A DNA stretch of 64,000 bases, from NCBI RefSeq assembly GCF_000382705.1, contig NZ_ARQE01000009.1, positions 124,001 through 188,000 on the forward strand, in the 5' to 3' direction. The notes under the pieces are model-generated. The model searched no databases and was not told the DNA's origin. It was given only the letters and a program-made list of their open reading frames with translations. The stretch is from Aureimonas ureilytica DSM 18598 = NBRC 106430 (GTDB lineage Bacteria; Pseudomonadota; Alphaproteobacteria; Rhizobiales; Rhizobiaceae). Both the position numbers and the translations under genes were made by a program. Positions 1 to 64,000 of the stretch are shown here, in pieces (the first letter of the stretch is position 1; every line of letters starts with the position of its first letter).

Positions 1-333
1 CGCACGGAGAAGGAGGTCGAGGAGGCGAGGGGGGTTCCGCTCGCCGAGCTGAAGGACCCGATCGCCCGGAACGCCAACATTCCCGCCGATGCCCCGGCGA
101 CCGACGAGAACCGTTCGGCCGCCGGCCAGGAGAAGTGGCTGGTGATGATCGGCGTCTGCACGCATCTCGGCTGCGTGCCGAACGGTCAGGCAGGCGACTT
201 CGAAGGCTGGTTCTGCCCTTGCCACGGCTCGCACTATGACACGGCCGGTCGGATCCGGCGGGGTCCCGCGCCGGAGAACATGGCGATCCCGCTCTACGCA
301 TTCACGACCCCCACCAAGATTCGTATCGGCTAA
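1..333 (+). CDS. petA: Ubiquinol-cytochrome c reductase Rieske iron-sulfur subunit (3' part)
   Basis: This is the C-terminal 110 residues of the Rieske subunit of the cytochrome bc1 complex; the 5' end lies before the window and base 1 is already in frame. Both halves of the 2Fe-2S cluster site are present: CTHLGC, supplying one Cys and one His ligand plus the disulfide Cys, and CPCHGSHYD. The protein passes electrons from ubiquinol to cytochrome c1 at the periplasmic face of the membrane. petB starts 17 bp downstream, as expected for a petABC operon. Identity is secure because the cluster motifs and context agree. Confidence 0.97.
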
Positions 334-350
334 GGGAGAGGCAACCGATC

Positions 351-1649
351 ATGAGCGGTCATTCGTCCTATGTGCCGTCGAGCGGCGTGATGCGCTGGCT
401 TGACGCGCGCCTCCCGCTACCGCGGCTTCTTTATGATTCCTTCGTGGCCTTTCCGGTGCCGCGCAATCTGAACTACGCCTATACGTTCGGTGGCATTCTC
501 GCCCTGTTCCTCGGGCTCCAGATCCTGACCGGCGTCGTCCTGGCGATGCATTATGCCGCCAATTCGGGCATCGCCTTCCAGTCCGTCGAGAGCATCATGC
601 GCGACGTCAACTGGGGTTGGCTCCTGCGCTACATGCATGCCAACGGCGCGTCGTTCTTCTTCATCGCCGTCTATCTCCATATCTTCCGCGGCCTCTACTA
701 CGGCTCCTACAAGGCGCCGCGCGAGGTTCTCTGGATTCTCGGCGTCATCATCTTCCTTCTGATGATGGCCACCGCCTTCATGGGCTACGTGCTGCCTTGG
801 GGTCAGATGTCCTTCTGGGGCGCGACCGTCATCACCGGCTTCTTCACCGCCTTCCCGGGCGTCGGTCATGCGATCCAGACCCTGCTGCTCGGCGGTTTCG
901 CGGTTGACAACGCGACGCTCAACCGCTTCTTCGCGCTTCACTATCTGCTGCCCTTCATGATCGCGGGTCTCGTGATCCTGCACATCTGGGCGCTGCATGT
1001 GACCGGGCAGACCAATCCGACCGGCGTCGAGATCAAGTCCGCGAAGGACACGGTTCCGTTCACGCCGCATGCCACGATCAAGGACGGCCTCGCCATGGTC
1101 GTGTTCCTGGCCGTGTTCTGCTACTTCGTCTTCTATCTGCCGAACTATCTCGGTCACCCGGACAATTACATCCCGGCGAACCCGCTGCAGACCCCTGCGC
1201 ATATCGTGCCGGAATGGTACTTCCTGCCCTTCTACGCCATGCTGCGCGCCATCACGTTCAACATCGGCCCGATCGATTCCAAGCTCGGCGGCGTGTTGGT
1301 GATGTTCGCCTCGATCATCATCCTCCTCTTCCTGCCCTGGCTCGACACGAGCCGCGTGAAGTCGACGAACTACCGGCCGATCTACAAGATCTTCTTCTGG
1401 ATCTTCGCGGTGAACGCCGTGATTCTCGGCTGGCTCGGCTCGCGTCCGGCGGAAGGCATCTACCCGACGCTCGCGCTGATCGGCACGATCTATTACTTCT
1501 CCCACTTCCTGATCGTGCTGCCGGTGCTCGGCCTGATCGAGAAGCCCCATAAGCTTCCCAATTCGATCTCCGAAGCCGTGCTCGCCAAGCATGGTGGCGG
1601 ACGCTCCGTGCCTGCCGGCGCGACGGCGACGCCGGAAACCAAACGCTGA
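351..1649 (+). CDS. petB: Cytochrome b subunit of the bc1 complex
   Basis: The product is 432 residues, the usual length for alphaproteobacterial cytochrome b, the membrane subunit that carries hemes bL and bH and the two quinone sites. The Qo-site motif PEWYF is seen within [15 protein letters not shown], and several long hydrophobic helices and conserved heme-region segments such as [17 protein letters not shown] are present. The C-terminal tail is Pro/Ala-rich and polar. The stop overlaps a potential upstream ATG of the next gene (TGATGG), but the better petC start lies 24 bp further on. It is transcribed with petA and petC. Confidence 0.97.
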
Positions 1650-1672
1650 TGGCGCGTGGGGAGAGTATTGCC

Positions 1673-2617
1673 ATGAAGAAAAGACTGTCAGCCCTCGTCG
1701 CGGCCTGCCTTCTCGGCATCGCCGCGCCCGCCATGGCCCAGGCGCCCGCGAGCGCGCCCGACGTCGCCGGTCAGCCGCCCGGCGCGGCGCCGGACGCCGC
1801 GCGCGGCACGGAAGCGGCCCATGCCAGCGGTGGTGCGAGCGAGCACGCCACGCCGCATTACCCGCTGGAAAAGCCGCAGCTTCTGAACTGGAGCTTCGCC
1901 GGACCGTTCGGTCACTGGGATCTCGGGCAGCTCCAGCGCGGCCTGAAGGTTTACAAGGAAGTCTGCTCGGCCTGCCACTCGATGAATCTGGTGTCGTTCC
2001 GCAACTTCACGGCGCTCGGCTATTCCGACGCGCAGGTGCGGGCACTCGCGGCCGAGTATCAGATCACCGACCCGGCGCCGAACGCGCAGGGCGAGATGTT
2101 CCAGCGTCCGGGCATTCCGGCGGACCGTCTCCCGTCGCCCTTCCCGAACCCGGAAGCGGCCGCCGCGGCGCTCGGCGGCGCGCATCCGCCGGATCTCTCG
2201 CTGATCGCCAAGGCGCGCGCCGTGGAGCGCGGCTTCCCGACCTTCGTCTTCGACATCTTCACGCAATATGCCGAGGGCGGGCCGGACTACATTCACTCGC
2301 TGCTGACGGGTTACGGCCGCACGCCGCCCGAAGGCATGGTGATCAATCCGGGCACCTACTACAATCCGCACTTCATCGCTGGCCCGGCGCTGGCCATGGC
2401 TCCGCCGCTGAGCGACGGTCAGGTCACCTACGACGACGGCGCCCCGCAAACGGTCGACCAGTATTCGCGCGACGTCTCCGCCTTCCTGATGTGGGCGGCC
2501 GAGCCGCATCTCGTCGAGCGCAAGGCGACCGGCTTCGTCGTGATGATCTTCCTGATCGGCTTTGCGATCATGCTGGCGCTGGTCAAGAAGCGGGTCTGGG
2601 CCGGTACGCCGCACTGA
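1673..2617 (+). CDS. petC: Cytochrome c1 of the bc1 complex
   Basis: The product is about 314 residues. I chose ATG 1673 over 1649 because it begins a clean Sec signal (MKKRLSALVAACLLG, cleaved after AMA) and follows GGGGAG at 1658-1663; 1649 would add eight polar residues. The heme-binding motif CSACH lies near residue 100, and GPALAMAPPL further on carries a plausible Met axial ligand. A C-terminal membrane anchor ends in KKRVWAG. It takes electrons from the Rieske protein and passes them to cytochrome c. It is the last gene of petABC and is followed by a strong terminator. Confidence 0.97.
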   Translation: MKKRLSALVAACLLGIAAPAMAQAPASAPDVAGQPPGAAPDAARGTEAAHASGGASEHATPHYPLEKPQLLNWSFAGPFGHWDLGQLQRGLKVYKEVCSACHSMNLVSFRNFTALGYSDAQVRALAAEYQITDPAPNAQGEMFQRPGIPADRLPSPFPNPEAAAAALGGAHPPDLSLIAKARAVERGFPTFVFDIFTQYAEGGPDYIHSLLTGYGRTPPEGMVINPGTYYNPHFIAGPALAMAPPLSDGQVTYDDGAPQTVDQYSRDVSAFLMWAAEPHLVERKATGFVVMIFLIGFAIMLALVKKRVWAGTPH

Positions 2618-2644
2618 GGGCGTGCGACCTATACGAGACGACAC

Positions 2645-2670
2645 ACAAGGAGGCTTCGGCCTCCTTGTTT
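2645..2670 (+). terminator. Rho-independent terminator of petABC
   Basis: A perfect 10-bp stem (ACAAGGAGGC/GCCTCCTTGT) closes a stable TTCG tetraloop and runs into a T-rich tail. It lies 27 bp after petC and ends the bc1 operon. Confidence 0.9.
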
Positions 2671-2761
2671 CGTTTGGGTGAGTAAAAATCCTGACAGGGA
2701 CTCTCCATTCTTTCTTCAGATTTGCCCCCGCATTCTTCCGGCCAATCGTTCGGAGGACTGG

Positions 2762-4573
2762 ATGCGGCGCCCCAATGCCATAGAGCTGTTTCAGGCCGGC
2801 ATGTTGGTGCTCCTCCTCGCCTCGGCGATCCAGGGGGTCATGACCCTGTCGTCTGCGATGACGATGAAATCGCGCGCGAGTTCGACGCTCGAGGAACTCC
2901 GCACGTTCGAACTCGGCTTCAAGGCGGCGAACGCGATCGTCGAGGAGCGCGAGCCTTTCGAAGCGGCGCTCTCGCAGAATACGGTCAACGACCCCGTCTG
3001 GCTGGATCAATTGGCGCGTTGGCGGTCTCGCACCGATCTCGCGCTGGACCATTTCGAGCGGCGCGCGAAGGACACCGGGATCGCGTCCGCGATGAACTTC
3101 AACTTCCTGCGCGCGCAGCTCAAGACCGAGCGCGCGCGGGGCGACGCCCTTCTCGTCATGCCGCTGACACAGCGTTCCGTCGGTCTGCGCATGTCCGTGG
3201 TTCGAGGAATGATCTCAGCCTCCGAGACGATCGTCCCGATGCTCAGCATCGTGTCGCGGCGGATCGAGGTTGCCGACCCCAATATCGGCGGCAAGATCGC
3301 GATGGTCCGCTTGCTGGCCTCGCTCAACGATTCGGCCGTGAGGTTGCCGTCCGAAGTTCTGCCCTTCATCGCGGCGGGAACGCTCCTGCCGAGCGATGCG
3401 CAGATGCAGGCGCTTCGAATCATCCAACGCATTTACGCCCTGTGGGACGTCGGCGGCGCGCAGATCGTCCCCGCGCCCGATTCCGACGAACTGATCAAAG
3501 CCGGCGAAGCGCTGCGCGCCGCCTATTTCGGCAAGGCACTGCCCTATATCTCCCGCCAGATCGAGCGGGCCGCCTCCGGCTATTCGCGAACCCTGCCGCC
3601 GGCTCAGCAGATCTACGACATCTACGAGCCGGCCACGAAGCTCATCGCCGGCATGCGCGATCTGTACCTGGAACGAATGACGAGTGACGCCAAGGCCTTC
3701 TCGTCTCAGGCCACGATGCGCATGACGGTGAGCCTGCTTCTCACCGCGCTGATCCTGACGCTGCTTCCGATCCTCGCCTGGAACACGTTCCGCCAGGTGC
3801 TGCGCCCGCTTCTCGCCTTCCGGCAGGAAATCCTGTCCATCAGCGAGCGACGTATCACCGACAGCCCCGTCTATACCGGCTCGGTGCCGCAGGTGAGCAG
3901 CCTGTTCCGGGCGCTGGAGACGCTAAAGGAACGCGAGCGCGAGCGCATCGTGCTGGATGCGGAGCGCGCGGCCCTGTCGGAGCGTCTGAGACTTCTGTCC
4001 GTGACCGACGAATTGACGGGGCTTTTGAACCGGCGCGGCTTCGACGCCGCCCGTGACAGCGGACCGCCCCGAAGTCTGGCCCAGACCAGCGATGTCGCGC
4101 TCCTCGCGCTCGACATCGATCATTTCAAGCGCGTCAACGACACCTACGGCCACAAGGCCGGCGATCTCGTTCTGCAGGCGATCTCGCGCGTTCTGGATAC
4201 CGAAGTCGGGCTGAACGGCATCGTGGCGCGCTACGGCGGTGAGGAGTTCGTGGTTCTTCTCTGGAACGGCGAGCTCGTGGAAACCCAGATGCTGACCGAG
4301 CGCCTGCGCGCGCGCATCGAGCGGACGGCCGTGCCCATCGGCGAGGGGCACGGACCTCTGCGGGTCACCGCGAGCTTCGGCGTCGCGTTCGCGGCGCGCG
4401 AGGGCGTCGACTGGACGGCGCTTCACGAATATGCGGACGAGGCCCTCTACGCGGCCAAAGCTGCCGGGCGAAACCGCGTCCGCATCACCAATCGCATCGT
4501 GTCGAAATGGTCCGATAGTGCCAAGGCGGCGCGGCGAAAGGTCGAACCGTCCTCGATCGTCAATCGGTCCTGA
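2762..4573 (+). CDS. Membrane-bound diguanylate cyclase (GGDEF)
   Basis: The product is 603 residues. I start it at ATG 2762 because GGAGG at 2752-2756 sits directly upstream; an in-frame GTG at 2678 would add a tail without membrane character. An N-terminal hydrophobic helix is followed by a long, mostly helical periplasmic sensor region, a second membrane helix (LLLTALILTLLPILAW), a linker, and a C-terminal GGDEF domain with TDELTGLLNRRGF, DIDHFKRVNDTYGHKAGD and the intact active-site signature GGEEF. It should make cyclic di-GMP from GTP. The usual inhibitory I-site RxxD, nine residues before the signature, reads GLNG, so product inhibition is probably lost. The 3' end overlaps the convergent hotdog gene by 14 bp. 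Confidence 0.92.
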   Translation: MRRPNAIELFQAGMLVLLLASAIQGVMTLSSAMTMKSRASSTLEELRTFELGFKAANAIVEEREPFEAALSQNTVNDPVWLDQLARWRSRTDLALDHFERRAKDTGIASAMNFNFLRAQLKTERARGDALLVMPLTQRSVGLRMSVVRGMISASETIVPMLSIVSRRIEVADPNIGGKIAMVRLLASLNDSAVRLPSEVLPFIAAGTLLPSDAQMQALRIIQRIYALWDVGGAQIVPAPDSDELIKAGEALRAAYFGKALPYISRQIERAASGYSRTLPPAQQIYDIYEPATKLIAGMRDLYLERMTSDAKAFSSQATMRMTVSLLLTALILTLLPILAWNTFRQVLRPLLAFRQEILSISERRITDSPVYTGSVPQVSSLFRALETLKERERERIVLDAERAALSERLRLLSVTDELTGLLNRRGFDAARDSGPPRSLAQTSDVALLALDIDHFKRVNDTYGHKAGDLVLQAISRVLDTEVGLNGIVARYGGEEFVVLLWNGELVETQMLTERLRARIERTAVPIGEGHGPLRVTASFGVAFAAREGVDWTALHEYADEALYAAKAAGRNRVRITNRIVSKWSDSAKAARRKVEPSSIVNRS

Positions 4574-4982
4574 CGAGCACCCGGCCGGTCATCGAGAAAA
4601 CCAGCTCGTCCGCCTCGTCGCGGGCTTCCACATGCGTGGTCAGAAGACCCCAGCCGGCCAGCCGCGCGGTGCGCCGCTTGGCGGTGGTGGTCTGGCTGTA
4701 GCGCAAGGTCTCGCCTTGTAGGACGGGGCGGTGCCAGACGAGGTCGGAGACGCCGGGGGAGGGGCCGAACCGGAACAGATCCGCCTTTGCCTGAAACGCG
4801 ACGTTGAGCGGCATGAAAGCTGCCGCCACGTGCCAGGGCGATACGAGCGGCGCGTCGTCGTCGCTCGAGACGAGCACCAGCGGATCGAAGCGCCGAGCGA
4901 AGGCGTCCGCCTCCGCCGGCTCGAAATGGTAGGCACCGAGCGCGTCCCTGCGGCCGATCTCGATCTCGTCGAAGGCGCTCAT
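4560..4982 (-). CDS. MaoC-like hotdog-fold protein, second of a pair
   Basis: The product is 140 residues. The ATG overlaps the stop of the upstream hotdog gene in an ATGA junction (4979-4982), so the pair is translationally coupled. The pattern ARRFDPL, then SPWHVAAAFM, then SDLVWHRPVLQGETL follows the same plan as its neighbour and as MaoC (R)-hydratases, but the catalytic-loop motif DPxPxHxD is degraded to DPLVLVSSDDD, with no His. It may be the non-catalytic half of a heterodimer; this is inference. The 3' end overlaps the diguanylate cyclase gene on the other strand. Confidence 0.72.
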   Translation of the reverse strand: MSAFDEIEIGRRDALGAYHFEPAEADAFARRFDPLVLVSSDDDAPLVSPWHVAAAFMPLNVAFQAKADLFRFGPSPGVSDLVWHRPVLQGETLRYSQTTTAKRRTARLAGWGLLTTHVEARDEADELVFSMTGRVLVRTD

Positions 4983-5458
4983 TGCGCGTCGGCTGGGCGC
5001 GTCTTCAGGAAAAGACCGTACTCGCAGGTCATGAGCACTTCGTCGGTTCCCTGCTCGCGGAGCGTATTCCGCATTCGGCAGACGCCGAGCTCGGGCCGCG
5101 AGCGGACGAGGCGCGCTTCCAAGACTTCGGCTTCGCCGACGAGCACGTGACCGGGCCGAACCGGGCGAAGCCATTTCAGCTCCGACACGCCGGGCGAGCC
5201 CTGCGAGGAACTGTCCAGGAGATAGCCGTCGCACATCATCCGCATCATCATGGCCGCCGTATGCCAGCCGGAGGCCGAAAGGCCGGCGAGCAGCGATTGG
5301 TTCGCGGCGTCCTCGTCGAGATGAAAGGGCTGCGGGTCGAAGGCGCGGGCAAACTCCAGAACCGCCTCGCGCTCCACCGTATACGGGCCGAGCGCGAACC
5401 GCGTGCCCGGCGTGAAATCCTCGAAGTAACGCAACTCGTGCCTCCCGAAACGCTGCAC
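4979..5458 (-). CDS. MaoC family dehydratase
   Basis: The product is 159 residues of MaoC-type hotdog fold. The hydratase-loop motif is present as DPQPFHLDEDAA, followed by SGWHTAAMMMRM and GVSELKWLRPVRPG, all typical of single-domain MaoC-like acyl-CoA hydratases or dehydratases. The substrate cannot be told from sequence. It is coupled by ATGA to a degenerate second hotdog protein. It lies 67 bp after ychF on the same strand, with a GCGGGGC/GCCCCGC hairpin at 5493-5508 in the gap. Confidence 0.85.
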   Translation of the reverse strand: MQRFGRHELRYFEDFTPGTRFALGPYTVEREAVLEFARAFDPQPFHLDEDAANQSLLAGLSASGWHTAAMMMRMMCDGYLLDSSSQGSPGVSELKWLRPVRPGHVLVGEAEVLEARLVRSRPELGVCRMRNTLREQGTDEVLMTCEYGLFLKTRPADAQ

Positions 5459-5525
5459 GCGCGAAGATAGGGGAAGCCCTGCGGGTGCGCCAGCGGGGCG
5501 AGCCCCGCCGGGCCTTGACGCTCGT

Positions 5526-6629
5526 TCAGACGTTGAACTTGAACATCATGATGTCGCCGTCCTGCACGACATATTCCTTGCCTTCGTCGCGCGCCTTGCC
5601 GGCTTCCTTGGCGGCGACCTCGCCGCCCAGCGTGACGAAATCATCGTAGGCGATGGTCTGGGCGCGGATGAAGCCCTTCTCGAAGTCGGTGTGGATGACG
5701 CCCGCCGCCGCCGGCGCCTTGGCGCCGCGCTTCACGGTCCAGGCGCGTGTTTCCTTCGGGCCGACGGTGAAATAGGTGATGAGGTCGAGAAGCGCGTAGC
5801 CTTCGGCGATCAGGCGATCGAGACCGGGCTCCGTGAGGCCCATGGCCTCCAGGTATTCGCCGACTTCCTCTTCGCCGAGTTGGGCGATCTCGGCTTCGAT
5901 GGCCGCCGAAATCACGACAGCGCGCGCGCCCTGCTTCTTCGCCATCTCCTCGACGGCGCGGCTGTATTCGTTGCCGGTCGCCGCATCGGCTTCCGCGACG
6001 TTGCAGACATAGAGAACGGGCTTCGAGGTCAGGAGATTGAGATTGCGAAGCTCGCGCTTCTCCTCCGCGTCGAAGCCGGCGAGAAGCACGCGGGCTGGCT
6101 CGCCGTTCTGCAGGCGCGCGAGCACGGCCTCCATGATCGGCAGCTGCGCGAGCGCTTCCTTGTCCTTGCCCTGCGCCTTCTTGCGCACGCCGGTGATGCG
6201 GCGCTCCAGGCTCTCGAGGTCGGAGAGCATCAGCTCGGTCTCGACCGTCTCGGCATCAGCCACCGGGTTGATGCGGCCTTCGACATGCGTGATGTCGTCG
6301 TCCTCGAAGCAGCGCAGGACGTGAACGATCGCGTCCACTTCGCGGATATTGGCGAGGAACTGGTTGCCGAGGCCTTCGCCCTTCGACGCGCCGCGCACGA
6401 GGCCGGCGATGTCGACGAAGGTGATGCGGGTCGGGATGATCTGCGCCGACTTGCCGATCTTGGCGATGGCGCCCATGCGCTTGTCGGGCACGCCGACATC
6501 GCCCGTGTTCGGCTCGATCGTGCAGAACGGGTAGTTGGCCGCCTGCGCGGCGGCGGTCTTGGTCAGCGCGTTGAAGAGGGTCGACTTGCCGACGTTCGGA
6601 AGCCCCACGATGCCGCAGCGAAAGCCCAT
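5526..6629 (-). CDS. ychF: Redox-regulated ATPase/GTPase YchF
   Basis: The product is 367 residues, the full length of the Obg-family P-loop NTPase YchF. The N-terminus has the Walker A GLPNVGKSTLFNAL, then the switch region DIAGLVRGASKGEGLGNQFL and a helical arm. The C-terminal TGS-like domain contains YFTVGPKETRAWTV and FEKGFIRAQTI. YchF binds ribosomes, prefers ATP and is tied to translation and oxidative stress. It follows pth on the same strand by 73 bp, the pth-ychF order found in many proteobacteria. Confidence 0.96.
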   Translation of the reverse strand: MGFRCGIVGLPNVGKSTLFNALTKTAAAQAANYPFCTIEPNTGDVGVPDKRMGAIAKIGKSAQIIPTRITFVDIAGLVRGASKGEGLGNQFLANIREVDAIVHVLRCFEDDDITHVEGRINPVADAETVETELMLSDLESLERRITGVRKKAQGKDKEALAQLPIMEAVLARLQNGEPARVLLAGFDAEEKRELRNLNLLTSKPVLYVCNVAEADAATGNEYSRAVEEMAKKQGARAVVISAAIEAEIAQLGEEEVGEYLEAMGLTEPGLDRLIAEGYALLDLITYFTVGPKETRAWTVKRGAKAPAAAGVIHTDFEKGFIRAQTIAYDDFVTLGGEVAAKEAGKARDEGKEYVVQDGDIMMFKFNV

Positions 6630-6702
6630 GCTCTATCCTCGGTTTGGAGGCGCGTCGTCGCGCCCGGCGCCGCCGCGAGGGCGGGCAGTGGTCGATGAAA
6701 GG

Positions 6703-7422
6703 TCAGTCCCCGCCGAACAGCTTCTTCAGCATGCCGGCCATCGGGCCTGTGGTGGGCAGCGCGGGCTTCCCGCCCGTGCGCGCCTGACGGATATGGCTCT
6801 GCCCCTTGGCGGCGGCTTTCGGCGCGGCCCCCTTGGCGCCGGTCGGTTCCTGCGAGCCGCCGGTGGCGAGCGAAAGGCGGTTCATGAAGACGGCGTCCTC
6901 GCCCTTCACGAGCGGGCCGGCGTGACGCGCGATCTCGTCGAACAGCGGCTCCAGCCATTCGCGGTCGACCTTGGCGAAATCGCCGAGCACATGCGGGTTC
7001 ACCCGTTCCTTGGAGCCGGGATGGCCGATGCCCAGACGCACCCGCCGGTAGTCCTTGCCCAAATGCGCGTCGATCGAGCGGAGCCCGTTATGGCCGCCAT
7101 GGCCCCCGCCGAGCTTCACGCGCACCTTGCCGGGCGGCAGGTCGAGCTCGTCGTGGAAAACTAGAATGTCGGCGGGCGGAATCTTGTAGAAGGCGGCGGC
7201 GGCCTGAACCGAGCGGCCGCTGTCGTTCATGAAGGTGAGAGGCTTCAGAAGGATCACCTTCCGGCCTTCGATCACGCCTTCGGCGATCTCGCCATGAAAC
7301 TTCTTGCTCCAGGGCCCGAAGGAAAGGGCGCGGGCGATCTCGTCCACCGCCATGAAACCGATATTGTGCCGGTTTCCCTCGTATTGCGGGCCAGGATTGC
7401 CCAAGCCGACCATCAGCAGCAT
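6703..7422 (-). CDS. pth: Peptidyl-tRNA hydrolase
   Basis: The product is 239 residues. It recycles peptidyl-tRNA released from stalled ribosomes. The N-terminus [24 protein letters not shown] holds the catalytic His, and [27 protein letters not shown] the tRNA-contact loop, with [10 protein letters not shown] following. The C-terminal 45 residues are a low-complexity Ala/Lys/Pro extension ending in [14 protein letters not shown], longer than in E. coli. It lies between rplY and ychF in one apparent transcription unit. Confidence 0.96.
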
Positions 7423-7466
7423 GTCGCGGAATCCTTCGTGCTGTGACCTTGCGGCTTCACGTTGCA

Positions 7467-7497
7467 GGCGCGAGCGAGGACGAACCCCGCTCGCGCC
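7467..7497 (-). other. Intercistronic hairpin between rplY and pth
   Basis: A perfect 10-bp inverted repeat (GGCGCGAGCG/CGCTCGCGCC) with an 11-nt loop lies in the 96-bp gap after rplY. There is no T-tract on either side, so it is more likely an RNA processing or stability structure than a terminator. Confidence 0.5.
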
Positions 7498-7518
7498 GCG
7501 TCAGTGAGCCGGAGCGGC

Positions 7519-8148
7519 TTACTTCTCTTCGGAAGCGCCCGCTTCGCCGGCCTCGGCCTCTTCGGCTTCGTCCGCTTCTTCGCTCATCGGGGGAACGACG
7601 GTCGCGATCACGAAGTCTTCGTCGGTCGACAGCGAAACGCCCTTCGGCAGCTTCAGGTCGGACGCATGGAGCGCGTCACCCATGTCGAGCTTCGACGCGT
7701 CGAGCGTGAAGCCCTCCGGGATCGACTCGGCCGAGCAATGCACTTCGATGTCGTGATGGACGACGTTCAGCGTGCCGTTCTTGGCCTTGATGCCCGGCGC
7801 CGCGTCTTCGTTCTCGAAGTGAACGGGGATGCGGACCGTAACGACCGTGCGGTCGGAGACGCGCAGGTAGTCGACATGGGCCAGCGTGTCCTTGACGACG
7901 TCGAGCTGGTAGTCCTTCGGGAGGACCTTGATCTGCTTGCCGTCGACTTCGATCGTGACGACAGTGGTCAGGAAGCCGCCAGCGTGAAGCTTGAGGAAGG
8001 TTTCCTTGTAGGGGACGGCGATCGGCAGGGCGTCCTGCTTGTCGCCATAGATGACGGCCGGAACCATGTTGTTGCGGCGCAGATGTCTGGCGGCCCCCTT
8101 GCCGACCTTCTGGCGCAGCTCGGCCTTGACCGTGTAGCTCTCGCTCAT
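7519..8148 (-). CDS. rplY: 50S ribosomal protein L25 (bL25, CTC form)
   Basis: The product is 209 residues, the long general-stress (CTC/TL5) form with an N-terminal 5S rRNA-binding L25 domain ([29 protein letters not shown]) and a C-terminal beta domain ([15 protein letters not shown]). It ends in an acidic Glu/Ala tail of about 25 residues. It is the first gene of rplY-pth-ychF. A promoter-like element at 8284-8312 and a leader with two tandem hairpins precede it. Confidence 0.96.
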
Positions 8149-8217
8149 GACTTTATCCTTTGAGTTCGTTCAGAGGTTGTCGAGGCGGTATCCGCCGTCT
8201 GGCGGACCGAAACGACG

Positions 8218-8243
8218 AAAAGCGGCCGTTGCGGGCCGCTTTT
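8218..8243 (-). terminator. Terminator-like hairpin within the rplY leader (candidate attenuator)
   Basis: A perfect 10-bp stem (AAAAGCGGCC/GGCCGCTTTT) closes a 6-nt loop and, on the minus strand, runs into TTTTCG and more Ts. No minus-strand gene lies upstream that it could end, since the next gene (8381) points away. It sits about 70 nt before rplY and directly follows an 8-bp hairpin (GTCCGCGC/GCGCGGAC, 8245-8277) at the expected 5' end of the transcript. Attenuation is inference. Confidence 0.55.
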
Positions 8244-8283
8244 CGTCCGCGCTGCCTCCAAGGGTGTCCGCGCGGACGGTTTG

Positions 8284-8312
8284 CCTATAACGCGCAGGCC
8301 CATCTTTCGCAA
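8284..8312 (-). promoter_or_regulatory. Predicted sigma70-type promoter of rplY-pth-ychF
   Basis: Read on the minus strand: -35 TTGCGA (8312-8307), 17-bp spacer, -10 TATAGG (8289-8284). The start site would fall near 8277, exactly where the first leader hairpin begins, giving a 5' leader of roughly 128 nt. Confidence 0.5.
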
Positions 8313-8380
8313 GAACAGGGCGCCGATTGCGGGTTCGCGGCCCTGGCGCTAGCCTGCCGGGACCGGGAAGGGGAGTTGCG

Positions 8381-9091
8381 ATGCGCGCGCTGACCACGAT
8401 CGGCTTCGACGCCGACGACACGCTCTGGGAAAACGAAAGCTTTTTCCGCCTGACGCAGGAGCGCTTCGCCATGCTTCTCGCCGAGCATGGCGACGCCGGC
8501 ACGATCGGTCGCCTGTTGTTCGAAACGGAAAAGCGCAATCTCGAATTCTACGGCTTCGGCATCAAGGGCTTCACCCTGTCGATGATCGAGACCGCCGTTC
8601 AGCTGACCGACGGGCGCGTTCCCTCGAGCGTCATCGGCGAAATTCTGGGCTATGGCCGCGAAATGCTGCGCCATCCCGTGCAGACCTTGCTCGGCGCGCG
8701 CGAAACGCTGGAAGAGCTGGCGGGCGCGTTCCGCCTCGTTCTGGTGACGAAGGGCGACCTGTTCGACCAGGAACGCAAGCTCGCGGCGTCCGGCCTCGGC
8801 GATCTGTTCCACGCGGTCGAGATCGTGTCGGACAAGAGCGAGGCGACCTATCACGGCGTGTTCGGCCGCCATGGGGACGGCGCGAAGCGCGCCATGATGG
8901 TCGGCAACTCACTGCGCTCCGATGTTCTCCCGGCGCTCGCGGCCGGAAGCTGGGGCGTGCATGTGCCCCACCAGCTGACATGGGAATACGAACATGCCGA
9001 AGCGCCGCTGGAGGCGCCGCGTTTTCGGCGCATCGAGACGCTCACTGAGCTCCCGGCGCTGATCGCGTCGATCGAAGGGGAGGCCGGCTAG
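8381..9091 (+). CDS. HAD-superfamily hydrolase
   Basis: The product is 236 residues starting at ATG 8381, preceded by a purine-rich GGAAGGGGAG. HAD motif I is [10 protein letters not shown], motif II VTKGD, and the C-terminal acidic motif is [14 protein letters not shown]. The cap is helical (C1 type), between motifs I and II. It is a soluble phosphatase or dehalogenase-like enzyme of unknown substrate. Its end overlaps the convergent prs gene by 4 bp. Confidence 0.88.
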
Positions 9092-10020
9092 TCGAAGAGC
9101 GAGGACACCGACTGTTCGGTGGTGGTGCGCGAGATCGCTTCGCCCAGCAGCGTCGCGGTGGTCACGACGCGGATGTTGCGCGCTTCGCGGATCGCCTTGG
9201 TCGGCTCGATCGAATCGGTGATGACCAGCTCTTCGATCGAGGAGGCGGCGATGCGGGCGACAGCGCCGCCGGACAGGACGCCGTGCGTGATATAGGCGCG
9301 AACGCCCTTGGCGCCCGCCGCCATCAGCGCGTCGGCCGCGTTGCACAGCGTGCCGCCGGAATCGATGATGTCGTCGATCAGGATGCAGTGGCGACCGGCG
9401 ACGTCGCCGATGATGTTCATGACCTCGGACTCGCCCGGCTTCTCGCGGCGCTTGTCGACGATCGCGAGCGGCGCGTCGAGACGCTTGGCGAGCGCGCGGG
9501 CACGCACCACGCCGCCGACATCGGGAGAGACGACCATCACATGGTCGGTCTCCAGATGTTCCTTGATGTCGCGCGCGAGCAGCGGCACGGCGAAGAGATT
9601 GTCGGTCGGAATGTCGAAGAAGCCCTGGATCTGACCTGCGTGGAGATCCATCGTCATGACGCGGTCGGCGCCGGCTTCCGTGATCAGATTGGCGACGAGC
9701 TTGGCCGAGATCGGCGTGCGTCCGCCGGCCTTCCGGTCCTGCCGCGCGTAGCCGAAATAGGGGAGGACGGCGGTGATGCGCCGCGCCGAAGCGCGCCGCA
9801 GCGCGTCGATCATGATGAGCAGTTCCATCAGGTGATCGTTGGCCGGATAGGACGTGGACTGAATGACGAAACAGTCCTCGCCGCGCACGTTCTCCTGGAT
9901 CTCGACGAAGATTTCCTGGTCCGCGAAGCGCTTCACCGATGCGAGGCCGAGAGGCAGCTCCAGATACTTGCCGATCGACTCGGCGAGGCTACGATTGGAG
10001 TTGCCGACAAAAAGTTTCAT
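9088..10020 (-). CDS. prs: Ribose-phosphate pyrophosphokinase
   Basis: The product is 310 residues; ATG 10020 gives the canonical start [14 protein letters not shown], and an in-frame start five codons earlier is less likely. It makes PRPP from ribose 5-phosphate and ATP for nucleotide, His and Trp synthesis. The ATP-loop region [15 protein letters not shown], the flexible-loop KRREKPG and the PRPP-binding motif [14 protein letters not shown] are all intact. The length equals that of class I PRPP synthases. Confidence 0.97.
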
Positions 10021-10189
10021 CGTGTCCCGCACCACTGCATGAGGGTTCGCGTCGAGCCGCTGGCTGCGCCCGGTGAGACGGAAGAGCCCTCCGCCGTTGG
10101 GGCGCTCATAACAAGATCATGGAAAGATTCAAGCTTCTCACCCGAGAATTCCCCGCGAATGGCAAACGCGGCCGGAAACCTCTCGAGGC

Positions 10190-11338
10190 TCAAGCGAACG
10201 GAAGTTCGAGCGGCAGGCGCGACAGGCATTCGGGCGCGCCCTCCGTCGTCAGATAGGTCCGGCCGACGGCCATGGCCGTTCCGCTGTCGGAATCCATGAG
10301 GATCATGTGGGCAAAAAGCGTCATGCCGGGCTGGATCGGCTCGGCATTGCCGGCGACGAACATCTGCGGCTCCATCCAGGACGGAGCGAAGCGTGCGCCC
10401 ACCGAATAGCCGCAGGCCGCCAGACGATGGCGCACGAGGTCGTGCGCTTCCACGACCCGCGCATGGGCGTCGAACACGTCGCCGAAGGTCTGGCCGGGCC
10501 GCAGTGCGCCTTCGATCGCTTCCATGCCCTCGCGCGCCGCCTGGAAGAGCTCCTCGTGGCGGATCAAGGGGCGCCCGACCGTCACCGTCTGCATGAGCGG
10601 CGCATGGTAGTTCGCCCGAACGCCCGACCATTCCACGGTAAGCTGGTCCTGCGCCGACAATTGGCGACGGCCCGAGCGATAGCGGCAGAGAAGCGCGTCG
10701 GCGCCCGAGCCCAGCACGAACGGGTTGGCGGAGTAGTCCCCGCCCGCGCGCAGGATCGAGCCCTGCAAGGCATGGAGAAGCTCGGACTCGTCGGCCCCTT
10801 CGCGCACGAGCGGCATCATGGCTTCGAACGCGTCGTCGCCCATGCGCGCCGCTTCGCGCACATAGGCGATCTCGGCCTCGCTTTTCACGAGCCGAAGCGC
10901 CGGGACGAGGTCGGACGCGTCGCTCAGCGTCGCGAAGGAGCCGAGCTTTTCCTCGACGAGACGCCCATTGGCCGCCGTCAGCCCCTGCGTCGCCCATTCG
11001 ACGCCGACCCGCGCGCCGAGAAGGCCCATGTCGTCCATCATGTCGCGAAGTTCGATCGCCGGATTCGCGCCGCCGCGGTCGCGCCAGAGCACGATCGTCT
11101 CAATATTGGAGGTGTGGCGCGCCTGCCGAAGATCGGCCGAGCGGGTGACGAGCCGCATCTCGCCGTCGCTCTTCACGACGAGGCACTGGAAGAAGCAGAA
11201 GCCGAACGTGTCGTAGCCCGTCAGCCAGTACATCGAATCCTGCGCGAACAGGAGCAGGGCGTCGAGCTTGCGCTCCGCCATCTCCGCCTGAAGGCGGGCG
11301 CGACGGTTCGCGAATTCGTCGGCTGAAAAATGCAGCAT
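10190..11338 (-). CDS. M24 (creatinase/aminopeptidase P-like) family protein lacking metal ligands
   Basis: The product is 382 residues with the N-terminal creatinase-like domain (DALLLFAQDSMYWLTGYDTFGF) and the C-terminal pita-bread fold. The five metal ligands of active M24 peptidases are mostly absent. The segment where two Asp residues are expected reads VEWSGVRANYHAPLMQT, the usual HG motif reads GYSVGARFAPSW, and of the two C-terminal Glu only the one in TTEGAPE is evident. A non-metal C-N hydrolase of the creatinase or ectoine hydrolase type is more likely than an Xaa-Pro peptidase. It lies 24 bp after pgeF on the same strand. Confidence 0.75.
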   Translation of the reverse strand: MLHFSADEFANRRARLQAEMAERKLDALLLFAQDSMYWLTGYDTFGFCFFQCLVVKSDGEMRLVTRSADLRQARHTSNIETIVLWRDRGGANPAIELRDMMDDMGLLGARVGVEWATQGLTAANGRLVEEKLGSFATLSDASDLVPALRLVKSEAEIAYVREAARMGDDAFEAMMPLVREGADESELLHALQGSILRAGGDYSANPFVLGSGADALLCRYRSGRRQLSAQDQLTVEWSGVRANYHAPLMQTVTVGRPLIRHEELFQAAREGMEAIEGALRPGQTFGDVFDAHARVVEAHDLVRHRLAACGYSVGARFAPSWMEPQMFVAGNAEPIQPGMTLFAHMILMDSDSGTAMAVGRTYLTTEGAPECLSRLPLELPFA

Positions 11339-11362
11339 GGGTCTCGCTCCGGCTGGCGGCGG

Positions 11363-12196
11363 TCAGAGCAGGACGATGGCCGAAAGCTGGCGACCATAGT
11401 CCGGCTCGCCGCGATGGGTCGTGCGGCGAAACGAAAAGAAGCGGCTCTCCTCGGCATAGGTGCAGGCGCCGACGAAGGAGGCTTGCGCGCCGAGGCGCGT
11501 CAGCTTGGCCACGATATAGGCGGGCAGGTCGAACTGCCGTTTGGTCTCGCTGCGGCCGGGCGTGAAGAAGCGCTCGTTGGCGGCGTCCTCGGCGAGGAAC
11601 GGCTCCATCATCGCCGCGTCGACTTCGTAGTTCGGCTGCGTGATGGTCGGCCCGAGCACGGCGACGATCCGCTCGCGCCGGGCGCCGAGGTCTTCCATCG
11701 CGTCCAGCGTCCGATCGAGCACGCCACCGATCGCCCCGCGCCAGCCCGCATGAGCCGCGCCGATGACGCCGGCGTCCCGGTCCGCGAAGAGAACCGGCCC
11801 GCAATCGGCCGTCACCACGCCGATCGGCAGACCGCGCACACGCGTCACCACGCCATCGGCCTTCGGCCGCTCCGTGCCGAAGGGCGCATCCACCACGGCG
11901 ACATCAGGCGAATGGATCTGCCAGGGGGTCGCGATCACGCCGTCCGCGCGGCCGAGAAAGAACGCCGCGCGTGCGCGATTTTCCTGCACATCCTCGGGCG
12001 CATCCTGCGAGCCGACGCCGACATTCAAGCCGCCATAGAGCCCTTTCGAGACGCCGCCGGCGCGGGTGAAAAAGGCATGGTGCAGCTGGCCGTCGCCCTG
12101 AAGCGTCGGGGCCTGAAGCACGTCGTCGGGCCGCAGGGCGGCGGAGGCGGTCTCATTCATGGCGCGGAGGGTGGGGGACGGGGCGCTCGGAGTCAA
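11363..12196 (-). CDS. pgeF: Peptidoglycan editing factor PgeF (laccase domain, YfiH family)
   Basis: The product is 277 residues from TTG 12196. I prefer this start because AGGAG lies 7 bp upstream, overlapping the stop of the previous gene; an internal ATG at 12160 has no ribosome-binding site. Family motifs are HHAFFTRAGGVSKGLYGGLNVG, the Zn-ligand segment TADCGPVLFAD and GAAHAGWRGAIGGVLD. In E. coli, YfiH/PgeF keeps L-Ser out of peptidoglycan precursors; other members are purine nucleoside phosphorylases. It is third in the coupled lgt-midA-pgeF unit. Confidence 0.9.
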   Translation of the reverse strand: MTPSAPSPTLRAMNETASAALRPDDVLQAPTLQGDGQLHHAFFTRAGGVSKGLYGGLNVGVGSQDAPEDVQENRARAAFFLGRADGVIATPWQIHSPDVAVVDAPFGTERPKADGVVTRVRGLPIGVVTADCGPVLFADRDAGVIGAAHAGWRGAIGGVLDRTLDAMEDLGARRERIVAVLGPTITQPNYEVDAAMMEPFLAEDAANERFFTPGRSETKRQFDLPAYIVAKLTRLGAQASFVGACTYAEESRFFSFRRTTHRGEPDYGRQLSAIVLL

Positions 12197-12206
12197 TGAA
12201 ATCTCC

Positions 12207-13313
12207 TCAGCTCGAAAAAGGCGGAAGCGCCAGCGCGCGGCTGGACAGGGCGGCGACCTTGAACAGCGCGCCCATCTCGTCCGGTCCGGTGCCGGCGAGG
12301 CGGTGGACGGCCTGCGTCACGGCGCTGCGCCCCGCCTCGTCCAGCGGGGCACCGAGGGCGCCGGCGCGTTCCAGAAGCCCGAGCGAAAGCAGAAAATCGC
12401 CCTGCGTCGCCAGTGCCCCATGCGCGACGCCGCATTCCTGCGCCACCGTCAGCACGCGTTCGAAATCCACATGGCTGGTGATGTCGGCCGCGCCGACCTG
12501 ATCCAGGGCGGGGGCGAAGCGATGCTGCCTGAGCGCCTGGAGCGTGTCGCCGAAGCCGGACGCGGCATGGCCGTAATCGATCAGGAGCGCGGCTCCGCTG
12601 CGCGCGGCGAGATGGCCGGCAATCGAAGCGACGATCGCATCGCGCTCCGGCGAGAATTCGAACACGGCCCCCTCCGGCGGGCGGCCGAGTTTAGCGAGGG
12701 CCGCCGGCACCGAGCGCATCGGCTCGCCGTCCGAGAGTTGCAGCGCGCCATCGGGCCCGAGCGCGATCACCCGCTCCCGCCACGCCCCGTCGGAAAAGCG
12801 AAGCTGGCGAATGGCGACGGCGTCCAGAAGCTCGTTGCCGACGAGAAGCAGCGGCAAGCGCTCCAGCTCGTCCAATCTCCGGTGGCGGACGATCGGCAGG
12901 TCGAAGCGCGACAGGTGCTCGATCTGGCCCGCCGCCAGCCGGTCGCTGGTTTCCACCAGACGAACGCGCGCCGCGCGCATCATGTCGGGGTCGAGCTGTC
13001 GGACGCTGCGCAGGATATCGGCCATCAGCGTGCCGCGCCCCGGGCCGATCTCGCACAGGAGAAACGGGGAGGGGCGCCCGAGCCCGCGCCAGGCCGCGAC
13101 CAGCCACGCGCCGATCAGCTCGCCGAACATTTGGCTGATTTCGGGGGCGGTGGTGAAGTCGCCCTCCGTGCCGAACGGATCGCGCGTCGTGTAATAGCCG
13201 TGCTCGCGATCGAACAGCGCAATGGTCCAGAAGCGGTCCAGCCGCATCGGCCCGCGCGCGGCGAGCTCCTCGCGAACGCGCCGGTCGAGCGGCGTCGGGC
13301 CGGGCCCCGTCAA
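12207..13313 (-). CDS. SAM-dependent methyltransferase, MidA/NDUFAF7 family
   Basis: The product is 368 residues. A TTG at 13313 overlaps the lgt stop in a TTGA junction, so I take it as start. The glycine-rich SAM motif is LLCEIGPGRGTLMADIL, and TAPEISQMFGELIGAWL and ALLIDYGHAASGFGDTLQAL are family hallmarks (DUF185). Mitochondrial NDUFAF7 dimethylates an Arg of a complex I subunit. The bacterial role is probably similar but unproven. It lies between lgt and pgeF, a common alphaproteobacterial order. Confidence 0.87.
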   Translation of the reverse strand: MTGPGPTPLDRRVREELAARGPMRLDRFWTIALFDREHGYYTTRDPFGTEGDFTTAPEISQMFGELIGAWLVAAWRGLGRPSPFLLCEIGPGRGTLMADILRSVRQLDPDMMRAARVRLVETSDRLAAGQIEHLSRFDLPIVRHRRLDELERLPLLLVGNELLDAVAIRQLRFSDGAWRERVIALGPDGALQLSDGEPMRSVPAALAKLGRPPEGAVFEFSPERDAIVASIAGHLAARSGAALLIDYGHAASGFGDTLQALRQHRFAPALDQVGAADITSHVDFERVLTVAQECGVAHGALATQGDFLLSLGLLERAGALGAPLDEAGRSAVTQAVHRLAGTGPDEMGALFKVAALSSRALALPPFSS

Positions 13314-14179
13314 GCGCGGCTCGGCTCGGCGTCCACGCGCGGCTCGTAAACGCGCGGCTTGGCCGTCGCCACGGCCCAGATGCCGACGAGCAGCATGGGT
13401 ACGGACAGGATCATGCCCATCGTCACCCAGCTCGTGCCGAGGAGATAGCCGAGCTGCGCATCCGGCATGCGGAAGAATTCCACGAAGATGCGGGCGCAGC
13501 CATAAAGGAAGATGAAGACCCCGGCCGTCAGGCGCGGACGCCCGAGGCCCTTCAAGCCATGCGTGACGAAGCGCAGGACGAGAAACAGGACGATGCCTTC
13601 GAGCGCGGCCTCGTAAAGCTGGCTCGGATGGCGCGGCTCCGGCCCCGCATGGGGAAACACCATGGCCCAGGACACGCTCGTCGGCGCGCCCCACAGCTCG
13701 CCATTGATGAAATTGGCGATGCGGCCGAAGAAGAGGCCGAAGGGCACGGAGGCGGCGACGACGTCCACCAGCGAGAAGAAGGGCACTTTCTGCGTGCGGC
13801 AGAACAGGAGCATGGCGATGGTCACGCCGATGAGCCCGCCATGGAAGGACATGCCGCCTTCCCAGACGCGGAAGGCCGAGAGCGGATCGGCGGCGATCCG
13901 GTCGAAATCGTAGAAGAAGATCGATCCGAGACGCCCGCCCGCCACGATGCCGATCGTGATCCAGACGATGAAATCGTCGATCTGCGTTCTGGTGATCGGC
14001 GACACGCCGTTCGGCCAGAGGCGCGGGGTCGAAACGAGATAGCGTCCGTACATCCAGCCGCAGAGAATGCCCGCCACATAGGCGAGCCCGTACCAGCGCA
14101 ACGCGATCGGTCCGATCTGCAGAAACACCGGGTCGATCTGGGGATAGGTGAGAAGGCCGAATGCGGCTTGCGTCAGCAT
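13310..14179 (-). CDS. lgt: Prolipoprotein diacylglyceryl transferase
   Basis: The product is 289 residues starting at ATG 14179 (MLTQAAFGLLTYPQ). It moves diacylglycerol from phosphatidylglycerol to the lipobox Cys, the first step of lipoprotein maturation. It is a multi-span inner-membrane protein with the Lgt signature FGRIANFINGELWGAPT and the conserved HPSQLYEAALEG. The stop overlaps the next start (TTGA), coupling the three-gene unit. Confidence 0.96.
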   Translation of the reverse strand: MLTQAAFGLLTYPQIDPVFLQIGPIALRWYGLAYVAGILCGWMYGRYLVSTPRLWPNGVSPITRTQIDDFIVWITIGIVAGGRLGSIFFYDFDRIAADPLSAFRVWEGGMSFHGGLIGVTIAMLLFCRTQKVPFFSLVDVVAASVPFGLFFGRIANFINGELWGAPTSVSWAMVFPHAGPEPRHPSQLYEAALEGIVLFLVLRFVTHGLKGLGRPRLTAGVFIFLYGCARIFVEFFRMPDAQLGYLLGTSWVTMGMILSVPMLLVGIWAVATAKPRVYEPRVDAEPSRA

Positions 14180-14328
14180 AGGTTCGGTTTCCCTCGTTTC
14201 CCGGGCCGAGACGCCGGCGGGGGACCCTTTGCGATGGGATGGCGTCCCGGTCAAGCCGGGCGGCTCCATTGCCAAGCGCCCTGCGAGCGCCTACCTCCAG
14301 CCTGAGTTGCCGCCATTGGAGCCGAGCC

Positions 14329-14619
14329 ATGACGAACCGAGGACCGAACCGCATGCTGGACGAGTTCGCCCGCATGATGACCGACGCGGCTGGCGCTGCT
14401 CAGGGCGTGCGCCGCGAGATGGAGACCGTGTTCCGCACGCAGGGCGAGCGGTTCATCAATCAGATGGATCTCGTCCAGCGCGAAGAGTTCGAGGTCGTCC
14501 GCGAGATGGCGGCCAAGGCGCGCATGGAGAACGAAGCGCTGAAGAAGCGCATCGCCGATCTGGAAGCCAAGCTCGGCACCGGCGAGGTGAAGCCGGCGGA
14601 CGTGCCGGACGCGATGTAA
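14329..14619 (+). CDS. ubiK: Accessory factor UbiK family protein (BMFP domain)
   Basis: The product is 96 residues and starts at ATG 14329, with GGAG about 10 bp upstream. It has the short BMFP/DUF526 layout: an amphipathic N-terminal helix (MLDEFARMMTDAAGAAQGV), REFEVVREMAAKAR-like middle (actual EEFEVVREMAAKAR), and a C-terminal coiled coil (ENEALKKRIADLEAKL). UbiK binds UbiJ and lipids to help late ubiquinone synthesis, and Brucella-type BMFP has membrane fusogenic activity. A strong terminator follows. Confidence 0.85.
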   Translation: MTNRGPNRMLDEFARMMTDAAGAAQGVRREMETVFRTQGERFINQMDLVQREEFEVVREMAAKARMENEALKKRIADLEAKLGTGEVKPADVPDAM

Positions 14620-14655
14620 CGCTCTCGTCTTCGCCGAAAGGCGCAGTGATCATCG

Positions 14656-14685
14656 GGGCGGTTCGGCAGGGGTCGAGCCGCTTTT
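14656..14685 (+). terminator. Rho-independent terminator after ubiK
   Basis: An 8-bp stem (GCGGTTCG/CGAGCCGC, one G-U pair) with an 8-nt loop is followed by six Ts. It lies 37 bp after the ubiK stop. Confidence 0.85.
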
Positions 14686-15056
14686 TTCATGTCCGGAAAC
14701 GCGTTTTGGGGGAGAGGGATGCGCCGCGCATCCGGGCCGTTCGAGCCGCCCGAATCTTATCCACAGCCTATGCACAGATTTGTCGGCAAGTCCGCTCGGA
14801 CGAGGCGACTCGGAAAGTCCTTTTCCGGGAGTCGCTTATCGATTTCGGACCTTCGACCATGACGCCGAAAACCGTTTGAAAACGATTAAAATCGCCCGGC
14901 CGCTCTGGCATCCGGAGTCGCGCTCTATACACTGATTCATAAGGCTGATTCGCCGCGGCGGCGAGGAGCCGGAATGCGGAAGCGAGGCGTGCGAGGCACA
15001 CGCTTTGCGGACGGCGGGTTGCGTGCGGCGCCCGGCGGTCCCGCATCAGGTGCGGC
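14686..15056. other. Intergenic region with a consensus DnaA box
   Basis: These 371 bases hold no gene that I can support. They contain a perfect DnaA box (TTATCCACA, 14757-14765), an interrupted inverted repeat around 14803-14833 (GCGACTCGGAAA against TTTCCGGGAGTCGC, two bases bulged), and the small palindrome CGATTAAAATCG (14883-14894). The promoter for ybjN-proC-csaA must lie here; TATACAC near 14925 is a weak -10 candidate. Confidence 0.5.
14757..14765 (+). promoter_or_regulatory. DnaA box (consensus match)
   Basis: TTATCCACA matches the strict DnaA consensus. Only a weak second site (TATGCACA) lies close by, so this looks like a single regulatory or titration site and not an origin. Confidence 0.4.
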
Positions 15057-15569
15057 ATGGGGATTGAGATGCAACTGGCTCAGTGGGAACCGAGACGTCA
15101 CACCAATCCGGTGGACGTGATCGAGCGCGTGGCATCGCGCCGTGAATGGGCGTTCGAGCGCTCTTGCGACAATGAGATCGAGGTCGCCGTGACCGGCGTC
15201 TGGTCGAACTATTCGGTGTCCTTCTGCTGGATGGAAGATGCGGAAGTTCTACACCTCGGATGTGCCTTTTCGATGAAGGTGCCCGCCCGTCGCGAGGGCG
15301 AGGTGCTGCGGCTTCTGGCCAAGATCAACGAGCAGCAGCTTCTCGGCCATTTCGACCTGTGGCCCTCCGAAGGCGCGGTCATGTTCCGCCACACGATGCT
15401 TCTTCCGGGCGGGCAGCAGCCCTCCGGCCAGCAGGCCGAGCGCCTGCTTGCGGCGGCGCTGGAGGCCTGCGAGCGCTATTATCAGGCGTTCCAGTTCGTT
15501 CTCTGGGCGGACCGGGATGCCGAGGGCGCGCTCGCCTGCGCCGTGTTCGATACGGTGGGGAACGCTTGA
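15057..15569 (+). CDS. YbjN domain-containing protein
   Basis: The product is 170 residues of the YbjN family, with a fold like type III secretion chaperones. Typical alphaproteobacterial segments are RRHTNPVDVIERVASRREWAFER, VSFCWMEDAEVLHLGCAFSMKVP, LGHFDLWPSEGAVMFRHTMLLPGG and ACERYYQAFQFVLWA. Two starts are possible, ATG 15057 and ATG 15069, the latter with GGGGA five bases upstream. The molecular role is unknown. The stop is one base before the proC ATG, so the genes are co-transcribed. Confidence 0.88.
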   Translation: MGIEMQLAQWEPRRHTNPVDVIERVASRREWAFERSCDNEIEVAVTGVWSNYSVSFCWMEDAEVLHLGCAFSMKVPARREGEVLRLLAKINEQQLLGHFDLWPSEGAVMFRHTMLLPGGQQPSGQQAERLLAAALEACERYYQAFQFVLWADRDAEGALACAVFDTVGNA

Positions 15570-15570
15570 G

Positions 15571-16395
15571 ATGACGGCGGCGACGGGCTTTTCGGCGGGG
15601 CATCTGACGCTGCTCGGCGGCGGCAATATGGGCGGGGCGATGCTGCGCGGCTGGATCGCCGCCGGTCTCGACCCGGCCAGCGTCACCGTGGTCGATCCTC
15701 GGCCGTCGGACGCGCTGCTGCCCTTGTTCGATCAAGGCGTGCGCCACCGCACCTCCGCGCCGGAAACGCCGCAGGACGTCGTCGTGCTCGCCGTCAAGCC
15801 GCAGCTTCTGGATGAAGCGGCCGCGCCGCTCGCACCCGTTCTCGTCGCCAAGACGCTGGTTCTCTCCGTCGCGGCCGGGCGCACCGTCGCGTCGATCGAG
15901 GCGCTTCTGGGCGCGCACCCTGTCGTGCGCGCCATGCCGAACACGCCGGCCCTGATCGGACGCGGCATCACGGGTGCCTATGCCAACGCGCTGGTGGACG
16001 ATCACGCCCACAGCGTCGCGGATCGCCTCCTGTCGGCGAGCGGTCCGGTGGAGTGGGTGTCCAACGAAGCCGAGATCGACATGGTGACGGCGGTTTCGGG
16101 CAGCGGCCCGGCCTATGTCTTCCTTCTTGCCGAAGCTTTGGCGGAAGCGGGCGCGGCCGCCGGGCTCGACCCGGCGCTCGCCATGCGTCTCGCCCGGCAC
16201 ACGGTGGCCGGGGCGGGCGAACTCATGCTCCGCTCGGAGGACGATCCGGCCCAGCTTCGCCGCAACGTGACTTCGCCGAAGGGCACGACCGAGGCGGCGC
16301 TCGGCGTGTTGATGGCCGAGGACGGGTTCGGCCCGCTCCTGAAAAAGGCCGTCGCGGCCGCCAAGGCGCGGGCCGAGGAGCTGTCGCGCGCATGA
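15571..16395 (+). CDS. proC: Pyrroline-5-carboxylate reductase
   Basis: The product is 274 residues. It reduces pyrroline-5-carboxylate to proline with NAD(P)H. The N-terminal Rossmann motif is LTLLGGGNMGGAMLRGW, and the C-terminal signature covers TAVSGSGPAYVFLLAEALAEA through the LRRNVTSPKGTTEAAL segment. I start at ATG 15571, immediately after the ybjN stop. Its own stop overlaps the next start in ATGA. Confidence 0.95.
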   Translation: MTAATGFSAGHLTLLGGGNMGGAMLRGWIAAGLDPASVTVVDPRPSDALLPLFDQGVRHRTSAPETPQDVVVLAVKPQLLDEAAAPLAPVLVAKTLVLSVAAGRTVASIEALLGAHPVVRAMPNTPALIGRGITGAYANALVDDHAHSVADRLLSASGPVEWVSNEAEIDMVTAVSGSGPAYVFLLAEALAEAGAAAGLDPALAMRLARHTVAGAGELMLRSEDDPAQLRRNVTSPKGTTEAALGVLMAEDGFGPLLKKAVAAAKARAEELSRA

Positions 16396-16751
16396 GCGAG
16401 AAGGCCGGACCCTCCGCCGAGATCAGTTTCGACGACTTCATGAAGGTCGATATCCGCATCGGGACGATCGTCTCGGCCGAACCCTTTCCGGAAGCGCGCA
16501 AACCGGCCTTCAAGCTGGTCATCGATTTCGGACCCGAGATCGGACAAAAGAAGTCCTCGGCGCAGATCACCGTGCGTCATAGCCTGGACGAGCTGGTCGG
16601 CCGTCAGGTCATGGCGGTCGTGAACTTCCCCCCTCGGCAGATCGGTCCGGTGCGCTCGGAGGTGCTGACGCTCGGCTTTCCCGACGAGGCGGGCCATGTC
16701 GTCCTGGCCGCGCCGAGCCATCCGGTGCCGAACGGCGCGCAGCTCTTCTAG
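16392..16751 (+). CDS. csaA: tRNA-binding protein CsaA
   Basis: The product is 119 residues, a single OB-fold tRNA-binding domain: DFMKVDIRIGTIVSAEPFPEAR and IGQKKSSAQITVRH, ending with the conserved HPVPNGAQLF. CsaA dimers bind tRNA and have been described as Sec-related chaperones in Bacillus. ATG overlaps the proC stop, so it is translationally coupled. Its 3' end is only 9 bp from the convergent histidine kinase gene. Confidence 0.92.
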   Translation: MSEKAGPSAEISFDDFMKVDIRIGTIVSAEPFPEARKPAFKLVIDFGPEIGQKKSSAQITVRHSLDELVGRQVMAVVNFPPRQIGPVRSEVLTLGFPDEAGHVVLAAPSHPVPNGAQLF

Positions 16752-16760
16752 AGGCGCGCT

Positions 16761-18170
16761 CTAGACCGGCAGCCGCACCATGGCCTTGAGGCCGCCGAGC
16801 TTGGAATCCGACAGAAGAATGTCGCCGCCGTGGCTGCGCGCGATGTCCCGGGCGATGGCAAGGCCGAGGCCCGTTCCGCCCGCGTCGATATTGCGCGCTT
16901 CGTCCAGCCGCACGAAGGGCTTGAAGACCTCCTCGCGCTTGTCCGAGGCGATGCCCGGACCGTCGTCCTCCACCGAGATCGTCAGCCAGCGGTCGTCATG
17001 TCGCGCGGTGAGATGGACATGCCTGCCGTGGCGCATGGCGTTGGCGACGAGATTGCCGACGAGCCGGGTGAAGGAGTCCGGCCGCACGGTGATGAGCGGA
17101 TCGCCGAGAATGTCGGACGTGATCTCCCGGTTCTTCAGCACCGCTTCGCTCTCGAACCGGGCAAACAGGCGTTCGAGGTCGAGTTCGCCCACATCCTCGC
17201 CGGCCTCGCCCTTGGCGAAGGCGAGATAGCCTTCCAACATCCGGCCCATCTCGTTGACGTCCTCTTCGAGCTCCCGCCGGTCCTCGTTCTCCTCGAGAAG
17301 CGCGAGCTGCAGCCGGAAGCGGGTCAAAACGGTGCGCAGGTCATGGCTGACGCCATTCAGCATCTGCGTTCGCTGCTCGATCTGCCGCTCGATCCGATCG
17401 CGCATCTGGATGAAGGCGACGGAGGCGCGCCGCACCTCCGACGCGCCCCGGACGCGGAAATCCGAGGGCATGGGCAGGCCGCGCCCGAACCCCTCTGCGG
17501 CTTGCGCGAGCTTCTGGATCGGGCGGATCTGATTGCGCAGGAAGAGGATGGCGATCAGGAGCAGCACGGCGGAGGTGCCGAACATCCACACGAGGAAGAT
17601 ATGCGTGTTGGACGCGTAGGCCGAGTTGCGCGGCGCGAAGACGCGCAGGAGATGGTGCGGAAGCTGGATGCGGATTTCCACGATGCGGGATTCGCCCACC
17701 GTGTCGATCCAGAAGGGCAGGCCGATCTGCCGCGTGATCTCTTCCGATAGAATGCCGTCCAGAATGTTGAAGAAGGGCTTGGGCGCCGGCGGGGGCAGGG
17801 GCTCGGGCGGCAGGACAAGGACGTTCAGACCCAGGCGCTCCCGAGCGATCCGGTTGATCGTCAGGAATTCGGGGTCCTGCGGGTACTGGTCGATAATGTC
17901 GATCACCGCCGCGATGTCCTGCACCACGGCGGTCGACAGACGCTGCGTCACGGTCTGCCAGTGCCGCTCCATGAAGACGAAGGCGAGAACCGACTGAAGC
18001 AGCACCATGGGCGCGATGATGATGATCAGGGAGCGCGCATAGAGGCCCTTCGGCGTGCGCCGCGACACGAAGCGGGGCACATGGCGGAACGGCCCGCGCC
18101 AGACCCGCAGCTTGCCGAGCCCCGGCAGGAACGAGAAGCGGTCCGCCCGCCAGCGCTCGAAGAGGGTCAT
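16761..18170 (-). CDS. EnvZ-type sensor histidine kinase
   Basis: The product is 469 residues. An N-terminal membrane helix (SLIIIIAPMVLLQSVLAFVFM), a periplasmic domain of about 110 residues, a second helix (VWMFGTSAVLLLIAILFL) and a HAMP domain precede the dimerisation domain. The phosphoacceptor His is in SHDLRTVLTRFRLQLALLEE near residue 275. The catalytic domain has NAMRHG, VEDDGPGIASDKREEVFKPF and GGTGLGLAIARDIARSHGG. It lies 13 bp after the response regulator and is its likely cognate kinase. The signal sensed is unknown. Confidence 0.92.
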   Translation of the reverse strand: MTLFERWRADRFSFLPGLGKLRVWRGPFRHVPRFVSRRTPKGLYARSLIIIIAPMVLLQSVLAFVFMERHWQTVTQRLSTAVVQDIAAVIDIIDQYPQDPEFLTINRIARERLGLNVLVLPPEPLPPPAPKPFFNILDGILSEEITRQIGLPFWIDTVGESRIVEIRIQLPHHLLRVFAPRNSAYASNTHIFLVWMFGTSAVLLLIAILFLRNQIRPIQKLAQAAEGFGRGLPMPSDFRVRGASEVRRASVAFIQMRDRIERQIEQRTQMLNGVSHDLRTVLTRFRLQLALLEENEDRRELEEDVNEMGRMLEGYLAFAKGEAGEDVGELDLERLFARFESEAVLKNREITSDILGDPLITVRPDSFTRLVGNLVANAMRHGRHVHLTARHDDRWLTISVEDDGPGIASDKREEVFKPFVRLDEARNIDAGGTGLGLAIARDIARSHGGDILLSDSKLGGLKAMVRLPV

Positions 18171-18183
18171 CGCGTTTGGCCGG

Positions 18184-18903
18184 TCAATCGACGTTCAGCC
18201 GGTAGCCGATGCCGCGCACCGTCTGGAGCCAGAGCGGGTTGGCGGGGTCGCTCTCGATCTTGCGGCGCAGGCGGTTGATCTGCACGTCCACCGTGCGCTC
18301 GCCGACATCGGCCTCGCCGCCGAGAAGGTCCTGGCGATGGATCGTGTCGCCCGCCTTCTGCGCGAACTGGACCATGATGTCCTGCTCGCGTTCGGTCAGG
18401 CGAATGATCTCGGTTCCGCGCTTCAACTCCCGCCGCGACAGGGAGAAGGTGAAGGGTCCGAAGCGCACATGCTCGACCTTCTGGATGGGCGAGACATTGC
18501 CGCGCTTCAGGATGTTGTTGACCCGCAGCAGAAGCTCGCGCGGGTCGAAGGGCTTGGCGAGATAATCCTCCGCGCCCGCTTCCAGCCCCAGAATGCGGTC
18601 GTCGGTTTCCGAGCGCGCCGTCAGCATCAGGATCGGGATGTCGCGAATGGCCGAAAGCGAGCGGGTGAGGTCGAGGCCTGTCTCGCCGGGCATCATCACG
18701 TCGACGATCATCAGGTCGAAGTCGAGGCCGACGAGAATGCGCCGCGCCTCGGCCGCGTCCGCCGCCACGGAAACGCGAAAGCCGCGCTCCGAGAGAAAGC
18801 GCGACAGGAGGCTGCGGATGCGGCGGTCGTCGTCCACCACGAGAAGATGCGGCGCGTCGTCGTCCAGCGCCTCGGGGCGCGCCACGCTTTCGGACAAAGT
18901 CAC
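18184..18903 (-). CDS. petR: OmpR-type response regulator, PetR-like
   Basis: The product is 239 residues from GTG 18903, with GGAGA upstream. The receiver domain has the acidic pair in VVDDDRRIRSLL, the phospho-acceptor Asp in MIVDVMMPGETGLDLT, and Lys in YLAKPFDPRELLLRV. The C-terminal winged helix includes VGERTVDVQINRLRRKIE and LQTVRGIGYRLN. Gene order MarR-RR-HK beside a branched-chain aminotransferase matches rhizobial petP-petR loci. In Rhodobacter capsulatus, petPR adjoins the bc1 operon; here that operon is about 16 kb away. The symbol rests on context and similarity from memory. Confidence 0.85.
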   Translation of the reverse strand: MTLSESVARPEALDDDAPHLLVVDDDRRIRSLLSRFLSERGFRVSVAADAAEARRILVGLDFDLMIVDVMMPGETGLDLTRSLSAIRDIPILMLTARSETDDRILGLEAGAEDYLAKPFDPRELLLRVNNILKRGNVSPIQKVEHVRFGPFTFSLSRRELKRGTEIIRLTEREQDIMVQFAQKAGDTIHRQDLLGGEADVGERTVDVQINRLRRKIESDPANPLWLQTVRGIGYRLNVD

Positions 18904-18907
18904 AGCC

Positions 18908-19444
18908 TCACGTCTCCTTTCCGATGCCCTGCCGGGTGAACCAGTCGCGCGTCGCCTTGCGGTCTATCCCCATTTCCAGAAGGAAATCGTTCACGAGGGC
19001 CGGATCGTCCAGTGCGGCGGCGCGGAAGGCGGCGTCGATGCGGCGGACCTGCGCCCGCGACAGTTCCAGCGTCAGAGTGCGGCCTTTTTCCGTCGGGTAG
19101 AGGCGGCGCTGCCGGCGATCGTCGCTGCCCTGCACCTGCACCACGAAATCCTCGTCGATCAACTGCCGCAGGACGCGCGAGAGCGATTGCTTGGTGATCT
19201 GGAGCAGCTCCAGGAGATCGGCCACCGTCATGCCGGGCGCGCGGTTGACGAAATGCAGGATGCGATGGTGCGCCCGCCCGAACCCGTAGCGCGTCAGGAT
19301 CGAATCGGCATCGGCCGTGAACTCGCGATAAGCGAAGAAGAACAGCTCGATCAGGCGGAAGTCGAGCTCGCCCCTTGTCGGCAGGGGGTCTTCCACGATG
19401 CGGGGGCCGGGCGGCCGGGCGGTCTCGGGCAATGCGGCGTCCAT
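18908..19444 (-). CDS. petP: MarR-family regulator, PetP-like
   Basis: The product is 178 residues. I take ATG 19444; a TTG lies immediately before it. The winged HTH is formed by HHRILHFVNRAPGMTVADLLELLQITKQSLSRVLRQL, with the wing in VQGSDDRRQRRLYPTEKGR. The gene is 4 bp from petR on the same strand. A 7-bp inverted repeat (19457-19476) lies 12 bp upstream of the start, where an autoregulatory operator would sit. Confidence 0.85.
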   Translation of the reverse strand: MDAALPETARPPGPRIVEDPLPTRGELDFRLIELFFFAYREFTADADSILTRYGFGRAHHRILHFVNRAPGMTVADLLELLQITKQSLSRVLRQLIDEDFVVQVQGSDDRRQRRLYPTEKGRTLTLELSRAQVRRIDAAFRAAALDDPALVNDFLLEMGIDRKATRDWFTRQGIGKET

Positions 19445-19456
19445 CAAGAAAGGTCA

Positions 19457-19476
19457 GCAATATTGACGTATATTGC
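19457..19476. promoter_or_regulatory. Candidate MarR operator between petP-like gene and ilvE
   Basis: A perfect inverted repeat GCAATAT-TGACGT-ATATTGC, A/T-rich in GC-rich surroundings, lies just upstream of the MarR gene and in front of the divergent ilvE. The geometry suits a MarR dimer. Assignment is inference. Confidence 0.6.
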
Positions 19477-19712
19477 TTCCATTGTTACACCCTTGCGCAT
19501 CGGTTGGAACAGCCCGCCCGCCGGCAGGCTCGTCGCGATCGAGTGAACTCGTGCGGCCCGCCGCGTTTCCGCCCATCGATCCCGCCTTGCCGGCGCTTTC
19601 GCTTGAAGCGGGCGCCCCGGCATGGCTGAGTGACCGGGGAGGGACGCGCGCCGGGAGGGCGTCGCGGACGAACGATCAGGAAAGGCCGCCCGCCAAGGGC
19701 GCGACAATCATC

Positions 19713-20603
19713 ATGAGCACCGTGGCATTCGATCAGCTCGACGGCGAGATCTGGTACAATGGCGAGTTCGTGCCCTGGCGCGACGCCAAGGTTCATGTCC
19801 TCACCCATGGCCTGCACTATGCGAGCGCCGTGTTCGAGGGCGAGCGCGCCTATGGCGGCGAGATCTTCAAGTTGCGCGAGCACACCGAGCGCTTGATCGA
19901 GTCCGGCCGCGTTCTCGGCTTCACCGTGCCCTATTCGGCCGAGGAGATCGACGCGGCCTGCACCGAGCTCCTGCGCCGTCAGGGATTCCAGGATGCCTAT
20001 GTGCGCCCGATCGCCTGGCGCGGCTCCGAGTCCATGGGCGTTTCCGCTCAGAAGAACCGCATCAACGTCGCGGTCGCGATCTGGCAGTGGCCGAGCTATT
20101 TCGACCCCGAGCAGCGCATGAAGGGCATCCGGCTCGACATTGCCGAATATTGCCGCCCCGACCCGCGCACGGCGCCCTCGCGCGCCAAGGCGGCGGGCCT
20201 CTACATGATCTGCACCCTTTCGAAACACGCCGCCGAGGCCAAGGGCTATGCCGACGCCCTGATGCTCGACTGGCGCGGTCTCGTCGCCGAGGCGACGGGC
20301 GCCAACGTCTTCTTCGTCAAGGACGGCGCGATCCACACGCCGACGCCGGACTGCTTCCTCGACGGCATCACGCGCCGCACGGTGATCGATCTGGCCCGTC
20401 GTCGCGGGATCGAGGTCGTGGTGCGGGCCATCCAGCCCGAAGAGATGGAAGGCTTCACGGAATGCTTCCTCTGCGGCACCGCCGCCGAGGTGACGCCGGT
20501 GGCCGAGATCGGCCCCTACCGCTTCCAGCCGGGCGAGATCACGCGCCAGCTGGTGGAGGACTACATGAACGAGGTTCAGCCCAAGCGTCTCGCGGCGGAA
20601 TAG
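19713..20603 (+). CDS. ilvE: Branched-chain amino acid aminotransferase
   Basis: The product is 296 residues of fold-type IV PLP aminotransferases. It catalyses the last step of Leu, Ile and Val synthesis. Start ATG 19713 gives MSTVAFDQLDGEIWYNGEFV. Visible motifs are VHVLTHGLHYASAVFEGERAYGG, the Schiff-base Lys in SRAKAAGLYMICTLSK, EATGANVFFVKDG, and ECFLCGTAAEVTPVAEIG. An untranslated stretch of about 240 bases separates it from the MarR operator. It ends at a strong terminator. Confidence 0.94.
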   Translation: MSTVAFDQLDGEIWYNGEFVPWRDAKVHVLTHGLHYASAVFEGERAYGGEIFKLREHTERLIESGRVLGFTVPYSAEEIDAACTELLRRQGFQDAYVRPIAWRGSESMGVSAQKNRINVAVAIWQWPSYFDPEQRMKGIRLDIAEYCRPDPRTAPSRAKAAGLYMICTLSKHAAEAKGYADALMLDWRGLVAEATGANVFFVKDGAIHTPTPDCFLDGITRRTVIDLARRRGIEVVVRAIQPEEMEGFTECFLCGTAAEVTPVAEIGPYRFQPGEITRQLVEDYMNEVQPKRLAAE

Positions 20604-20625
20604 GCGCCTCGCTCGGGATCATCGG

Positions 20626-20653
20626 AAAGCCGGCCCTTCGAGGCCGGCTTTTT
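20626..20653 (+). terminator. Rho-independent terminator after ilvE
   Basis: A 10-bp stem (AAAGCCGGCC/GGCCGGCTTT) with a 6-nt loop runs into five Ts. Confidence 0.9.
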
Positions 20654-20731
20654 CATGCGCGCACCCCGTTTGGAGCCGCGCCGCGCCCTATGATAGGTGC
20701 TCGCCGAACGCCGTGACGAGAAGGAAAGACC

Positions 20732-21373
20732 ATGAGCCGACTGTCCCTTGAGATCGTTCCCGTCACGCCCTTCCGGCAGAACTGCTGCATCCTGTTCGAC
20801 GCGGACGAGAAGCGCGGCGTGGTGGTCGATCCCGGCGGTGACGTTCCGCATATTCTGGAGGCCGTCGACCGGCTCGGCGTGACGCTGGAGGCGATCTGGC
20901 TGACGCATGGCCATATCGACCATGCCGGCGGCGCCATGGACCTGAAGGACGCGACCGGCGTCGAAATCGTCGGCCCGCACCGCGCCGACCAGCCGCTTCT
21001 TTCGCGGCTGGAGGATCAGGCGCGCATGTTCGGCCTTGCGGGCGGCGTGCGCAATGCCGTGCCCGACCGCTGGCTGGAGGAGGGCGACGCGCTGACCATC
21101 GGCACGCATCGGTTCGAGGTGCTGCACACGCCCGGCCATTCGCCGGGCCATGTCGTCTTCTTCGAGCGCACGGCCCGCTTTCTCCATGCCGGCGATGTGC
21201 TCTTCGCGGGATCGATAGGCCGCACGGACCTGCCGGGCGGCGACCACGAGACGCTGCTGCGCTCGATCCGCGAAAAGGTCCTGCCGCTCGGCGACGATGT
21301 CGGCTTCCTGTGTGGGCATGGTCCGGGCAGCCGCCTCGGCGACGAGCGACGCAGCAACCCGTTCCTCATCTGA
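20732..21373 (+). CDS. MBL-fold metallo-hydrolase (glyoxalase II-like)
   Basis: The product is 213 residues. The dinuclear metal motif is THGHIDHAGG (HxHxDH); the second His is in HTPGHSPGHVVF and a bridging Asp in FLHAGDVLFAGSIGRTDLPGG, with the last His in LCGHGPGS. This GRxDLPGGD form is typical of YcbL-like single-domain hydrolases that act on S-lactoylglutathione or other thioesters. The exact substrate is unclear. AAGGAAAG precedes the start. Confidence 0.9.
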   Translation: MSRLSLEIVPVTPFRQNCCILFDADEKRGVVVDPGGDVPHILEAVDRLGVTLEAIWLTHGHIDHAGGAMDLKDATGVEIVGPHRADQPLLSRLEDQARMFGLAGGVRNAVPDRWLEEGDALTIGTHRFEVLHTPGHSPGHVVFFERTARFLHAGDVLFAGSIGRTDLPGGDHETLLRSIREKVLPLGDDVGFLCGHGPGSRLGDERRSNPFLI

Positions 21374-21404
21374 CGTTCCGGTCCGTTTCGAAACGGAACG
21401 GGCC

Positions 21405-22205
21405 TCAACGCGCCGCGTCGCCCGTGCAGAAGCGGCGGCGGCCCGCTTCGTCCGTATAGGTGCCGAGCGAGGCGTCGAAATTGGGGTAGCGCGCCACGCA
21501 GGCGCGCAGCCATTCGTCGGTCCAGGGTTCGAAGCCGGCGGCCGGTTCCGAGGCGGGGGCCGCCTGCGGGGCGGGCGTGGGCGAAGGCGCCGGTGCGCTC
21601 GCGATCTGCGGCTCGCGCGGCGCGGGTTTTGGAGCCGGCACGCGCGCGACGTTCGGCAGGCTCGGCGGCGTCGGCGCCCGATTGGTCTCGAGATCGATCG
21701 GCTCGTCCGGGTCGGGATACACGGTCACCGCCTGTTCGGCCGGGCTGAGCTTCGCGAAGGCGACGGAGTTCTTGGCCGGCGGCAGGTCCACGTCGTCCTT
21801 CACGTCCGCGCGCGCGCGCCGGAAGTCCGGGCTGACGCGGATGATCTTGGTCGTGCCCGAATACACGATGTCCAGACCGTTCGGGCCGTAGGGGCGCCGG
21901 TCGAGCCGCACGTTTTCCACGTCGATGATCTTTGGGCCGGCCGCGCCGGGCATCACGGAATAGCTGGACGCGCGCGGGTTCGTGTCCGAGGCGCGGTTGA
22001 TCTGGATAACGGACACGCTGCCACCGAGCGCCGAGGTGCCGTACGGCGCGCCTTCGGAGCCCGGCCAAAGCGGAACGAAGCGCGACACGGAATGCCCGAT
22101 CGGCTGGTACCGGTTTCCCTCACCATAATAGCGTCCACCGGCTTCGGCCGCGCCACAAGCGGCGGCGCAGACCGCCAGGGAAAGCATCAAACGTCTGCTA
22201 CGCAT
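21405..22205 (-). CDS. Secreted protein with BA14K-like C-terminus
   Basis: The product is about 266 residues from ATG 22205; ATG 22220 would add five. A signal peptide (RRLMLSLAVCAAACGAAEAG) is followed by a Tyr/Gly-rich segment, a beta-rich middle (KIIDVENVRLDRRPYGPNGLDIVYSGTTKIIRV) and a Pro/Ala-rich linker. The C-terminal motif, WLRACVARYPNFD then LGTYTDEAGRRRFC, matches the plan of BA14K proteins of Hyphomicrobiales. The BA14K family is linked to lectin-like or immunoreactive cell-surface proteins in Brucella. A 19-bp palindrome that contains a CtrA-type site overlaps its upstream edge. Confidence 0.75.
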   Translation of the reverse strand: MRSRRLMLSLAVCAAACGAAEAGGRYYGEGNRYQPIGHSVSRFVPLWPGSEGAPYGTSALGGSVSVIQINRASDTNPRASSYSVMPGAAGPKIIDVENVRLDRRPYGPNGLDIVYSGTTKIIRVSPDFRRARADVKDDVDLPPAKNSVAFAKLSPAEQAVTVYPDPDEPIDLETNRAPTPPSLPNVARVPAPKPAPREPQIASAPAPSPTPAPQAAPASEPAAGFEPWTDEWLRACVARYPNFDASLGTYTDEAGRRRFCTGDAAR

Positions 22206-22217
22206 CTCGACTGCTCG

Positions 22218-22236
22218 CATTAACGATTCGTTAATG
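22218..22236. promoter_or_regulatory. Palindromic CtrA-type site with embedded GANTC
   Basis: TTAA-N7-TTAA (22220-22234), the full CtrA consensus, lies inside the 19-bp palindrome CATTAACGA-T-TCGTTAATG and contains GATTC (22225-22229), a CcrM methylation site. It borders the start of the BA14K-like gene. Function is inferred from the Caulobacter and rhizobial CtrA consensus. Confidence 0.55.
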
Positions 22237-22474
22237 AGTTTACAGCAAGGCGCATGCCAGAAAAGTCGTTCCGATTTGGAACAGGCAGTCCGTCGGGAGC
22301 GTCCCCGGTTTCCTCGGGAGACGGCCGGTAACCGGCGAGCCTGTATGAGATCGCGAAGCGATCCCTGGATGGCGTGCGGGCGAGCTTATCCGCTGGCGAG
22401 GTCAAAAACGCCGAGCCATCCGGGTCGAAAGCGCGACGAGAGAGCCGCTTTCGCCGGCAACATCGGATCGCCGA
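22237..22474. other. Intergenic region between BA14K-like and cold-shock genes
   Basis: Together with the flanking terminator and palindrome this gap spans more than 300 bases. I see no coding sequence. It has a small inverted repeat GTTCC-GATTT-GGAAC (22268-22282) and the palindrome GCCGGTAACCGGC near 22323. Confidence 0.4.
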
Positions 22475-22510
22475 AAGCAAACAGCCCGCCTGACGGGGTC
22501 AAGCGGGCTG
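22475..22510 (-). terminator. Terminator of the cold-shock gene
   Basis: On the minus strand, CAGCCCGC (22510-22503) pairs with GCGGGCTG (22489-22482) and is followed by TTTGCTTTC. It lies 44 bp after the cold-shock stop. Confidence 0.7.
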
Positions 22511-22553
22511 CGGAAGAGTGGATCGCTCGCGAGGAACGAGGATCGAAAAGGTC

Positions 22554-22766
22554 TCAGGCCATTTCGAGGTTGACGGCCTTCGGGCCCTTGCCGCGCTTGT
22601 CCGGCTCGGTGTCGTAGGAGACCTTCTGGTTCTCAACGAGACCCGGCAGACCGGACGCCTGCACGGCCGAGATGTGGACGAAGATGTCCGCGCCGCCATT
22701 GTCCGGCTTGATGAAACCGAAACCCTTTTCGGTGTTGAAAAACTTGACAGTACCCGTCTGCGACAT
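22554..22766 (-). CDS. cspA: Cold-shock protein (CspA family)
   Basis: The product is 70 residues. A single cold-shock OB-fold with RNP1 KGFGFIKPDNG and RNP2 DIFVHISAVQ binds single-stranded RNA and DNA. Start ATG 22766 has GGAAAAAGG upstream. The long untranslated stretch before it fits the structured leaders of csp mRNAs. Several paralogues are usual in this order, so the symbol is generic. Confidence 0.93.
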   Translation of the reverse strand: MSQTGTVKFFNTEKGFGFIKPDNGGADIFVHISAVQASGLPGLVENQKVSYDTEPDKRGKGPKAVNLEMA

Positions 22767-23284
22767 GATCGAACCTTTTTCCTTTAGTCTATTCAGGTTT
22801 CCCTGAAGGGCAGTATGCAGGCAAGTCTTGATGCGAGGAAAAGGAAGCGATACATCGCGACCCGCTTTCGCGGACCACCCGGAGGATGCGCCTCCGATAC
22901 GCAATTCGTCCATCACCCGAGTTCGCGAATTTGCCCGAACATCAAACTTGTGAAGCGAGATTTTAGACTTTGCAAGCAAAAGTTTTTTGTCAGGTCTTCC
23001 CTTTGCTCTCGCGTCACCCATAGGGAAAGTGGACCGAATGGTCGAAAGCGTTCGCTCCTGCGGGAGCTGGTGCGGAAACTCTCCTCTTTTCAGTGCGGTC
23101 CACCGTTTCGTTCAAGTAACCTCACGACGCGGAAAAACTGGGACGACCGGGTTTTCGGGAAAGCTCGGCCCGAAGTGCCGCGTCTGTGATCCGACGTGAA
23201 GTGATATGGGGAACTTATCGATATCCGGGCTCTTCTTCTCCTGACTGTTCGCAAGACGAACCCAACAGAATTGGATGTCCGATC
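22767..23284. other. Divergent region with cold-shock mRNA leader
   Basis: These 518 bases separate the cold-shock gene and the rightward secreted-protein gene. No conserved frame is evident. It is relatively A/T-rich around 22930-22990, where the cold-shock promoter probably lies (TAAAAT on the minus strand near 22960). That would give a leader of roughly 190 nt containing a CGGAGG-ATGCG-CCTCCG hairpin (22880-22896), a feature that could hide or expose sequence with temperature. Confidence 0.4.
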
Positions 23285-23644
23285 ATGAAGACCCTTCTTG
23301 CCGCAACCGCCTTCATCTCCTTGGCGGCCTTCCCCGCTCTCGCTCAGTCCACCGATGGCGGCTCGACCTCGGGTGCGCAGGTTATCCCGCCCGTCACGGG
23401 AACGTCGCCCGACCAGATGGGCAATGCGGCGACGACCGGTGACACACGCGCCGCGCCCTCGACCGGCATGTCGACGGGCACGATGGCGCCCGCCGGCGAG
23501 GACCGCACCAGCACCGGCTCGATCACGCAGACGCCGACGGATGGCACCAGCGTCCAGACCGACGGCATGGACCCGAACGCCGCCGCGGCGGCCGAGGAGA
23601 ACACGCCGTCGAACGGCCTCGTGCCCGGTCAGAGTTCCAACTGA
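23285..23644 (+). CDS. Small secreted protein with C-terminal TPSNGLVPGQ motif
   Basis: The product is 119 residues. ATG 23285 opens a clear Sec signal (MKTLLAATAFISLAAFPALAQ). The mature part is Thr/Ser/Gly/Ala-rich and disordered-looking, without Cys. It ends ENTPSNGLVPGQSSN, almost the same tail as the protein encoded at 24267-24578. I do not recognise a domain. It has its own strong terminator. Confidence 0.7.
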   Translation: MKTLLAATAFISLAAFPALAQSTDGGSTSGAQVIPPVTGTSPDQMGNAATTGDTRAAPSTGMSTGTMAPAGEDRTSTGSITQTPTDGTSVQTDGMDPNAAAAAEENTPSNGLVPGQSSN

Positions 23645-23665
23645 CCACCCGCGACTGTGGCAACC

Positions 23666-23691
23666 GGCCGCCCCTCGTGGGCGGCCTTTTT
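23666..23691 (+). terminator. Rho-independent terminator
   Basis: GGCCGCCC/GGGCGGCC (8 bp), loop CTCGT, then five Ts; 21 bp after the preceding stop. Confidence 0.9.
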
Positions 23692-23772
23692 CTTGTCCGC
23701 GATCGAATGGGGGTCGGAACGCCGACGCGGCCCTTTCGTTGGACATCAAAGCTCTTCGAGAGGTACCATCCC

Positions 23773-24138
23773 ATGCTTCGCACGGTTTCCACCATCTTCG
23801 CCGGCCTGATGGTCGCAACGGCCGCCGCGCCCGCCATGGCGCAGGATTCCGCGCCCATTCCGCGCGGCGGCCGCGTCGTCCAGGTCGAGCCGACGCGCTC
23901 GATCGAAACCAACGCGACGGGTCTTCCGGGCGTCGGGCTGGATACGAGCACATCCAATCGCGCCGATACGCCCCGTGGCCCCGGCGGCCTTTCCAACGGG
24001 ATCGGCGCTTACGGCGTCATGGCGCCCGATGCCTCGGGCGCGGCGGGCAACGCGCAGACGCGTATTCCCGGCGCGATCCCCGACACCAATGGCGGGATCG
24101 GCATTCCGATCGGCTCGCCGGGTGCGCCGGTCCGCTGA
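23773..24138 (+). CDS. Small secreted Gly/Pro-rich protein
   Basis: The product is 121 residues. It has a signal peptide (MLRTVSTIFAGLMVATAAAPAMAQ) and a low-complexity mature part rich in Gly, Pro, Thr and Ala, with IPGAIPDTNGGIGIPIGSPG near the end. There are no Cys residues and no known domain. It lies between two proteins that share the TPSNGxVPGQ tail, but this one lacks it. Function unknown. Confidence 0.65.
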   Translation: MLRTVSTIFAGLMVATAAAPAMAQDSAPIPRGGRVVQVEPTRSIETNATGLPGVGLDTSTSNRADTPRGPGGLSNGIGAYGVMAPDASGAAGNAQTRIPGAIPDTNGGIGIPIGSPGAPVR

Positions 24139-24266
24139 TGTCCGGACCGCCTCTTTCCAGACGGCTGGCTGCGCGTGCAGCCCCGTTTGGGGTGGAGGCA
24201 TGATCCAAAGCCCAGGACCTTCCCCGCGTGTCGGAAGGTGCTGTGTGGTGATAAGGAGTTGGAGCG

Positions 24267-24578
24267 ATGAAAAGAATTCGGTTCTGGGTCGCTGGCTTGG
24301 GCCTGTTCGGCGCCCTCATGGCGGTCGATCAGGCCGCCGCCTTCGACAACGAGACGCTGATCCTGTCGCCGCGCGAGCGCGAGCAGGTGGTTGGGCATTA
24401 CGTTCGGCCGGATGGGCGCACCGTGCCGCTGGTCGAGAACAACGGCATCCCGTTCCTGTTCGGGGCGGGGGACGTTCGCGGTAAACCGTCGAGTTCGCCG
24501 ACCGTCAACGGCCGACAGACGACGGTGGAAGCGTCGACACCCTCCAACGGCATCGTGCCGGGGCAGGAGCCGGATTGA
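24267..24578 (+). CDS. Small secreted protein with C-terminal TPSNGIVPGQ motif
   Basis: The product is 103 residues, with AAGGAG well placed before ATG 24267. A signal peptide (MKRIRFWVAGLGLFGALMAVDQAAA) precedes a short ordered-looking part (LSPREREQVVGHYVRPDGRTVPLVENNGIPFLFG). A polar linker leads to the tail EASTPSNGIVPGQEPD, matching the tail of the protein at 23285-23644. Function unknown; the repeated tail suggests a shared partner or sorting step. Confidence 0.7.
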   Translation: MKRIRFWVAGLGLFGALMAVDQAAAFDNETLILSPREREQVVGHYVRPDGRTVPLVENNGIPFLFGAGDVRGKPSSSPTVNGRQTTVEASTPSNGIVPGQEPD

Positions 24579-24708
24579 TAGCTGGTCGAATTTTGCGCAG
24601 ATCGCGAAAAATTTGGCCTCGCATTGTTGGAAACCGGACCGTGGATGGTTTCTTTTGAGGCGGTCGCGATGTCAAAAGCATCGCACCGCATTTTTGAAAT
24701 CGAACGCA

Positions 24709-25560
24709 ATGGATCGTCTCATGCAAGTGCCGCCCCGCTCGTCCGAGCCCAACCGCCGCGCCGTTCTCGGTCTTCTCGCCGCGACCGCCGCGATGCTGAC
24801 CCTTGGCGTCGGTTTCACTGGCGGGCGCGCCATGGCGGCCGAAAGCGTGAAGGTCGGCATCATGGCCGGCGAAGACGAGGAAATCTGGAAGGTCGTGGCG
24901 GCCGAAGCGGCCAAGAACGGTCTGACGGTCGAGCCGGTCGTGTTCTCCGATTATGTCCAGCCCAACGAGGCGCTGGTGAATGACGAGATCCAGGCGAACG
25001 CCTTCCAGCATCAGCCCTATCTCGACGCGCAGATCCAGCAGCATGGCTACAAGATCGTGCCGGTCGGCTACACGCTGGTTCAGCCGATCGGCCTTTATTC
25101 GCGCAAGCACAAGAACACCGCCGAAATCCCTGAGGGCGCCGCGATCGGCATCCCGAACGATCCGTCCAATGCCGGCCGCGCGCTCAACCTTCTGCAGGCC
25201 CAAGGGCTGATCAAGCTGCGCGAGGGCGCCGGCATTCTGGCGACCGCGATCGACGTCGAGAGCAATCCGAAGAACATTCAGATCCGCGAACTCGATGCCG
25301 GCATTGTCGGCCGTTCGATCGACGATCTCGATGCCGGCGTCGTCAACACCGATTGGGCGCTGAAGAGCGGCATCGACCCCGATAAGGAGCGCATCGCGCA
25401 GGAGCCGCTCGAAAACAATCCCTACCGCAATTTCATCGCGGTCCGCGAAGACGAGAAGGATGCCCCTTGGGTGAAGACGCTCGTCGCCGCCTACCAGACC
25501 GACGCGGTGAAGGATGCCCTCGCCAAGTGGTATAAGGGAACCACGCTTCCCGCCTGGTAA
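24709..25560 (+). CDS. metQ: Methionine ABC transporter substrate-binding protein
   Basis: The product is 283 residues of the NlpA/MetQ family. The N-terminus has twin Arg followed by a hydrophobic run (NRRAVLGLLAATAAMLTLGVG), suggesting Tat or Sec export with cleavage near AMA; there is no lipobox Cys, unlike E. coli MetQ. Family motifs are VKVGIMAGEDEEIWKVV, FQHQPYLDAQIQQHGYK, and IPNDPSNAGRALNLLQ. ATG 24721 is an alternative start. It captures methionine for MetNI; the order Q-N-I and a strong hairpin after metQ are unusual. Confidence 0.93.
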   Translation: MDRLMQVPPRSSEPNRRAVLGLLAATAAMLTLGVGFTGGRAMAAESVKVGIMAGEDEEIWKVVAAEAAKNGLTVEPVVFSDYVQPNEALVNDEIQANAFQHQPYLDAQIQQHGYKIVPVGYTLVQPIGLYSRKHKNTAEIPEGAAIGIPNDPSNAGRALNLLQAQGLIKLREGAGILATAIDVESNPKNIQIRELDAGIVGRSIDDLDAGVVNTDWALKSGIDPDKERIAQEPLENNPYRNFIAVREDEKDAPWVKTLVAAYQTDAVKDALAKWYKGTTLPAW

Positions 25561-25591
25561 GCTTTTCTTTTCCTTACGTTCCGTTTCCGAA

Positions 25592-25637
25592 CGGGCGGCA
25601 AGCGCTTTTATGGCGCTTGCCGCCCGCTTCTCGTTTT
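25592..25637 (+). terminator. Strong hairpin between metQ and metN
   Basis: A perfect 14-bp stem (CGGGCGGCAAGCGC/GCGCTTGCCGCCCG) with a 7-nt loop is followed by CTTCTCGTTTT. The weak T-tract suggests a partial terminator or an mRNA 3'-protecting structure that would favour metQ over metNI. Confidence 0.7.
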
Positions 25638-25660
25638 GAAAGTCGATCTCCACAACCGTC

Positions 25661-26737
25661 ATGACCCAATCCACAACACCGATCGACGCGCCGCCGACCC
25701 CGGCGCGGCCGATCCTCCGGCTCTCCGGCGTATCCAAGCGCTTCGGCAGCCATCAGGCCTTGAAGGCCGTCGATCTGTCCGTCGCGCGCGGCGAGATCGT
25801 GGGCGTCATCGGTCGCTCGGGCGCCGGCAAGTCCACGCTGATCCGCTGCATCAACGGGCTGGAACAGCCTGACGAAGGCCAGGTCGAAGTCGAAGGGCGT
25901 TCGATAGAGCGGCTCAGCGAGCGCGAGCTTCAGCCGCTCCGCCGCCGCGTCGGCATGGTGTTCCAGCACTTCAACCTTCTCGCGAACCGAACTGCGGCTG
26001 AGAACATCGCGCTGCCGCTAAAGATCGCGGGCGTCGCGCGGGCTGAGCGCACGCGCCGCGTCGCCGAACTTCTCGATCTCGTCGGCCTCGGCGGACGAGG
26101 CGATCGCTTTCCGGCGCAGATGTCCGGTGGTCAGAAGCAACGTGTCGGCATCGCGCGGGCGCTCGCCGCCGACCCGGCGCTCCTTCTGTCCGACGAGGCG
26201 ACATCGGCTCTCGACCCCGAGACGACCGAGCAGATTCTGGGTCTTCTGGCCGACATCAACCAGCGCCTCGGTCTGACCATCGTTCTCATCACCCATGAGA
26301 TGGAAGTGGTGCGGCGCATCGCGAACCGTGTCGTTGTGCTGGAAGGCGGCGTCGTCGCCGAGGAAGGGCCGGTCTGGCGCGTCTTCGCCGAGCCGGCCTC
26401 GCCGGTGACGCGCACCCTGCTTCAGACCATCACGGCGGACTTGCCCCAGCGCATTCTCGATGTCCTGTCGCCCGAGCCGCCGGGCGAGGCGGTGCTGCGG
26501 CTCGACTTTGGTGGCGAGCGCGCGGACGATCCCGTCATCTCCGACTTCACCCGCGCCTTCGGCCGCCCGGCGCGCATCGTCGGTGGCCATGTCGATGAAA
26601 TCCAGGGCCGCCCGGTCGGCCGTCTCTTCGTTGGGGTCGAACACGACGGACCGGACGATCTGAAGGCCGTGATCGACTTCCTCGCCGCCCGAACCCTCAA
26701 GACGGAGTGCCTCGGCTATGTCCGCCGCGCTGTATGA
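25661..26737 (+). CDS. metN: Methionine ABC transporter ATP-binding protein
   Basis: The product is 358 residues. ATPase motifs: Walker A GRSGAGKST, Q-loop QHFNLL, signature MSGGQKQRVGIARAL, Walker B LLLSDEATSALD, switch His in LITHEME. The C-terminal NIL (ACT-like) domain, from about residue 270, binds methionine and gives transinhibition in E. coli MetN. It overlaps metI by 20 bp. Confidence 0.95.
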   Translation: MTQSTTPIDAPPTPARPILRLSGVSKRFGSHQALKAVDLSVARGEIVGVIGRSGAGKSTLIRCINGLEQPDEGQVEVEGRSIERLSERELQPLRRRVGMVFQHFNLLANRTAAENIALPLKIAGVARAERTRRVAELLDLVGLGGRGDRFPAQMSGGQKQRVGIARALAADPALLLSDEATSALDPETTEQILGLLADINQRLGLTIVLITHEMEVVRRIANRVVVLEGGVVAEEGPVWRVFAEPASPVTRTLLQTITADLPQRILDVLSPEPPGEAVLRLDFGGERADDPVISDFTRAFGRPARIVGGHVDEIQGRPVGRLFVGVEHDGPDDLKAVIDFLAARTLKTECLGYVRRAV

Positions 26738-27374
26738 TCTCCTTTGGCGCTCGACCTGGGAAACGCTCCTGATGACTGGCGCATCGGGGCTGGCCTCGCT
26801 GGTTCTCGGCCTGCCGATCGGCCTTCTTCTGGTGCTGACGGACCGGGGCGCGATCCTGCAGAATCTCTGGGTCAATCGCATTCTCGGCGGCGTCGTGAAC
26901 GCCTTCCGCTCGGTGCCCTTCATCATTCTTCTGGTGGCGCTGATCCCGTTCACGCGCCTCGTCGTCGGCACCTCGATCGGGACGCTCGCGGCCATCGTGC
27001 CGTTGTCGGTCGCGGCGATCCCCTATTACGCGCGCATCGCGGAGGTCTCGCTGCGCGAGGTCGATCCGAACCTCGTGGAAGCGGCGCGCTCGATGGGAGC
27101 GGGGCGTTGGACGATCGTGCGCGAGGTCCTGATCCCCGAAGCGCTGCCGGGGCTCGTCGCGGGCTTCGTGGTGACGCTCGTGACGCTGGTCGGCGCGACG
27201 GCGGTCGCGGGCGCGATCGGTGCGGGAGGCCTCGGTGATCTCGCGATCCGCTACGGCTACCAGCGCTTCGAGACGAGCGTGATGGTGGCGGTCGTGGCGA
27301 TCCTGATCGTCATGGTCTCCGTGTTGCAATGGGCGGGCGACCGGCTGGTGGCGCGGCTCGACCATCGCAAGTGA
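26718..27374 (+). CDS. metI: Methionine ABC transporter permease
   Basis: The product is 218 residues with five or six membrane helices. The EAA-loop coupling motif reads EAARSMGAGRWTIVREVLIPEALPG. The start lies inside the metN coding end, so translation is coupled. It completes the MetNIQ importer. A bidirectional terminator follows. Confidence 0.95.
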   Translation: MSAALYDLLWRSTWETLLMTGASGLASLVLGLPIGLLLVLTDRGAILQNLWVNRILGGVVNAFRSVPFIILLVALIPFTRLVVGTSIGTLAAIVPLSVAAIPYYARIAEVSLREVDPNLVEAARSMGAGRWTIVREVLIPEALPGLVAGFVVTLVTLVGATAVAGAIGAGGLGDLAIRYGYQRFETSVMVAVVAILIVMVSVLQWAGDRLVARLDHRK

Positions 27375-27381
27375 AACGAAA

Positions 27382-27412
27382 ACGGCCGCCGCGAAGGGAT
27401 CGCGGCGGCCGT
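27382..27412. terminator. Bidirectional terminator between metI and the BI-1 gene
   Basis: A perfect 13-bp stem (ACGGCCGCCGCGA/TCGCGGCGGCCGT) with a 5-nt loop. On the minus strand it is followed by TTTTCGTTTC, on the plus strand by a weaker CCTGTTC. It serves the two convergent units. Confidence 0.85.
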
Positions 27413-27437
27413 CCTGTTCAGCTCGTGAGGTCGGCGC

Positions 27438-28160
27438 TTACTCGCGCTCGCCCGTGAAGTTGAGGAGGAGCTGGAAGATGTTGACGAAGTTCAGGTAGAG
27501 CGACAGCGCGCCGAACACGGCCATCTTCTGCTGCGACTCCGCCGAGAAATTCTCGGCATACTGCTCCTTGATCGTCTGCGTGTCCCAGGCGGTCAGGCCG
27601 ACGAAGACGATGATGCCGATCACCGACACGGCGAACTGAAGCGCCGAGGAGCCGATGAAGATATTGGCGATCGAGGCGATGATGACGCCGATGAGGCCCA
27701 TCATCAGGAGCGAGCCCATCTTCGTCAGGTCGCGCTTCGTCGTGTAGCCGTAGAGGCTCGTCGCGCCGAACATGGCGGCGGCGATGAAGAACGTGTTGGC
27801 GATGCTGGCGCCCGTGAACACCAGGAACACCGACGAGAGCGACAGGCCCATCACGGCGCAGAAGGCCCAGAAGGTCATCTGTGCCGCCGCGGCCGACATG
27901 GCGTGGATGCGGAACGAGAAGAACAGGACGAAGGCGAGCGGCGCCAGCATCACCACCCACTTCAGCGGACTGGAGAAGATCGGCACGTAGAGCGCCGGCG
28001 TGTTGCCGACCGCGAAGGCGACGATGCCGGTGACCACGAGGCCGAGGCCCATATAGTTGAAGACGCGCAGCATGTGCTGGCGCAGGCCCTCGTCGAAGAG
28101 GGCGCCCGAGGCCTGATGGGCCTGCGTGCCCCAGCCCGAGCCGTAATGCGGTGTGTTCAT
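27438..28160 (-). CDS. Bax inhibitor-1/YccA family membrane protein
   Basis: The product is 240 residues with seven hydrophobic helices, and the BI-1 C-terminal part FVGLTAWDTQTIKEQYAE and LYLNFVNIFQLLLNF. Members are pH-sensitive calcium leak channels (BsYetJ) or interact with FtsH (YccA). Its own role is not known. It lies 47 bp after the anti-sigma gene on the same strand, so it may belong to the sigma factor's unit. Confidence 0.9.
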   Translation of the reverse strand: MNTPHYGSGWGTQAHQASGALFDEGLRQHMLRVFNYMGLGLVVTGIVAFAVGNTPALYVPIFSSPLKWVVMLAPLAFVLFFSFRIHAMSAAAAQMTFWAFCAVMGLSLSSVFLVFTGASIANTFFIAAAMFGATSLYGYTTKRDLTKMGSLLMMGLIGVIIASIANIFIGSSALQFAVSVIGIIVFVGLTAWDTQTIKEQYAENFSAESQQKMAVFGALSLYLNFVNIFQLLLNFTGERE

Positions 28161-28207
28161 AACGCGAACTCCATGAAACGCGAGGAAGGTTGCCGAGCCA
28201 TTGCGGC

Positions 28208-28978
28208 TCAGTAGAGGGAGCGGGCGAGCCGTTCGGCGGCTTCGCCCAATTCGTCGCGCTCGGCGGCGGGGCCGACCAGCGCGTAGGCGACGGGACCCTG
28301 CTGCCAGAAGGCGGCGGCAAGGTCGCCGGAGAGGGCGGTTCTCGGCTTCGTCACCTCGAACGTGCCGGGGCGGATGCCGTAGAGCGAATGGCTCTCGCCC
28401 GAGCGGTCGGCGAGCGCCACCTCGACGCTCGGCCCGAAGGGCGAGGGGAAGACCTGCACGTCGCGCACCGTCCAGCCGCGCGGCGTCTCGGGCAGCGCGA
28501 TGGCCGTGGCCGAGAGGATTTCGGCCGGGTCGAAGCCGGGCGTTTCCACCTGCGAGTCCATTTCGGAGCGCAGGAGACTGGTGCGGTGCGCCGAGACGGC
28601 GTCGTCCACGAAGCTCGGCGGCGCCGAGGAGGCGACGCTTTCGCGCACCGCGAGCGGCCCGGTGCCCTCATGCGCCAGCCAGCCGAGCGCCACGAAGACG
28701 CCGACGGCGGCGAAGCGACGGAGCACGTCGAGCCGGCGACGGCGGCCGAGGCCGCTCTGCAGCCGGCGCGCGAGATCGGCGAGCGCGCGACTGCCGGGCG
28801 CATCGGGCGCGGTGAGCGTGAGGCGCAGCTCGTCGCGCAGGCGCAGGTCCGCCATGATGCGGGCGGCCTCATCCGGGTGGACGGCGAGATGCGCTTCCAC
28901 CTCGATGCGTCGCAGCGGGGGGAGGCGGTCGTCGACATAGGCGACGAGATCGGCTTCGAGGATGGGATCAAGGGCCAT
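28208..28978 (-). CDS. Membrane anti-sigma factor
   Basis: The product is 256 residues starting at ATG 28978, which overlaps the sigma gene end by 11 bp. The N-terminal helical sigma-binding domain reads LVAYVDDRLPPLRRIEVEAHL and lacks the Cys/His zinc site. A single membrane helix (FAAVGVFVALGWLAHEGTG) near residue 100 precedes a periplasmic domain. The coupling to an ECF sigma gene identifies it as the cognate anti-sigma. It is presumably released by proteolysis or a periplasmic signal. Confidence 0.85.
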   Translation of the reverse strand: MALDPILEADLVAYVDDRLPPLRRIEVEAHLAVHPDEAARIMADLRLRDELRLTLTAPDAPGSRALADLARRLQSGLGRRRRLDVLRRFAAVGVFVALGWLAHEGTGPLAVRESVASSAPPSFVDDAVSAHRTSLLRSEMDSQVETPGFDPAEILSATAIALPETPRGWTVRDVQVFPSPFGPSVEVALADRSGESHSLYGIRPGTFEVTKPRTALSGDLAAAFWQQGPVAYALVGPAAERDELGEAAERLARSLY

Positions 28979-29513
28979 CGGAGCCTCCGGCTGCTTTGAA
29001 GGGAACGACATTGTCCCGCGCGAGGCCCTCGCCATTCTCGATCTCGCGCAGCCGGGCGCGGGCGCGGCTGACACGGGACACGAGCGTGCCCAGGGGAATG
29101 CCGAGCGAGGCGGCGGCTTCCTCGTAGGACAGGCCCTCGATCGAGACGAGATGGAGGGCGGCGCGCTGCTCTTCCGGCAGGGTCAGGAAGGCGCGGCGCA
29201 CTTCGGCAAGGCGCAGCGCGTGATCCTGCGAGGGCGCGAGCTCGGCGGTCTCGCCATGGACGATCTCGGCATTGCGCCGGGCCTCGGCGCGGCGGGCGCG
29301 CAAGCGATCCACGAACCCGTTGTGCAGGATCGAGAGCAGCCAGGGCCGCAGGCTGAGGCCGGGGCGGAACTGGTGCTGACGCTCGATGGCGCGAACCAGC
29401 GTGTCATGCACCAGATCCTCCGCGTCGTCGCGATTGCGCGTCAAGGTGAGCGCATAGCGGCGAAGCGCGCCGAGCTGGCCGAGTACATCCGGGGGCGAGG
29501 TCTTGTCCGTCAT
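28968..29513 (-). CDS. ECF-type RNA polymerase sigma factor
   Basis: The product is 181 residues from ATG 29513. Region 2: RRYALTLTRNRDDAEDLVHDTLVRAIE, then LRPWLLSILHNGFVDRLR. Region 4: LPEEQRAALHLVSIEGLSYEEAAASLGIPLGTLVSRVSRARARL. It is translationally coupled to the membrane anti-sigma gene. The regulon is unknown. No second partner of the EcfG type (PhyR, NepR) is present here. Confidence 0.93.
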   Translation of the reverse strand: MTDKTSPPDVLGQLGALRRYALTLTRNRDDAEDLVHDTLVRAIERQHQFRPGLSLRPWLLSILHNGFVDRLRARRAEARRNAEIVHGETAELAPSQDHALRLAEVRRAFLTLPEEQRAALHLVSIEGLSYEEAAASLGIPLGTLVSRVSRARARLREIENGEGLARDNVVPFKAAGGSDGP

Positions 29514-29571
29514 CTTGCCCCGTATACGCAGCGCGGGCGGATTCCATCCCGCGCCCGATATCACCTCGCCA

Positions 29572-30213
29572 TCACGCTCGCGTGAGACTGCCGAGGTCGA
29601 TCTCGCCCTTCTGGCTGGTGAAGCGCAAGCTGCCCGGACCGCTGCCGCTCTGGCTCTGCGACACGCCGGAAATGCGGTGGTCGCCCGTGTCGTAGACCGT
29701 CACCTTGCCGCCTTCCTCGATCGCGAGGCGGCGGGCCTCCGGGAAGGCGGCGTAGCGCACGCCGTTCTGCGCGCCCGAACTCGAGGGCTGGCCGAGACCG
29801 TCCGGCCACCACGCACCCGAACCGTGCCGCTGGCCGGTCTGCCCGCCCGTCTGGCCGCCGCACTGACCCCCGCTCGGGCGGTTGTCGTTGAGGTCGCCGG
29901 TCTGCGCCCAGGGGCTGTCGGAGGTGGGCGGGGCGGAGCGCTCGGACGGGCCGGCATCTCGCCCGCTACTATCGCCCCGGCTCGCGAGGTCTTCGGCGAG
30001 GCGGCCGACGCGGGCCTTCAGGTCGTGATCGTTCATCGAGCCGATCATCAACATCCCGCCGCGCGACCATTGGCCCATGCCGCCGAGCTCGGGATGCGAG
30101 AATTGGGCCATCGAGCCGCCGCCCGACCGGATGGCATCGGCCAGCGCCCGCGCCGCCTCTTCCGAAAATCCGTTGCGCTCCGCGATCGCCTTGATGTCGC
30201 TCGTGCCGCTCAT
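29572..30213 (-). CDS. SHOCT-like domain protein of alphaproteobacterial type
   Basis: The product is 213 residues from ATG 30213. The N-terminus is helical (IKAIAERNGFSEEAARALADAI), followed by MAQFSHPELGGMGQWSRGGML and MNDHDLKARVGRLAEDLASR. This arrangement is known from Hyphomicrobiales proteins annotated as SHOCT domain-containing; I recall the family and have not aligned it. The middle is a Gly/Gln/Ser-rich disordered stretch, and the C-terminal 60 residues look beta-rich (RYAAFPEARRLAIEEGGKVTVYDTGDHRISG). It lies 58 bp upstream of the sigma gene. Function unknown. Confidence 0.6.
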   Translation of the reverse strand: MSGTSDIKAIAERNGFSEEAARALADAIRSGGGSMAQFSHPELGGMGQWSRGGMLMIGSMNDHDLKARVGRLAEDLASRGDSSGRDAGPSERSAPPTSDSPWAQTGDLNDNRPSGGQCGGQTGGQTGQRHGSGAWWPDGLGQPSSSGAQNGVRYAAFPEARRLAIEEGGKVTVYDTGDHRISGVSQSQSGSGPGSLRFTSQKGEIDLGSLTRA

Positions 30214-30807
30214 GCCGTTCCCCTCCGAATTCGTGTCTCGCCTCCAAACGCGGGGAGGCCCGTCCGCGTTGCCTGCCCAACGCCACAGGCGCGCGAAGGC
30301 GACCCGCGCGGCGAGCGCGGGCGTGGGGAACGGTCGGAGCCCTCCCGAGGGAAGGGCGGGCGGGACGCCGGAGGCGAACCTCCTATTCATGTTGTTGTGT
30401 GGTCCGCCTCCGGCGTCCCGCGCGGTGTTTTCGGCTCACGAGGTGGTGCGAACACCCCGTCTGCGTCCCGGGCCGCGCTTGCGCTGGTTCTCGGCCCGCC
30501 GGTCCCGAAAGACCATGGGGCTGTCGCCAAACCAGGGCGCCGACCGATTGCGAACCCCTTCGTTGTGAGAGGCCGCCCGGCTTGCCAGAACCGTCCGAGC
30601 CGCGCCGCCTCCGGAAGGCGACGCACCGCGGACACCGCCCCGCCGCTCCCGAACGATCCCGGTGATCATTCGCGCTCCTTCGCGAGCGGCAGGTGAGGGG
30701 AAGGATGCGACAGTTTCCGGGGACGGGGATAGATTGCGGATTGATTCGCCACAGCGCCGCCGTGAAGCGGCGCCATCGCGGGCCGTTCTCATTTCTGGAG
30801 TTTCGAT
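30214..30807. other. Non-coding divergent region with a long inverted repeat
   Basis: These 594 bases separate two divergent units. No frame here has recognisable protein character. It holds a 17-bp perfect inverted repeat (30360-30421, separate entry) and a smaller CGCCT-CCGGA-AGGCG hairpin near 30606, whose arm CGCCTCCGG repeats part of the long repeat. Confidence 0.5.
30360..30421. repeat. 17-bp perfect inverted repeat with 28-nt loop
   Basis: GCGGGACGCCGGAGGCG (30360-30376) is the exact reverse complement of 30405-30421. There is no T-tract beside it. It could be a dispersed palindromic repeat or a strong RNA hairpin; its purpose is not apparent. Confidence 0.75.
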
Positions 30808-30945
30808 TTGTCCCTGATCAAACCCGTCTGCGCCGTCCTCGCGCTCGTGCTTCTGGCCGGCTGCGCGGAAATCAACAAGCCGATCACGCCCGGCGACACC
30901 TGGCGCGAGAAGGCGACGCGCGACTCGAACGGCCTGCCGCGCTGA
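30808..30945 (+). CDS. Small lipoprotein with TTG start
   Basis: The product is 45 residues from TTG 30808, with GGAG at 30797-30800, seven bases before the start. A short signal leads to the lipobox LLAGC, and the mature part is only 27 residues (CAEINKPITPGDTWREKATR and a few more). There is no in-frame ATG, so ATG-only gene calling would miss it. Small entericidin-like or outer-membrane-associated lipoproteins are comparable in size. Function unknown. Confidence 0.65.
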   Translation: MSLIKPVCAVLALVLLAGCAEINKPITPGDTWREKATRDSNGLPR

Positions 30946-31119
30946 TCGTCCGGCGGCTTCGCGGGGAACGCGGGGCCGCCCTTTGCTCCGACCCGAGACC
31001 TCGCCTTCGCGCGGGCAGGCCGTTTCGCCATTTGGTCAGCAAGACTGACCATTAGGTTCAGGAACCATTCAGGCGATTCAGGCTTTCATGGTGCCAGTTC
31101 ACATTGGAGGAACGAACCC

Positions 31120-31440
31120 TTGAAGAGGTCTCTCATCATCGCGATCGCCGGCCTGCTCGTCGCCACCGCCGTTCCCGCCAGCGCGCAGAGCCACCGGTCC
31201 GACCACCGCCAGTGGCGCCAGCAGGAGCGCATCGACCGCGCCTATCGCCATGGTCGCATCAGCCCGCGCGAGGCCGCGCGCCTGGAGCGTCAGCAGCGCC
31301 GCATCGAGCGCGTCGAGCGCCGCGCCCGCTACTACAACAATGGCCGCGTCGACCCGCGCTCGGCGCGCCAGATCGAGCGGATGCAGGATCGCGCCAACCA
31401 CTCGATCCGCCGCGCCGCCCGCAACGGCGATCGCTGGTAA
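31120..31440 (+). CDS. Secreted basic helical-repeat protein (TTG start)
   Basis: The product is 106 residues from TTG 31120, with GGAGG upstream. A signal peptide (KRSLIIAIAGLLVATAVPASAQ) precedes two tandem, related helical units: RIDRAYRHGRISPREAARL and, after QQRRIER, RYYNNGRVDPRSARQIERM. This is the common periplasmic pattern RIxxGxxxGxLTxxExxxL seen in many proteobacteria, with basic residues replacing some positions. The mature protein is very Arg-rich. Function unknown. Confidence 0.7.
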   Translation: MKRSLIIAIAGLLVATAVPASAQSHRSDHRQWRQQERIDRAYRHGRISPREAARLERQQRRIERVERRARYYNNGRVDPRSARQIERMQDRANHSIRRAARNGDRW

Positions 31441-31602
31441 GCCGAAGGGCCGACCGAACGGCTCGGCTTGAGCAAGTTTGCTTCAGATTGGGGGCGCGGA
31501 GCGGTGGATCGCTTTCGCGCCCTCTTGCGTTGCAGCCCCGTCCGGCTTCCGCCGGTCATCGGCGATGCGTTTCCCATTCCCTCGCTTCAAGGATTTGGTC
31601 CC

Positions 31603-31923
31603 GTGAAGACGACCCTTCTCCTCTCCGCCGTCGCGCTGGCGCTCAGCGCCATGCCCTCTCTGGCGCAAGAGCTCATGCTGCCCTCCGGCCCGCCGCGCAA
31701 CGCGGTGGAACAGCGCCTGCAGGATCAGGTGAACGCGCAGATCGAACTCAACCGCGCCCGCGGCCTGCGCAGCTCCGACGAGGTGCGCCGCGACCAGCGC
31801 TACGAGCGACCCCAGCCGCGTTATGAGCGCCGGGAGAGGGCGGAGCGGCGTTGGGAGCGGGAGGATCGGCGTCGTTGGGAGCGGCAGGAGCGCCGGCGGG
31901 ATCGGTATTGGGATGGGTGGTGA
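31603..31923 (+). CDS. Secreted Arg/Glu-rich small protein (GTG start)
   Basis: The product is 106 residues from GTG 31603, with AAGGA upstream. A signal peptide (KTTLLLSAVALALSAMPSLAQ) is followed by a helical segment (NAVEQRLQDQVNAQIELNRARG). The tail alternates Arg, Glu and Trp/Tyr and ends RRDRYWDGW. It has the same length and layout as the protein just upstream but little sequence identity. Function unknown. Confidence 0.65.
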   Translation: MKTTLLLSAVALALSAMPSLAQELMLPSGPPRNAVEQRLQDQVNAQIELNRARGLRSSDEVRRDQRYERPQPRYERRERAERRWEREDRRRWERQERRRDRYWDGW

Positions 31924-32138
31924 TTCAGTGCCACCTATTATTCAATACACCCAGGCCGTATCGGTGGGGCGAGTGTAAGCGCGATATCATATTTAATTCA
32001 TGCCCGCCTTTTTCTAATCGTCATAAGTGTCATATGGAGCGGAGGAAAATATTTTGATGTGGTCGGGTAATGTGATTATTGGCAGCACTGTATTTTCCAT
32101 TTAGGGTTGTGTGATTCAGTCTCTCCTGGCGGAAATTC
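31924..32138. other. A/T-rich junction ahead of the DUF4238-type gene
   Basis: Composition changes abruptly from GC-rich to A/T-rich at the stop of the preceding gene. The 10-base word GTGATTCAGT occurs at 31920-31929 and again at 32111-32120, bracketing the stretch. No coding sequence is evident. Confidence 0.5.
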
Positions 32139-32999
32139 ATGCATCAACCGATTAACCATCATTGGTTTCCGAAATGTCTAATGCAGCCATGGGTGAGCAG
32201 TCTGGATAGCCGAGTGGAGTCGTTTTACCGACATCCAGCTAAGGTTGCATCCTCTAGGAAAAGTCTCAAAGGCATTGGATCAGAGAGAAACCTGCATACG
32301 CTGGAAGCATTGGGCGATGAGGGTAGAAATCACATAGAGCTTGAATTTCAGAAGATTGAGGAGAGGTACGCGATCGTTCGTGATCTCATAAAGGAAGATA
32401 GGTTTCATGAAGTAACGTCTGCCCAGCGCGGCGAGTTTGCTTTTATGCTGTGGTCGTTACCGCTGCGGAGAAATGTTAGGTTCCTGGATGGCTCGCGAAC
32501 GTCTACTGAGGGATGGAAGGAGTCTCTTCAAGAATTAATTGATAAAAACATTGCACAAGGAAAGATAAACGACCGTTATGCCGAAGATTTGCTGAATACG
32601 CTCGGAAAGGGTATCTATTTCGATGCAATGCTATCTTTCTGCAAGGAGATGGCAGTCGATTTATGTAAGCTGAATTGGGCTATATTCCGTTTCAATCATC
32701 CGAGGCTGAAGCTAGTTCTATCTGATAGGCCCCTCAGCCGAAAAGTGGATTTCGCCGGGAATGTGACATTCAAGATGCCCATCACCCCAAATCATTTATT
32801 CATAGCATCCACCAAGCTCGCTGCAGACCAAGTGGAATACAGAGAGGAATTCTCAGAAATACTGTTGGTGAAGACGATCGGTGAGCAGTTCCGACAGGCT
32901 TCAAGATTTGTAGTTGGAGTCGAGCGAGAGCCATATATAAAATTGGCTGAGGTGCACATGCGCGAAGTGGACCAAGACCCGCCTACTGGAACCCTTTAG
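32139..32999 (+). CDS. DUF4238-type protein, probably horizontally acquired
   Basis: The product is 286 residues. The N-terminus NHHWFPKCLMQPWVSSL follows the HxxPxxxLxxF opening of DUF4238, and the C-terminal half has LKLVLSDRPLSR and MPITPNHLFIAST, also typical. Family function is unknown. Codon use and base composition are far more A/T-rich than in every neighbour, while flanking genes are ordinary core genes; this supports transfer. It is a single gene, convergent with uvrB and ending 27 bp from it, without an integrase or IS element nearby. Confidence 0.72.
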   Translation: MHQPINHHWFPKCLMQPWVSSLDSRVESFYRHPAKVASSRKSLKGIGSERNLHTLEALGDEGRNHIELEFQKIEERYAIVRDLIKEDRFHEVTSAQRGEFAFMLWSLPLRRNVRFLDGSRTSTEGWKESLQELIDKNIAQGKINDRYAEDLLNTLGKGIYFDAMLSFCKEMAVDLCKLNWAIFRFNHPRLKLVLSDRPLSRKVDFAGNVTFKMPITPNHLFIASTKLAADQVEYREEFSEILLVKTIGEQFRQASRFVVGVEREPYIKLAEVHMREVDQDPPTGTL

Positions 33000-33026
33000 A
33001 AGTTACAACTAACCATATATGCCAAG

Positions 33027-36017
33027 TTACCGCCCCGGCCGTCCCGTCTTCCCCGGCCGGCGCTTCCTGCGCTTCTCGTCGCCCGCATCCTCATAACTCC
33101 CCACGCCGATCTTCTCGCGCCTGATCGGCTTAGCGTCGTCGCCTGACACCGCGCGCACCGGGGTCGGGCCGTCGTGCTTGGGCTTTTCCGTGCGGCCGAC
33201 CGTCATCTCGTCCAGCGAGTTCTTGCGGAAGAGCGAGCGGTTGGGGGTCGGCGTGTCGGTGCCCGGGCCCATGTCGTCCAGCGTCGGGCGCTGGAAATAG
33301 GAATGGGACTCGTCGGCGCGGGTCTCCGCCGCATCCTTCGGGCGCAGGGCCTTCACGCTTTCATGGTCGCCCTTGAGGCGCGCGGCGAGCGGTTCGCCGT
33401 TCGGGCCGAAGCGCGGGTTCTGGTGGTTGGCGCCCTTGCCGCGCGCGGGGCGCTTGCCGCGTGAGGGCTCGCCGCCGCCGAAGAGGGCGGTGTCCACCTC
33501 GCGGGCCATGGGATCGTCGGCGACGGCGAGTTCCGTCGCCTGAAGGCGCTTGATCTCGTCGCGCAGGCGCGCGGCCTTCTCGAAGTCGAGATCGGCGGCG
33601 GCGTGGCGCATCTCCTTTTCGAGATGCTCCAGATGGCTTTTCAGATTGTTGCCGACCAGCGCGCCTTCCTTGGCCGTCGGGCCGGCGGACACCCGCACGG
33701 AATCCTTCTCGTAATAGCTGTCGAGAATGTCCGCGATCTTCGCCTTGACCGATTCCGGCGTGATGCCGTGTTCGAGATTGTAGGCTTCCTGCTTGTCGCG
33801 GCGGCGGTTGGTTTCCGCGATGGCGCGCTCCATCGAGCCGGTGGTGCGGTCGGCATAGAGGATGACGCGGCCGTCGACATTGCGCGCGGCGCGGCCGATC
33901 GTCTGGATCAGCGAGGTTTCCGAACGCAGGAAGCCTTCCTTGTCCGCATCGAGAATGGCCACGAGCCCACACTCGGGAATGTCGAGACCCTCGCGCAGGA
34001 GGTTGATGCCGACCAGGACGTCGAACGTGCCGAGGCGCAGGTCGCGAATGATCTCGATGCGCTCCAGCGTGTCGATGTCCGAGTGCATGTAGCGCACGCG
34101 GATGCCCTGCTCGTGCAGATATTCGGTGAGGTCCTCGGCCATGCGCTTGGTGAGCACGGTGCAGAGCACGCGGTAGCCCCTGGCCGTGACCTCGCGGATC
34201 TCGCCGAGGAGATCGTCCACCTGGGAGCGGGCGGGGCGGATGTCGATCGGGGGATCGGTGAGGCCGGTCGGGCGGATGACCTGCTCGGCGAAGACGCCGC
34301 CGCTCTGCTCCAGCTCCCACGAGCCGGGCGTCGCCGAGACCGCGACGGTCGGCGGGCGCATCGCGTTCCACTCCTCGAAGCGAAGCGGGCGGTTGTCCAT
34401 GCAGGAGGGCAGGCGGAAGCCGTATTCGGCCAGCGTCGCCTTGCGGCGGAAGTCGCCCCGGTACATCGCGCCGATCTGCGGAATGGTGACGTGGCTCTCG
34501 TCGATGAAGACGAGGGCGTTGTCGGGCAGGTATTCGAAGAGCGTCGGCGGCGGGTGGCCGGGCTGGCGGCCGGTGAGATAGCGCGAGTAGTTCTCGATGC
34601 CGTTGCACGAGCCCGTCGCCTCGATCATCTCGATGTCGAAGGTGACGCGCTGCTCCAGCCGCTGCGCCTCCAGAAGACGGCCGGCCTTGTTCAGCTCGAT
34701 CAGGCGAAGGCGCAGCTCCTCCTTGATGGATTTGACCGCCTGCTGCAGCGTCGGGCGCGGCGTGACATAGTGCGAATTGGCGTAAATCTTCACCGACTTG
34801 AGGTCGTCGGTCTTGGCGCCGGTCAGCGGGTCGAACTCGTGGATCGCCTCGATCTCGTCCCCGAAGAGCGAGATGCGCCAGGCGCGGTCCTCCAGGTGGG
34901 CCGGGAAGATTTCGATCGTGTCGCCCCTGACCCGGAAGCTGCCGCGCGTAAAATCCATGTCGCGGCGCTTGTATTGCTGGGCGACGAGATCGGCGAGGAG
35001 CTGGCGCTGGTCCAGCCGGTCGCCGATCGCCATCTGGAAGGTCATCGCCGTGTAGGTCTCGACCGAGCCGATACCGTAGATGCAGGAGACCGAGGCGACG
35101 ATGATGACGTCGTCGCGCTCCAGAAGCGCGCGCGTCGCGGCGTGGCGCATCCGGTCGATCTGCTCGTTGATCGAGGATTCCTTCTCGATGAACGTGTCGG
35201 AGCGCGGGACGTAGGCTTCCGGCTGGTAATAGTCGTAGTAGGAGACGAAATACTCCACCGCGTTGTCGGGGAAGAAGTTCTTGAACTCGCCATAGAGCTG
35301 GGCGGCCAGCGTCTTGTTGGGCGCGAGGATGAGGGCGGGGCGCTGCGTGCGCTCAATGACGTTGGCGACCGTGAAGGTCTTGCCCGAGCCGGTGACGCCG
35401 AGAAGCACCTGCGTCTGGTCGCCGTCGCCGATGCCGGACACGAGGTCGGCGATGGCCGTCGGCTGGTCGCCGCGCGGCGTGTAGTCCGAGGCGATGCGGA
35501 AGGCCTGGCCGCCTTCGGACTTCTGCGGGCGGTCGGGCCGGTGGGGAATCCACAGCTCGCCGTTCTTGAACAGCGGATTGCCCGATGTGATGAGGTCCTG
35601 CAGCGCTTGGACGGTGGCGGTGACGCCGCTTTCGGGGAGGGCGGCGGCGTCCTCCAGGCTCACATCCATGCCGGCCACGGGATTGAGACCCGCGCGGGCG
35701 CGCTCGGCCGGCGTCGCCGCGACGCCCATCGACGTGCCGCGCGCGGTCTTCGACGCGCCTGACTTCGAGGGCTTGGTCTTGGGCGCGTCGGCGGGTGCCG
35801 AGGGCTTCTTCGCTTTCGCCGGTTTCTGCGCGGCCTTGCGCTGCGCTTCCTCTTCCAGCCCTTGCGCGATCTCGTCGGCCCAGCCGGAGAGGGGGCCGAT
35901 CAAGGGCGTGCCGGCCAGCTCCGGCTGCGGGCTTTCGCCGAAGCCGGGATGCAGGCGCTCGGACGCGTCGGCATAGTCGAGAATGGGCGAGCGGCGGGGC
36001 TTCTTGGGATCGGGCAT
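33027..36017 (-). CDS. uvrB: Excinuclease ABC subunit B, extended form
   Basis: The product is 996 residues, against about 670 in E. coli. It hands damaged DNA from UvrA to UvrC in nucleotide excision repair. The core starts near residue 170 ([16 protein letters not shown]), with Walker [11 protein letters not shown], the DNA-gripping beta-hairpin [16 protein letters not shown]-like DESHVT, helicase motifs QTIGRAARN and, near residues 800-825, the UVR motif [17 protein letters not shown]. Both added parts, about 170 residues N-terminal and 160 C-terminal, are Lys/Pro/Ala or charged low complexity. Long forms are known in Hyphomicrobiales. Start ATG 36017 gives [17 protein letters not shown]. 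Confidence 0.95.
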
Positions 36018-36224
36018 GGCGCGAATATGGACGTCCGGTGGGGCGGAATAAAGGGGGAACAGCGCGGCGCGGCGAAAGGTTCGCCCCAGGCCGGTTTTGC
36101 AGCGCGGCGAAGAGGTGATTCGAATCTCACGCATTCGCGATCCGATCTTCATCTTTCGCTTACCAAATTCACCCATTCTGATCTTGTCCGCTCGAGTTTC
36201 GCGGAGGATGCGAAGGCCGCCCCG

Positions 36225-37526
36225 ATGGTTCTGCGTAAGACGGGTTGGCGCATCGTCACGCTCGCCGTCGCCGTGTATGCGACGGCGAGCGCCGACAAGG
36301 CGGCCGAAGCCCTGGATTCCGGCTTCCCGATGCCGCCGATGTCGAGTTCTTCTGATGGGAGCGCGCCCGAAGGGCGCGACGCCCGAACCGGTGGCCGCCT
36401 CGTCTGGGGTGGCTCCGCGCCGACCGAAGGCGGGTATGTTCCGAGTCCCGCCTTCGGCGACCCGCCGCCGTCTCCGCCCGTTCACCGCCGCGCGCCGGCG
36501 CCCGCAAAGCCACGCCGCGAGCCGCCGCCCGTCGCGGCGCGCGCCGTCGACCCCGCGCCCCTCCCGGAGCCCGAGCGCGGGCCGGGCGACTACGGCCGCA
36601 CCTACCCCGTGCAGGAAGCCGGTCGCGTGCAGGAAGCGGGCGCGGCGTCGCTCGTCGCGCCCGAACCGGTGGACGACCCGATCGGCCGCATGATCGAACA
36701 GGCCTCGCTAGAAGAGCCGCCGCCCGGCGTGCTCGGCGCCTATGGCGCGCGGCCTGAAGCCGAGTTCGACCCCTGGGAAGGGCTGACCGAGGCCGAGCCG
36801 GCGGAACCCGAACTCGACGCCGAGCCGGAGGACGTGCCCGCGCCGGCTCCCGCGCGCCGCGCCCGGCCCGACCGCACGCCGTTGCCATCCTATGCCTCGC
36901 TCTCCTCGCGCGTGCCGCCGGCGACGCTCCCGCCCGGCCCGCAGGGCGCGCTGGAGCGCGAAACGCCGGACGGCTACCGGCCGATGGCGGGCAGCGACGC
37001 GCAATGCCGGCGCGAGCTGCGCAAGCTCGGCGTGCGCTTTACCGACATTTCGCCGATCTCGACCAGCCGCTCCTGCGCCATTCCCAATCCGGTGCGCATC
37101 ACGGAAGCGGCGAAGGGCATCGCCATGATGCCGGCGGCCACGATGAACTGTCAGGCGGCGCTCCGCGTGGCCCGCTGGCTGGAGAACGACGTGAAGCCCG
37201 CCGCGCGCTGGAAGCTGTGGAAGCGGCCGACGGCGGTGATCAACATGTCCTCCTATCGCTGCTCGCGCATCGCGGGCTCGCGCACGATCTCCGAACACGC
37301 CAGCGGCAACGCGCTCGACGTCGGCGGCTTTCGCTTCAGCGACGGATCGACCATGCGCATCAGCCCGAAAGGCGTCTTCTCGTTTCGCGAGAAGGGCTTC
37401 CAGTCGGCGATCCGGCAGGGAAGCTGCCGCTATTTCGGCACCGTGCTCGGGCCGGGCTACAACCGCGCCCATGCCGACCACCTGCATCTCGACGTGAAGA
37501 CGCGGCTTCGACCGACCTGCAAATGA
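36225..37526 (+). CDS. Extensin-like C-terminal domain protein (LAS-type peptidase fold)
   Basis: The product is 433 residues. An N-terminal hydrophobic signal is followed by about 220 residues of Pro/Glu/Ala-rich disorder and a C-terminal extensin-like domain (PF06904 type): [39 protein letters not shown] and HADHLHLD. The last two carry the His and Asp zinc ligands of LAS-type D-Ala-D-Ala peptidases, so a periplasmic cell-wall role is likely. It diverges from uvrB. Confidence 0.85.
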
Positions 37527-37642
37527 GGTCGCGCGCCGGGAGCGCGGCGGCCGATGCGTCGGGGCCGATGCGGGTCGGCATGCGCTCGCCCGTCGAGATA
37601 GGACATGACGGCCGAGGGCCAGAACCGCCGGGAGTGCCGACC

Positions 37643-37894
37643 ATGAAGCCGATCCAGTTCGATCGCGACGAGACCAGGGCGATCGTCGCCGACATCCAGG
37701 ACTATTTTCGCGAGGAACAGGACCAATCGATTGGCGCCATTCCGGCGGAAATGCTGATGCAATTCTTCGCCGAGAAGATGGGCGGGTATTTCTGCAATGC
37801 CGGGCTGCACGATGCGCAGGCGCTGGTGCGCAGGAAGATCGACGACGTGAGCGACGAAATCTTCGGGCTGGAGCAGCCGACCGGGAGGCGCTGA
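37643..37894 (+). CDS. DUF2164 family protein
   Basis: The product is 83 residues from ATG 37643, with GGGAG upstream. The sequence IVADIQDYFREEQDQSIGAIPAE and FFAEKMGGYFCNAGLHDAQAL follows DUF2164, a small cytoplasmic family of unknown function found widely in proteobacteria. No partner can be inferred from the neighbours. Confidence 0.8.
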   Translation: MKPIQFDRDETRAIVADIQDYFREEQDQSIGAIPAEMLMQFFAEKMGGYFCNAGLHDAQALVRRKIDDVSDEIFGLEQPTGRR

Positions 37895-38022
37895 GCGACC
37901 TGTCGTCCCGGCTATCGGGTCAAGCCTGTGCCGCGGTGCAAGATCGATGCGTGGCAACGCTTCCGCGCTTGATGCGTTAGGCCCGCGCGGAACCCGGTCC
38001 GCGAAGAGAACAGGAACCAGCG

Positions 38023-38694
38023 ATGCTGAAGCCCTTGACACTTGCCGCCGTGCTTCTGGCGGCCGCTGCGCCCATGGCGCACGCTCAGGAAGACGGCCCC
38101 GACCGCGGCGATCGGTACGAGCGCGACATGCGCTCCGACGACGATATGCCCCCGTATCGTGAGCGCGCCGACGAGGATCGCTCGCGCGACATGCGCCATG
38201 GCGACCGCTGGGCTCGCATGAATTACGAGGACGACGATCGCGACGGCGATCGCGACAAGGACCGGGACCGCGAGGAGCGGAAGGACAAGGACAAGGACCG
38301 CGATCGCGAAGATCGGAAGGACAGGGACCGGAAGCGCGATCACGATCGGGATCGCGACCATGATCGCGACCGTGGCCCGAGGGGCGAGCGTCGCGGGCCG
38401 GACGGTCATCGCGGTCCGCCACCCCCGCCGCCCGCACCCCGCGCCGGCTTCGAGATCGACATGGGTCCGGGCCAGACGCTGCGCGTCACCTGCGGCGACG
38501 AATCCCTTGCCGATTGCATGGAAGCGGCCAAGCCGGTCCTCGACGCCTTCGCCCAGAAGGCGGGCGACGCGGGAACCCGCGTTCCGCCTCCGCCGCAGAA
38601 CCTCGTGAACGGCGACACGCCGCCGCCCCCGCCGGCCGCGACCTCGCCCGCGACGGGCGGTGCGACGCCTCCGCCGCCCCCGCCCGCGAACTGA
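38023..38694 (+). CDS. Secreted protein with long Asp/Arg-repeat and Pro-rich regions
   Basis: The product is 223 residues. A signal peptide (MLKPLTLAAVLLAAAAPMAHAQ) precedes a stretch, about residues 25-130, built of alternating acidic and basic residues (DRDKDRDREERKDKDKDRD and similar). A small ordered-looking part follows (GFEIDMGPGQTLRVTCGDESLADC, two Cys that may pair), then a Pro-rich tail. Function unknown. The DNA of the repeat is itself a degenerate gatcgcgac-type tandem. Confidence 0.7.
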   Translation: MLKPLTLAAVLLAAAAPMAHAQEDGPDRGDRYERDMRSDDDMPPYRERADEDRSRDMRHGDRWARMNYEDDDRDGDRDKDRDREERKDKDKDRDREDRKDRDRKRDHDRDRDHDRDRGPRGERRGPDGHRGPPPPPPAPRAGFEIDMGPGQTLRVTCGDESLADCMEAAKPVLDAFAQKAGDAGTRVPPPPQNLVNGDTPPPPPAATSPATGGATPPPPPPAN

Positions 38695-38809
38695 CGCTTC
38701 GATAGTTGGGAGGTGCGGATGGTGACATCCGCACCTTATCCTTGACGGGCGAGGCTCAGCCGAGACGCTCGGCTTCGGGGATTATCCCGATGGGTTTCCC
38801 GGCAGGCTC

Positions 38810-39217
38810 TCAGTCCGCCGCCTTCACGAACTCGGTCGGCACCGGCGTCGGCCGACCTTCGCTGTCCAACGCGACCATGACGAAGACGCCTTCCGTGACC
38901 TTGACCCGCTCGGACGTCAGATAGCGCCGCGCCCAGGCCTCGACCTTCAAGCGGATCGAACTGCGCCCGACCGTTTCGATCTCGGTATAGACGCAGAGCG
39001 TGTCGCCGACCTTCACCGGCCGGCGGAACGCCAGCGTTTCCACCGCCACGGTCGCCACCCGGCCGTTCGCGCGCTCGGCACTGCGAATGCCGGCCGCCAG
39101 ATCCATCTGCGACATGACCCAGCCGCCGAAAATATCGCCCGCCGCGTTTCGATCCGCCGGCATGGCCTGGACGCGCACCGTGAGTTCGCCCTTCGGGTGC
39201 CCTTCGTCCTCGATCAT
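38810..39217 (-). CDS. Acyl-CoA thioesterase, hotdog fold (YciA type)
   Basis: The product is 135 residues from ATG 39217, with AAGGA seven bases upstream; ATG 39232 is an in-frame alternative. The YciA/BFIT motifs are MPADRNAAGDIFGGWVMSQMDLAAG, with the catalytic Asp region, then AVETLAFRRPVKVGD. It hydrolyses acyl-CoA esters in the cytoplasm. It stands alone between secreted-protein genes. Confidence 0.88.
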   Translation of the reverse strand: MIEDEGHPKGELTVRVQAMPADRNAAGDIFGGWVMSQMDLAAGIRSAERANGRVATVAVETLAFRRPVKVGDTLCVYTEIETVGRSSIRLKVEAWARRYLTSERVKVTEGVFVMVALDSEGRPTPVPTEFVKAAD

Positions 39218-39381
39218 CGCTCCATCCTTCATCCACGGTTCGTCCTCGCTGCTGTGCGCGAGAGCCGGTTCGCGGGCAAGAGAAAAGCCGGAGCGAGGGG
39301 CATTGTGACGTAAGGGCAGGTTCGCTTATCCTCCTTCCTCGGAAGGCCGGCGGGGCGGCGGATATCTCCGGGGAGAGACAC

Positions 39382-40419
39382 ATGCGCATGACATGGATGG
39401 CCGGTGCCCTCGTGGCGCTCGGCGCGACGAGCGCGCTGATGACGACGGGCGCCTCGGCGGCGACGGGCGGCAGCTACCGGGACTGGGCGCTGACCTGCTC
39501 GCCCGGTCTCGATTGCACCGCGTCCGGTTTTTCGACCGGCGACGCGGCGCTCACCAGCCTTTCGATCCGGCGGGGGGCGGGCGCCGGCGATGCGCCGACG
39601 CTCGTGATCGGATTGCGGGACGCGGCGCCCTTGTCCGGCAAGGTCTCGCTGCGCTTCGAGGCCGGCCCGAGCCGCGACCTGCCGGCCAGCGCCTTCAAGC
39701 CCGATGCGGACGGCCTTTCGGTCAGCACGGATGCGGCGGACTGGCTCGCCGATCTCCGTCAGGCCTCCAAGGTGGAGATCGCGCTGACGGCCGGCGGAAA
39801 GGCGGAAAGCGCGAGCTTTTCCCTGTCCGGTCTCGTCGCGGCCCTGCGCAAGATGGACGAGGACCAGCAGCGGACCGGAACGAAGAGCGCGCTGATCGAC
39901 AAGGGCGACAAGGCTCTGCCCGATCGCAAGGCCCTGCCCACCGACATCGCCGATGCGCAAGCGCTGCCCGCCAGCCTGCGCACGCTCTGGAGCGAGGGGC
40001 CGGGAAGCTGTTCGGATTTCGGCGACACGCCGCCGTCGCCGCTCGGCTTCTCGCTGCCGACCGGCGAGGACGGACGGCTCTTCGTTCTCGCCTGCGGCAT
40101 GGCCGGCGCCTACAACGCGCCCTCGCGGCTTTACTTCGAAACCGGCGACATGGCCGATATCGTCCCCGTTCCCTCCATGTCCGCCGAAGGGCCGGTGGCC
40201 TCGCTGGAGCTCTGGAACGTCGACTGGTCGGGCGACCGGCTCGTGTCCTTCTTCAAGGGGCGCGGGATCGGGGATTGCGGCTCCTACGCGGAATATCGCA
40301 TCGACCCGGACGCCGGCCGGCTGACCCTGATCGAGGCGCGCGACCAGCCCGAATGCAACGGGGAGGGCGATGTCGACGCCTGGCCGCAGACCTGGCCGCT
40401 GAAGGGGGCCAAGCGCTGA
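39382..40419 (+). CDS. DUF1176 domain-containing periplasmic protein
   Basis: The product is 345 residues with a signal peptide (MTWMAGALVALGATSALMTTGASA). The layout follows DUF1176: YRDWALTCSPGLDCTASGF with paired Cys near the N-terminus, GFSLPTGEDGRLFVLACGMAGAYN in the middle, and a C-terminal RGIGDCGSYAEYRID segment with further Cys. The family is periplasmic and of unknown function. Confidence 0.82.
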   Translation: MRMTWMAGALVALGATSALMTTGASAATGGSYRDWALTCSPGLDCTASGFSTGDAALTSLSIRRGAGAGDAPTLVIGLRDAAPLSGKVSLRFEAGPSRDLPASAFKPDADGLSVSTDAADWLADLRQASKVEIALTAGGKAESASFSLSGLVAALRKMDEDQQRTGTKSALIDKGDKALPDRKALPTDIADAQALPASLRTLWSEGPGSCSDFGDTPPSPLGFSLPTGEDGRLFVLACGMAGAYNAPSRLYFETGDMADIVPVPSMSAEGPVASLELWNVDWSGDRLVSFFKGRGIGDCGSYAEYRIDPDAGRLTLIEARDQPECNGEGDVDAWPQTWPLKGAKR

Positions 40420-40546
40420 GGCGGCGGGGCTTGGGGCCATCACGCTCGCGCGAGGCCCTTCGACCCGCGGGAACGGGCCAAAGGGGGAGGCGTTGGCCGC
40501 TGGAGGCCGGACATCTCGGCCCGCCGTTCAGACCGGAGACCGTTCG

Positions 40547-41119
40547 ATGAAGACCCTGCTTCTATCCGCCACCGCCCTCGTTCTTTCCGCCGCGCTTCCG
40601 GCCCTCGCGCAGAGCCCGGCACCCGCCGCCGCCAGCCCGGCCGCAGCCGGCGCCGCGCCGGCCTCGATGAGCGAGCCGATCGGCGTCACCATGCGCAGCG
40701 CGGACGGCAAGTCCCACGGCACGATCCGCATCACCGAAACGCCGAACGGCGTGATCGTCGATGGCGACCTGACCGACCTGGAGGACGGTGAATACGGGCT
40801 GCACTTCCATGCCAAGGGCGTGTGCGAGGGCAATTTCGACTCGGCCGGCGGCCATCACAACCCGACCGACAAGCAGCATGGATTCGAGGTCGAAGGCGGT
40901 CCGCACGCGGGCGACATGGCCAATATCTACGTGCAGGGCGGCAAGGCGCGGTTCCAGCAGTTCAATCCGATGGTGCGCTTCGCGAGCGGCGACGCGCCGC
41001 TGAAGGACGCGGACGGCACGGCCATCATGGTGCATGGATCGGCCGACGACCATCATTCGCAGCCGACCGGCAATGCCGGTTCGCGCATGGCCTGCGGCGT
41101 GGTCTTCCCTGCGTCGTAA
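40547..41119 (+). CDS. sodC: Cu/Zn superoxide dismutase
   Basis: The product is 190 residues from ATG 40547, preceded by CGGAGA. A signal peptide (MKTLLLSATALVLSAALPALAQ) and an Ala/Pro-rich spacer lead to the SodC domain. Metal-binding segments GLHFHAKGVC, SAGGHHNPTDKQHG, GGPHAGDM and MVHGSADDHHSQPTGNAGSRMACG are complete, with the two Cys of the conserved disulfide. It dismutes superoxide in the periplasm. Confidence 0.95.
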   Translation: MKTLLLSATALVLSAALPALAQSPAPAAASPAAAGAAPASMSEPIGVTMRSADGKSHGTIRITETPNGVIVDGDLTDLEDGEYGLHFHAKGVCEGNFDSAGGHHNPTDKQHGFEVEGGPHAGDMANIYVQGGKARFQQFNPMVRFASGDAPLKDADGTAIMVHGSADDHHSQPTGNAGSRMACGVVFPAS

Positions 41120-41242
41120 AGCGTTCGCGAGGCGGGTGAGGAAAGCTTCGGCAGCCGGGAACCGAACCCGTCGCGCGACATTCTGACACCATGATCCCCG
41201 ATGCCGAACGCACCGGGGAACCATGTAAAAAGGAATATGCGT

Positions 41243-41719
41243 ATGAAGTCCTTCGTTCTCGCCGCCGGTCTCGCGACGCTCCTCGGCTCCGCCGCCTTCG
41301 CCCAGACCGCGACGACCACGGCGCCCGCCGCGACCACCACCGCCCCCGCCGGCGCCATGGCCACCGGCGCCGCTTCGAGCGACGTGATCGTCGTCCTGCC
41401 GCAGGCGACCCAGGGTGCGGCTCCGACGATGTTCCTGTCCGATGACCTCGACGGCAAGGACATCTACGGCGCGAACAACGAGAAGATCGGCGAGATCGAA
41501 GACTTCATCCTCAACGCGGACGGCTCGGTCGGCGCGGTCGTGGTCGAGGTCGGCGGCTTCCTCGGCGTCGGCGAGAAGGACGTCCTGGTGAACTGGTCGG
41601 CGATGCAGATCGTGATGGACGGCGACGACCTGCGCGTGAACGCGCCGGGCCTGACGCGCGACGTGCTGACCAACGCGCAGGGCGTCGATCTCGACCAGAT
41701 CGTCCCCGGTCACGATTGA
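41243..41719 (+). CDS. Exported PRC-barrel domain protein
   Basis: The product is 158 residues. I take ATG 41243, eight bases after AAGGA and opening the signal peptide MKSFVLAAGLATLLGSAAFAQ; ATG 41237 is also possible. A Thr/Ala-rich spacer leads to a PRC-barrel (FLSDDLDGKDIYGANNEKIGEIEDFILN, VVVEVGGFLGVGEKDVLVNWSAM). Exported PRC-barrel proteins are common in Hyphomicrobiales and of unknown function. Confidence 0.85.
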   Translation: MKSFVLAAGLATLLGSAAFAQTATTTAPAATTTAPAGAMATGAASSDVIVVLPQATQGAAPTMFLSDDLDGKDIYGANNEKIGEIEDFILNADGSVGAVVVEVGGFLGVGEKDVLVNWSAMQIVMDGDDLRVNAPGLTRDVLTNAQGVDLDQIVPGHD

Positions 41720-41754
41720 TCGGCTGATCGCTCCGTAGATCGATCCGATGATCG

Positions 41755-41786
41755 AGGCCCGCTCCGGTATCCGGGGCGGGCCTTTT
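41755..41786. terminator. Rho-independent terminator after the PRC-barrel gene
   Basis: A 12-bp stem with one G-U pair (GGCCCGCTCCGG against CCGGGGCGGGCC) and a TAT loop is followed by four Ts. It also lies 4 bp after the convergent GST gene, where the minus strand gives a short T-run. Confidence 0.85.
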
Positions 41787-41790
41787 AGCG

Positions 41791-42411
41791 TCAGGCGGCC
41801 TCGGGCACCCAGCCGACCGGACGGAAGCCCGGCAGGGTCGCCATCCGCGCGAGCCAGCGGCGCACGGCCGGAAACTCGTCCAGCGAGAAGCCGCCCTCCG
41901 GCGCGGTGGCCGTGTAGGGATAGAGCGCGATATCGGCGATGCTCGGGCGACGCGGGCCGAACCAGTCCTCCACCGCCAGATGGCGCTCCATCACGCCGAG
42001 CGCATTGCGCCCGTTCTGGAGCGCCTGGGCCAGCCGCTCGGGCGTCGCGGCGCTCGCGCGTTCGGGATAGACGGTGAGGGAGCGGCGCACCGCGACCGAG
42101 ACTTCATGGGCGTTCTGCTCGAAGAACATCCAGCGCAGCGTCTGCGCACGATCGAACGGATCGATGGGCAGGAAGGGTGTCTCTTCGGCGAGATAGGCGA
42201 GAATGGCGTTGGATTCGGGGAGGAGCCGCCCGTCTTCCAGTTCCAGAAGCGGGCACTGGCCGGCCGGGTTCTTCTGGAGGAACTCTCCCGTGCGGGTCGA
42301 ACCGTCGCGCGTCGAAACCTCGACATGGCGAAAGGACCGCCCGAGAAGCGACAGGAGCAGGCGGGGCTTGTAGCAATTGCCGCTGTCGGCCATTCCGTGG
42401 ATCGTGATCAT
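41791..42411 (-). CDS. Glutathione S-transferase family protein
   Basis: The product is 206 residues. The N-terminal thioredoxin-like domain has CYKPRLLLSLLGRSFRHVEV and the glutathione-binding cis-Pro/Ser segment QCPLLELEDGRLLPESNAIL. The C-terminal helical domain has PSIADIALYPYT, the N-capping motif. Substrate unknown. Confidence 0.9.
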   Translation of the reverse strand: MITIHGMADSGNCYKPRLLLSLLGRSFRHVEVSTRDGSTRTGEFLQKNPAGQCPLLELEDGRLLPESNAILAYLAEETPFLPIDPFDRAQTLRWMFFEQNAHEVSVAVRRSLTVYPERASAATPERLAQALQNGRNALGVMERHLAVEDWFGPRRPSIADIALYPYTATAPEGGFSLDEFPAVRRWLARMATLPGFRPVGWVPEAA

Positions 42412-42431
42412 CGCCCCATCCTTTCATCTGA

Positions 42432-43829
<1,398 letters not shown>

Positions 43830-43850
43830 GCTTTCAAGGATCTGAACAGG

Positions 43851-43881
43851 AAGGGCGGCCGAGCGATCGGCCGCCCTTTTT
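43851..43881. terminator. Bidirectional terminator between aatA and chrA
   Basis: An 11-bp perfect stem (AAGGGCGGCCG/CGGCCGCCCTT) with a 6-nt loop. There are five consecutive Ts on the plus strand; on the minus strand the tail starts with CCTTCC, so termination is stronger rightward. Confidence 0.8.
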
Positions 43882-43886
43882 CGCGT

Positions 43887-45098
43887 TCAGAGGATGAAGC
43901 CGGCGAGGACGGTGAAAAGCGCGACCTGCCAGGGCGGGCGCGCCCAGAGGGTCAGGAGGAGGAAGCCCGCGACGGCGATCACGAGATCGCGCGGGGCCAG
44001 GATGGCGTGGGTCCAGACCGGATCGTAGAGCGCCGCGCCGAGGAGGCCGACCACCGCCGCATTGGCGCCACGCATGGCGGCGCGGGCGAGCGGGCGGCGG
44101 CGAAGCCCGTCCCAGAAGGGCAGGGCGGCGAGCACCAGAAGAAGGCCCGGCAGGAAGATCGCGATGAGCGCCAGGGTCGCGCCGGCCAAGCCGCCCGGAG
44201 CGGGTGCGAGCGCGCCGAGATAGGCGGCGAAGGTGAAGAGCGGACCCGGCACGAGCTGCGCGGCGCCATAGCCGGCCAGAAACGCATCCGTGCCGACGAG
44301 GCCGCGCTGCACGGTTTCGGCTTCGAGAAGCGGCAGGACCACATGGCCGCCGCCGAAGACGAAGGCGCCCGAGCGGAAGATGCCGTCGAACAGCTGAAGG
44401 GCGGGTGAGCCGGCGAGCGAAGCCGCGAGCGGCAGGCCGAGGGCGAGACCGAGGAACAGGGCGCCGGCTGCGAGGCCGAGACGGCGCGGCGCGGCGCGGC
44501 CGAGCGTGTCGGGCGCGGGGGCTTGCGTCTCGGCCCGGCAGAAGGCGAGGCCGAGCAGCGCGCCGAGAACGATCGCGAGCCCCTGCGCGCCCGCGCCCGC
44601 AAGGAGCGAGGTCAGCGCCAGCCCCAGAAGCGCGATGGCCGCGCGCGTGCGATCCGGCGCGAGCGTTCGCGCCATGCCCCAGACGGCCTGCGCGACGACG
44701 GCGACGGCGAGGATCTTGAGACTGTGCGTGAGGTCCGCGCCGACGCCGCTCTGGAGACGATCCGCGCCGAGCGCCACGGCGTAGAGGAGGAGCGCGGAGG
44801 GAAGCGTGAAGCCCGCCCAGGCGGCGAGCGCGCCGGGCAGGCCCGCGCGCCCGTAGCCGATGGCAAAACCGACCTGGCTGGAGGCGGGACCGGGCAGGAA
44901 CTGGCAGAGCGCCACGAGATCGGCATAGCGCGCCTCGTCCAGCCAGCGGCGGCGCTCGACGAAGGCATGGCGGAAATAGCCAAGATGCGCGATCGGGCCG
45001 CCGAAGGATGTGAGGCCGAGCCCGAGAAAGACGCGGAACACCTCCGCAGCTCGGTGGCGGCTGATGGGTTCGGGAGGAGCGTCGGAAAGCGGGGCCAT
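43887..45098 (-). CDS. chrA: Chromate transporter ChrA
   Basis: The product is 403 residues from ATG 45098, a long-chain CHR protein with two homologous CHR domains. Each has its signature: FGGPIAHLGYFRHAFVERRRW with CQFLPGPASSQ in the first, and GAFVFGGGHVVLPLLEAE with AAQLVPGPLFTFAAYLGA in the second. It has about ten membrane helices. It expels chromate or takes part in sulfate-like anion movement. The frame stays open upstream, but that part overlaps the sRNA gene and has no protein character. Confidence 0.92.
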   Translation of the reverse strand: MAPLSDAPPEPISRHRAAEVFRVFLGLGLTSFGGPIAHLGYFRHAFVERRRWLDEARYADLVALCQFLPGPASSQVGFAIGYGRAGLPGALAAWAGFTLPSALLLYAVALGADRLQSGVGADLTHSLKILAVAVVAQAVWGMARTLAPDRTRAAIALLGLALTSLLAGAGAQGLAIVLGALLGLAFCRAETQAPAPDTLGRAAPRRLGLAAGALFLGLALGLPLAASLAGSPALQLFDGIFRSGAFVFGGGHVVLPLLEAETVQRGLVGTDAFLAGYGAAQLVPGPLFTFAAYLGALAPAPGGLAGATLALIAIFLPGLLLVLAALPFWDGLRRRPLARAAMRGANAAVVGLLGAALYDPVWTHAILAPRDLVIAVAGFLLLTLWARPPWQVALFTVLAGFIL

Positions 45099-45215
45099 GC
45101 GCTGCGCGTAAGGGAGAAGCACGAAGGCCAGATGACAGGGCGAAGCGGCTCCGCGCAAGCGCTCGCGACGCGGTCGGCGCAGGCGATGCCGCGCTTGGTT
45201 CATGTGGCTATCGGC

Positions 45216-45335
45216 AAAAGAAAAAGCCGAGCTCAGGGAGCCCGGCTGAAAGTTTGAGATGCTAGAGCATCTCTGGGAGGAAACGAACGGCGCGGAAAGC
45301 TTGGGAGGAGGTAAGCTTCCGCGGCCCGGACGTGA
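45216..45335 (-). ncRNA. abcR: AbcR-type (alpha-r15) small regulatory RNA
   Basis: The predicted RNA is about 118 nt, running from about 45333 down to 45216. Stem-loop 1 (45322-45292) pairs GCGGAAGCTT with AAGCTTTCCGC and presents ACCTCCTCCC, an anti-Shine-Dalgarno sequence, in its loop. A single-stranded stretch follows with a second such motif, TTTCCTCCC (45283-45275). Stem-loop 2 is a perfect repeat GAGATGCT-CT-AGCATCTC (45273-45256). The terminator hairpin (45247-45225) runs into TTTTTCTTTT. This three-stem, two-motif design and the place next to the LsrB/VtlR gene match AbcR RNAs of rhizobia, Agrobacterium and Brucella, which bind Hfq and repress ABC-transporter mRNAs. Only one copy is seen. 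Exact ends are inferred. Confidence 0.85.
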
Positions 45336-45390
45336 CTTCAAGCTAACCTGAGCTTGGCGCCGCCTCCAGCCACGAAACAACATGCCTGCC

Positions 45391-45405
45391 ATGCAGAAAT
45401 TGCAT
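45391..45405. promoter_or_regulatory. Candidate VtlR/LsrB box upstream of the sRNA
   Basis: ATGCA-ATTTC-TGCAT on the minus strand is a perfect 5-bp inverted repeat fitting the LysR consensus T-N11-A. Its centre lies about 65 bp upstream of the predicted sRNA start near 45333, the usual LysR activator position. The -10 candidate TTAGCT is at 45346-45341, and no good -35 is seen, as expected for an activated promoter. Confidence 0.65.
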
Positions 45406-45484
45406 GAACTTGTTCAGCTTTGCTGAAGCTTCGTATGTATTGGTCGAAAGGGAGAGGAGGGCGAGCCGCGTGCCGCCGCCCCCT

Positions 45485-46381
45485 CTAGTAGGACCAAGTG
45501 CGCGCTTTGCCAATCAGGAAATCACGGAAAACCTTCAGTTTCGCCGCGTCGCGGAGCTGCTCGGGATAGCAGAAATAGGTGTCGAAGGACGCGAGATCGA
45601 GATCGGGCAGGACCTGCACGAGCTTGGTGTCCTTGTCGATCATGTAGTCCGGCAGGAGCGCCAGACCGATGCCGCGCTCGATGGCCGACTTCATCGCCAT
45701 CAGATTGTTGATCTGAAGGATTGCCGGGCGGACCTGGCCTTCCGGCAGGCCGGCGGTTTCCAGCGCGTTCAGATTGCGCAGATAGTTGGGCGCCGGCTCG
45801 CCGAAGGTGATGATGCGATGCCGGTCGAGATCCTCTGTCGTCTCGGGCGTGCCGTAGCGCGCGAGATAGCCGGGCGCGGCATAGACGTGCAGATGCACGG
45901 TGAAGAGGCGGCGCTGGATCAGGTCCGGCTGCTGCGGCTGGCGCAGGCGAATGGCCGCGTCCGCCTTGCGCATGGTGAGGTCGATCTCCTCGTTGTCGAA
46001 GACGAGCTGCAATTCGACATCGGGATAGAGTTCGAGAAATTCCTGCGCGCGCTGGGTCAGCCAGCCTGAGCCCAGACCCACCGTCGTCGTCACGCGCAGC
46101 TTGCCGGTCGGCTTCTCCCGCGTTTCGGTGAGCTGCATCCGGACGTTTTCGAGACGCTTCAGCACGTCGCTGGCGGTCTGGTACAGGAGCTCGCCCGGCT
46201 CGGACAGGACGAGGCCGCGCGCATGGCGATGGAAGAGGGGGGAGCCGATTTCCTGCTCCAGCGCCGCCACCTGTCGCGAGATGGCGGACTGGCTGAGATT
46301 CAGCGCATTGGCCGCATGGGTAAAGGACCCGGCTTCGGCGGCTGCGTGGAAAATGCGCAGCTTGTCCCAGTCGAGCGCCAT
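45485..46381 (-). CDS. lsrB: LysR-type regulator LsrB/VtlR
   Basis: The product is 298 residues. The winged HTH (LRIFHAAAEAGSFTHAANALNLSQSAISRQVAALE) and effector domain follow the rhizobial LsrB/Brucella VtlR pattern as I recall it, and the place after trxB and before an AbcR-type RNA supports it. In Sinorhizobium LsrB controls redox and lipopolysaccharide genes; in Brucella and Agrobacterium VtlR activates abcR genes. Only one Cys is present (FCYPEQL), fewer than the redox-active set described for S. meliloti LsrB. It lies 33 bp after trxB. Confidence 0.88.
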   Translation of the reverse strand: MALDWDKLRIFHAAAEAGSFTHAANALNLSQSAISRQVAALEQEIGSPLFHRHARGLVLSEPGELLYQTASDVLKRLENVRMQLTETREKPTGKLRVTTTVGLGSGWLTQRAQEFLELYPDVELQLVFDNEEIDLTMRKADAAIRLRQPQQPDLIQRRLFTVHLHVYAAPGYLARYGTPETTEDLDRHRIITFGEPAPNYLRNLNALETAGLPEGQVRPAILQINNLMAMKSAIERGIGLALLPDYMIDKDTKLVQVLPDLDLASFDTYFCYPEQLRDAAKLKVFRDFLIGKARTWSY

Positions 46382-46414
46382 GATACGACCCTATCCCCCC
46401 TTGAACTCTTCGTC

Positions 46415-47392
46415 TTACTCGGCCGCTTGCCGCGCGGCCTGCGCGTCCAGCGCCTGGGCCGCCAGCCAGCGTTCGGCCTCGAGCGCCGCCATGCAGCCGA
46501 GCCCGGCCGCCGTCACCGCCTGCCGGTAGACATCGTCGGCGACATCGCCGGCCGCGAACACGCCCTCGACGGAGGTCTTGGTCGTGCCGGGCTCCACCCA
46601 GAGATAGCCGCCGTCCTTCTGGCGCAGCTGGTCGCCGAAGACCTCGGTCGCCGGCGCGTGGCCGATGGCGACGAAGACGCCATGCGCGGCGAGCGTCTGC
46701 GTCTCGCCGGTCTCGCGATTGCGCAGCGTGACGCCCGTCACCGACTTCATCGGCTTGGTCTCGCCGGTGATTTCGGCGACTTCGCTGTTCCAGATCACCC
46801 GGACATTGTCCTTGGCGAAGAGGCGATTCTGCATGATGCGCTCGGCGCGGAATTCCGAGCGGCGGTGAACCACGGTCACGGATTTCGCGATATGCGAGAG
46901 GTAGAGCGCTTCCTCGACCGCCGTGTTGCCGCCGCCGACCACCACGACATCCTTGCCGCGATAGAAGAACCCGTCGCAGGTGGCGCAGGCCGAGACGCCG
47001 AAACCCTGGAAGGCGGCTTCGGATTCGAGACCGAGCCAGCGCGCCTGCGCGCCGGTCGCGATGATCACGGCGTTGGCCGTATAGGTCGTGCCGCTGTCGC
47101 CCCGGAAACGGAAGGGGCGCACGGACAGGTCGGCCTCGACGATGAGGTCGGACGCCATCTCGGCGCCGACATTCAGCGCCTGCGCCTTCATTTCTTCCAT
47201 CAGGAACGGGCCGGCGATCGGATCGCGATAGCCCGGATAGTTCTCGACGTCGGAGGTGATGGTGAGCTGGCCGCCTTCCTGAAGGCCGGCGACGAGAAGC
47301 GGCTTCATCATGGCGCGCGCGGCGTAGATCGCCGCCGTATAGCCGGCCGGACCGGAACCGATCACGAGAACTTCGGCAAAACGCTCGGACAT
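46415..47392 (-). CDS. trxB: Thioredoxin reductase
   Basis: The product is 325 residues from ATG 47392. It moves electrons from NADPH through FAD to thioredoxin. The FAD motif is VLVIGSGPAGYTAAIYAARA, the redox-active pair CATC in VSACATCDGFFY, the NADPH motif VVVVGGGNTAVEEALYL, and the C-terminal FAD contact VFAAGDVADDVYRQAVTAAG. It is the first gene of trxB-lsrB. Confidence 0.96.
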   Translation of the reverse strand: MSERFAEVLVIGSGPAGYTAAIYAARAMMKPLLVAGLQEGGQLTITSDVENYPGYRDPIAGPFLMEEMKAQALNVGAEMASDLIVEADLSVRPFRFRGDSGTTYTANAVIIATGAQARWLGLESEAAFQGFGVSACATCDGFFYRGKDVVVVGGGNTAVEEALYLSHIAKSVTVVHRRSEFRAERIMQNRLFAKDNVRVIWNSEVAEITGETKPMKSVTGVTLRNRETGETQTLAAHGVFVAIGHAPATEVFGDQLRQKDGGYLWVEPGTTKTSVEGVFAAGDVADDVYRQAVTAAGLGCMAALEAERWLAAQALDAQAARQAAE

Positions 47393-47818
47393 GACAAAAC
47401 CCGCAAACCCGTAAGTGGAAACCGGCAAGGCCGGACCGGCCGGACATGGGACCGGCCATCCCCTAGTTCAATACGGGAGCATGGCAGGTCCGACAACCGA
47501 AAGAGTTGCCCGATCGCCACAGCTCCACCGGTTTCCTGCACTGGACTGGACGGCGGCAAAAGGTCTCGCTACGCTGAGACTGCTTTCAACACTGGAAAGG
47601 GGAGGCCTCATGACCAAGCACATGTTCGTTTCCCCGGCTGGGGCCCGTCGTCATCCTTCGACGCTTCGCCCGGCTTCTGCCACGTCTCGGGTCTGATTCC
47701 CGCCTTCGGCAGCTTCTCCGTGTTGTGTCCGTCGCGGACCCGACGCTTCCCCTGATCTGATCCCCGCTTCGGCGTGGTTTTCGAGGAGACGGCGCGGCCA
47801 TCGGCGCGCCGGAACGCC
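47393..47818. other. Divergent region between trxB and the ABC exporter
   Basis: These 426 bases hold promoters for both neighbours. One short frame with a good ribosome-binding site (47610-47696) is listed separately. The words TCTGATTCCCGCCTTCGGC (47692-47710) and TCTGATCCCCGCTTCGGC (47756-47773) form an imperfect direct repeat. Nothing else is recognised. Confidence 0.45.
47610..47696 (+). CDS. Possible 28-residue leader ORF upstream of the ABC exporter
   Basis: ATG 47610 follows AAAGGGGAGG with ideal spacing. The frame encodes MTKHMFVSPAGARRH and 13 further residues, and stops 122 bases before the exporter gene. It has no recognisable domain. It could be a regulatory upstream ORF, but the support is only the ribosome-binding site. 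Confidence 0.3.
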   Translation: MTKHMFVSPAGARRHPSTLRPASATSRV

Positions 47819-49624
47819 ATGACTGTTTCCCCCGAACGCGATCGCGGCGACGCGATCCGCACCGTTCTTCGTTTCACCTTTCGCAACTGGGGCGGCGAGC
47901 GCCGTCTTGTCTGGACCATCGCGCTCGCCATCACCACGGCGACGCTCGCGGACGTCTTCGTTCCCTATTTCGCCGGCCGGCTGGTGGATGCCGTCGCTTC
48001 GCGCGATATCGGGCGCGAAGCGGCATTGGCCGAGGGGCTCTGGGCGCTCGGCGCCATGGGCGCGCTCGGCCTCGTGTTCCTCGTCTGCCGGCATCTGGCC
48101 TGGGCGGCGGTGGTGCCGATGACGCTGCGCATCATGCGCCGCGTGTCGGAGGCCGCCTTCGCGCGGGTCCAGCGCTTCTCGACCGACTGGCACGCCAACA
48201 GCTTTTCCGGCTCTGTGGTGCGCCAGATCACGCGCGGCATGTGGGCGCTCGACCTTCTGCACGACACGCTGCTTCTGGCGCTTCTGCCGTCCGTCGTCGT
48301 GCTGGTCGGCACGGTGACGCTGCTCGCCGTTCAATGGCCGGTCATGGGTCTCGTCATGGGCCTCGGCGCGGTCGCCTATGTCACGATGACCGTGCTCCTG
48401 TCGGTGCGCTTCATCGCGCCCGCCTCGCGCGTGTCGAACCGCAAGGATACGCGCGTCGGCGGCGTTCTGGCCGACGCGCTCGCCTGCAACGCCGTGGTGA
48501 AGGCCTTCGGCGCCGAACGGCGCGAGGACGTGCGCCTCGCCGAAGCGCTCGGCGACTGGGCCCACGACACGCATCGCACCTGGATGCGGCACACGTGGTC
48601 GGGCACGGCGCAGGCGCTGGTGCTCTGGGTCGTGCGCGTGGCGATCGCGGGTCTTGCGCTGGTGCTCTGGTGGCAGGGCCGGGCGGGAGCGGGCGACCTC
48701 ACCTATGTGCTGACGACCTATTTCGTCATGCACGGCTATCTGCGCGAGGTCGGCATGCACGTGAACAACCTGCAGAAGGCCGTCAACGAGATGGAGGAGC
48801 TGGTCGATCTGCACGACGTGCGCGTGCAGATCGAGGATGCGCCGGGGGCGAAGCCCCTTGCGGTGTCGGGCGGCGAAATCCGCTTCGACCGCGTCCGCTT
48901 CCACTACGCCGCGCATGGGACGCCGCTCTATGACGGGCTGGATGTCACGATCCGGGCCGGCGAGCGGGTCGGTCTCGTCGGCCATTCCGGCTCGGGCAAG
49001 ACGACCTTCGTCAAGCTCGTGCAGCGCCTGCACGAGGTCTCGGGCGGCGAAATCCGCATCGACGGCCAGAGCGTCGCCGCGGTCACGCAGGAATCGCTTC
49101 GTCGGCAGATCGCGATCGTGCCGCAGGAATCGATCCTGTTTCACCGGACCCTGCGCGACAACATCGCCTATGGCCGGCCGGAGGCGAGCCGCGCCGAGAT
49201 CGAGCGCGCGGCGGAACTCGCCCATGCGGCCGAGTTCATCGAACGCCTGCCGCAGGGCTACGAGACGATGGTGGGCGAGCGGGGCGTGAAGCTCTCGGGC
49301 GGCGAACGGCAACGCGTGGCGCTGGCCCGCGCCTTCCTGGCCGATGCGCCGATCCTGATCCTCGACGAGGCGACCTCGGCGCTGGATTCCGAATCGGAGC
49401 GGCTGATCCAGGAGGCCATGGAGCGGCTGATGGTGGGGCGCACCGCACTGGTCATCGCGCACCGCCTGTCGACGGTTCGCGCGCTCGACCGCATCCTCGT
49501 CTTCGAGCGCGGGCGGATCGTCGAGGAAGGCCCGCACGAGGCGCTGATGCGCCTGCCCGGCGGCGTCTATCGCAAGCTGGCCGAGCGCCAGGGCGAAACG
49601 CCGATGCTGCGCGACGCGAGCTAG
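47819..49624 (+). CDS. ABC exporter, fused permease and ATPase (MsbA/LmrA type)
   Basis: The product is 601 residues from ATG 47819; GTG 47774 is an in-frame alternative. An N-terminal domain of six membrane helices is followed by an ATPase with Walker A GHSGSGKTTF, Q-loop VPQESILFH, signature KLSGGERQRVALARA, Walker B ILILDEATSALDSES and His switch IAHRLST. A half-transporter, it works as a homodimer, probably exporting a lipid or drug-like substrate; which one is not visible. Confidence 0.92.
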   Translation: MTVSPERDRGDAIRTVLRFTFRNWGGERRLVWTIALAITTATLADVFVPYFAGRLVDAVASRDIGREAALAEGLWALGAMGALGLVFLVCRHLAWAAVVPMTLRIMRRVSEAAFARVQRFSTDWHANSFSGSVVRQITRGMWALDLLHDTLLLALLPSVVVLVGTVTLLAVQWPVMGLVMGLGAVAYVTMTVLLSVRFIAPASRVSNRKDTRVGGVLADALACNAVVKAFGAERREDVRLAEALGDWAHDTHRTWMRHTWSGTAQALVLWVVRVAIAGLALVLWWQGRAGAGDLTYVLTTYFVMHGYLREVGMHVNNLQKAVNEMEELVDLHDVRVQIEDAPGAKPLAVSGGEIRFDRVRFHYAAHGTPLYDGLDVTIRAGERVGLVGHSGSGKTTFVKLVQRLHEVSGGEIRIDGQSVAAVTQESLRRQIAIVPQESILFHRTLRDNIAYGRPEASRAEIERAAELAHAAEFIERLPQGYETMVGERGVKLSGGERQRVALARAFLADAPILILDEATSALDSESERLIQEAMERLMVGRTALVIAHRLSTVRALDRILVFERGRIVEEGPHEALMRLPGGVYRKLAERQGETPMLRDAS

Positions 49625-49666
49625 GCGGGGGCTCGCTCCTGGACGGGCTCCTGGTCCGAACGAGAT

Positions 49667-49708
49667 GCGGGCGGACATCCTCCGAGGGGGATGCCCGCCC
49701 GCTTTGTT
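49667..49708 (+). terminator. Terminator after the ABC exporter
   Basis: GCGGGCGG pairs with CCGCCCGC, extended after one mismatch by CATCC/GGATG, with CTTTGTT following. It lies 42 bp after the stop. Confidence 0.75.
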
Positions 49709-49848
49709 GACCGGCTTCCCGTCGGGCTTCAGATTCATGCTCGTCGCCTTGTCCGGCAGCGAAAGCCGGTTCGGCTTTTGCTGGAAATGCTCTAGAAGCG
49801 TTCTCATCGGGCGGCCGGCGAGGGGAGGCGGCGGGCGCCCGTGAAGCC

Positions 49849-51306
49849 GTGAGGGGACCCGCCATCTTCAGGACCATCGCCCATGTCGCCGCGATCTTCG
49901 GGCTGGTCCTGTCCGGCAGCATGCTGCTGCCCGCCTTCGTGGACGCGCTCGACGGGAACCGGGACTGGATCGTCTTCGTCGTCTCGGCCGTGGTCATCGC
50001 GGCAATCTGCACGCTGATCGCCGTCGCGACACGCGGCGAGCCGTTTCGCCCGAGCCCGCGCCTCGGCTTTCTGCTCGTCACCACGATCTGGGTCGCCGGG
50101 AGCCTCATCGGCGCCGTGCCGATCTATTTCGCGCTGCCGACGAACGGGTTGGCTGCGGCCGTGTTCGAATCGGTGTCGGGTCTGACGACGACGGGCGCGA
50201 CCACCATCTCGGGCCTCGACGCCCTGCCGCGCGGGCTTCTCCTGTGGCGCTCGCTCCTCAACTTCATCGGCGGCATCGGGATCATCGGCATGGCGCTCCT
50301 GATCTTCCCGTCGCTGCGGGTCGGCGGCATGGCGCTGTTCCATCTGGAAAGCTCGGATCGCTCGGGCAAGCTCCTGCCGCGCGTCAGCCAGCTTTCGGCC
50401 GGCATTTTCGCCGTCTATCTCTCGCTGACGCTGCTCTGCGCCATTCTCTACTACGTCTTCGGCATGTCGCTCTTCGACGCCGTGAACCATGCCATGTCGA
50501 CGCTCGCGACCGGCGGCTTCGCCACGCATGACGAATCGCTCGGCTTCTTCCAGTCCGAGCCGATCCTTCTCGTCGCCACCGTCTTCATGATCCTCGGGGC
50601 GCTGCCTTTCGTCCTCTACATCCGCCTCTTCCTGCCGCGCCGCTTTCAGCGCTGGCGCGACCCGCAGGTGATCCTCTTCCTGATCCTCTGCCTCGTTCTG
50701 ACCCTGGTGCTGGCAACGACGCGGGTCTTCATCAACGGCGTGTCGGTCCGGGAAGCGCTGGTTTCGTCCTCCTTCAACATCGTGTCCGTGATCACCACGA
50801 CCGGCTTCGTATCGGAGGATTTCACGCTCTGGTCGAACGCCGCGATCGGCCTTTTCTTTCTCGCCATGTTCATCGGCGGATGCTCGGGCTCGACATCGGG
50901 CGGCATCAAGGTCAACCGCATCATCATCCTCTATGCCCTGGTGCGCGCCAATTTCCGGCGGGTCATCCGGCCCCATTCGGTGCAGCGGCTGAAATACGGG
51001 CATGACGACATCTCGCTCGAAACGCTGCAGAGCGTGACGATCTTCATCTTCCTGTTCTTCCTGTCGCTGCTCGTCGGCACCACCGCGCTGTCGATCTGCG
51101 GGCTCGACCTTCTCACCGCCTTTTCCGCCTCGCTGACGGCGGTCGGCAATGTCGGGCCGGGCTTCGGGCAGTTGATCGGGCCGGCCGGCAATTTCTCCTT
51201 CCTGTCGGCGCCCGCGCTCTGGATCCTGTCCTTCCTGATGCTGATCGGCCGCCTCGAACTCGTCACCGTGCTCGTGCTCCTGTCGCCGAGCTTCTGGAGG
51301 GACTGA
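49849..51306 (+). CDS. trkH: Trk-type potassium uptake protein TrkH
   Basis: The product is 485 residues from GTG 49849; no good ribosome-binding site is close. It has the four M1-P-M2 repeats with potassium-filter segments SGLTTTGATTI, STLATGGFATHD, ITTTGFVSED and LTAVGNVGPG. It is the membrane channel of the Trk system; its cytoplasmic partner TrkA is not in this window. The stop overlaps the next ATG by one base. Confidence 0.94.
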   Translation: MRGPAIFRTIAHVAAIFGLVLSGSMLLPAFVDALDGNRDWIVFVVSAVVIAAICTLIAVATRGEPFRPSPRLGFLLVTTIWVAGSLIGAVPIYFALPTNGLAAAVFESVSGLTTTGATTISGLDALPRGLLLWRSLLNFIGGIGIIGMALLIFPSLRVGGMALFHLESSDRSGKLLPRVSQLSAGIFAVYLSLTLLCAILYYVFGMSLFDAVNHAMSTLATGGFATHDESLGFFQSEPILLVATVFMILGALPFVLYIRLFLPRRFQRWRDPQVILFLILCLVLTLVLATTRVFINGVSVREALVSSSFNIVSVITTTGFVSEDFTLWSNAAIGLFFLAMFIGGCSGSTSGGIKVNRIIILYALVRANFRRVIRPHSVQRLKYGHDDISLETLQSVTIFIFLFFLSLLVGTTALSICGLDLLTAFSASLTAVGNVGPGFGQLIGPAGNFSFLSAPALWILSFLMLIGRLELVTVLVLLSPSFWRD

Positions 51307-52088
51307 TGCGCGCGGTCTTCATCAATCTCGACCGCGCCGTGCCGCGCCGCGCCTTCATGGAAGCGCAGGGCGCAAAGCTCGGCCTCGCGCTGGAGCGGGT
51401 GCGGGCCGTCGAGGCGGGGGAGATCGGCGCCTCGCTCGCCGCCCGGCTGAACGGGCGCTGGGAGCGGCCGCTGACGCTGCCCGAACTCGGCTGCTTCCTG
51501 TCGCATCACGGGCTCTGGCGCGAGATCGCCGGCGGGACGGAGCCGGTCCTGGTTCTGGAGGATGATGCGATCCTGTCGCGCCAGCTTCCGTCAGCGCTGC
51601 CCGTTCTCGTCGCTTTCAACCGGGCGGAGTTCCTCAATCTGGAGAGCTTCGAGCGGCGGCGCTTCGTGGCGCGTGAGGCGGTGGCGCTCGGGGACGGGCT
51701 TTCGGTGCGCCGCGTTTATCGCGACAAGTCGGGCTCGGCGGCCTATCTCCTCTGGCCGGCCGGGGCGCGAAAGCTACTCGATCGCGCCGAGCGGGGGGCG
51801 GCGCCGGTGGATGCGTTCCTGCACGGGCTGCCCGGCTTGGAGACCTGGCAGGCCGAGCCGGCGCTCGCCATTCAGGCTCATCTCTGGGAGCGGCGGAGTG
51901 GCGGCGCGCCGATCGATGCGGCGACCTCGATCCAGGCGCCGCGCGGGCGCTTGCCGCTGCGGCTCGACACGCTGCCGTTCCGCTGGCGGCGGATCGCGAC
52001 GCAGCTTCGGCTCGCCGGCCATCATCTCTGCCGCCTGGGCCCCGCGACCTATCGGCGGACCGAACTGCGCGACGAGGATTTCCGCTAA
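51306..52088 (+). CDS. Glycosyltransferase family 25 (LPS/LOS type)
   Basis: The product is 260 residues. GT25 features are the N-terminal AVFINLDRAVPRRAFM, the GCFLSHHGLWREI segment, and the metal-binding VLVLEDDAIL. Such enzymes add galactose or glucose to lipooligosaccharide cores. The neighbour on the opposite strand is an LpsB-type core glycosyltransferase, which agrees with a surface-polysaccharide role. It overlaps that gene by 4 bp. Confidence 0.88.
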   Translation: MRAVFINLDRAVPRRAFMEAQGAKLGLALERVRAVEAGEIGASLAARLNGRWERPLTLPELGCFLSHHGLWREIAGGTEPVLVLEDDAILSRQLPSALPVLVAFNRAEFLNLESFERRRFVAREAVALGDGLSVRRVYRDKSGSAAYLLWPAGARKLLDRAERGAAPVDAFLHGLPGLETWQAEPALAIQAHLWERRSGGAPIDAATSIQAPRGRLPLRLDTLPFRWRRIATQLRLAGHHLCRLGPATYRRTELRDEDFR

Positions 52089-53158
52089 CGCGCCTCGCGC
52101 CAGAGACGCTCGTAGACGGCGTTGATCGCCTCGGCCTCGCGGGCGAGCGGAAACTCGGCGCGGGCCTTGGCGAGCGCGGCGTGCGAGGCGGCTTCGCGCG
52201 CGGCATCGTCCGCCATCCAGCGCTCGCAGGCTTCGATGATGGCCGTGAGATCGCCGGGGGGCACGATCGCGCCGGTGTCAGGGGTGACGACATCCGAGAA
52301 GACGCCGACATCGGCGGCGACCACGGGCACGGCCGAGGACATGGCCTCCAGCGGCGTCAGGCCGAAGCCTTCCCAGCGCTGCGGCGCGACGAAGAGATCG
52401 AGCGCCTGATACCAGCGCTCGATGTCGCGATGCTCGCCGACGAAGAGGATGCGAGAGGCGAGGCCCGCCGCCTCGACGCGCGCCCGCAGCTCCGTCTCAT
52501 AGCCCTGGTGCTCGGCCGTCGCGCGGCCGGCGATCACGGCCTGCCAGCCGGGGAAACGGGGCAGGAGGGCGATCATGGCATCGACGAAGAGATCGGTGCC
52601 CTTCTGATGCCGCACGCGGCCGAAGCAGCCGATTGTGCGCTTGTCCGGCCCGAGGCCGAGCGCCGCGCGCGCCGCCTGCCGGCTCCCGGGCGGGCGAAAG
52701 CGCGACTGGTCGATGCCGTGCGTGATCGTTGAGTGGGGAACGGTGAGATAGGTCCCGGTGCGCGTGCTCGTCGCGATCACCGCGTCCATGCGCGCGATCA
52801 GCCAGCGCGTATAGGCCGTGTGCCGGCGCTGCGAGGCGGAGGTGAAGACGAGGCGGAGCGGCATGCGCAGGACGTCGCGCAGGAGAATGCCGGGCAGCAT
52901 CTCGACATTGCGGCGCGCGTGCCAGATGCGAAAGGGGCGGCCTTCCGGCCGGCGCCAGAGCGCGGGCAGATCGCGCCAGCGGAGCTTGGGCAGATGGGCG
53001 GGGAGGCCGGGCCCGAGGGCCCGGATCGGAAGCGTGCGCGCCTGTTCGGGAACGAGCTGGACGATGGTCGAGGTCACGCCCGAGAGGCGGCGCTTGAAAT
53101 TGGGCGCGATGACCTGAACCCGGCGAACGTCGCCGCCGGGATGCGAGGTCTGGCTCAC
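52085..53158 (-). CDS. lpsB: LPS core glycosyltransferase, LpsB type (GT4)
   Basis: The product is 357 residues from GTG 53158, overlapping the upstream stop in GTGA. The N-terminal VIAPNFKRRLSGVTSTIVQL and middle CFGRVRHQKGTDLFVDAMIALL match the LpsB mannosyltransferase of Sinorhizobium and Brucella as I recall it. The donor-binding motif is EGFGLTPLEAMSS. It adds a sugar to the inner lipopolysaccharide core at the cytoplasmic face. Its place close to greA also fits the rhizobial lps cluster. Confidence 0.82.
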   Translation of the reverse strand: MSQTSHPGGDVRRVQVIAPNFKRRLSGVTSTIVQLVPEQARTLPIRALGPGLPAHLPKLRWRDLPALWRRPEGRPFRIWHARRNVEMLPGILLRDVLRMPLRLVFTSASQRRHTAYTRWLIARMDAVIATSTRTGTYLTVPHSTITHGIDQSRFRPPGSRQAARAALGLGPDKRTIGCFGRVRHQKGTDLFVDAMIALLPRFPGWQAVIAGRATAEHQGYETELRARVEAAGLASRILFVGEHRDIERWYQALDLFVAPQRWEGFGLTPLEAMSSAVPVVAADVGVFSDVVTPDTGAIVPPGDLTAIIEACERWMADDAAREAASHAALAKARAEFPLAREAEAINAVYERLWREAR

Positions 53159-53601
53159 GCCGCCGCCTGGATCGCGGCGTCGAGTTCGCGCAGTTCCGCC
53201 TCGTAGCGGGCGACGCGCTCTTCGGCGTCGGGGCCGGACATGAACTGCCGGGCGCTTTCCAGATTGTCCTTGAGATCGGCGCGCTTCACCGCGCGGGCGA
53301 GCGGCACGGCCACGGCGCGGGCGACGAACTCCTCGTCGCTTTCGCCCTCGCGGCGGGTGAGGGCATCGACGGCTTCCACCACTTCGGGCGAGAAGCCCTT
53401 GGCGGCGAGGGCTTCGAGCGTCCAGCCGGGACCCTTTTCGACGACGTCGTGGAGAAGGGCGACGACGCGCTCGTCTTCGCCGCAGACGCAGCCGGCCACG
53501 CGGCGCAAATGAGCCAGAAAGGGCCGCCCGCGCTTGTCGAGCTGACCTTCATGGGCGGCCGAGGCGATCGCCTCGGCCTTATCGAGTGCAGAAGAAGGCA
53601 T
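53155..53601 (-). CDS. Small HD-domain hydrolase (MESH1/SpoT-like)
   Basis: The product is 148 residues from ATG 53601. The order AHEGQLDKRGRPFLAHLRRVAG, ALLHDVVEKG and KRADLKDNLESAR gives the His, HD and Asp metal ligands of (p)ppGpp hydrolase-like HD domains. It has no synthetase domain. The usual HDxxED reads HDVVEKG, so the acidic pair is incomplete and the substrate is uncertain. It lies between greA and lpsB and overlaps lpsB. Confidence 0.82.
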   Translation of the reverse strand: MPSSALDKAEAIASAAHEGQLDKRGRPFLAHLRRVAGCVCGEDERVVALLHDVVEKGPGWTLEALAAKGFSPEVVEAVDALTRREGESDEEFVARAVAVPLARAVKRADLKDNLESARQFMSGPDAEERVARYEAELRELDAAIQAAA

Positions 53602-53612
53602 GAATGAAAGCG

Positions 53613-54086
53613 TTAGACCCAGCGCAGTTCGATGATTTCGTAGGAGCGGGCGCCACCGGGCGCGGCGACCTCGACCGTGTCCCCCTCGCTCTTGCCGATC
53701 AGGGCGCGGGCGATGGGCGAGGAGATGGAGATGCGGCCCTGCTTCACGTCGGCCTCGGCATCGCCGACGATCTGGTACACCTTCTCTTCCTCGGTGTCCT
53801 CGTCCACGAGCTTCACGGTCGCGCCGAACTTGATGCGGTCGCCCGACAGCTTGGAAACGTCGATGACCTCGGCACGCGCGGTCAGATCCTCCAGCTCGCC
53901 GATCCGGCCCTCGTTGAGGCTCTGCGCCTCCTTGGCCGAATGATATTCGGCGTTTTCGGACAGGTCGCCATGGGCGCGCGCTTCCGAAATCGCGGTGATG
54001 ATCCGGGGGCGTTCTTCCTGCTGACGGCGGCGAAGCTCTTCCTTGAGCGCTTCGAACCCGCTGACAGTCATCGGCACTTTTTCCAT
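53613..54086 (-). CDS. greA: Transcription elongation factor GreA
   Basis: The product is 157 residues from ATG 54086. The N-terminal coiled coil carries the acidic tip [23 protein letters not shown], and the C-terminal domain ends [19 protein letters not shown]. GreA inserts into the RNA polymerase secondary channel and triggers cleavage of backtracked RNA. It heads greA-HD-lpsB. Confidence 0.96.
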
Positions 54087-54157
54087 GCCCTCTACCCTTG
54101 CTTTCCCGACGCCCGGCTCGCGGCCGGCCGTCTTGCTTCGTCCGGCCCCTGCCGGAA

Positions 54158-54193
54158 GTAAAAAGCCGGCCGGCTTCCGTGAGGAAACCAGCC
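54158..54193 (-). terminator. Terminator of carB
   Basis: On the minus strand, GGCTGGTTTCC (54193-54183) pairs over 11 positions (two G-U) with GGAAGCCGGCC (54178-54168), loop TCAC, followed by GGCTTTTTACTT. Confidence 0.75.
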
Positions 54194-54238
54194 GACCGAT
54201 CATTCATGGTTGGACAGACCTATGCGCCCGTCGCGAAC

Positions 54239-57670
<3,432 letters not shown>

Positions 57671-57812
57671 GGCAAATCCGTCTGTTCGATCGTGCGCAGA
57701 CACCCCGCGCCGCAAGCGGCCGGGGTGCGTCTACAAGGAAATTCAAGGCTAAGGCCGGGTTATAGGCAATCGTGCCGCGCGGCGAAAGGGTGAAACCGCG
57801 CTTTGCGCCGAT

Positions 57813-58097
57813 TCATTCCCCCTTGGGCTCGTGCGAAGCCAGCGGCGGCGGATCGAGAAGGTCGGCGGCCGAGCGCGGCAGACGGCGCCCGTCATAGCGC
57901 TCGCAGCCGAGCGACAGGGCGAAACAGGCGAGTTCCACCGTGCGCGGGATGTCGACCCGCTTCCCGTCGCGATCGCCCTTCTCGTAATATTGAATGACGC
58001 GCTTCTTGAGGCCCAGCCGGTCGGCGGCATCTTTCTGCTTCAGACCCATGTCCCGGCGCCACTGACGAAACCCTTCCGAATCCATGGCTGGCGTCAT
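57813..58097 (-). CDS. XRE-family helix-turn-helix regulator
   Basis: The product is 94 residues from ATG 58097; ATG 58085 is also possible. A single HTH (FRQWRRDMGLKQKDAADRLGLKKRVIQYYEKGDRDG) is followed by a short C-terminal part (DIPRTVELACFALSLGCERYDGR). Such small regulators are common near nucleotide genes in this order, and their targets are unknown. A near-perfect 15-bp palindrome lies 159 bp upstream. Confidence 0.85.
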   Translation of the reverse strand: MTPAMDSEGFRQWRRDMGLKQKDAADRLGLKKRVIQYYEKGDRDGKRVDIPRTVELACFALSLGCERYDGRRLPRSAADLLDPPPLASHEPKGE

Positions 58098-58255
58098 TCC
58101 CCTGGTCGCTCCTTCGCTCCGGCTCTAAGCCGGAGTCAGCTTCGCTTAATTCATAGGGCGCAGACTTCGGTCCGCTCCGCTACGGCGTCGTAGCAAATGC
58201 CCTTCTCCCCGCAATAAATAAATGCACTTCGTGCGCTTCTGACCCTCTTGTCGAG

Positions 58256-58270
58256 GCGCACAATGTGCGC
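58256..58270. promoter_or_regulatory. 15-bp palindrome between the XRE gene and a small ORF
   Basis: GCGCACA-A-TGTGCGC is a perfect 7-bp inverted repeat about one centre base. TTATAG directly follows at 58273 on the plus strand, so it may be an operator over a promoter. XRE binding is inference. Confidence 0.45.
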
Positions 58271-58348
58271 AGTTATAGAGGTGGACAGCACGAGACCCGA
58301 AGTTTCGAGCTGTTGCCTCACCAAGCCAAGCGAGAAAGGGAAAGTGCC

Positions 58349-58486
58349 ATGCTTGCCGATCTGATCGTCAGCCGCTCGACCTGCGGAGCGGACCGCAATC
58401 GCGACGATCTCCACCGCCACGCCACGTTCAGCTGCGGTTTCCGCAACGCCGTGCGCCGGCTGTTCAGGATGCTTCATCTGGCATGA
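58349..58486 (+). CDS. Possible small basic protein (45 residues)
   Basis: ATG 58349 follows GAGAAAGGGAAAG. The product starts MLADLIVSRSTCGADRN and ends with a basic amphipathic helix (FRNAVRRLFRMLHLA). A promoter-like region with the 15-bp palindrome lies upstream and a strong terminator follows 38 bp after the stop, which supports a transcribed unit. I know no family for it. Confidence 0.45.
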   Translation: MLADLIVSRSTCGADRNRDDLHRHATFSCGFRNAVRRLFRMLHLA

Positions 58487-58523
58487 CCGAGCGCCGTTCT
58501 GCGGATTGCAGGGGGGAGAAAAG

Positions 58524-58562
58524 CTGAAGGCGCCGGACGTATCCGGCGCCTTCAGTGTTTTT
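58524..58562. terminator. Strong terminator between the small ORF and the phosphatase gene
   Basis: A 14-bp perfect stem (CTGAAGGCGCCGGA/TCCGGCGCCTTCAG) with a CGTA loop is followed by TGTTTTTC. It lies between convergent genes. Confidence 0.88.
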
Positions 58563-58581
58563 CAGGATCGGTCGACGGGCT

Positions 58582-59148
58582 TCACGAGCCGTAGAAGCCG
58601 AGGCTCGGCTCCAAGCGCTCGAAGGTCTCGTTCATCGCATAGGCGCGCGACAGGAACGGGATCGCGAAATGCCCGTAGCGCACGGACAACTGCTCTTCCG
58701 CCGCATACTCCCCCGCATGGGCGAATTTCGCCATGTAGAGCGCGACGGCGAGGCCCGTGCGGTCCGAACCGGACATGCAGTGGATGAGGATCGGACCCTC
58801 GGCCTTCCCGACCGCGTCGTAGAAGGCCGCGACCATGTCGTCGCTGAGTTCGCGGCCCGCCGACCAGGAAAGGTCGACGAGATGCACGCCGCGCGCTTCC
58901 GCGATCCGCCGCTCGTCGTCGTACCAGGGCGTGCCGACATGCGGCCCGCGCAGGTTGATGACGGTGCGGATGCCGTCCTTCTGCAGGAGCGCGTCGAAGG
59001 CGCTCGCGCCCAACGTTCCCGAGCGATAGAGCTGGTGCTCGATCACGGTGTGGACGTTCCCGGTCCATTGCTGGACGCCGAGAAAGCCGAGCCCCAGAAG
59101 GAGGGGCGCGGCATAGGCGAGGCGTTTCAGATGCAACGCCCAGCGCAT
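58582..59148 (-). CDS. Membrane-anchored tyrosine/dual-specificity phosphatase
   Basis: The product is 188 residues from ATG 59148. An N-terminal membrane helix (LAYAAPLLLGLGFLGVQQW) anchors the domain, probably facing the periplasm. The P-loop signature C-x5-R reads HCMSGSDRTGLAVALYMAKF, with the general acid region near VDLSWSAGRELSDD. It starts 5 bp after the carA stop and so shares its transcript; a link with pyrimidine synthesis is not implied. Substrate unknown. Confidence 0.86.
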   Translation of the reverse strand: MRWALHLKRLAYAAPLLLGLGFLGVQQWTGNVHTVIEHQLYRSGTLGASAFDALLQKDGIRTVINLRGPHVGTPWYDDERRIAEARGVHLVDLSWSAGRELSDDMVAAFYDAVGKAEGPILIHCMSGSDRTGLAVALYMAKFAHAGEYAAEEQLSVRYGHFAIPFLSRAYAMNETFERLEPSLGFYGS

Positions 59149-59153
59149 GGAGG

Positions 59154-60338
59154 TTACGCCGCCTTGCCGGCGCGATGATCGTCGATCATCTGGAAGAAGC
59201 GCTGGAAGAGATAGTGCGAGTCCTGCGGGCCGGGCGAGGCTTCGGGATGGTGCTGCACCGAGAAGACCGGCGCGCCCTTCACGCGGAGACCGCAATTCGT
59301 GCCGTCGAAGAGCGAGATGTGGGTCTGCTCGACCGTTTCGGGCAGCGAGGCCGGGTCCACCGCGAAGCCGTGGTTCATCGAGACGATCTCGACCTTGCCG
59401 GTGGTGAAGTCCTTCACCGGATGGTTCGCGCCGTGATGGCCCTGGTGCATCTTCTCCGTGCGGCCGCCGAGCGCCAGCGCCAGGAGCTGGTGCCCGAGGC
59501 AGATGCCGAACATCGGAATGCCGGTCTTGGAGAGATCGCGGATGACCGGCACGGCATATTCGCCGGTGGCCGCCGGATCGCCCGGACCGTTCGACAGGAA
59601 GATGCCGTCCGGCTGGTGCTTCAGGATTTCCTCGGCGCTGGCCGTCGCCGGGACGATCACGACGCGCGCGCCATGGCCCGACATCAGGCGCAGGATGTTG
59701 CGCTTGGCGCCGTAGTCGATCGCGACGATCGTGTAGTTCGGCGCGGCGTTGGCGCCATAGCCGGCGTTCCAGACCCAAGGGCCTTCGGTCCAGACTTCCT
59801 CGGCCGGCGTCGCGGCGTCCTTGGCGAGGTCGAGACCGACGAGGCCGCTCCATTCGGCGGCCTTGCGCTTCAGGGCCTCGACGTCGAACACCCCGTCGGC
59901 GCGATGCGCGATCACGGCATTGGGCATGCCCTTCTCGCGGATGAGGGCGGTGAGGGCGCGCGTGTCGATGCCCGACAGGGCCACCACGCCGCGCTTCTTC
60001 AGCCAGGCGTCGAGACCGCCGGCGGAGCGGTAGTTCGAGGGGGCCGAGACTTCGGCGCGGAAGATCGCGCCGACCGCCCCGATCGCGTTGTCGGGCACGA
60101 GATCCTCGACGTCCTCGTCGTTCGCGCCGACATTGCCGATATGCGGGAAGGTGAAGGTGACGATCTGCTTGGCGTAGGACGGATCGGTCAGGATTTCCTG
60201 ATAGCCGGTCAGCGACGTGTTGAAGCAGACCTCGCCCAGCGCTTCGCCTTCGGCGCCGATGCCATCGCCCTCGATCACGGTTCCGTCTGCGAGCACCAAC
60301 AGGGCAGTCGGTTTCCTCTGCGGCCAGCTTGCGCTCAT
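59154..60338 (-). CDS. carA: Carbamoyl-phosphate synthase small subunit
   Basis: The product is 394 residues from ATG 60338, with GGAGA upstream; ATGs at 60347 and 60371 are in frame. It supplies ammonia from glutamine to CarB. The N-terminal CPSase domain has FNTSLTGYQEILTDPSYAKQI, and the class I glutaminase has the nucleophile Cys in FGICLGHQLLALALGG and the His-Glu pair in VQHHPEASPGP. Confidence 0.96.
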   Translation of the reverse strand: MSASWPQRKPTALLVLADGTVIEGDGIGAEGEALGEVCFNTSLTGYQEILTDPSYAKQIVTFTFPHIGNVGANDEDVEDLVPDNAIGAVGAIFRAEVSAPSNYRSAGGLDAWLKKRGVVALSGIDTRALTALIREKGMPNAVIAHRADGVFDVEALKRKAAEWSGLVGLDLAKDAATPAEEVWTEGPWVWNAGYGANAAPNYTIVAIDYGAKRNILRLMSGHGARVVIVPATASAEEILKHQPDGIFLSNGPGDPAATGEYAVPVIRDLSKTGIPMFGICLGHQLLALALGGRTEKMHQGHHGANHPVKDFTTGKVEIVSMNHGFAVDPASLPETVEQTHISLFDGTNCGLRVKGAPVFSVQHHPEASPGPQDSHYLFQRFFQMIDDHRAGKAA

Positions 60339-60774
60339 TGGGGGCATCTCCGTCGGGGTTCCATCGGGCATGTCGAGGCCGCGCGGCGCGACCGAGCCCT
60401 TCCGGAGCGCTTCTATCGCGCCACTGGAGCCCGAACGCAACCCTCTTGTCGGTGGAGAACCGGTCCGTCCCCTTGCAAAAGGGCCGGCCAAAACTTAATG
60501 CTTCGTAAAAGCGGGGTGCCGGACAGCGTCGGCGCGCCGGATATCCGTGCGGAGAATGCGTTCTCGGACTCGATGTCCGAACGAGTTAGCAGTGTACGAC
60601 GACAGGACGATGACGACGCGGCCCGCCGAGCCCGCCTTTTCTCTCCGCCTCGCTTGCCTTTACTCCCAAGTCAGTTTCCCGAACTAGGATGGCCGCCCAT
60701 TCGGCATGGGCCTATCCCGACGTTCGCTCCGGGGCCGGGTTCGCCGCGCGGAGCGAGACATAGGACAAACGCGT
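60339..60774. other. Divergent promoter region of carA and yqeY
   Basis: These 436 bases hold the carA leader (right to left) and the yqeY promoter. A hairpin TCGGAC-TCGAT-GTCCGA lies at 60564-60580. I see no coding sequence and no known riboswitch or PyrR-like site. Confidence 0.4.
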
Positions 60775-61224
60775 ATGCGTGAAGAGATCGCAGCCGCCCT
60801 TCAGGACGCCACCGCGTCCGGCGACAAACGGCGCGCCTGCCTGTTCCGGCTGGTCACCGCCGCCATTCGCGACCGCGATGCGGCAAGCCGCATGGCCGGC
60901 AAGGACAAGGTGCCCGACAGCGACATCGCCTGTCTTCTGCAGCTTCTGGCCGACCAGCGCGAGCGCAGCGCCAACGATCTGGCCGAAAAGGGCCGGAACG
61001 ACGAGGCGACGAGCGAGCGCGGCGACGCGCAGGCGATTCGCGCGCTCCTGCCGCCGGCGCTGCCGCTGACCGAGATGGTGGAAGCCTGCAAGCAGGCGGT
61101 CAGCGAGACCGGCGCCAAGGGCCTGCGCGATGTCGGGCGCTGCGTCAGCGTGCTGAAGGAGCGCTACAACGACAAGGTCGATCTGGTGCAGGCCTCGGGC
61201 GTGGTGCGCTCGCTCCTGAGCTGA
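60775..61224 (+). CDS. yqeY: GatB/YqeY domain protein
   Basis: The product is 149 residues. ATG 60775 gives MREEIAAALQDATASGDKRRACLFRLV, the family start. The C-terminal three-helix bundle (LPPALPLTEMVEACKQAVSE, KGLRDVGRCVSVLKERYNDKVD) is related to the tail of the GatB amidotransferase subunit. Such proteins may bind tRNA, but the role is unknown. Often found near carA in alphaproteobacteria. Confidence 0.9.
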   Translation: MREEIAAALQDATASGDKRRACLFRLVTAAIRDRDAASRMAGKDKVPDSDIACLLQLLADQRERSANDLAEKGRNDEATSERGDAQAIRALLPPALPLTEMVEACKQAVSETGAKGLRDVGRCVSVLKERYNDKVDLVQASGVVRSLLS

Positions 61225-61243
61225 CGCCTGCAAGAAGGCCGAA

Positions 61244-61270
61244 GCGGGCAGCCGGGCCGCCCGCGCGTTT
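61244..61270 (+). terminator. Weak terminator-like hairpin after yqeY
   Basis: GCGGGC-A-GC pairs with GC-C-GCCCGC (one mismatch) around a 3-nt loop and is followed by GCGTTTGCC. The T-tract is short. Confidence 0.35.
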
Positions 61271-61287
61271 GCCTCGGGCGGGCTTCG

Positions 61288-61605
61288 TCAGGCCGGGCGT
61301 TCGGCGAGTTCGCGCGCGGTCTGCTCGTGATAGCGGATGACCTCCTTCACGACGAAGGCCAGATATTTCTCGGCAAAATCCGGATCGAGCTTGGCGGTCA
61401 GCGCCAGTTCGCGCAGGCGCGCCACCTGACGGGCCTCGCGGGCGGGATCGGCCGCCGGCAGCGCATGCTCGGCCTTCAGCACCCCGACGCGCTGGGTGCA
61501 GCGAAAGCGCTCGGCCAGCATGTGGATGATCGCGGCATCGATATTGTCGATGCTGTCGCGCAGGTTCTGAAGCTCCGGCAAGGGGGGCTGCTGTTGCATA
61601 TCCAT
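61288..61605 (-). CDS. Chorismate mutase (AroQ type)
   Basis: The product is 105 residues, a single all-helical AroQ domain. LQNLRDSIDNIDAAIIHMLAERF, the Arg-x-Gly-x2-Lys core RVGVLKAEHALP, and DPAREARQVARL are conserved. It turns chorismate into prephenate for Phe and Tyr. It stands alone between yqeY and dnaG. Confidence 0.92.
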   Translation of the reverse strand: MDMQQQPPLPELQNLRDSIDNIDAAIIHMLAERFRCTQRVGVLKAEHALPAADPAREARQVARLRELALTAKLDPDFAEKYLAFVVKEVIRYHEQTARELAERPA

Positions 61606-61718
61606 CGTCCGTGACTGGAAGCGCGTCGAGGCGCCCTAGCTCGTTGGATAGGCGCAAGCGCGCCCGCCGTCAAAGCCCCGCGCTTGCGGATTCCTTGTTG
61701 GACGAGCCTGTGGATTGG

Positions 61719-61727
61719 CGTGGATAA
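61719..61727 (-). promoter_or_regulatory. Near-consensus DnaA box upstream of dnaG
   Basis: TTATCCACG on the minus strand matches the DnaA consensus at eight of nine positions, 70 bp before dnaG. A related AATCCACAG lies next to it. Confidence 0.25.
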
Positions 61728-61796
61728 GGGGGAGGGGCGGCTACGACCGGCCGCCGGCCCATGGTATTTGCGCCGCCGCGAGCCGATATGTCCTCC

Positions 61797-63779
61797 ATGC
61801 GCTTTTCACCGAGCTTCCTGGACGAGATCCGGGCCCGAATTCCCATTTCCGATGTGATCGGCCGCCGTGTCACCTGGGATCGGCGCAAGACGCAGCCCTC
61901 GCGCGGCGATTACTGGGCCTGCTGCCCGTTCCATGGCGAGAAGTCGCCCTCGTTTCACTGCGAGGATTCCAAGGGCCGCTACCATTGCTTCGGCTGCGGC
62001 GTGTCGGGCGATCACTTCCGCTTTCTGACCGAACTCGAGGGTCTGAGCTTTCCCGAGGCCGTCGAGCGCTTGGCCGGCGAGGCCGGCGTTCCCATGCCGG
62101 CGCGCGATGCGGAAGCCGAGAAGCGCGAGGAAGGGCGGGGCGGCCTCATCGCGGCGATGAAGCTCGCCTCCGACTTCTTCCGCCAGACGCTGCAGGAAAG
62201 CGAAGGCGCCAAGGCGCGCGCCTACTTACGCGATCGGGGCATGAACCCGGTGACGCAGAAGCTCTTCGGCGTCGGCTACGCGCCGGAAGGGCGCAACCGC
62301 CTGAAGGAGTTTCTGGCGGGGAAGGGCGTCGCGCGCGAGGAGATCGAGGCGGCGGGGCTCGTCGTGTCCGGCGAGGGCATCGCGGTCTCCTACGATCGCT
62401 TCCGCGACCGCGTGATGTTTCCGATCCTCGATGCGCGCGAGCAGCCGATCGCCTTCGGCGGGCGGGCCATGTCCTCGGACGTCGCGGCGAAATATCTGAA
62501 CTCGCCGGAAACCGACATCTTTCACAAGGGCAACGTCCTCTACAATTTCGCGCAGGCCCGGCGCGCCTCCAAGGCGGCGGGAACGCTCGTCGTCGCCGAA
62601 GGCTACATGGACGTCATCGCGCTCCATCAGGCCGGGTTCGAACATGCCGTGGCGCCGCTCGGAACGGCGCTGACGGAACGCCAGCTCGAGCTTCTCTGGC
62701 GCACGGTCGCCGAGCCGATCCTCTGCTTCGACGGCGATGCGGCCGGCATCAAGGCGGCCAACCGCGCCGCGCAGATCGCCATTCCCTTCCTGAAGCCCGG
62801 CCGCTCGCTGCGCTTCGCGCTTCTGCCCGAGGGCAAGGACCCCGACGATCTGCTGCGCGCCGAAGGGCCCGACGCGATGCGCGCCGTGCTCACCCGCGCC
62901 CGGCCGCTGGCGGACCTTCTCTGGATGCGCGAAACGGCCGGCGGCACCTATGACACGCCCGAGCGCCGCGCCGATCTGGAACACCGCCTGAAAGGGCTGG
63001 TGCGCACGATCGAGGACGAAAGCGTGCGCCGTCATTACCTGCGCGACATGGACGATCGGCTGCGCGCCTTTTTCGGCCCGGCGCCGAGCACGGGCGGCTA
63101 CGGACGCGGCGGCGGGGCCGGCGGCGAATGGCGCGGGCGTGGACGGGCAGGCGGCGATCGCAATGGCGGCGGCGGGCGGGGCGGGGCCGGCGGTCCGGGT
63201 GGCATGGGCGGGCGTCGCTCCGCCGTGTCCGACCGGCTGAGCCGCAGTTCGCTGCTTCGCCCGCAAGGGATGCAGGCGGCGTCGCTGCGCGAGGTCTCGA
63301 TCGTCGTCGGCTTCATCAACCACCCGCTGCTGCTGCGCGAGGCCTTCGATTACCTTGCCGATGTGGAACTGCCACCCGGCGATCTGGAGCGCCTGCGCTC
63401 GGCGGTGATCGACGTCTATGCCGACGAGCTGCATCATTCGCGCGACGAGCTTCTGGCCGCGATCGAGCGCCAGGGGCTCCTGCCGATCTTCGAAGGGTTC
63501 GAGACGCAGCTGCGCACCGTGCGGCTCTGGTCGTTCCTCGGCGAGGCGGCGCTGGAGGATGCGCGCGAGGCCGTGCGGCAGGCGCTTCACTTGCATCACA
63601 AGTTTCGCTCGCTACATAGGGAACTGAAGGCCGCAGAGCAGGCGCTGGCCGTCGATGGTGACGAGCTCGCCTATGCCCAGGTCGTTGAAATCAATCGAGA
63701 GATCAACAATCTAGCGGGAACCGAGGCTCTGATCGACGGGTTTGGCGTTTTGTCGGGTCGGCCGGCCAAGGGAATCTAG
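61797..63779 (+). CDS. dnaG: DNA primase
   Basis: The product is 660 residues; ATG 61797 gives the family start MRFSPSFLDEIRARIPISDVIG, and ATG 61788 would add three residues. The CHC2 zinc finger is in CCPFHGEKSPSFHCEDSKG and YHCFGCGVSGDHF. The TOPRIM core has VVAEGYMDVIALHQ and FDGDAAGIKAANRAA. A Gly/Arg-rich linker of about 43 residues (near 431-473) separates it from the C-terminal helicase-interaction domain. It lays RNA primers at the replication fork. rpoD is expected next, beyond the window. Confidence 0.96.
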   Translation: MRFSPSFLDEIRARIPISDVIGRRVTWDRRKTQPSRGDYWACCPFHGEKSPSFHCEDSKGRYHCFGCGVSGDHFRFLTELEGLSFPEAVERLAGEAGVPMPARDAEAEKREEGRGGLIAAMKLASDFFRQTLQESEGAKARAYLRDRGMNPVTQKLFGVGYAPEGRNRLKEFLAGKGVAREEIEAAGLVVSGEGIAVSYDRFRDRVMFPILDAREQPIAFGGRAMSSDVAAKYLNSPETDIFHKGNVLYNFAQARRASKAAGTLVVAEGYMDVIALHQAGFEHAVAPLGTALTERQLELLWRTVAEPILCFDGDAAGIKAANRAAQIAIPFLKPGRSLRFALLPEGKDPDDLLRAEGPDAMRAVLTRARPLADLLWMRETAGGTYDTPERRADLEHRLKGLVRTIEDESVRRHYLRDMDDRLRAFFGPAPSTGGYGRGGGAGGEWRGRGRAGGDRNGGGGRGGAGGPGGMGGRRSAVSDRLSRSSLLRPQGMQAASLREVSIVVGFINHPLLLREAFDYLADVELPPGDLERLRSAVIDVYADELHHSRDELLAAIERQGLLPIFEGFETQLRTVRLWSFLGEAALEDAREAVRQALHLHHKFRSLHRELKAAEQALAVDGDELAYAQVVEINREINNLAGTEALIDGFGVLSGRPAKGI

Positions 63780-64000
63780 ACGCGAGACGGAGACAGTCCG
63801 GCGAAGGTGAGACCCGACGCGAGGCGATTGGAATTTTTCCAACCGCTATGCGTTAAATCCTTGACTTGGCGGAGCGAAAGCACAAACACCGCCGAACGTG
63901 TCGGAACGAAGTGCTGGTAAGGGGCCGCCCTTTCGGACGGCGAATAGGGAAGAGGTCGGCGACCGCAGGGCCAGCTTATGGTTAAGCGGTTCTTAACGGC
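63780..64000. other. Region downstream of dnaG, presumed rpoD upstream region
   Basis: No gene starts within these bases. Seen here are an inverted repeat TTGGAA-TTT-TTCCAA (63828-63842), a -35-like TTGACT (63861-63866) with a weak -10 (AAACAC, 63884-63889), and a CtrA-type site at the end. In related genomes rpoD follows dnaG. Confidence 0.5.
63982..63996. promoter_or_regulatory. CtrA-type site ahead of presumed rpoD
   Basis: TTAA-GCGGTTC-TTAA matches TTAA-N7-TTAA fully and is part of the inverted repeat GTTAAG-CGGTT-CTTAAC (63981-63997). Confidence 0.5.

Follow-up and report, generated by a model that had tools for sequence, protein, structure and literature searches.

We detected in the window, the whole 64,000-nt stretch of DNA analysed here, what is very probably a single strong copy of a gene for a trans-acting sRNA of the AbcR (ar15) family, in an Aureimonas-type bacterium. 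The gene is about 119 nt long, encodes three hairpins and lies on the minus strand after lsrB (45217..45335, by covariance models R2 and R1 and by the fold). The sRNA is a divergent AbcR below the Rfam cut-off, which makes it a sound, mostly ordinary finding: the lsrB-abcR adjacency in Agrobacterium and Sinorhizobium and the role of LsrB as activator are already known, and the layout is not new. The points for which we found no published precedent are the replacement of the M2 seed motif, the retention of the regulator box with the sRNA where lsrB lies apart, and the change in the LsrB cysteines.

The gene order on the minus strand is trxB, lsrB, LysR-type box, -10-like hexamer, RNA, terminator and chrA. 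The trxB gene (46415..47428, minus strand; thioredoxin reductase, TIGR01292 above the cut-off) lies upstream of lsrB/vtlR (45485..46381, minus strand, 298 aa), which encodes the probable activator and was assigned by LysR-family matches and by the trxB-lsrB order as published. LysR-family matches are present for LsrB, none of the 25 NCBIfam matches listed being above the cut-off. The protein is a close homologue of rhizobial LsrB, with 67-98% identity to its relatives (best 80 of 480 loci), supporting the LsrB/VtlR-type neighbour that had been proposed; it is 98% identical to the A. ureilytica NS365 counterpart, from the family Aurantimonadaceae in NCBI. Downstream of the terminator lie chrA, for a chromate transporter (43887..45098, minus strand, start codon assumed; TIGR00937 above the cut-off), and a convergent aatA-like aspartate aminotransferase gene (42624..43829, plus strand; best NCBIfam match and synteny), whose product has aspartate transaminase as the top NCBIfam match at 556 bits, below the cut-off of 617. 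Hfq is encoded in the host genome.

The preliminary description of this DNA had listed on the minus strand three stems, a loop motif, a second motif, a terminator, a -10 and a palindrome for an RNA of ~118 nt. All these elements are present, and the model places the start at 45335, giving a length of about 119 nt. The stem-loop 1 core (45291..45323; fold and alignment A2) carries in its loop CCTCCTCCCA (45302..45311), or ACCTCCTCCC (45303-45312), an anti-Shine-Dalgarno (aSD) sequence with M1 CUCCCA that contains CCUCCUCCCA. The linker TTTCCTCCC (45275..45283) contains UUUCCUCCC, a second aSD/M1-like motif at the usual place of M2 GUUCCC, and is followed by a perfect second hairpin of 7 bp with a 4-nt loop (45256..45273; fold and alignment) and by the intrinsic terminator (45217..45247), made of a 10-bp stem at 45225-45247 and the U-tract TTTTTCTTTT. 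The RNA thus has the ar15 arrangement of three hairpins with an aSD loop in the first, M1 CUCCCA in hairpin 1 and the terminator last. The claim that every part of an AbcR is present held for M1, the stems and the terminator, but not for M2 GUUCCC, which is absent. The 130-nt stretch folds with an energy of -49.3 kcal/mol (z -4.4; 0/200 shuffles as good). The motif CCTCCTCCC by itself is not significant (1 seen vs mean 0.75 expected), and the weight of the locus evidence comes from conservation, because the parts recur in identical order after lsrB in 20 further loci of Aurantimonadaceae.

Rfam at the gathering score gave zero matches in the window. The ar15 covariance search, suggested earlier as a check, reported nothing there or in the host genome (no match at E <= 1; 9/61 genomes over the cut-off in that search), the cut-off having been set on other lineages. 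A relaxed Rfam search on 10 Aurantimonadaceae loci found no ar15 and five sub-threshold matches (SorX 3, toxic sRNA 1, anti-hemB 1), and BLASTN against plasmids returned a single weak, irrelevant match. In the relaxed search of the window the top sub-threshold match by bits was suhB/mmgR, at 29 of the 41 bits required for RF00519; it belongs to the ar15 clan and could mask a weak ar15 match. An MmgR (suhB, RF00519) identity in place of AbcR, to which this match and the sub-threshold suhB matches of other lsrB-adjacent copies (up to 38 bits in genome G003) would point, is nevertheless highly improbable, since the match spans only 45210-45288 and misses stem 1, suhB above the cut-off was found in 3/21 genus genomes, each time away from the copy found by R1, and both the place after lsrB and the reciprocal models favour ar15.

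These models were built separately for the two lineages. Our rhizobial set comprises 34 Phyllobacterium/Mesorhizobium/Brucella-type loci, of which 20 were run against Rfam; ar15 was above the cut-off downstream of lsrB in 20/20, directly after the gene in 18 and further away in L083 (about 0.7 kb) and L088 (about 1.5 kb). R2, a covariance model made from these 20 rhizobial ar15 loci only, with the window excluded, matched the window at 34.0 bits (45219-45328; E 4.6e-6). It also found 20/20 further lsrB-adjacent copies in Aurantimonadaceae, with E <= 7.3e-4 for 19 of them and 0.016 for L021; these E-values are rough because of the short calibration. R1, made from Aurantimonadaceae only, scored 97.3 bits on the window, which is among its members by construction, and found 34/34 rhizobial loci at similarly rough E-values of <= 7.2e-7. 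The RNA stays below the Rfam gathering score of ar15, and by covariance it resembles genuine members of this family. Homology with the rhizobial AbcR is well supported by the reciprocal R1/R2 matches, the shared place and the shared box, and the AbcR identity given in the preliminary description is borne out by the models, the covariation and the place. An independent origin beside lsrB of a generic CCUCCUCCC anti-SD sRNA of the ar14/CcsR1 type would agree with the missing M2 and with sub-threshold matches to ar14 (23 bits) and CcsR1 (20 bits), but we give this explanation very little credence, as the rhizobial AbcR shares the lsrB-aatA place, the box with its spacing and the three-stem order, and the models match reciprocally.

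R2 also gave weak minus-strand matches of 13-21 bits about 2.3 kb past lsrB, on the other strand, in seven loci (L030, L035, L039, L042, L043, L044, L049), perhaps another sRNA; none was counted as an AbcR copy. In the one inspected, L035:6261-6369 (-), a terminator stands at the end, but the matched stretch is without a CUCCC-rich loop.

Covariance support for the three stems in related genomes, the absence of which had been named as refuting the proposal, was found. Alignment A2 holds 21 sequences (19 distinct rows); 86.2% of its cells are paired and two-sided changes occur at 18/35 pairs, including 5/5 pairs of the innermost helix of stem 1, for a structure that was derived from the very sequences tested, which favours it somewhat. 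None of 500 shuffles attained any of the five measures, and sliding the partner columns by one to three lowered the paired cells to 28-57%.

We also considered the RNA as a 5' leader or attenuator of chrA. On the same strand, chrA follows the terminator at a distance of about 120 bp, and its frame is open upstream through the region. A leader function is nevertheless very unlikely, because chrA follows the RNA in only 6/80 relatives' loci (the named LsrB-relative loci, best 80 of 480) and 6/20 lsrB-adjacent copies, and the RNA covaries and is kept beside other genes. Judged by gene order, chrA is not part of the lsrB-sRNA unit in most relatives; the position between sRNA and aminotransferase gene is occupied by chrA in the window and the same 6/80 loci. 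A convergent aminotransferase gene is within reach in 17/20 adjacent Aurantimonadaceae loci and 21/34 rhizobial loci, so the arrangement lsrB - abcR - aatA seems to be the older one and chrA a later insertion.

Upstream of the sRNA we found a -10-like hexamer, TTAGCT (45341..45346, minus strand), with CTATAA/CTAGCT at the equivalent place in relatives, and a weak -35-like hexamer, CTGGAG (45364..45369, minus strand), with a 17-nt spacer, read against the promoter consensus CTTGAC-N17-CTATAT given in PMC8844928. A sigma-70 consensus scan detected no promoter at the sRNA, the weak CTGGAG included. The palindromic LysR-type box ATGCAATTTCTGCAT, ATGCA-N5-TGCAT (T-N11-A), lies at 45391..45405 (minus strand), about -70 to -56, and this pattern was seen once in 64 kb vs a mean of 0.02 expected. 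It is overlapped by GCATGGCAGGCAT (45382..45394, minus strand, about -59 to -47), which differs at a single fixed position (A for T) from the LsrB consensus GCAT-N3-TG-N3-T, which PMC8844928 reports for S. meliloti between -61 and -49. The loose pattern GCAT-N3-[TA]G-N3-T by itself is not significant (4 seen vs mean 9.8 expected). Binding and activation of the abcR1 promoter by LsrB/VtlR, together with the gene order, are described in PMC7486931 and PMC8844928, and the window has the corresponding ar15 trait, a locus beside lsrB/vtlR with the published LsrB box at one mismatch.

The palindrome at 45391-45405 is conserved upstream of the relatives' sRNAs, confirming the LysR box pointed out in the preliminary description. 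All eight half-site letters were present in 17/21 adjacent Aurantimonadaceae, 25/33 rhizobial and 11/24 separated sequences, vs 0.18% of mononucleotide shuffles; in this control the best site anywhere in 130 bp was taken, and about 4% of shuffles reached seven letters or more. L077, identical to L075 in the letters of the RNA region, was excluded from the box count and kept in the R1 and motif counts.

One strong copy is visible in the host genome, in agreement with the single copy reported for the window: R1 found a single strong match there, and one copy of >= 50 bits in each of 20/21 genus genomes, in a scan that scored at most 150 first-pass candidates per genome and could miss a more divergent copy. 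Two further host-genome matches are weak, at 26 and 24 bits; the latter lies at C3:332867-332961, and the former was rejected as a second copy, being a bare terminator after coding sequence. At the lsrB locus of Aureimonas pseudogalii (L014) no R1 match was found and no such RNA is present in the 500 bases after lsrB (L014:3880-4400), an apparent loss of AbcR; the best R1 match in this genome (G011) reaches just 22 bits. With no strong copy there, the sRNA seems dispensable at least in A. pseudogalii.

No copy stands right after lsrB in 26/46 named Aurantimonadaceae loci. A strong copy was found elsewhere for 24 of the 25 such loci with the genome searched (56-102 bits with R1; the L037 genome was not included): in L053 the sRNA lies about 1.76 kb beyond lsrB, and the remaining copies are elsewhere in the genome. 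The L024 contig ends 124 bp after lsrB. An aminotransferase gene is present within a 1.5 kb flank of 16/24 separated copies, suggesting that in most cases lsrB is the part that moved apart and the sRNA remained beside aatA. On the upstream side of the separated copies (L122-L145), 17/24 adjoin one shared gene, membrane-protein-like by eye.

The box is retained at the separated copies: in addition to the 11/24 with all eight half-site letters, 23/24 have at least seven, counts that were unchanged when the starts were restricted to -75 to -50. The simplest reading would be that LsrB controls abcR in trans, and the persistence of the box after the separation of the two genes argues, on comparative grounds, that this control does operate in trans and is under selection.

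The M2 motif was found to be replaced throughout the family. In PMC5461406, M1 is CUCCCA in hairpin 1 and M2 is GUUCCC between hairpins 1 and 2; AbcR motifs are also described in PMC3712013. M2 belongs to this description of the Brucella AbcRs and is not a formal criterion of the ar15 family. Most of the Brucella targets tested are served by M2, either by itself or together with M1. The window RNA has UUUCCUCCC in place of GUUCCC. The comparison covered 46 RNAs from Aurantimonadaceae: the window and 20 further lsrB-adjacent copies, 23 copies apart from lsrB, L053 and L111 (L136, which is the L053 copy, was counted once). Of these, 45/46 are without GUUCCC, 45/46 have UUUCCUCCC and 46/46 have >= two CUCCC. 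The exception is L047, where the linker carries UAUUCCUCCC and GUUCCC falls within the second hairpin.

GUUCCC was found in 44/44 ar15 relatives compared, 34/34 rhizobial and 10/10 further ar15 loci; one of the latter, L007, has UUUCCUCCC as well. At least two CUCCC occur in 11/34 rhizobial RNAs too, where the extra copy precedes the loop, within the 5' arm of stem 1, and GUUCCC is intact; L066 has a third CUCCC. In the wider order, R1 matched 39/199 genomes, and among the 29 of 41 non-own matches that were read GUUCCC was present in 17/29, including 11/13 beside an LsrB of >= 50% identity. Because of its presence in the 44/44 relatives and these 11/13 matches, M2 was probably ancestral and replaced in Aurantimonadaceae. 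We found no published account of AbcR in Aureimonas or Aurantimonas, nor of an M2 replacement, in a search mostly outside subscription journals.

The regulator differs as well. PMC11975290 describes conserved cysteines C144 and C273 of LsrB (A. tumefaciens numbering), C273S being deletion-like and C144S not. In the window LsrB the first site is A142 and the second C271, leaving the published pair incomplete. The first site is Ala in 41/47 Aurantimonadaceae, with Cys kept in L021, L022, L023, L026, L027 and L028, and Cys in 34/34 others; the second Cys is present in 46/47 Aurantimonadaceae and 29/34 others. The cysteine pair is not an orthology criterion. With Ala142, an intramolecular disulfide between these two positions is impossible in the window LsrB, and the activating signal may differ from the published one.

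Taken together, M2 may have been exchanged for a second CUCCC in the ancestor of the Aurantimonadaceae studied and the LsrB cysteine pair dismantled in most of them, so that the circuit was rewired at both its output and its input, while the box and the RNA scaffold were retained despite the separation of lsrB from the sRNA in some loci; we put this forward tentatively, as a possibility somewhat short of even. The seed swap in this well-studied two-seed sRNA amounts to a natural experiment, since comparing the natural variants can show what M1 and M2 each do, and the present locus extends AbcR to a family where the Rfam ar15 model failed on the host genome.

We infer transcription, activation by LsrB and targets from the features of the locus. 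LsrB would bind the box at 45382-45405 and activate the promoter with the weak -35, and the ~119-nt RNA would bind Hfq. The two CUCCC segments would pair with ribosome-binding sites and thereby block translation and favour decay of the mRNA, and transporter mRNAs would be repressed by the sRNA. Target recognition would rest on the two anti-SD/M1-like segments, as M2 GUUCCC is replaced in Aurantimonadaceae.

The preliminary description had gone further, proposing a feed-forward unit that controls many transporter mRNAs. A feed-forward unit would need LsrB acting on the targets of the sRNA and is not supported; the locus suggests just a cascade from LsrB to the sRNA, and the proposed control of many transporter mRNAs is extrapolated. 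We compared 36 substrate-binding genes of ABC transporters (of 37 loci; L214 was dropped, having no start) with 44 window ORFs picked by third-position GC, and found no excess complementarity to the loop (Mann-Whitney p 0.42) or the linker (p 0.54), in a crude test where several start codons look mis-called and which is weak evidence either way.

Among known systems, the MmgR/suhB RNA (RF00519) resembles the window RNA in belonging to the Rfam clan of ar15 and in having a similar 3' end; it differs in that the match in the window is below the cut-off and covers 45210-45288 only, while suhB above the cut-off is found elsewhere in 3/21 genus genomes. Brucella AbcR1/AbcR2 share with the window RNA M1 CUCCCA in loop 1 and a VtlR-type activator, but have, according to PMC5461406, M2 GUUCCC, which the window RNA lacks. 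The layout also resembles that of AbcR1 (ar15, RF02345) of S. meliloti and A. tumefaciens, which in the published descriptions likewise lies after lsrB/vtlR, with a LysR-type box, three hairpins, a CUCCCA aSD loop and a terminator. These species have M2 GUUCCC and a tandem AbcR2, whereas the window has a second CUCCC and one strong copy, in an RNA that, unlike theirs, is unreported by Rfam ar15.
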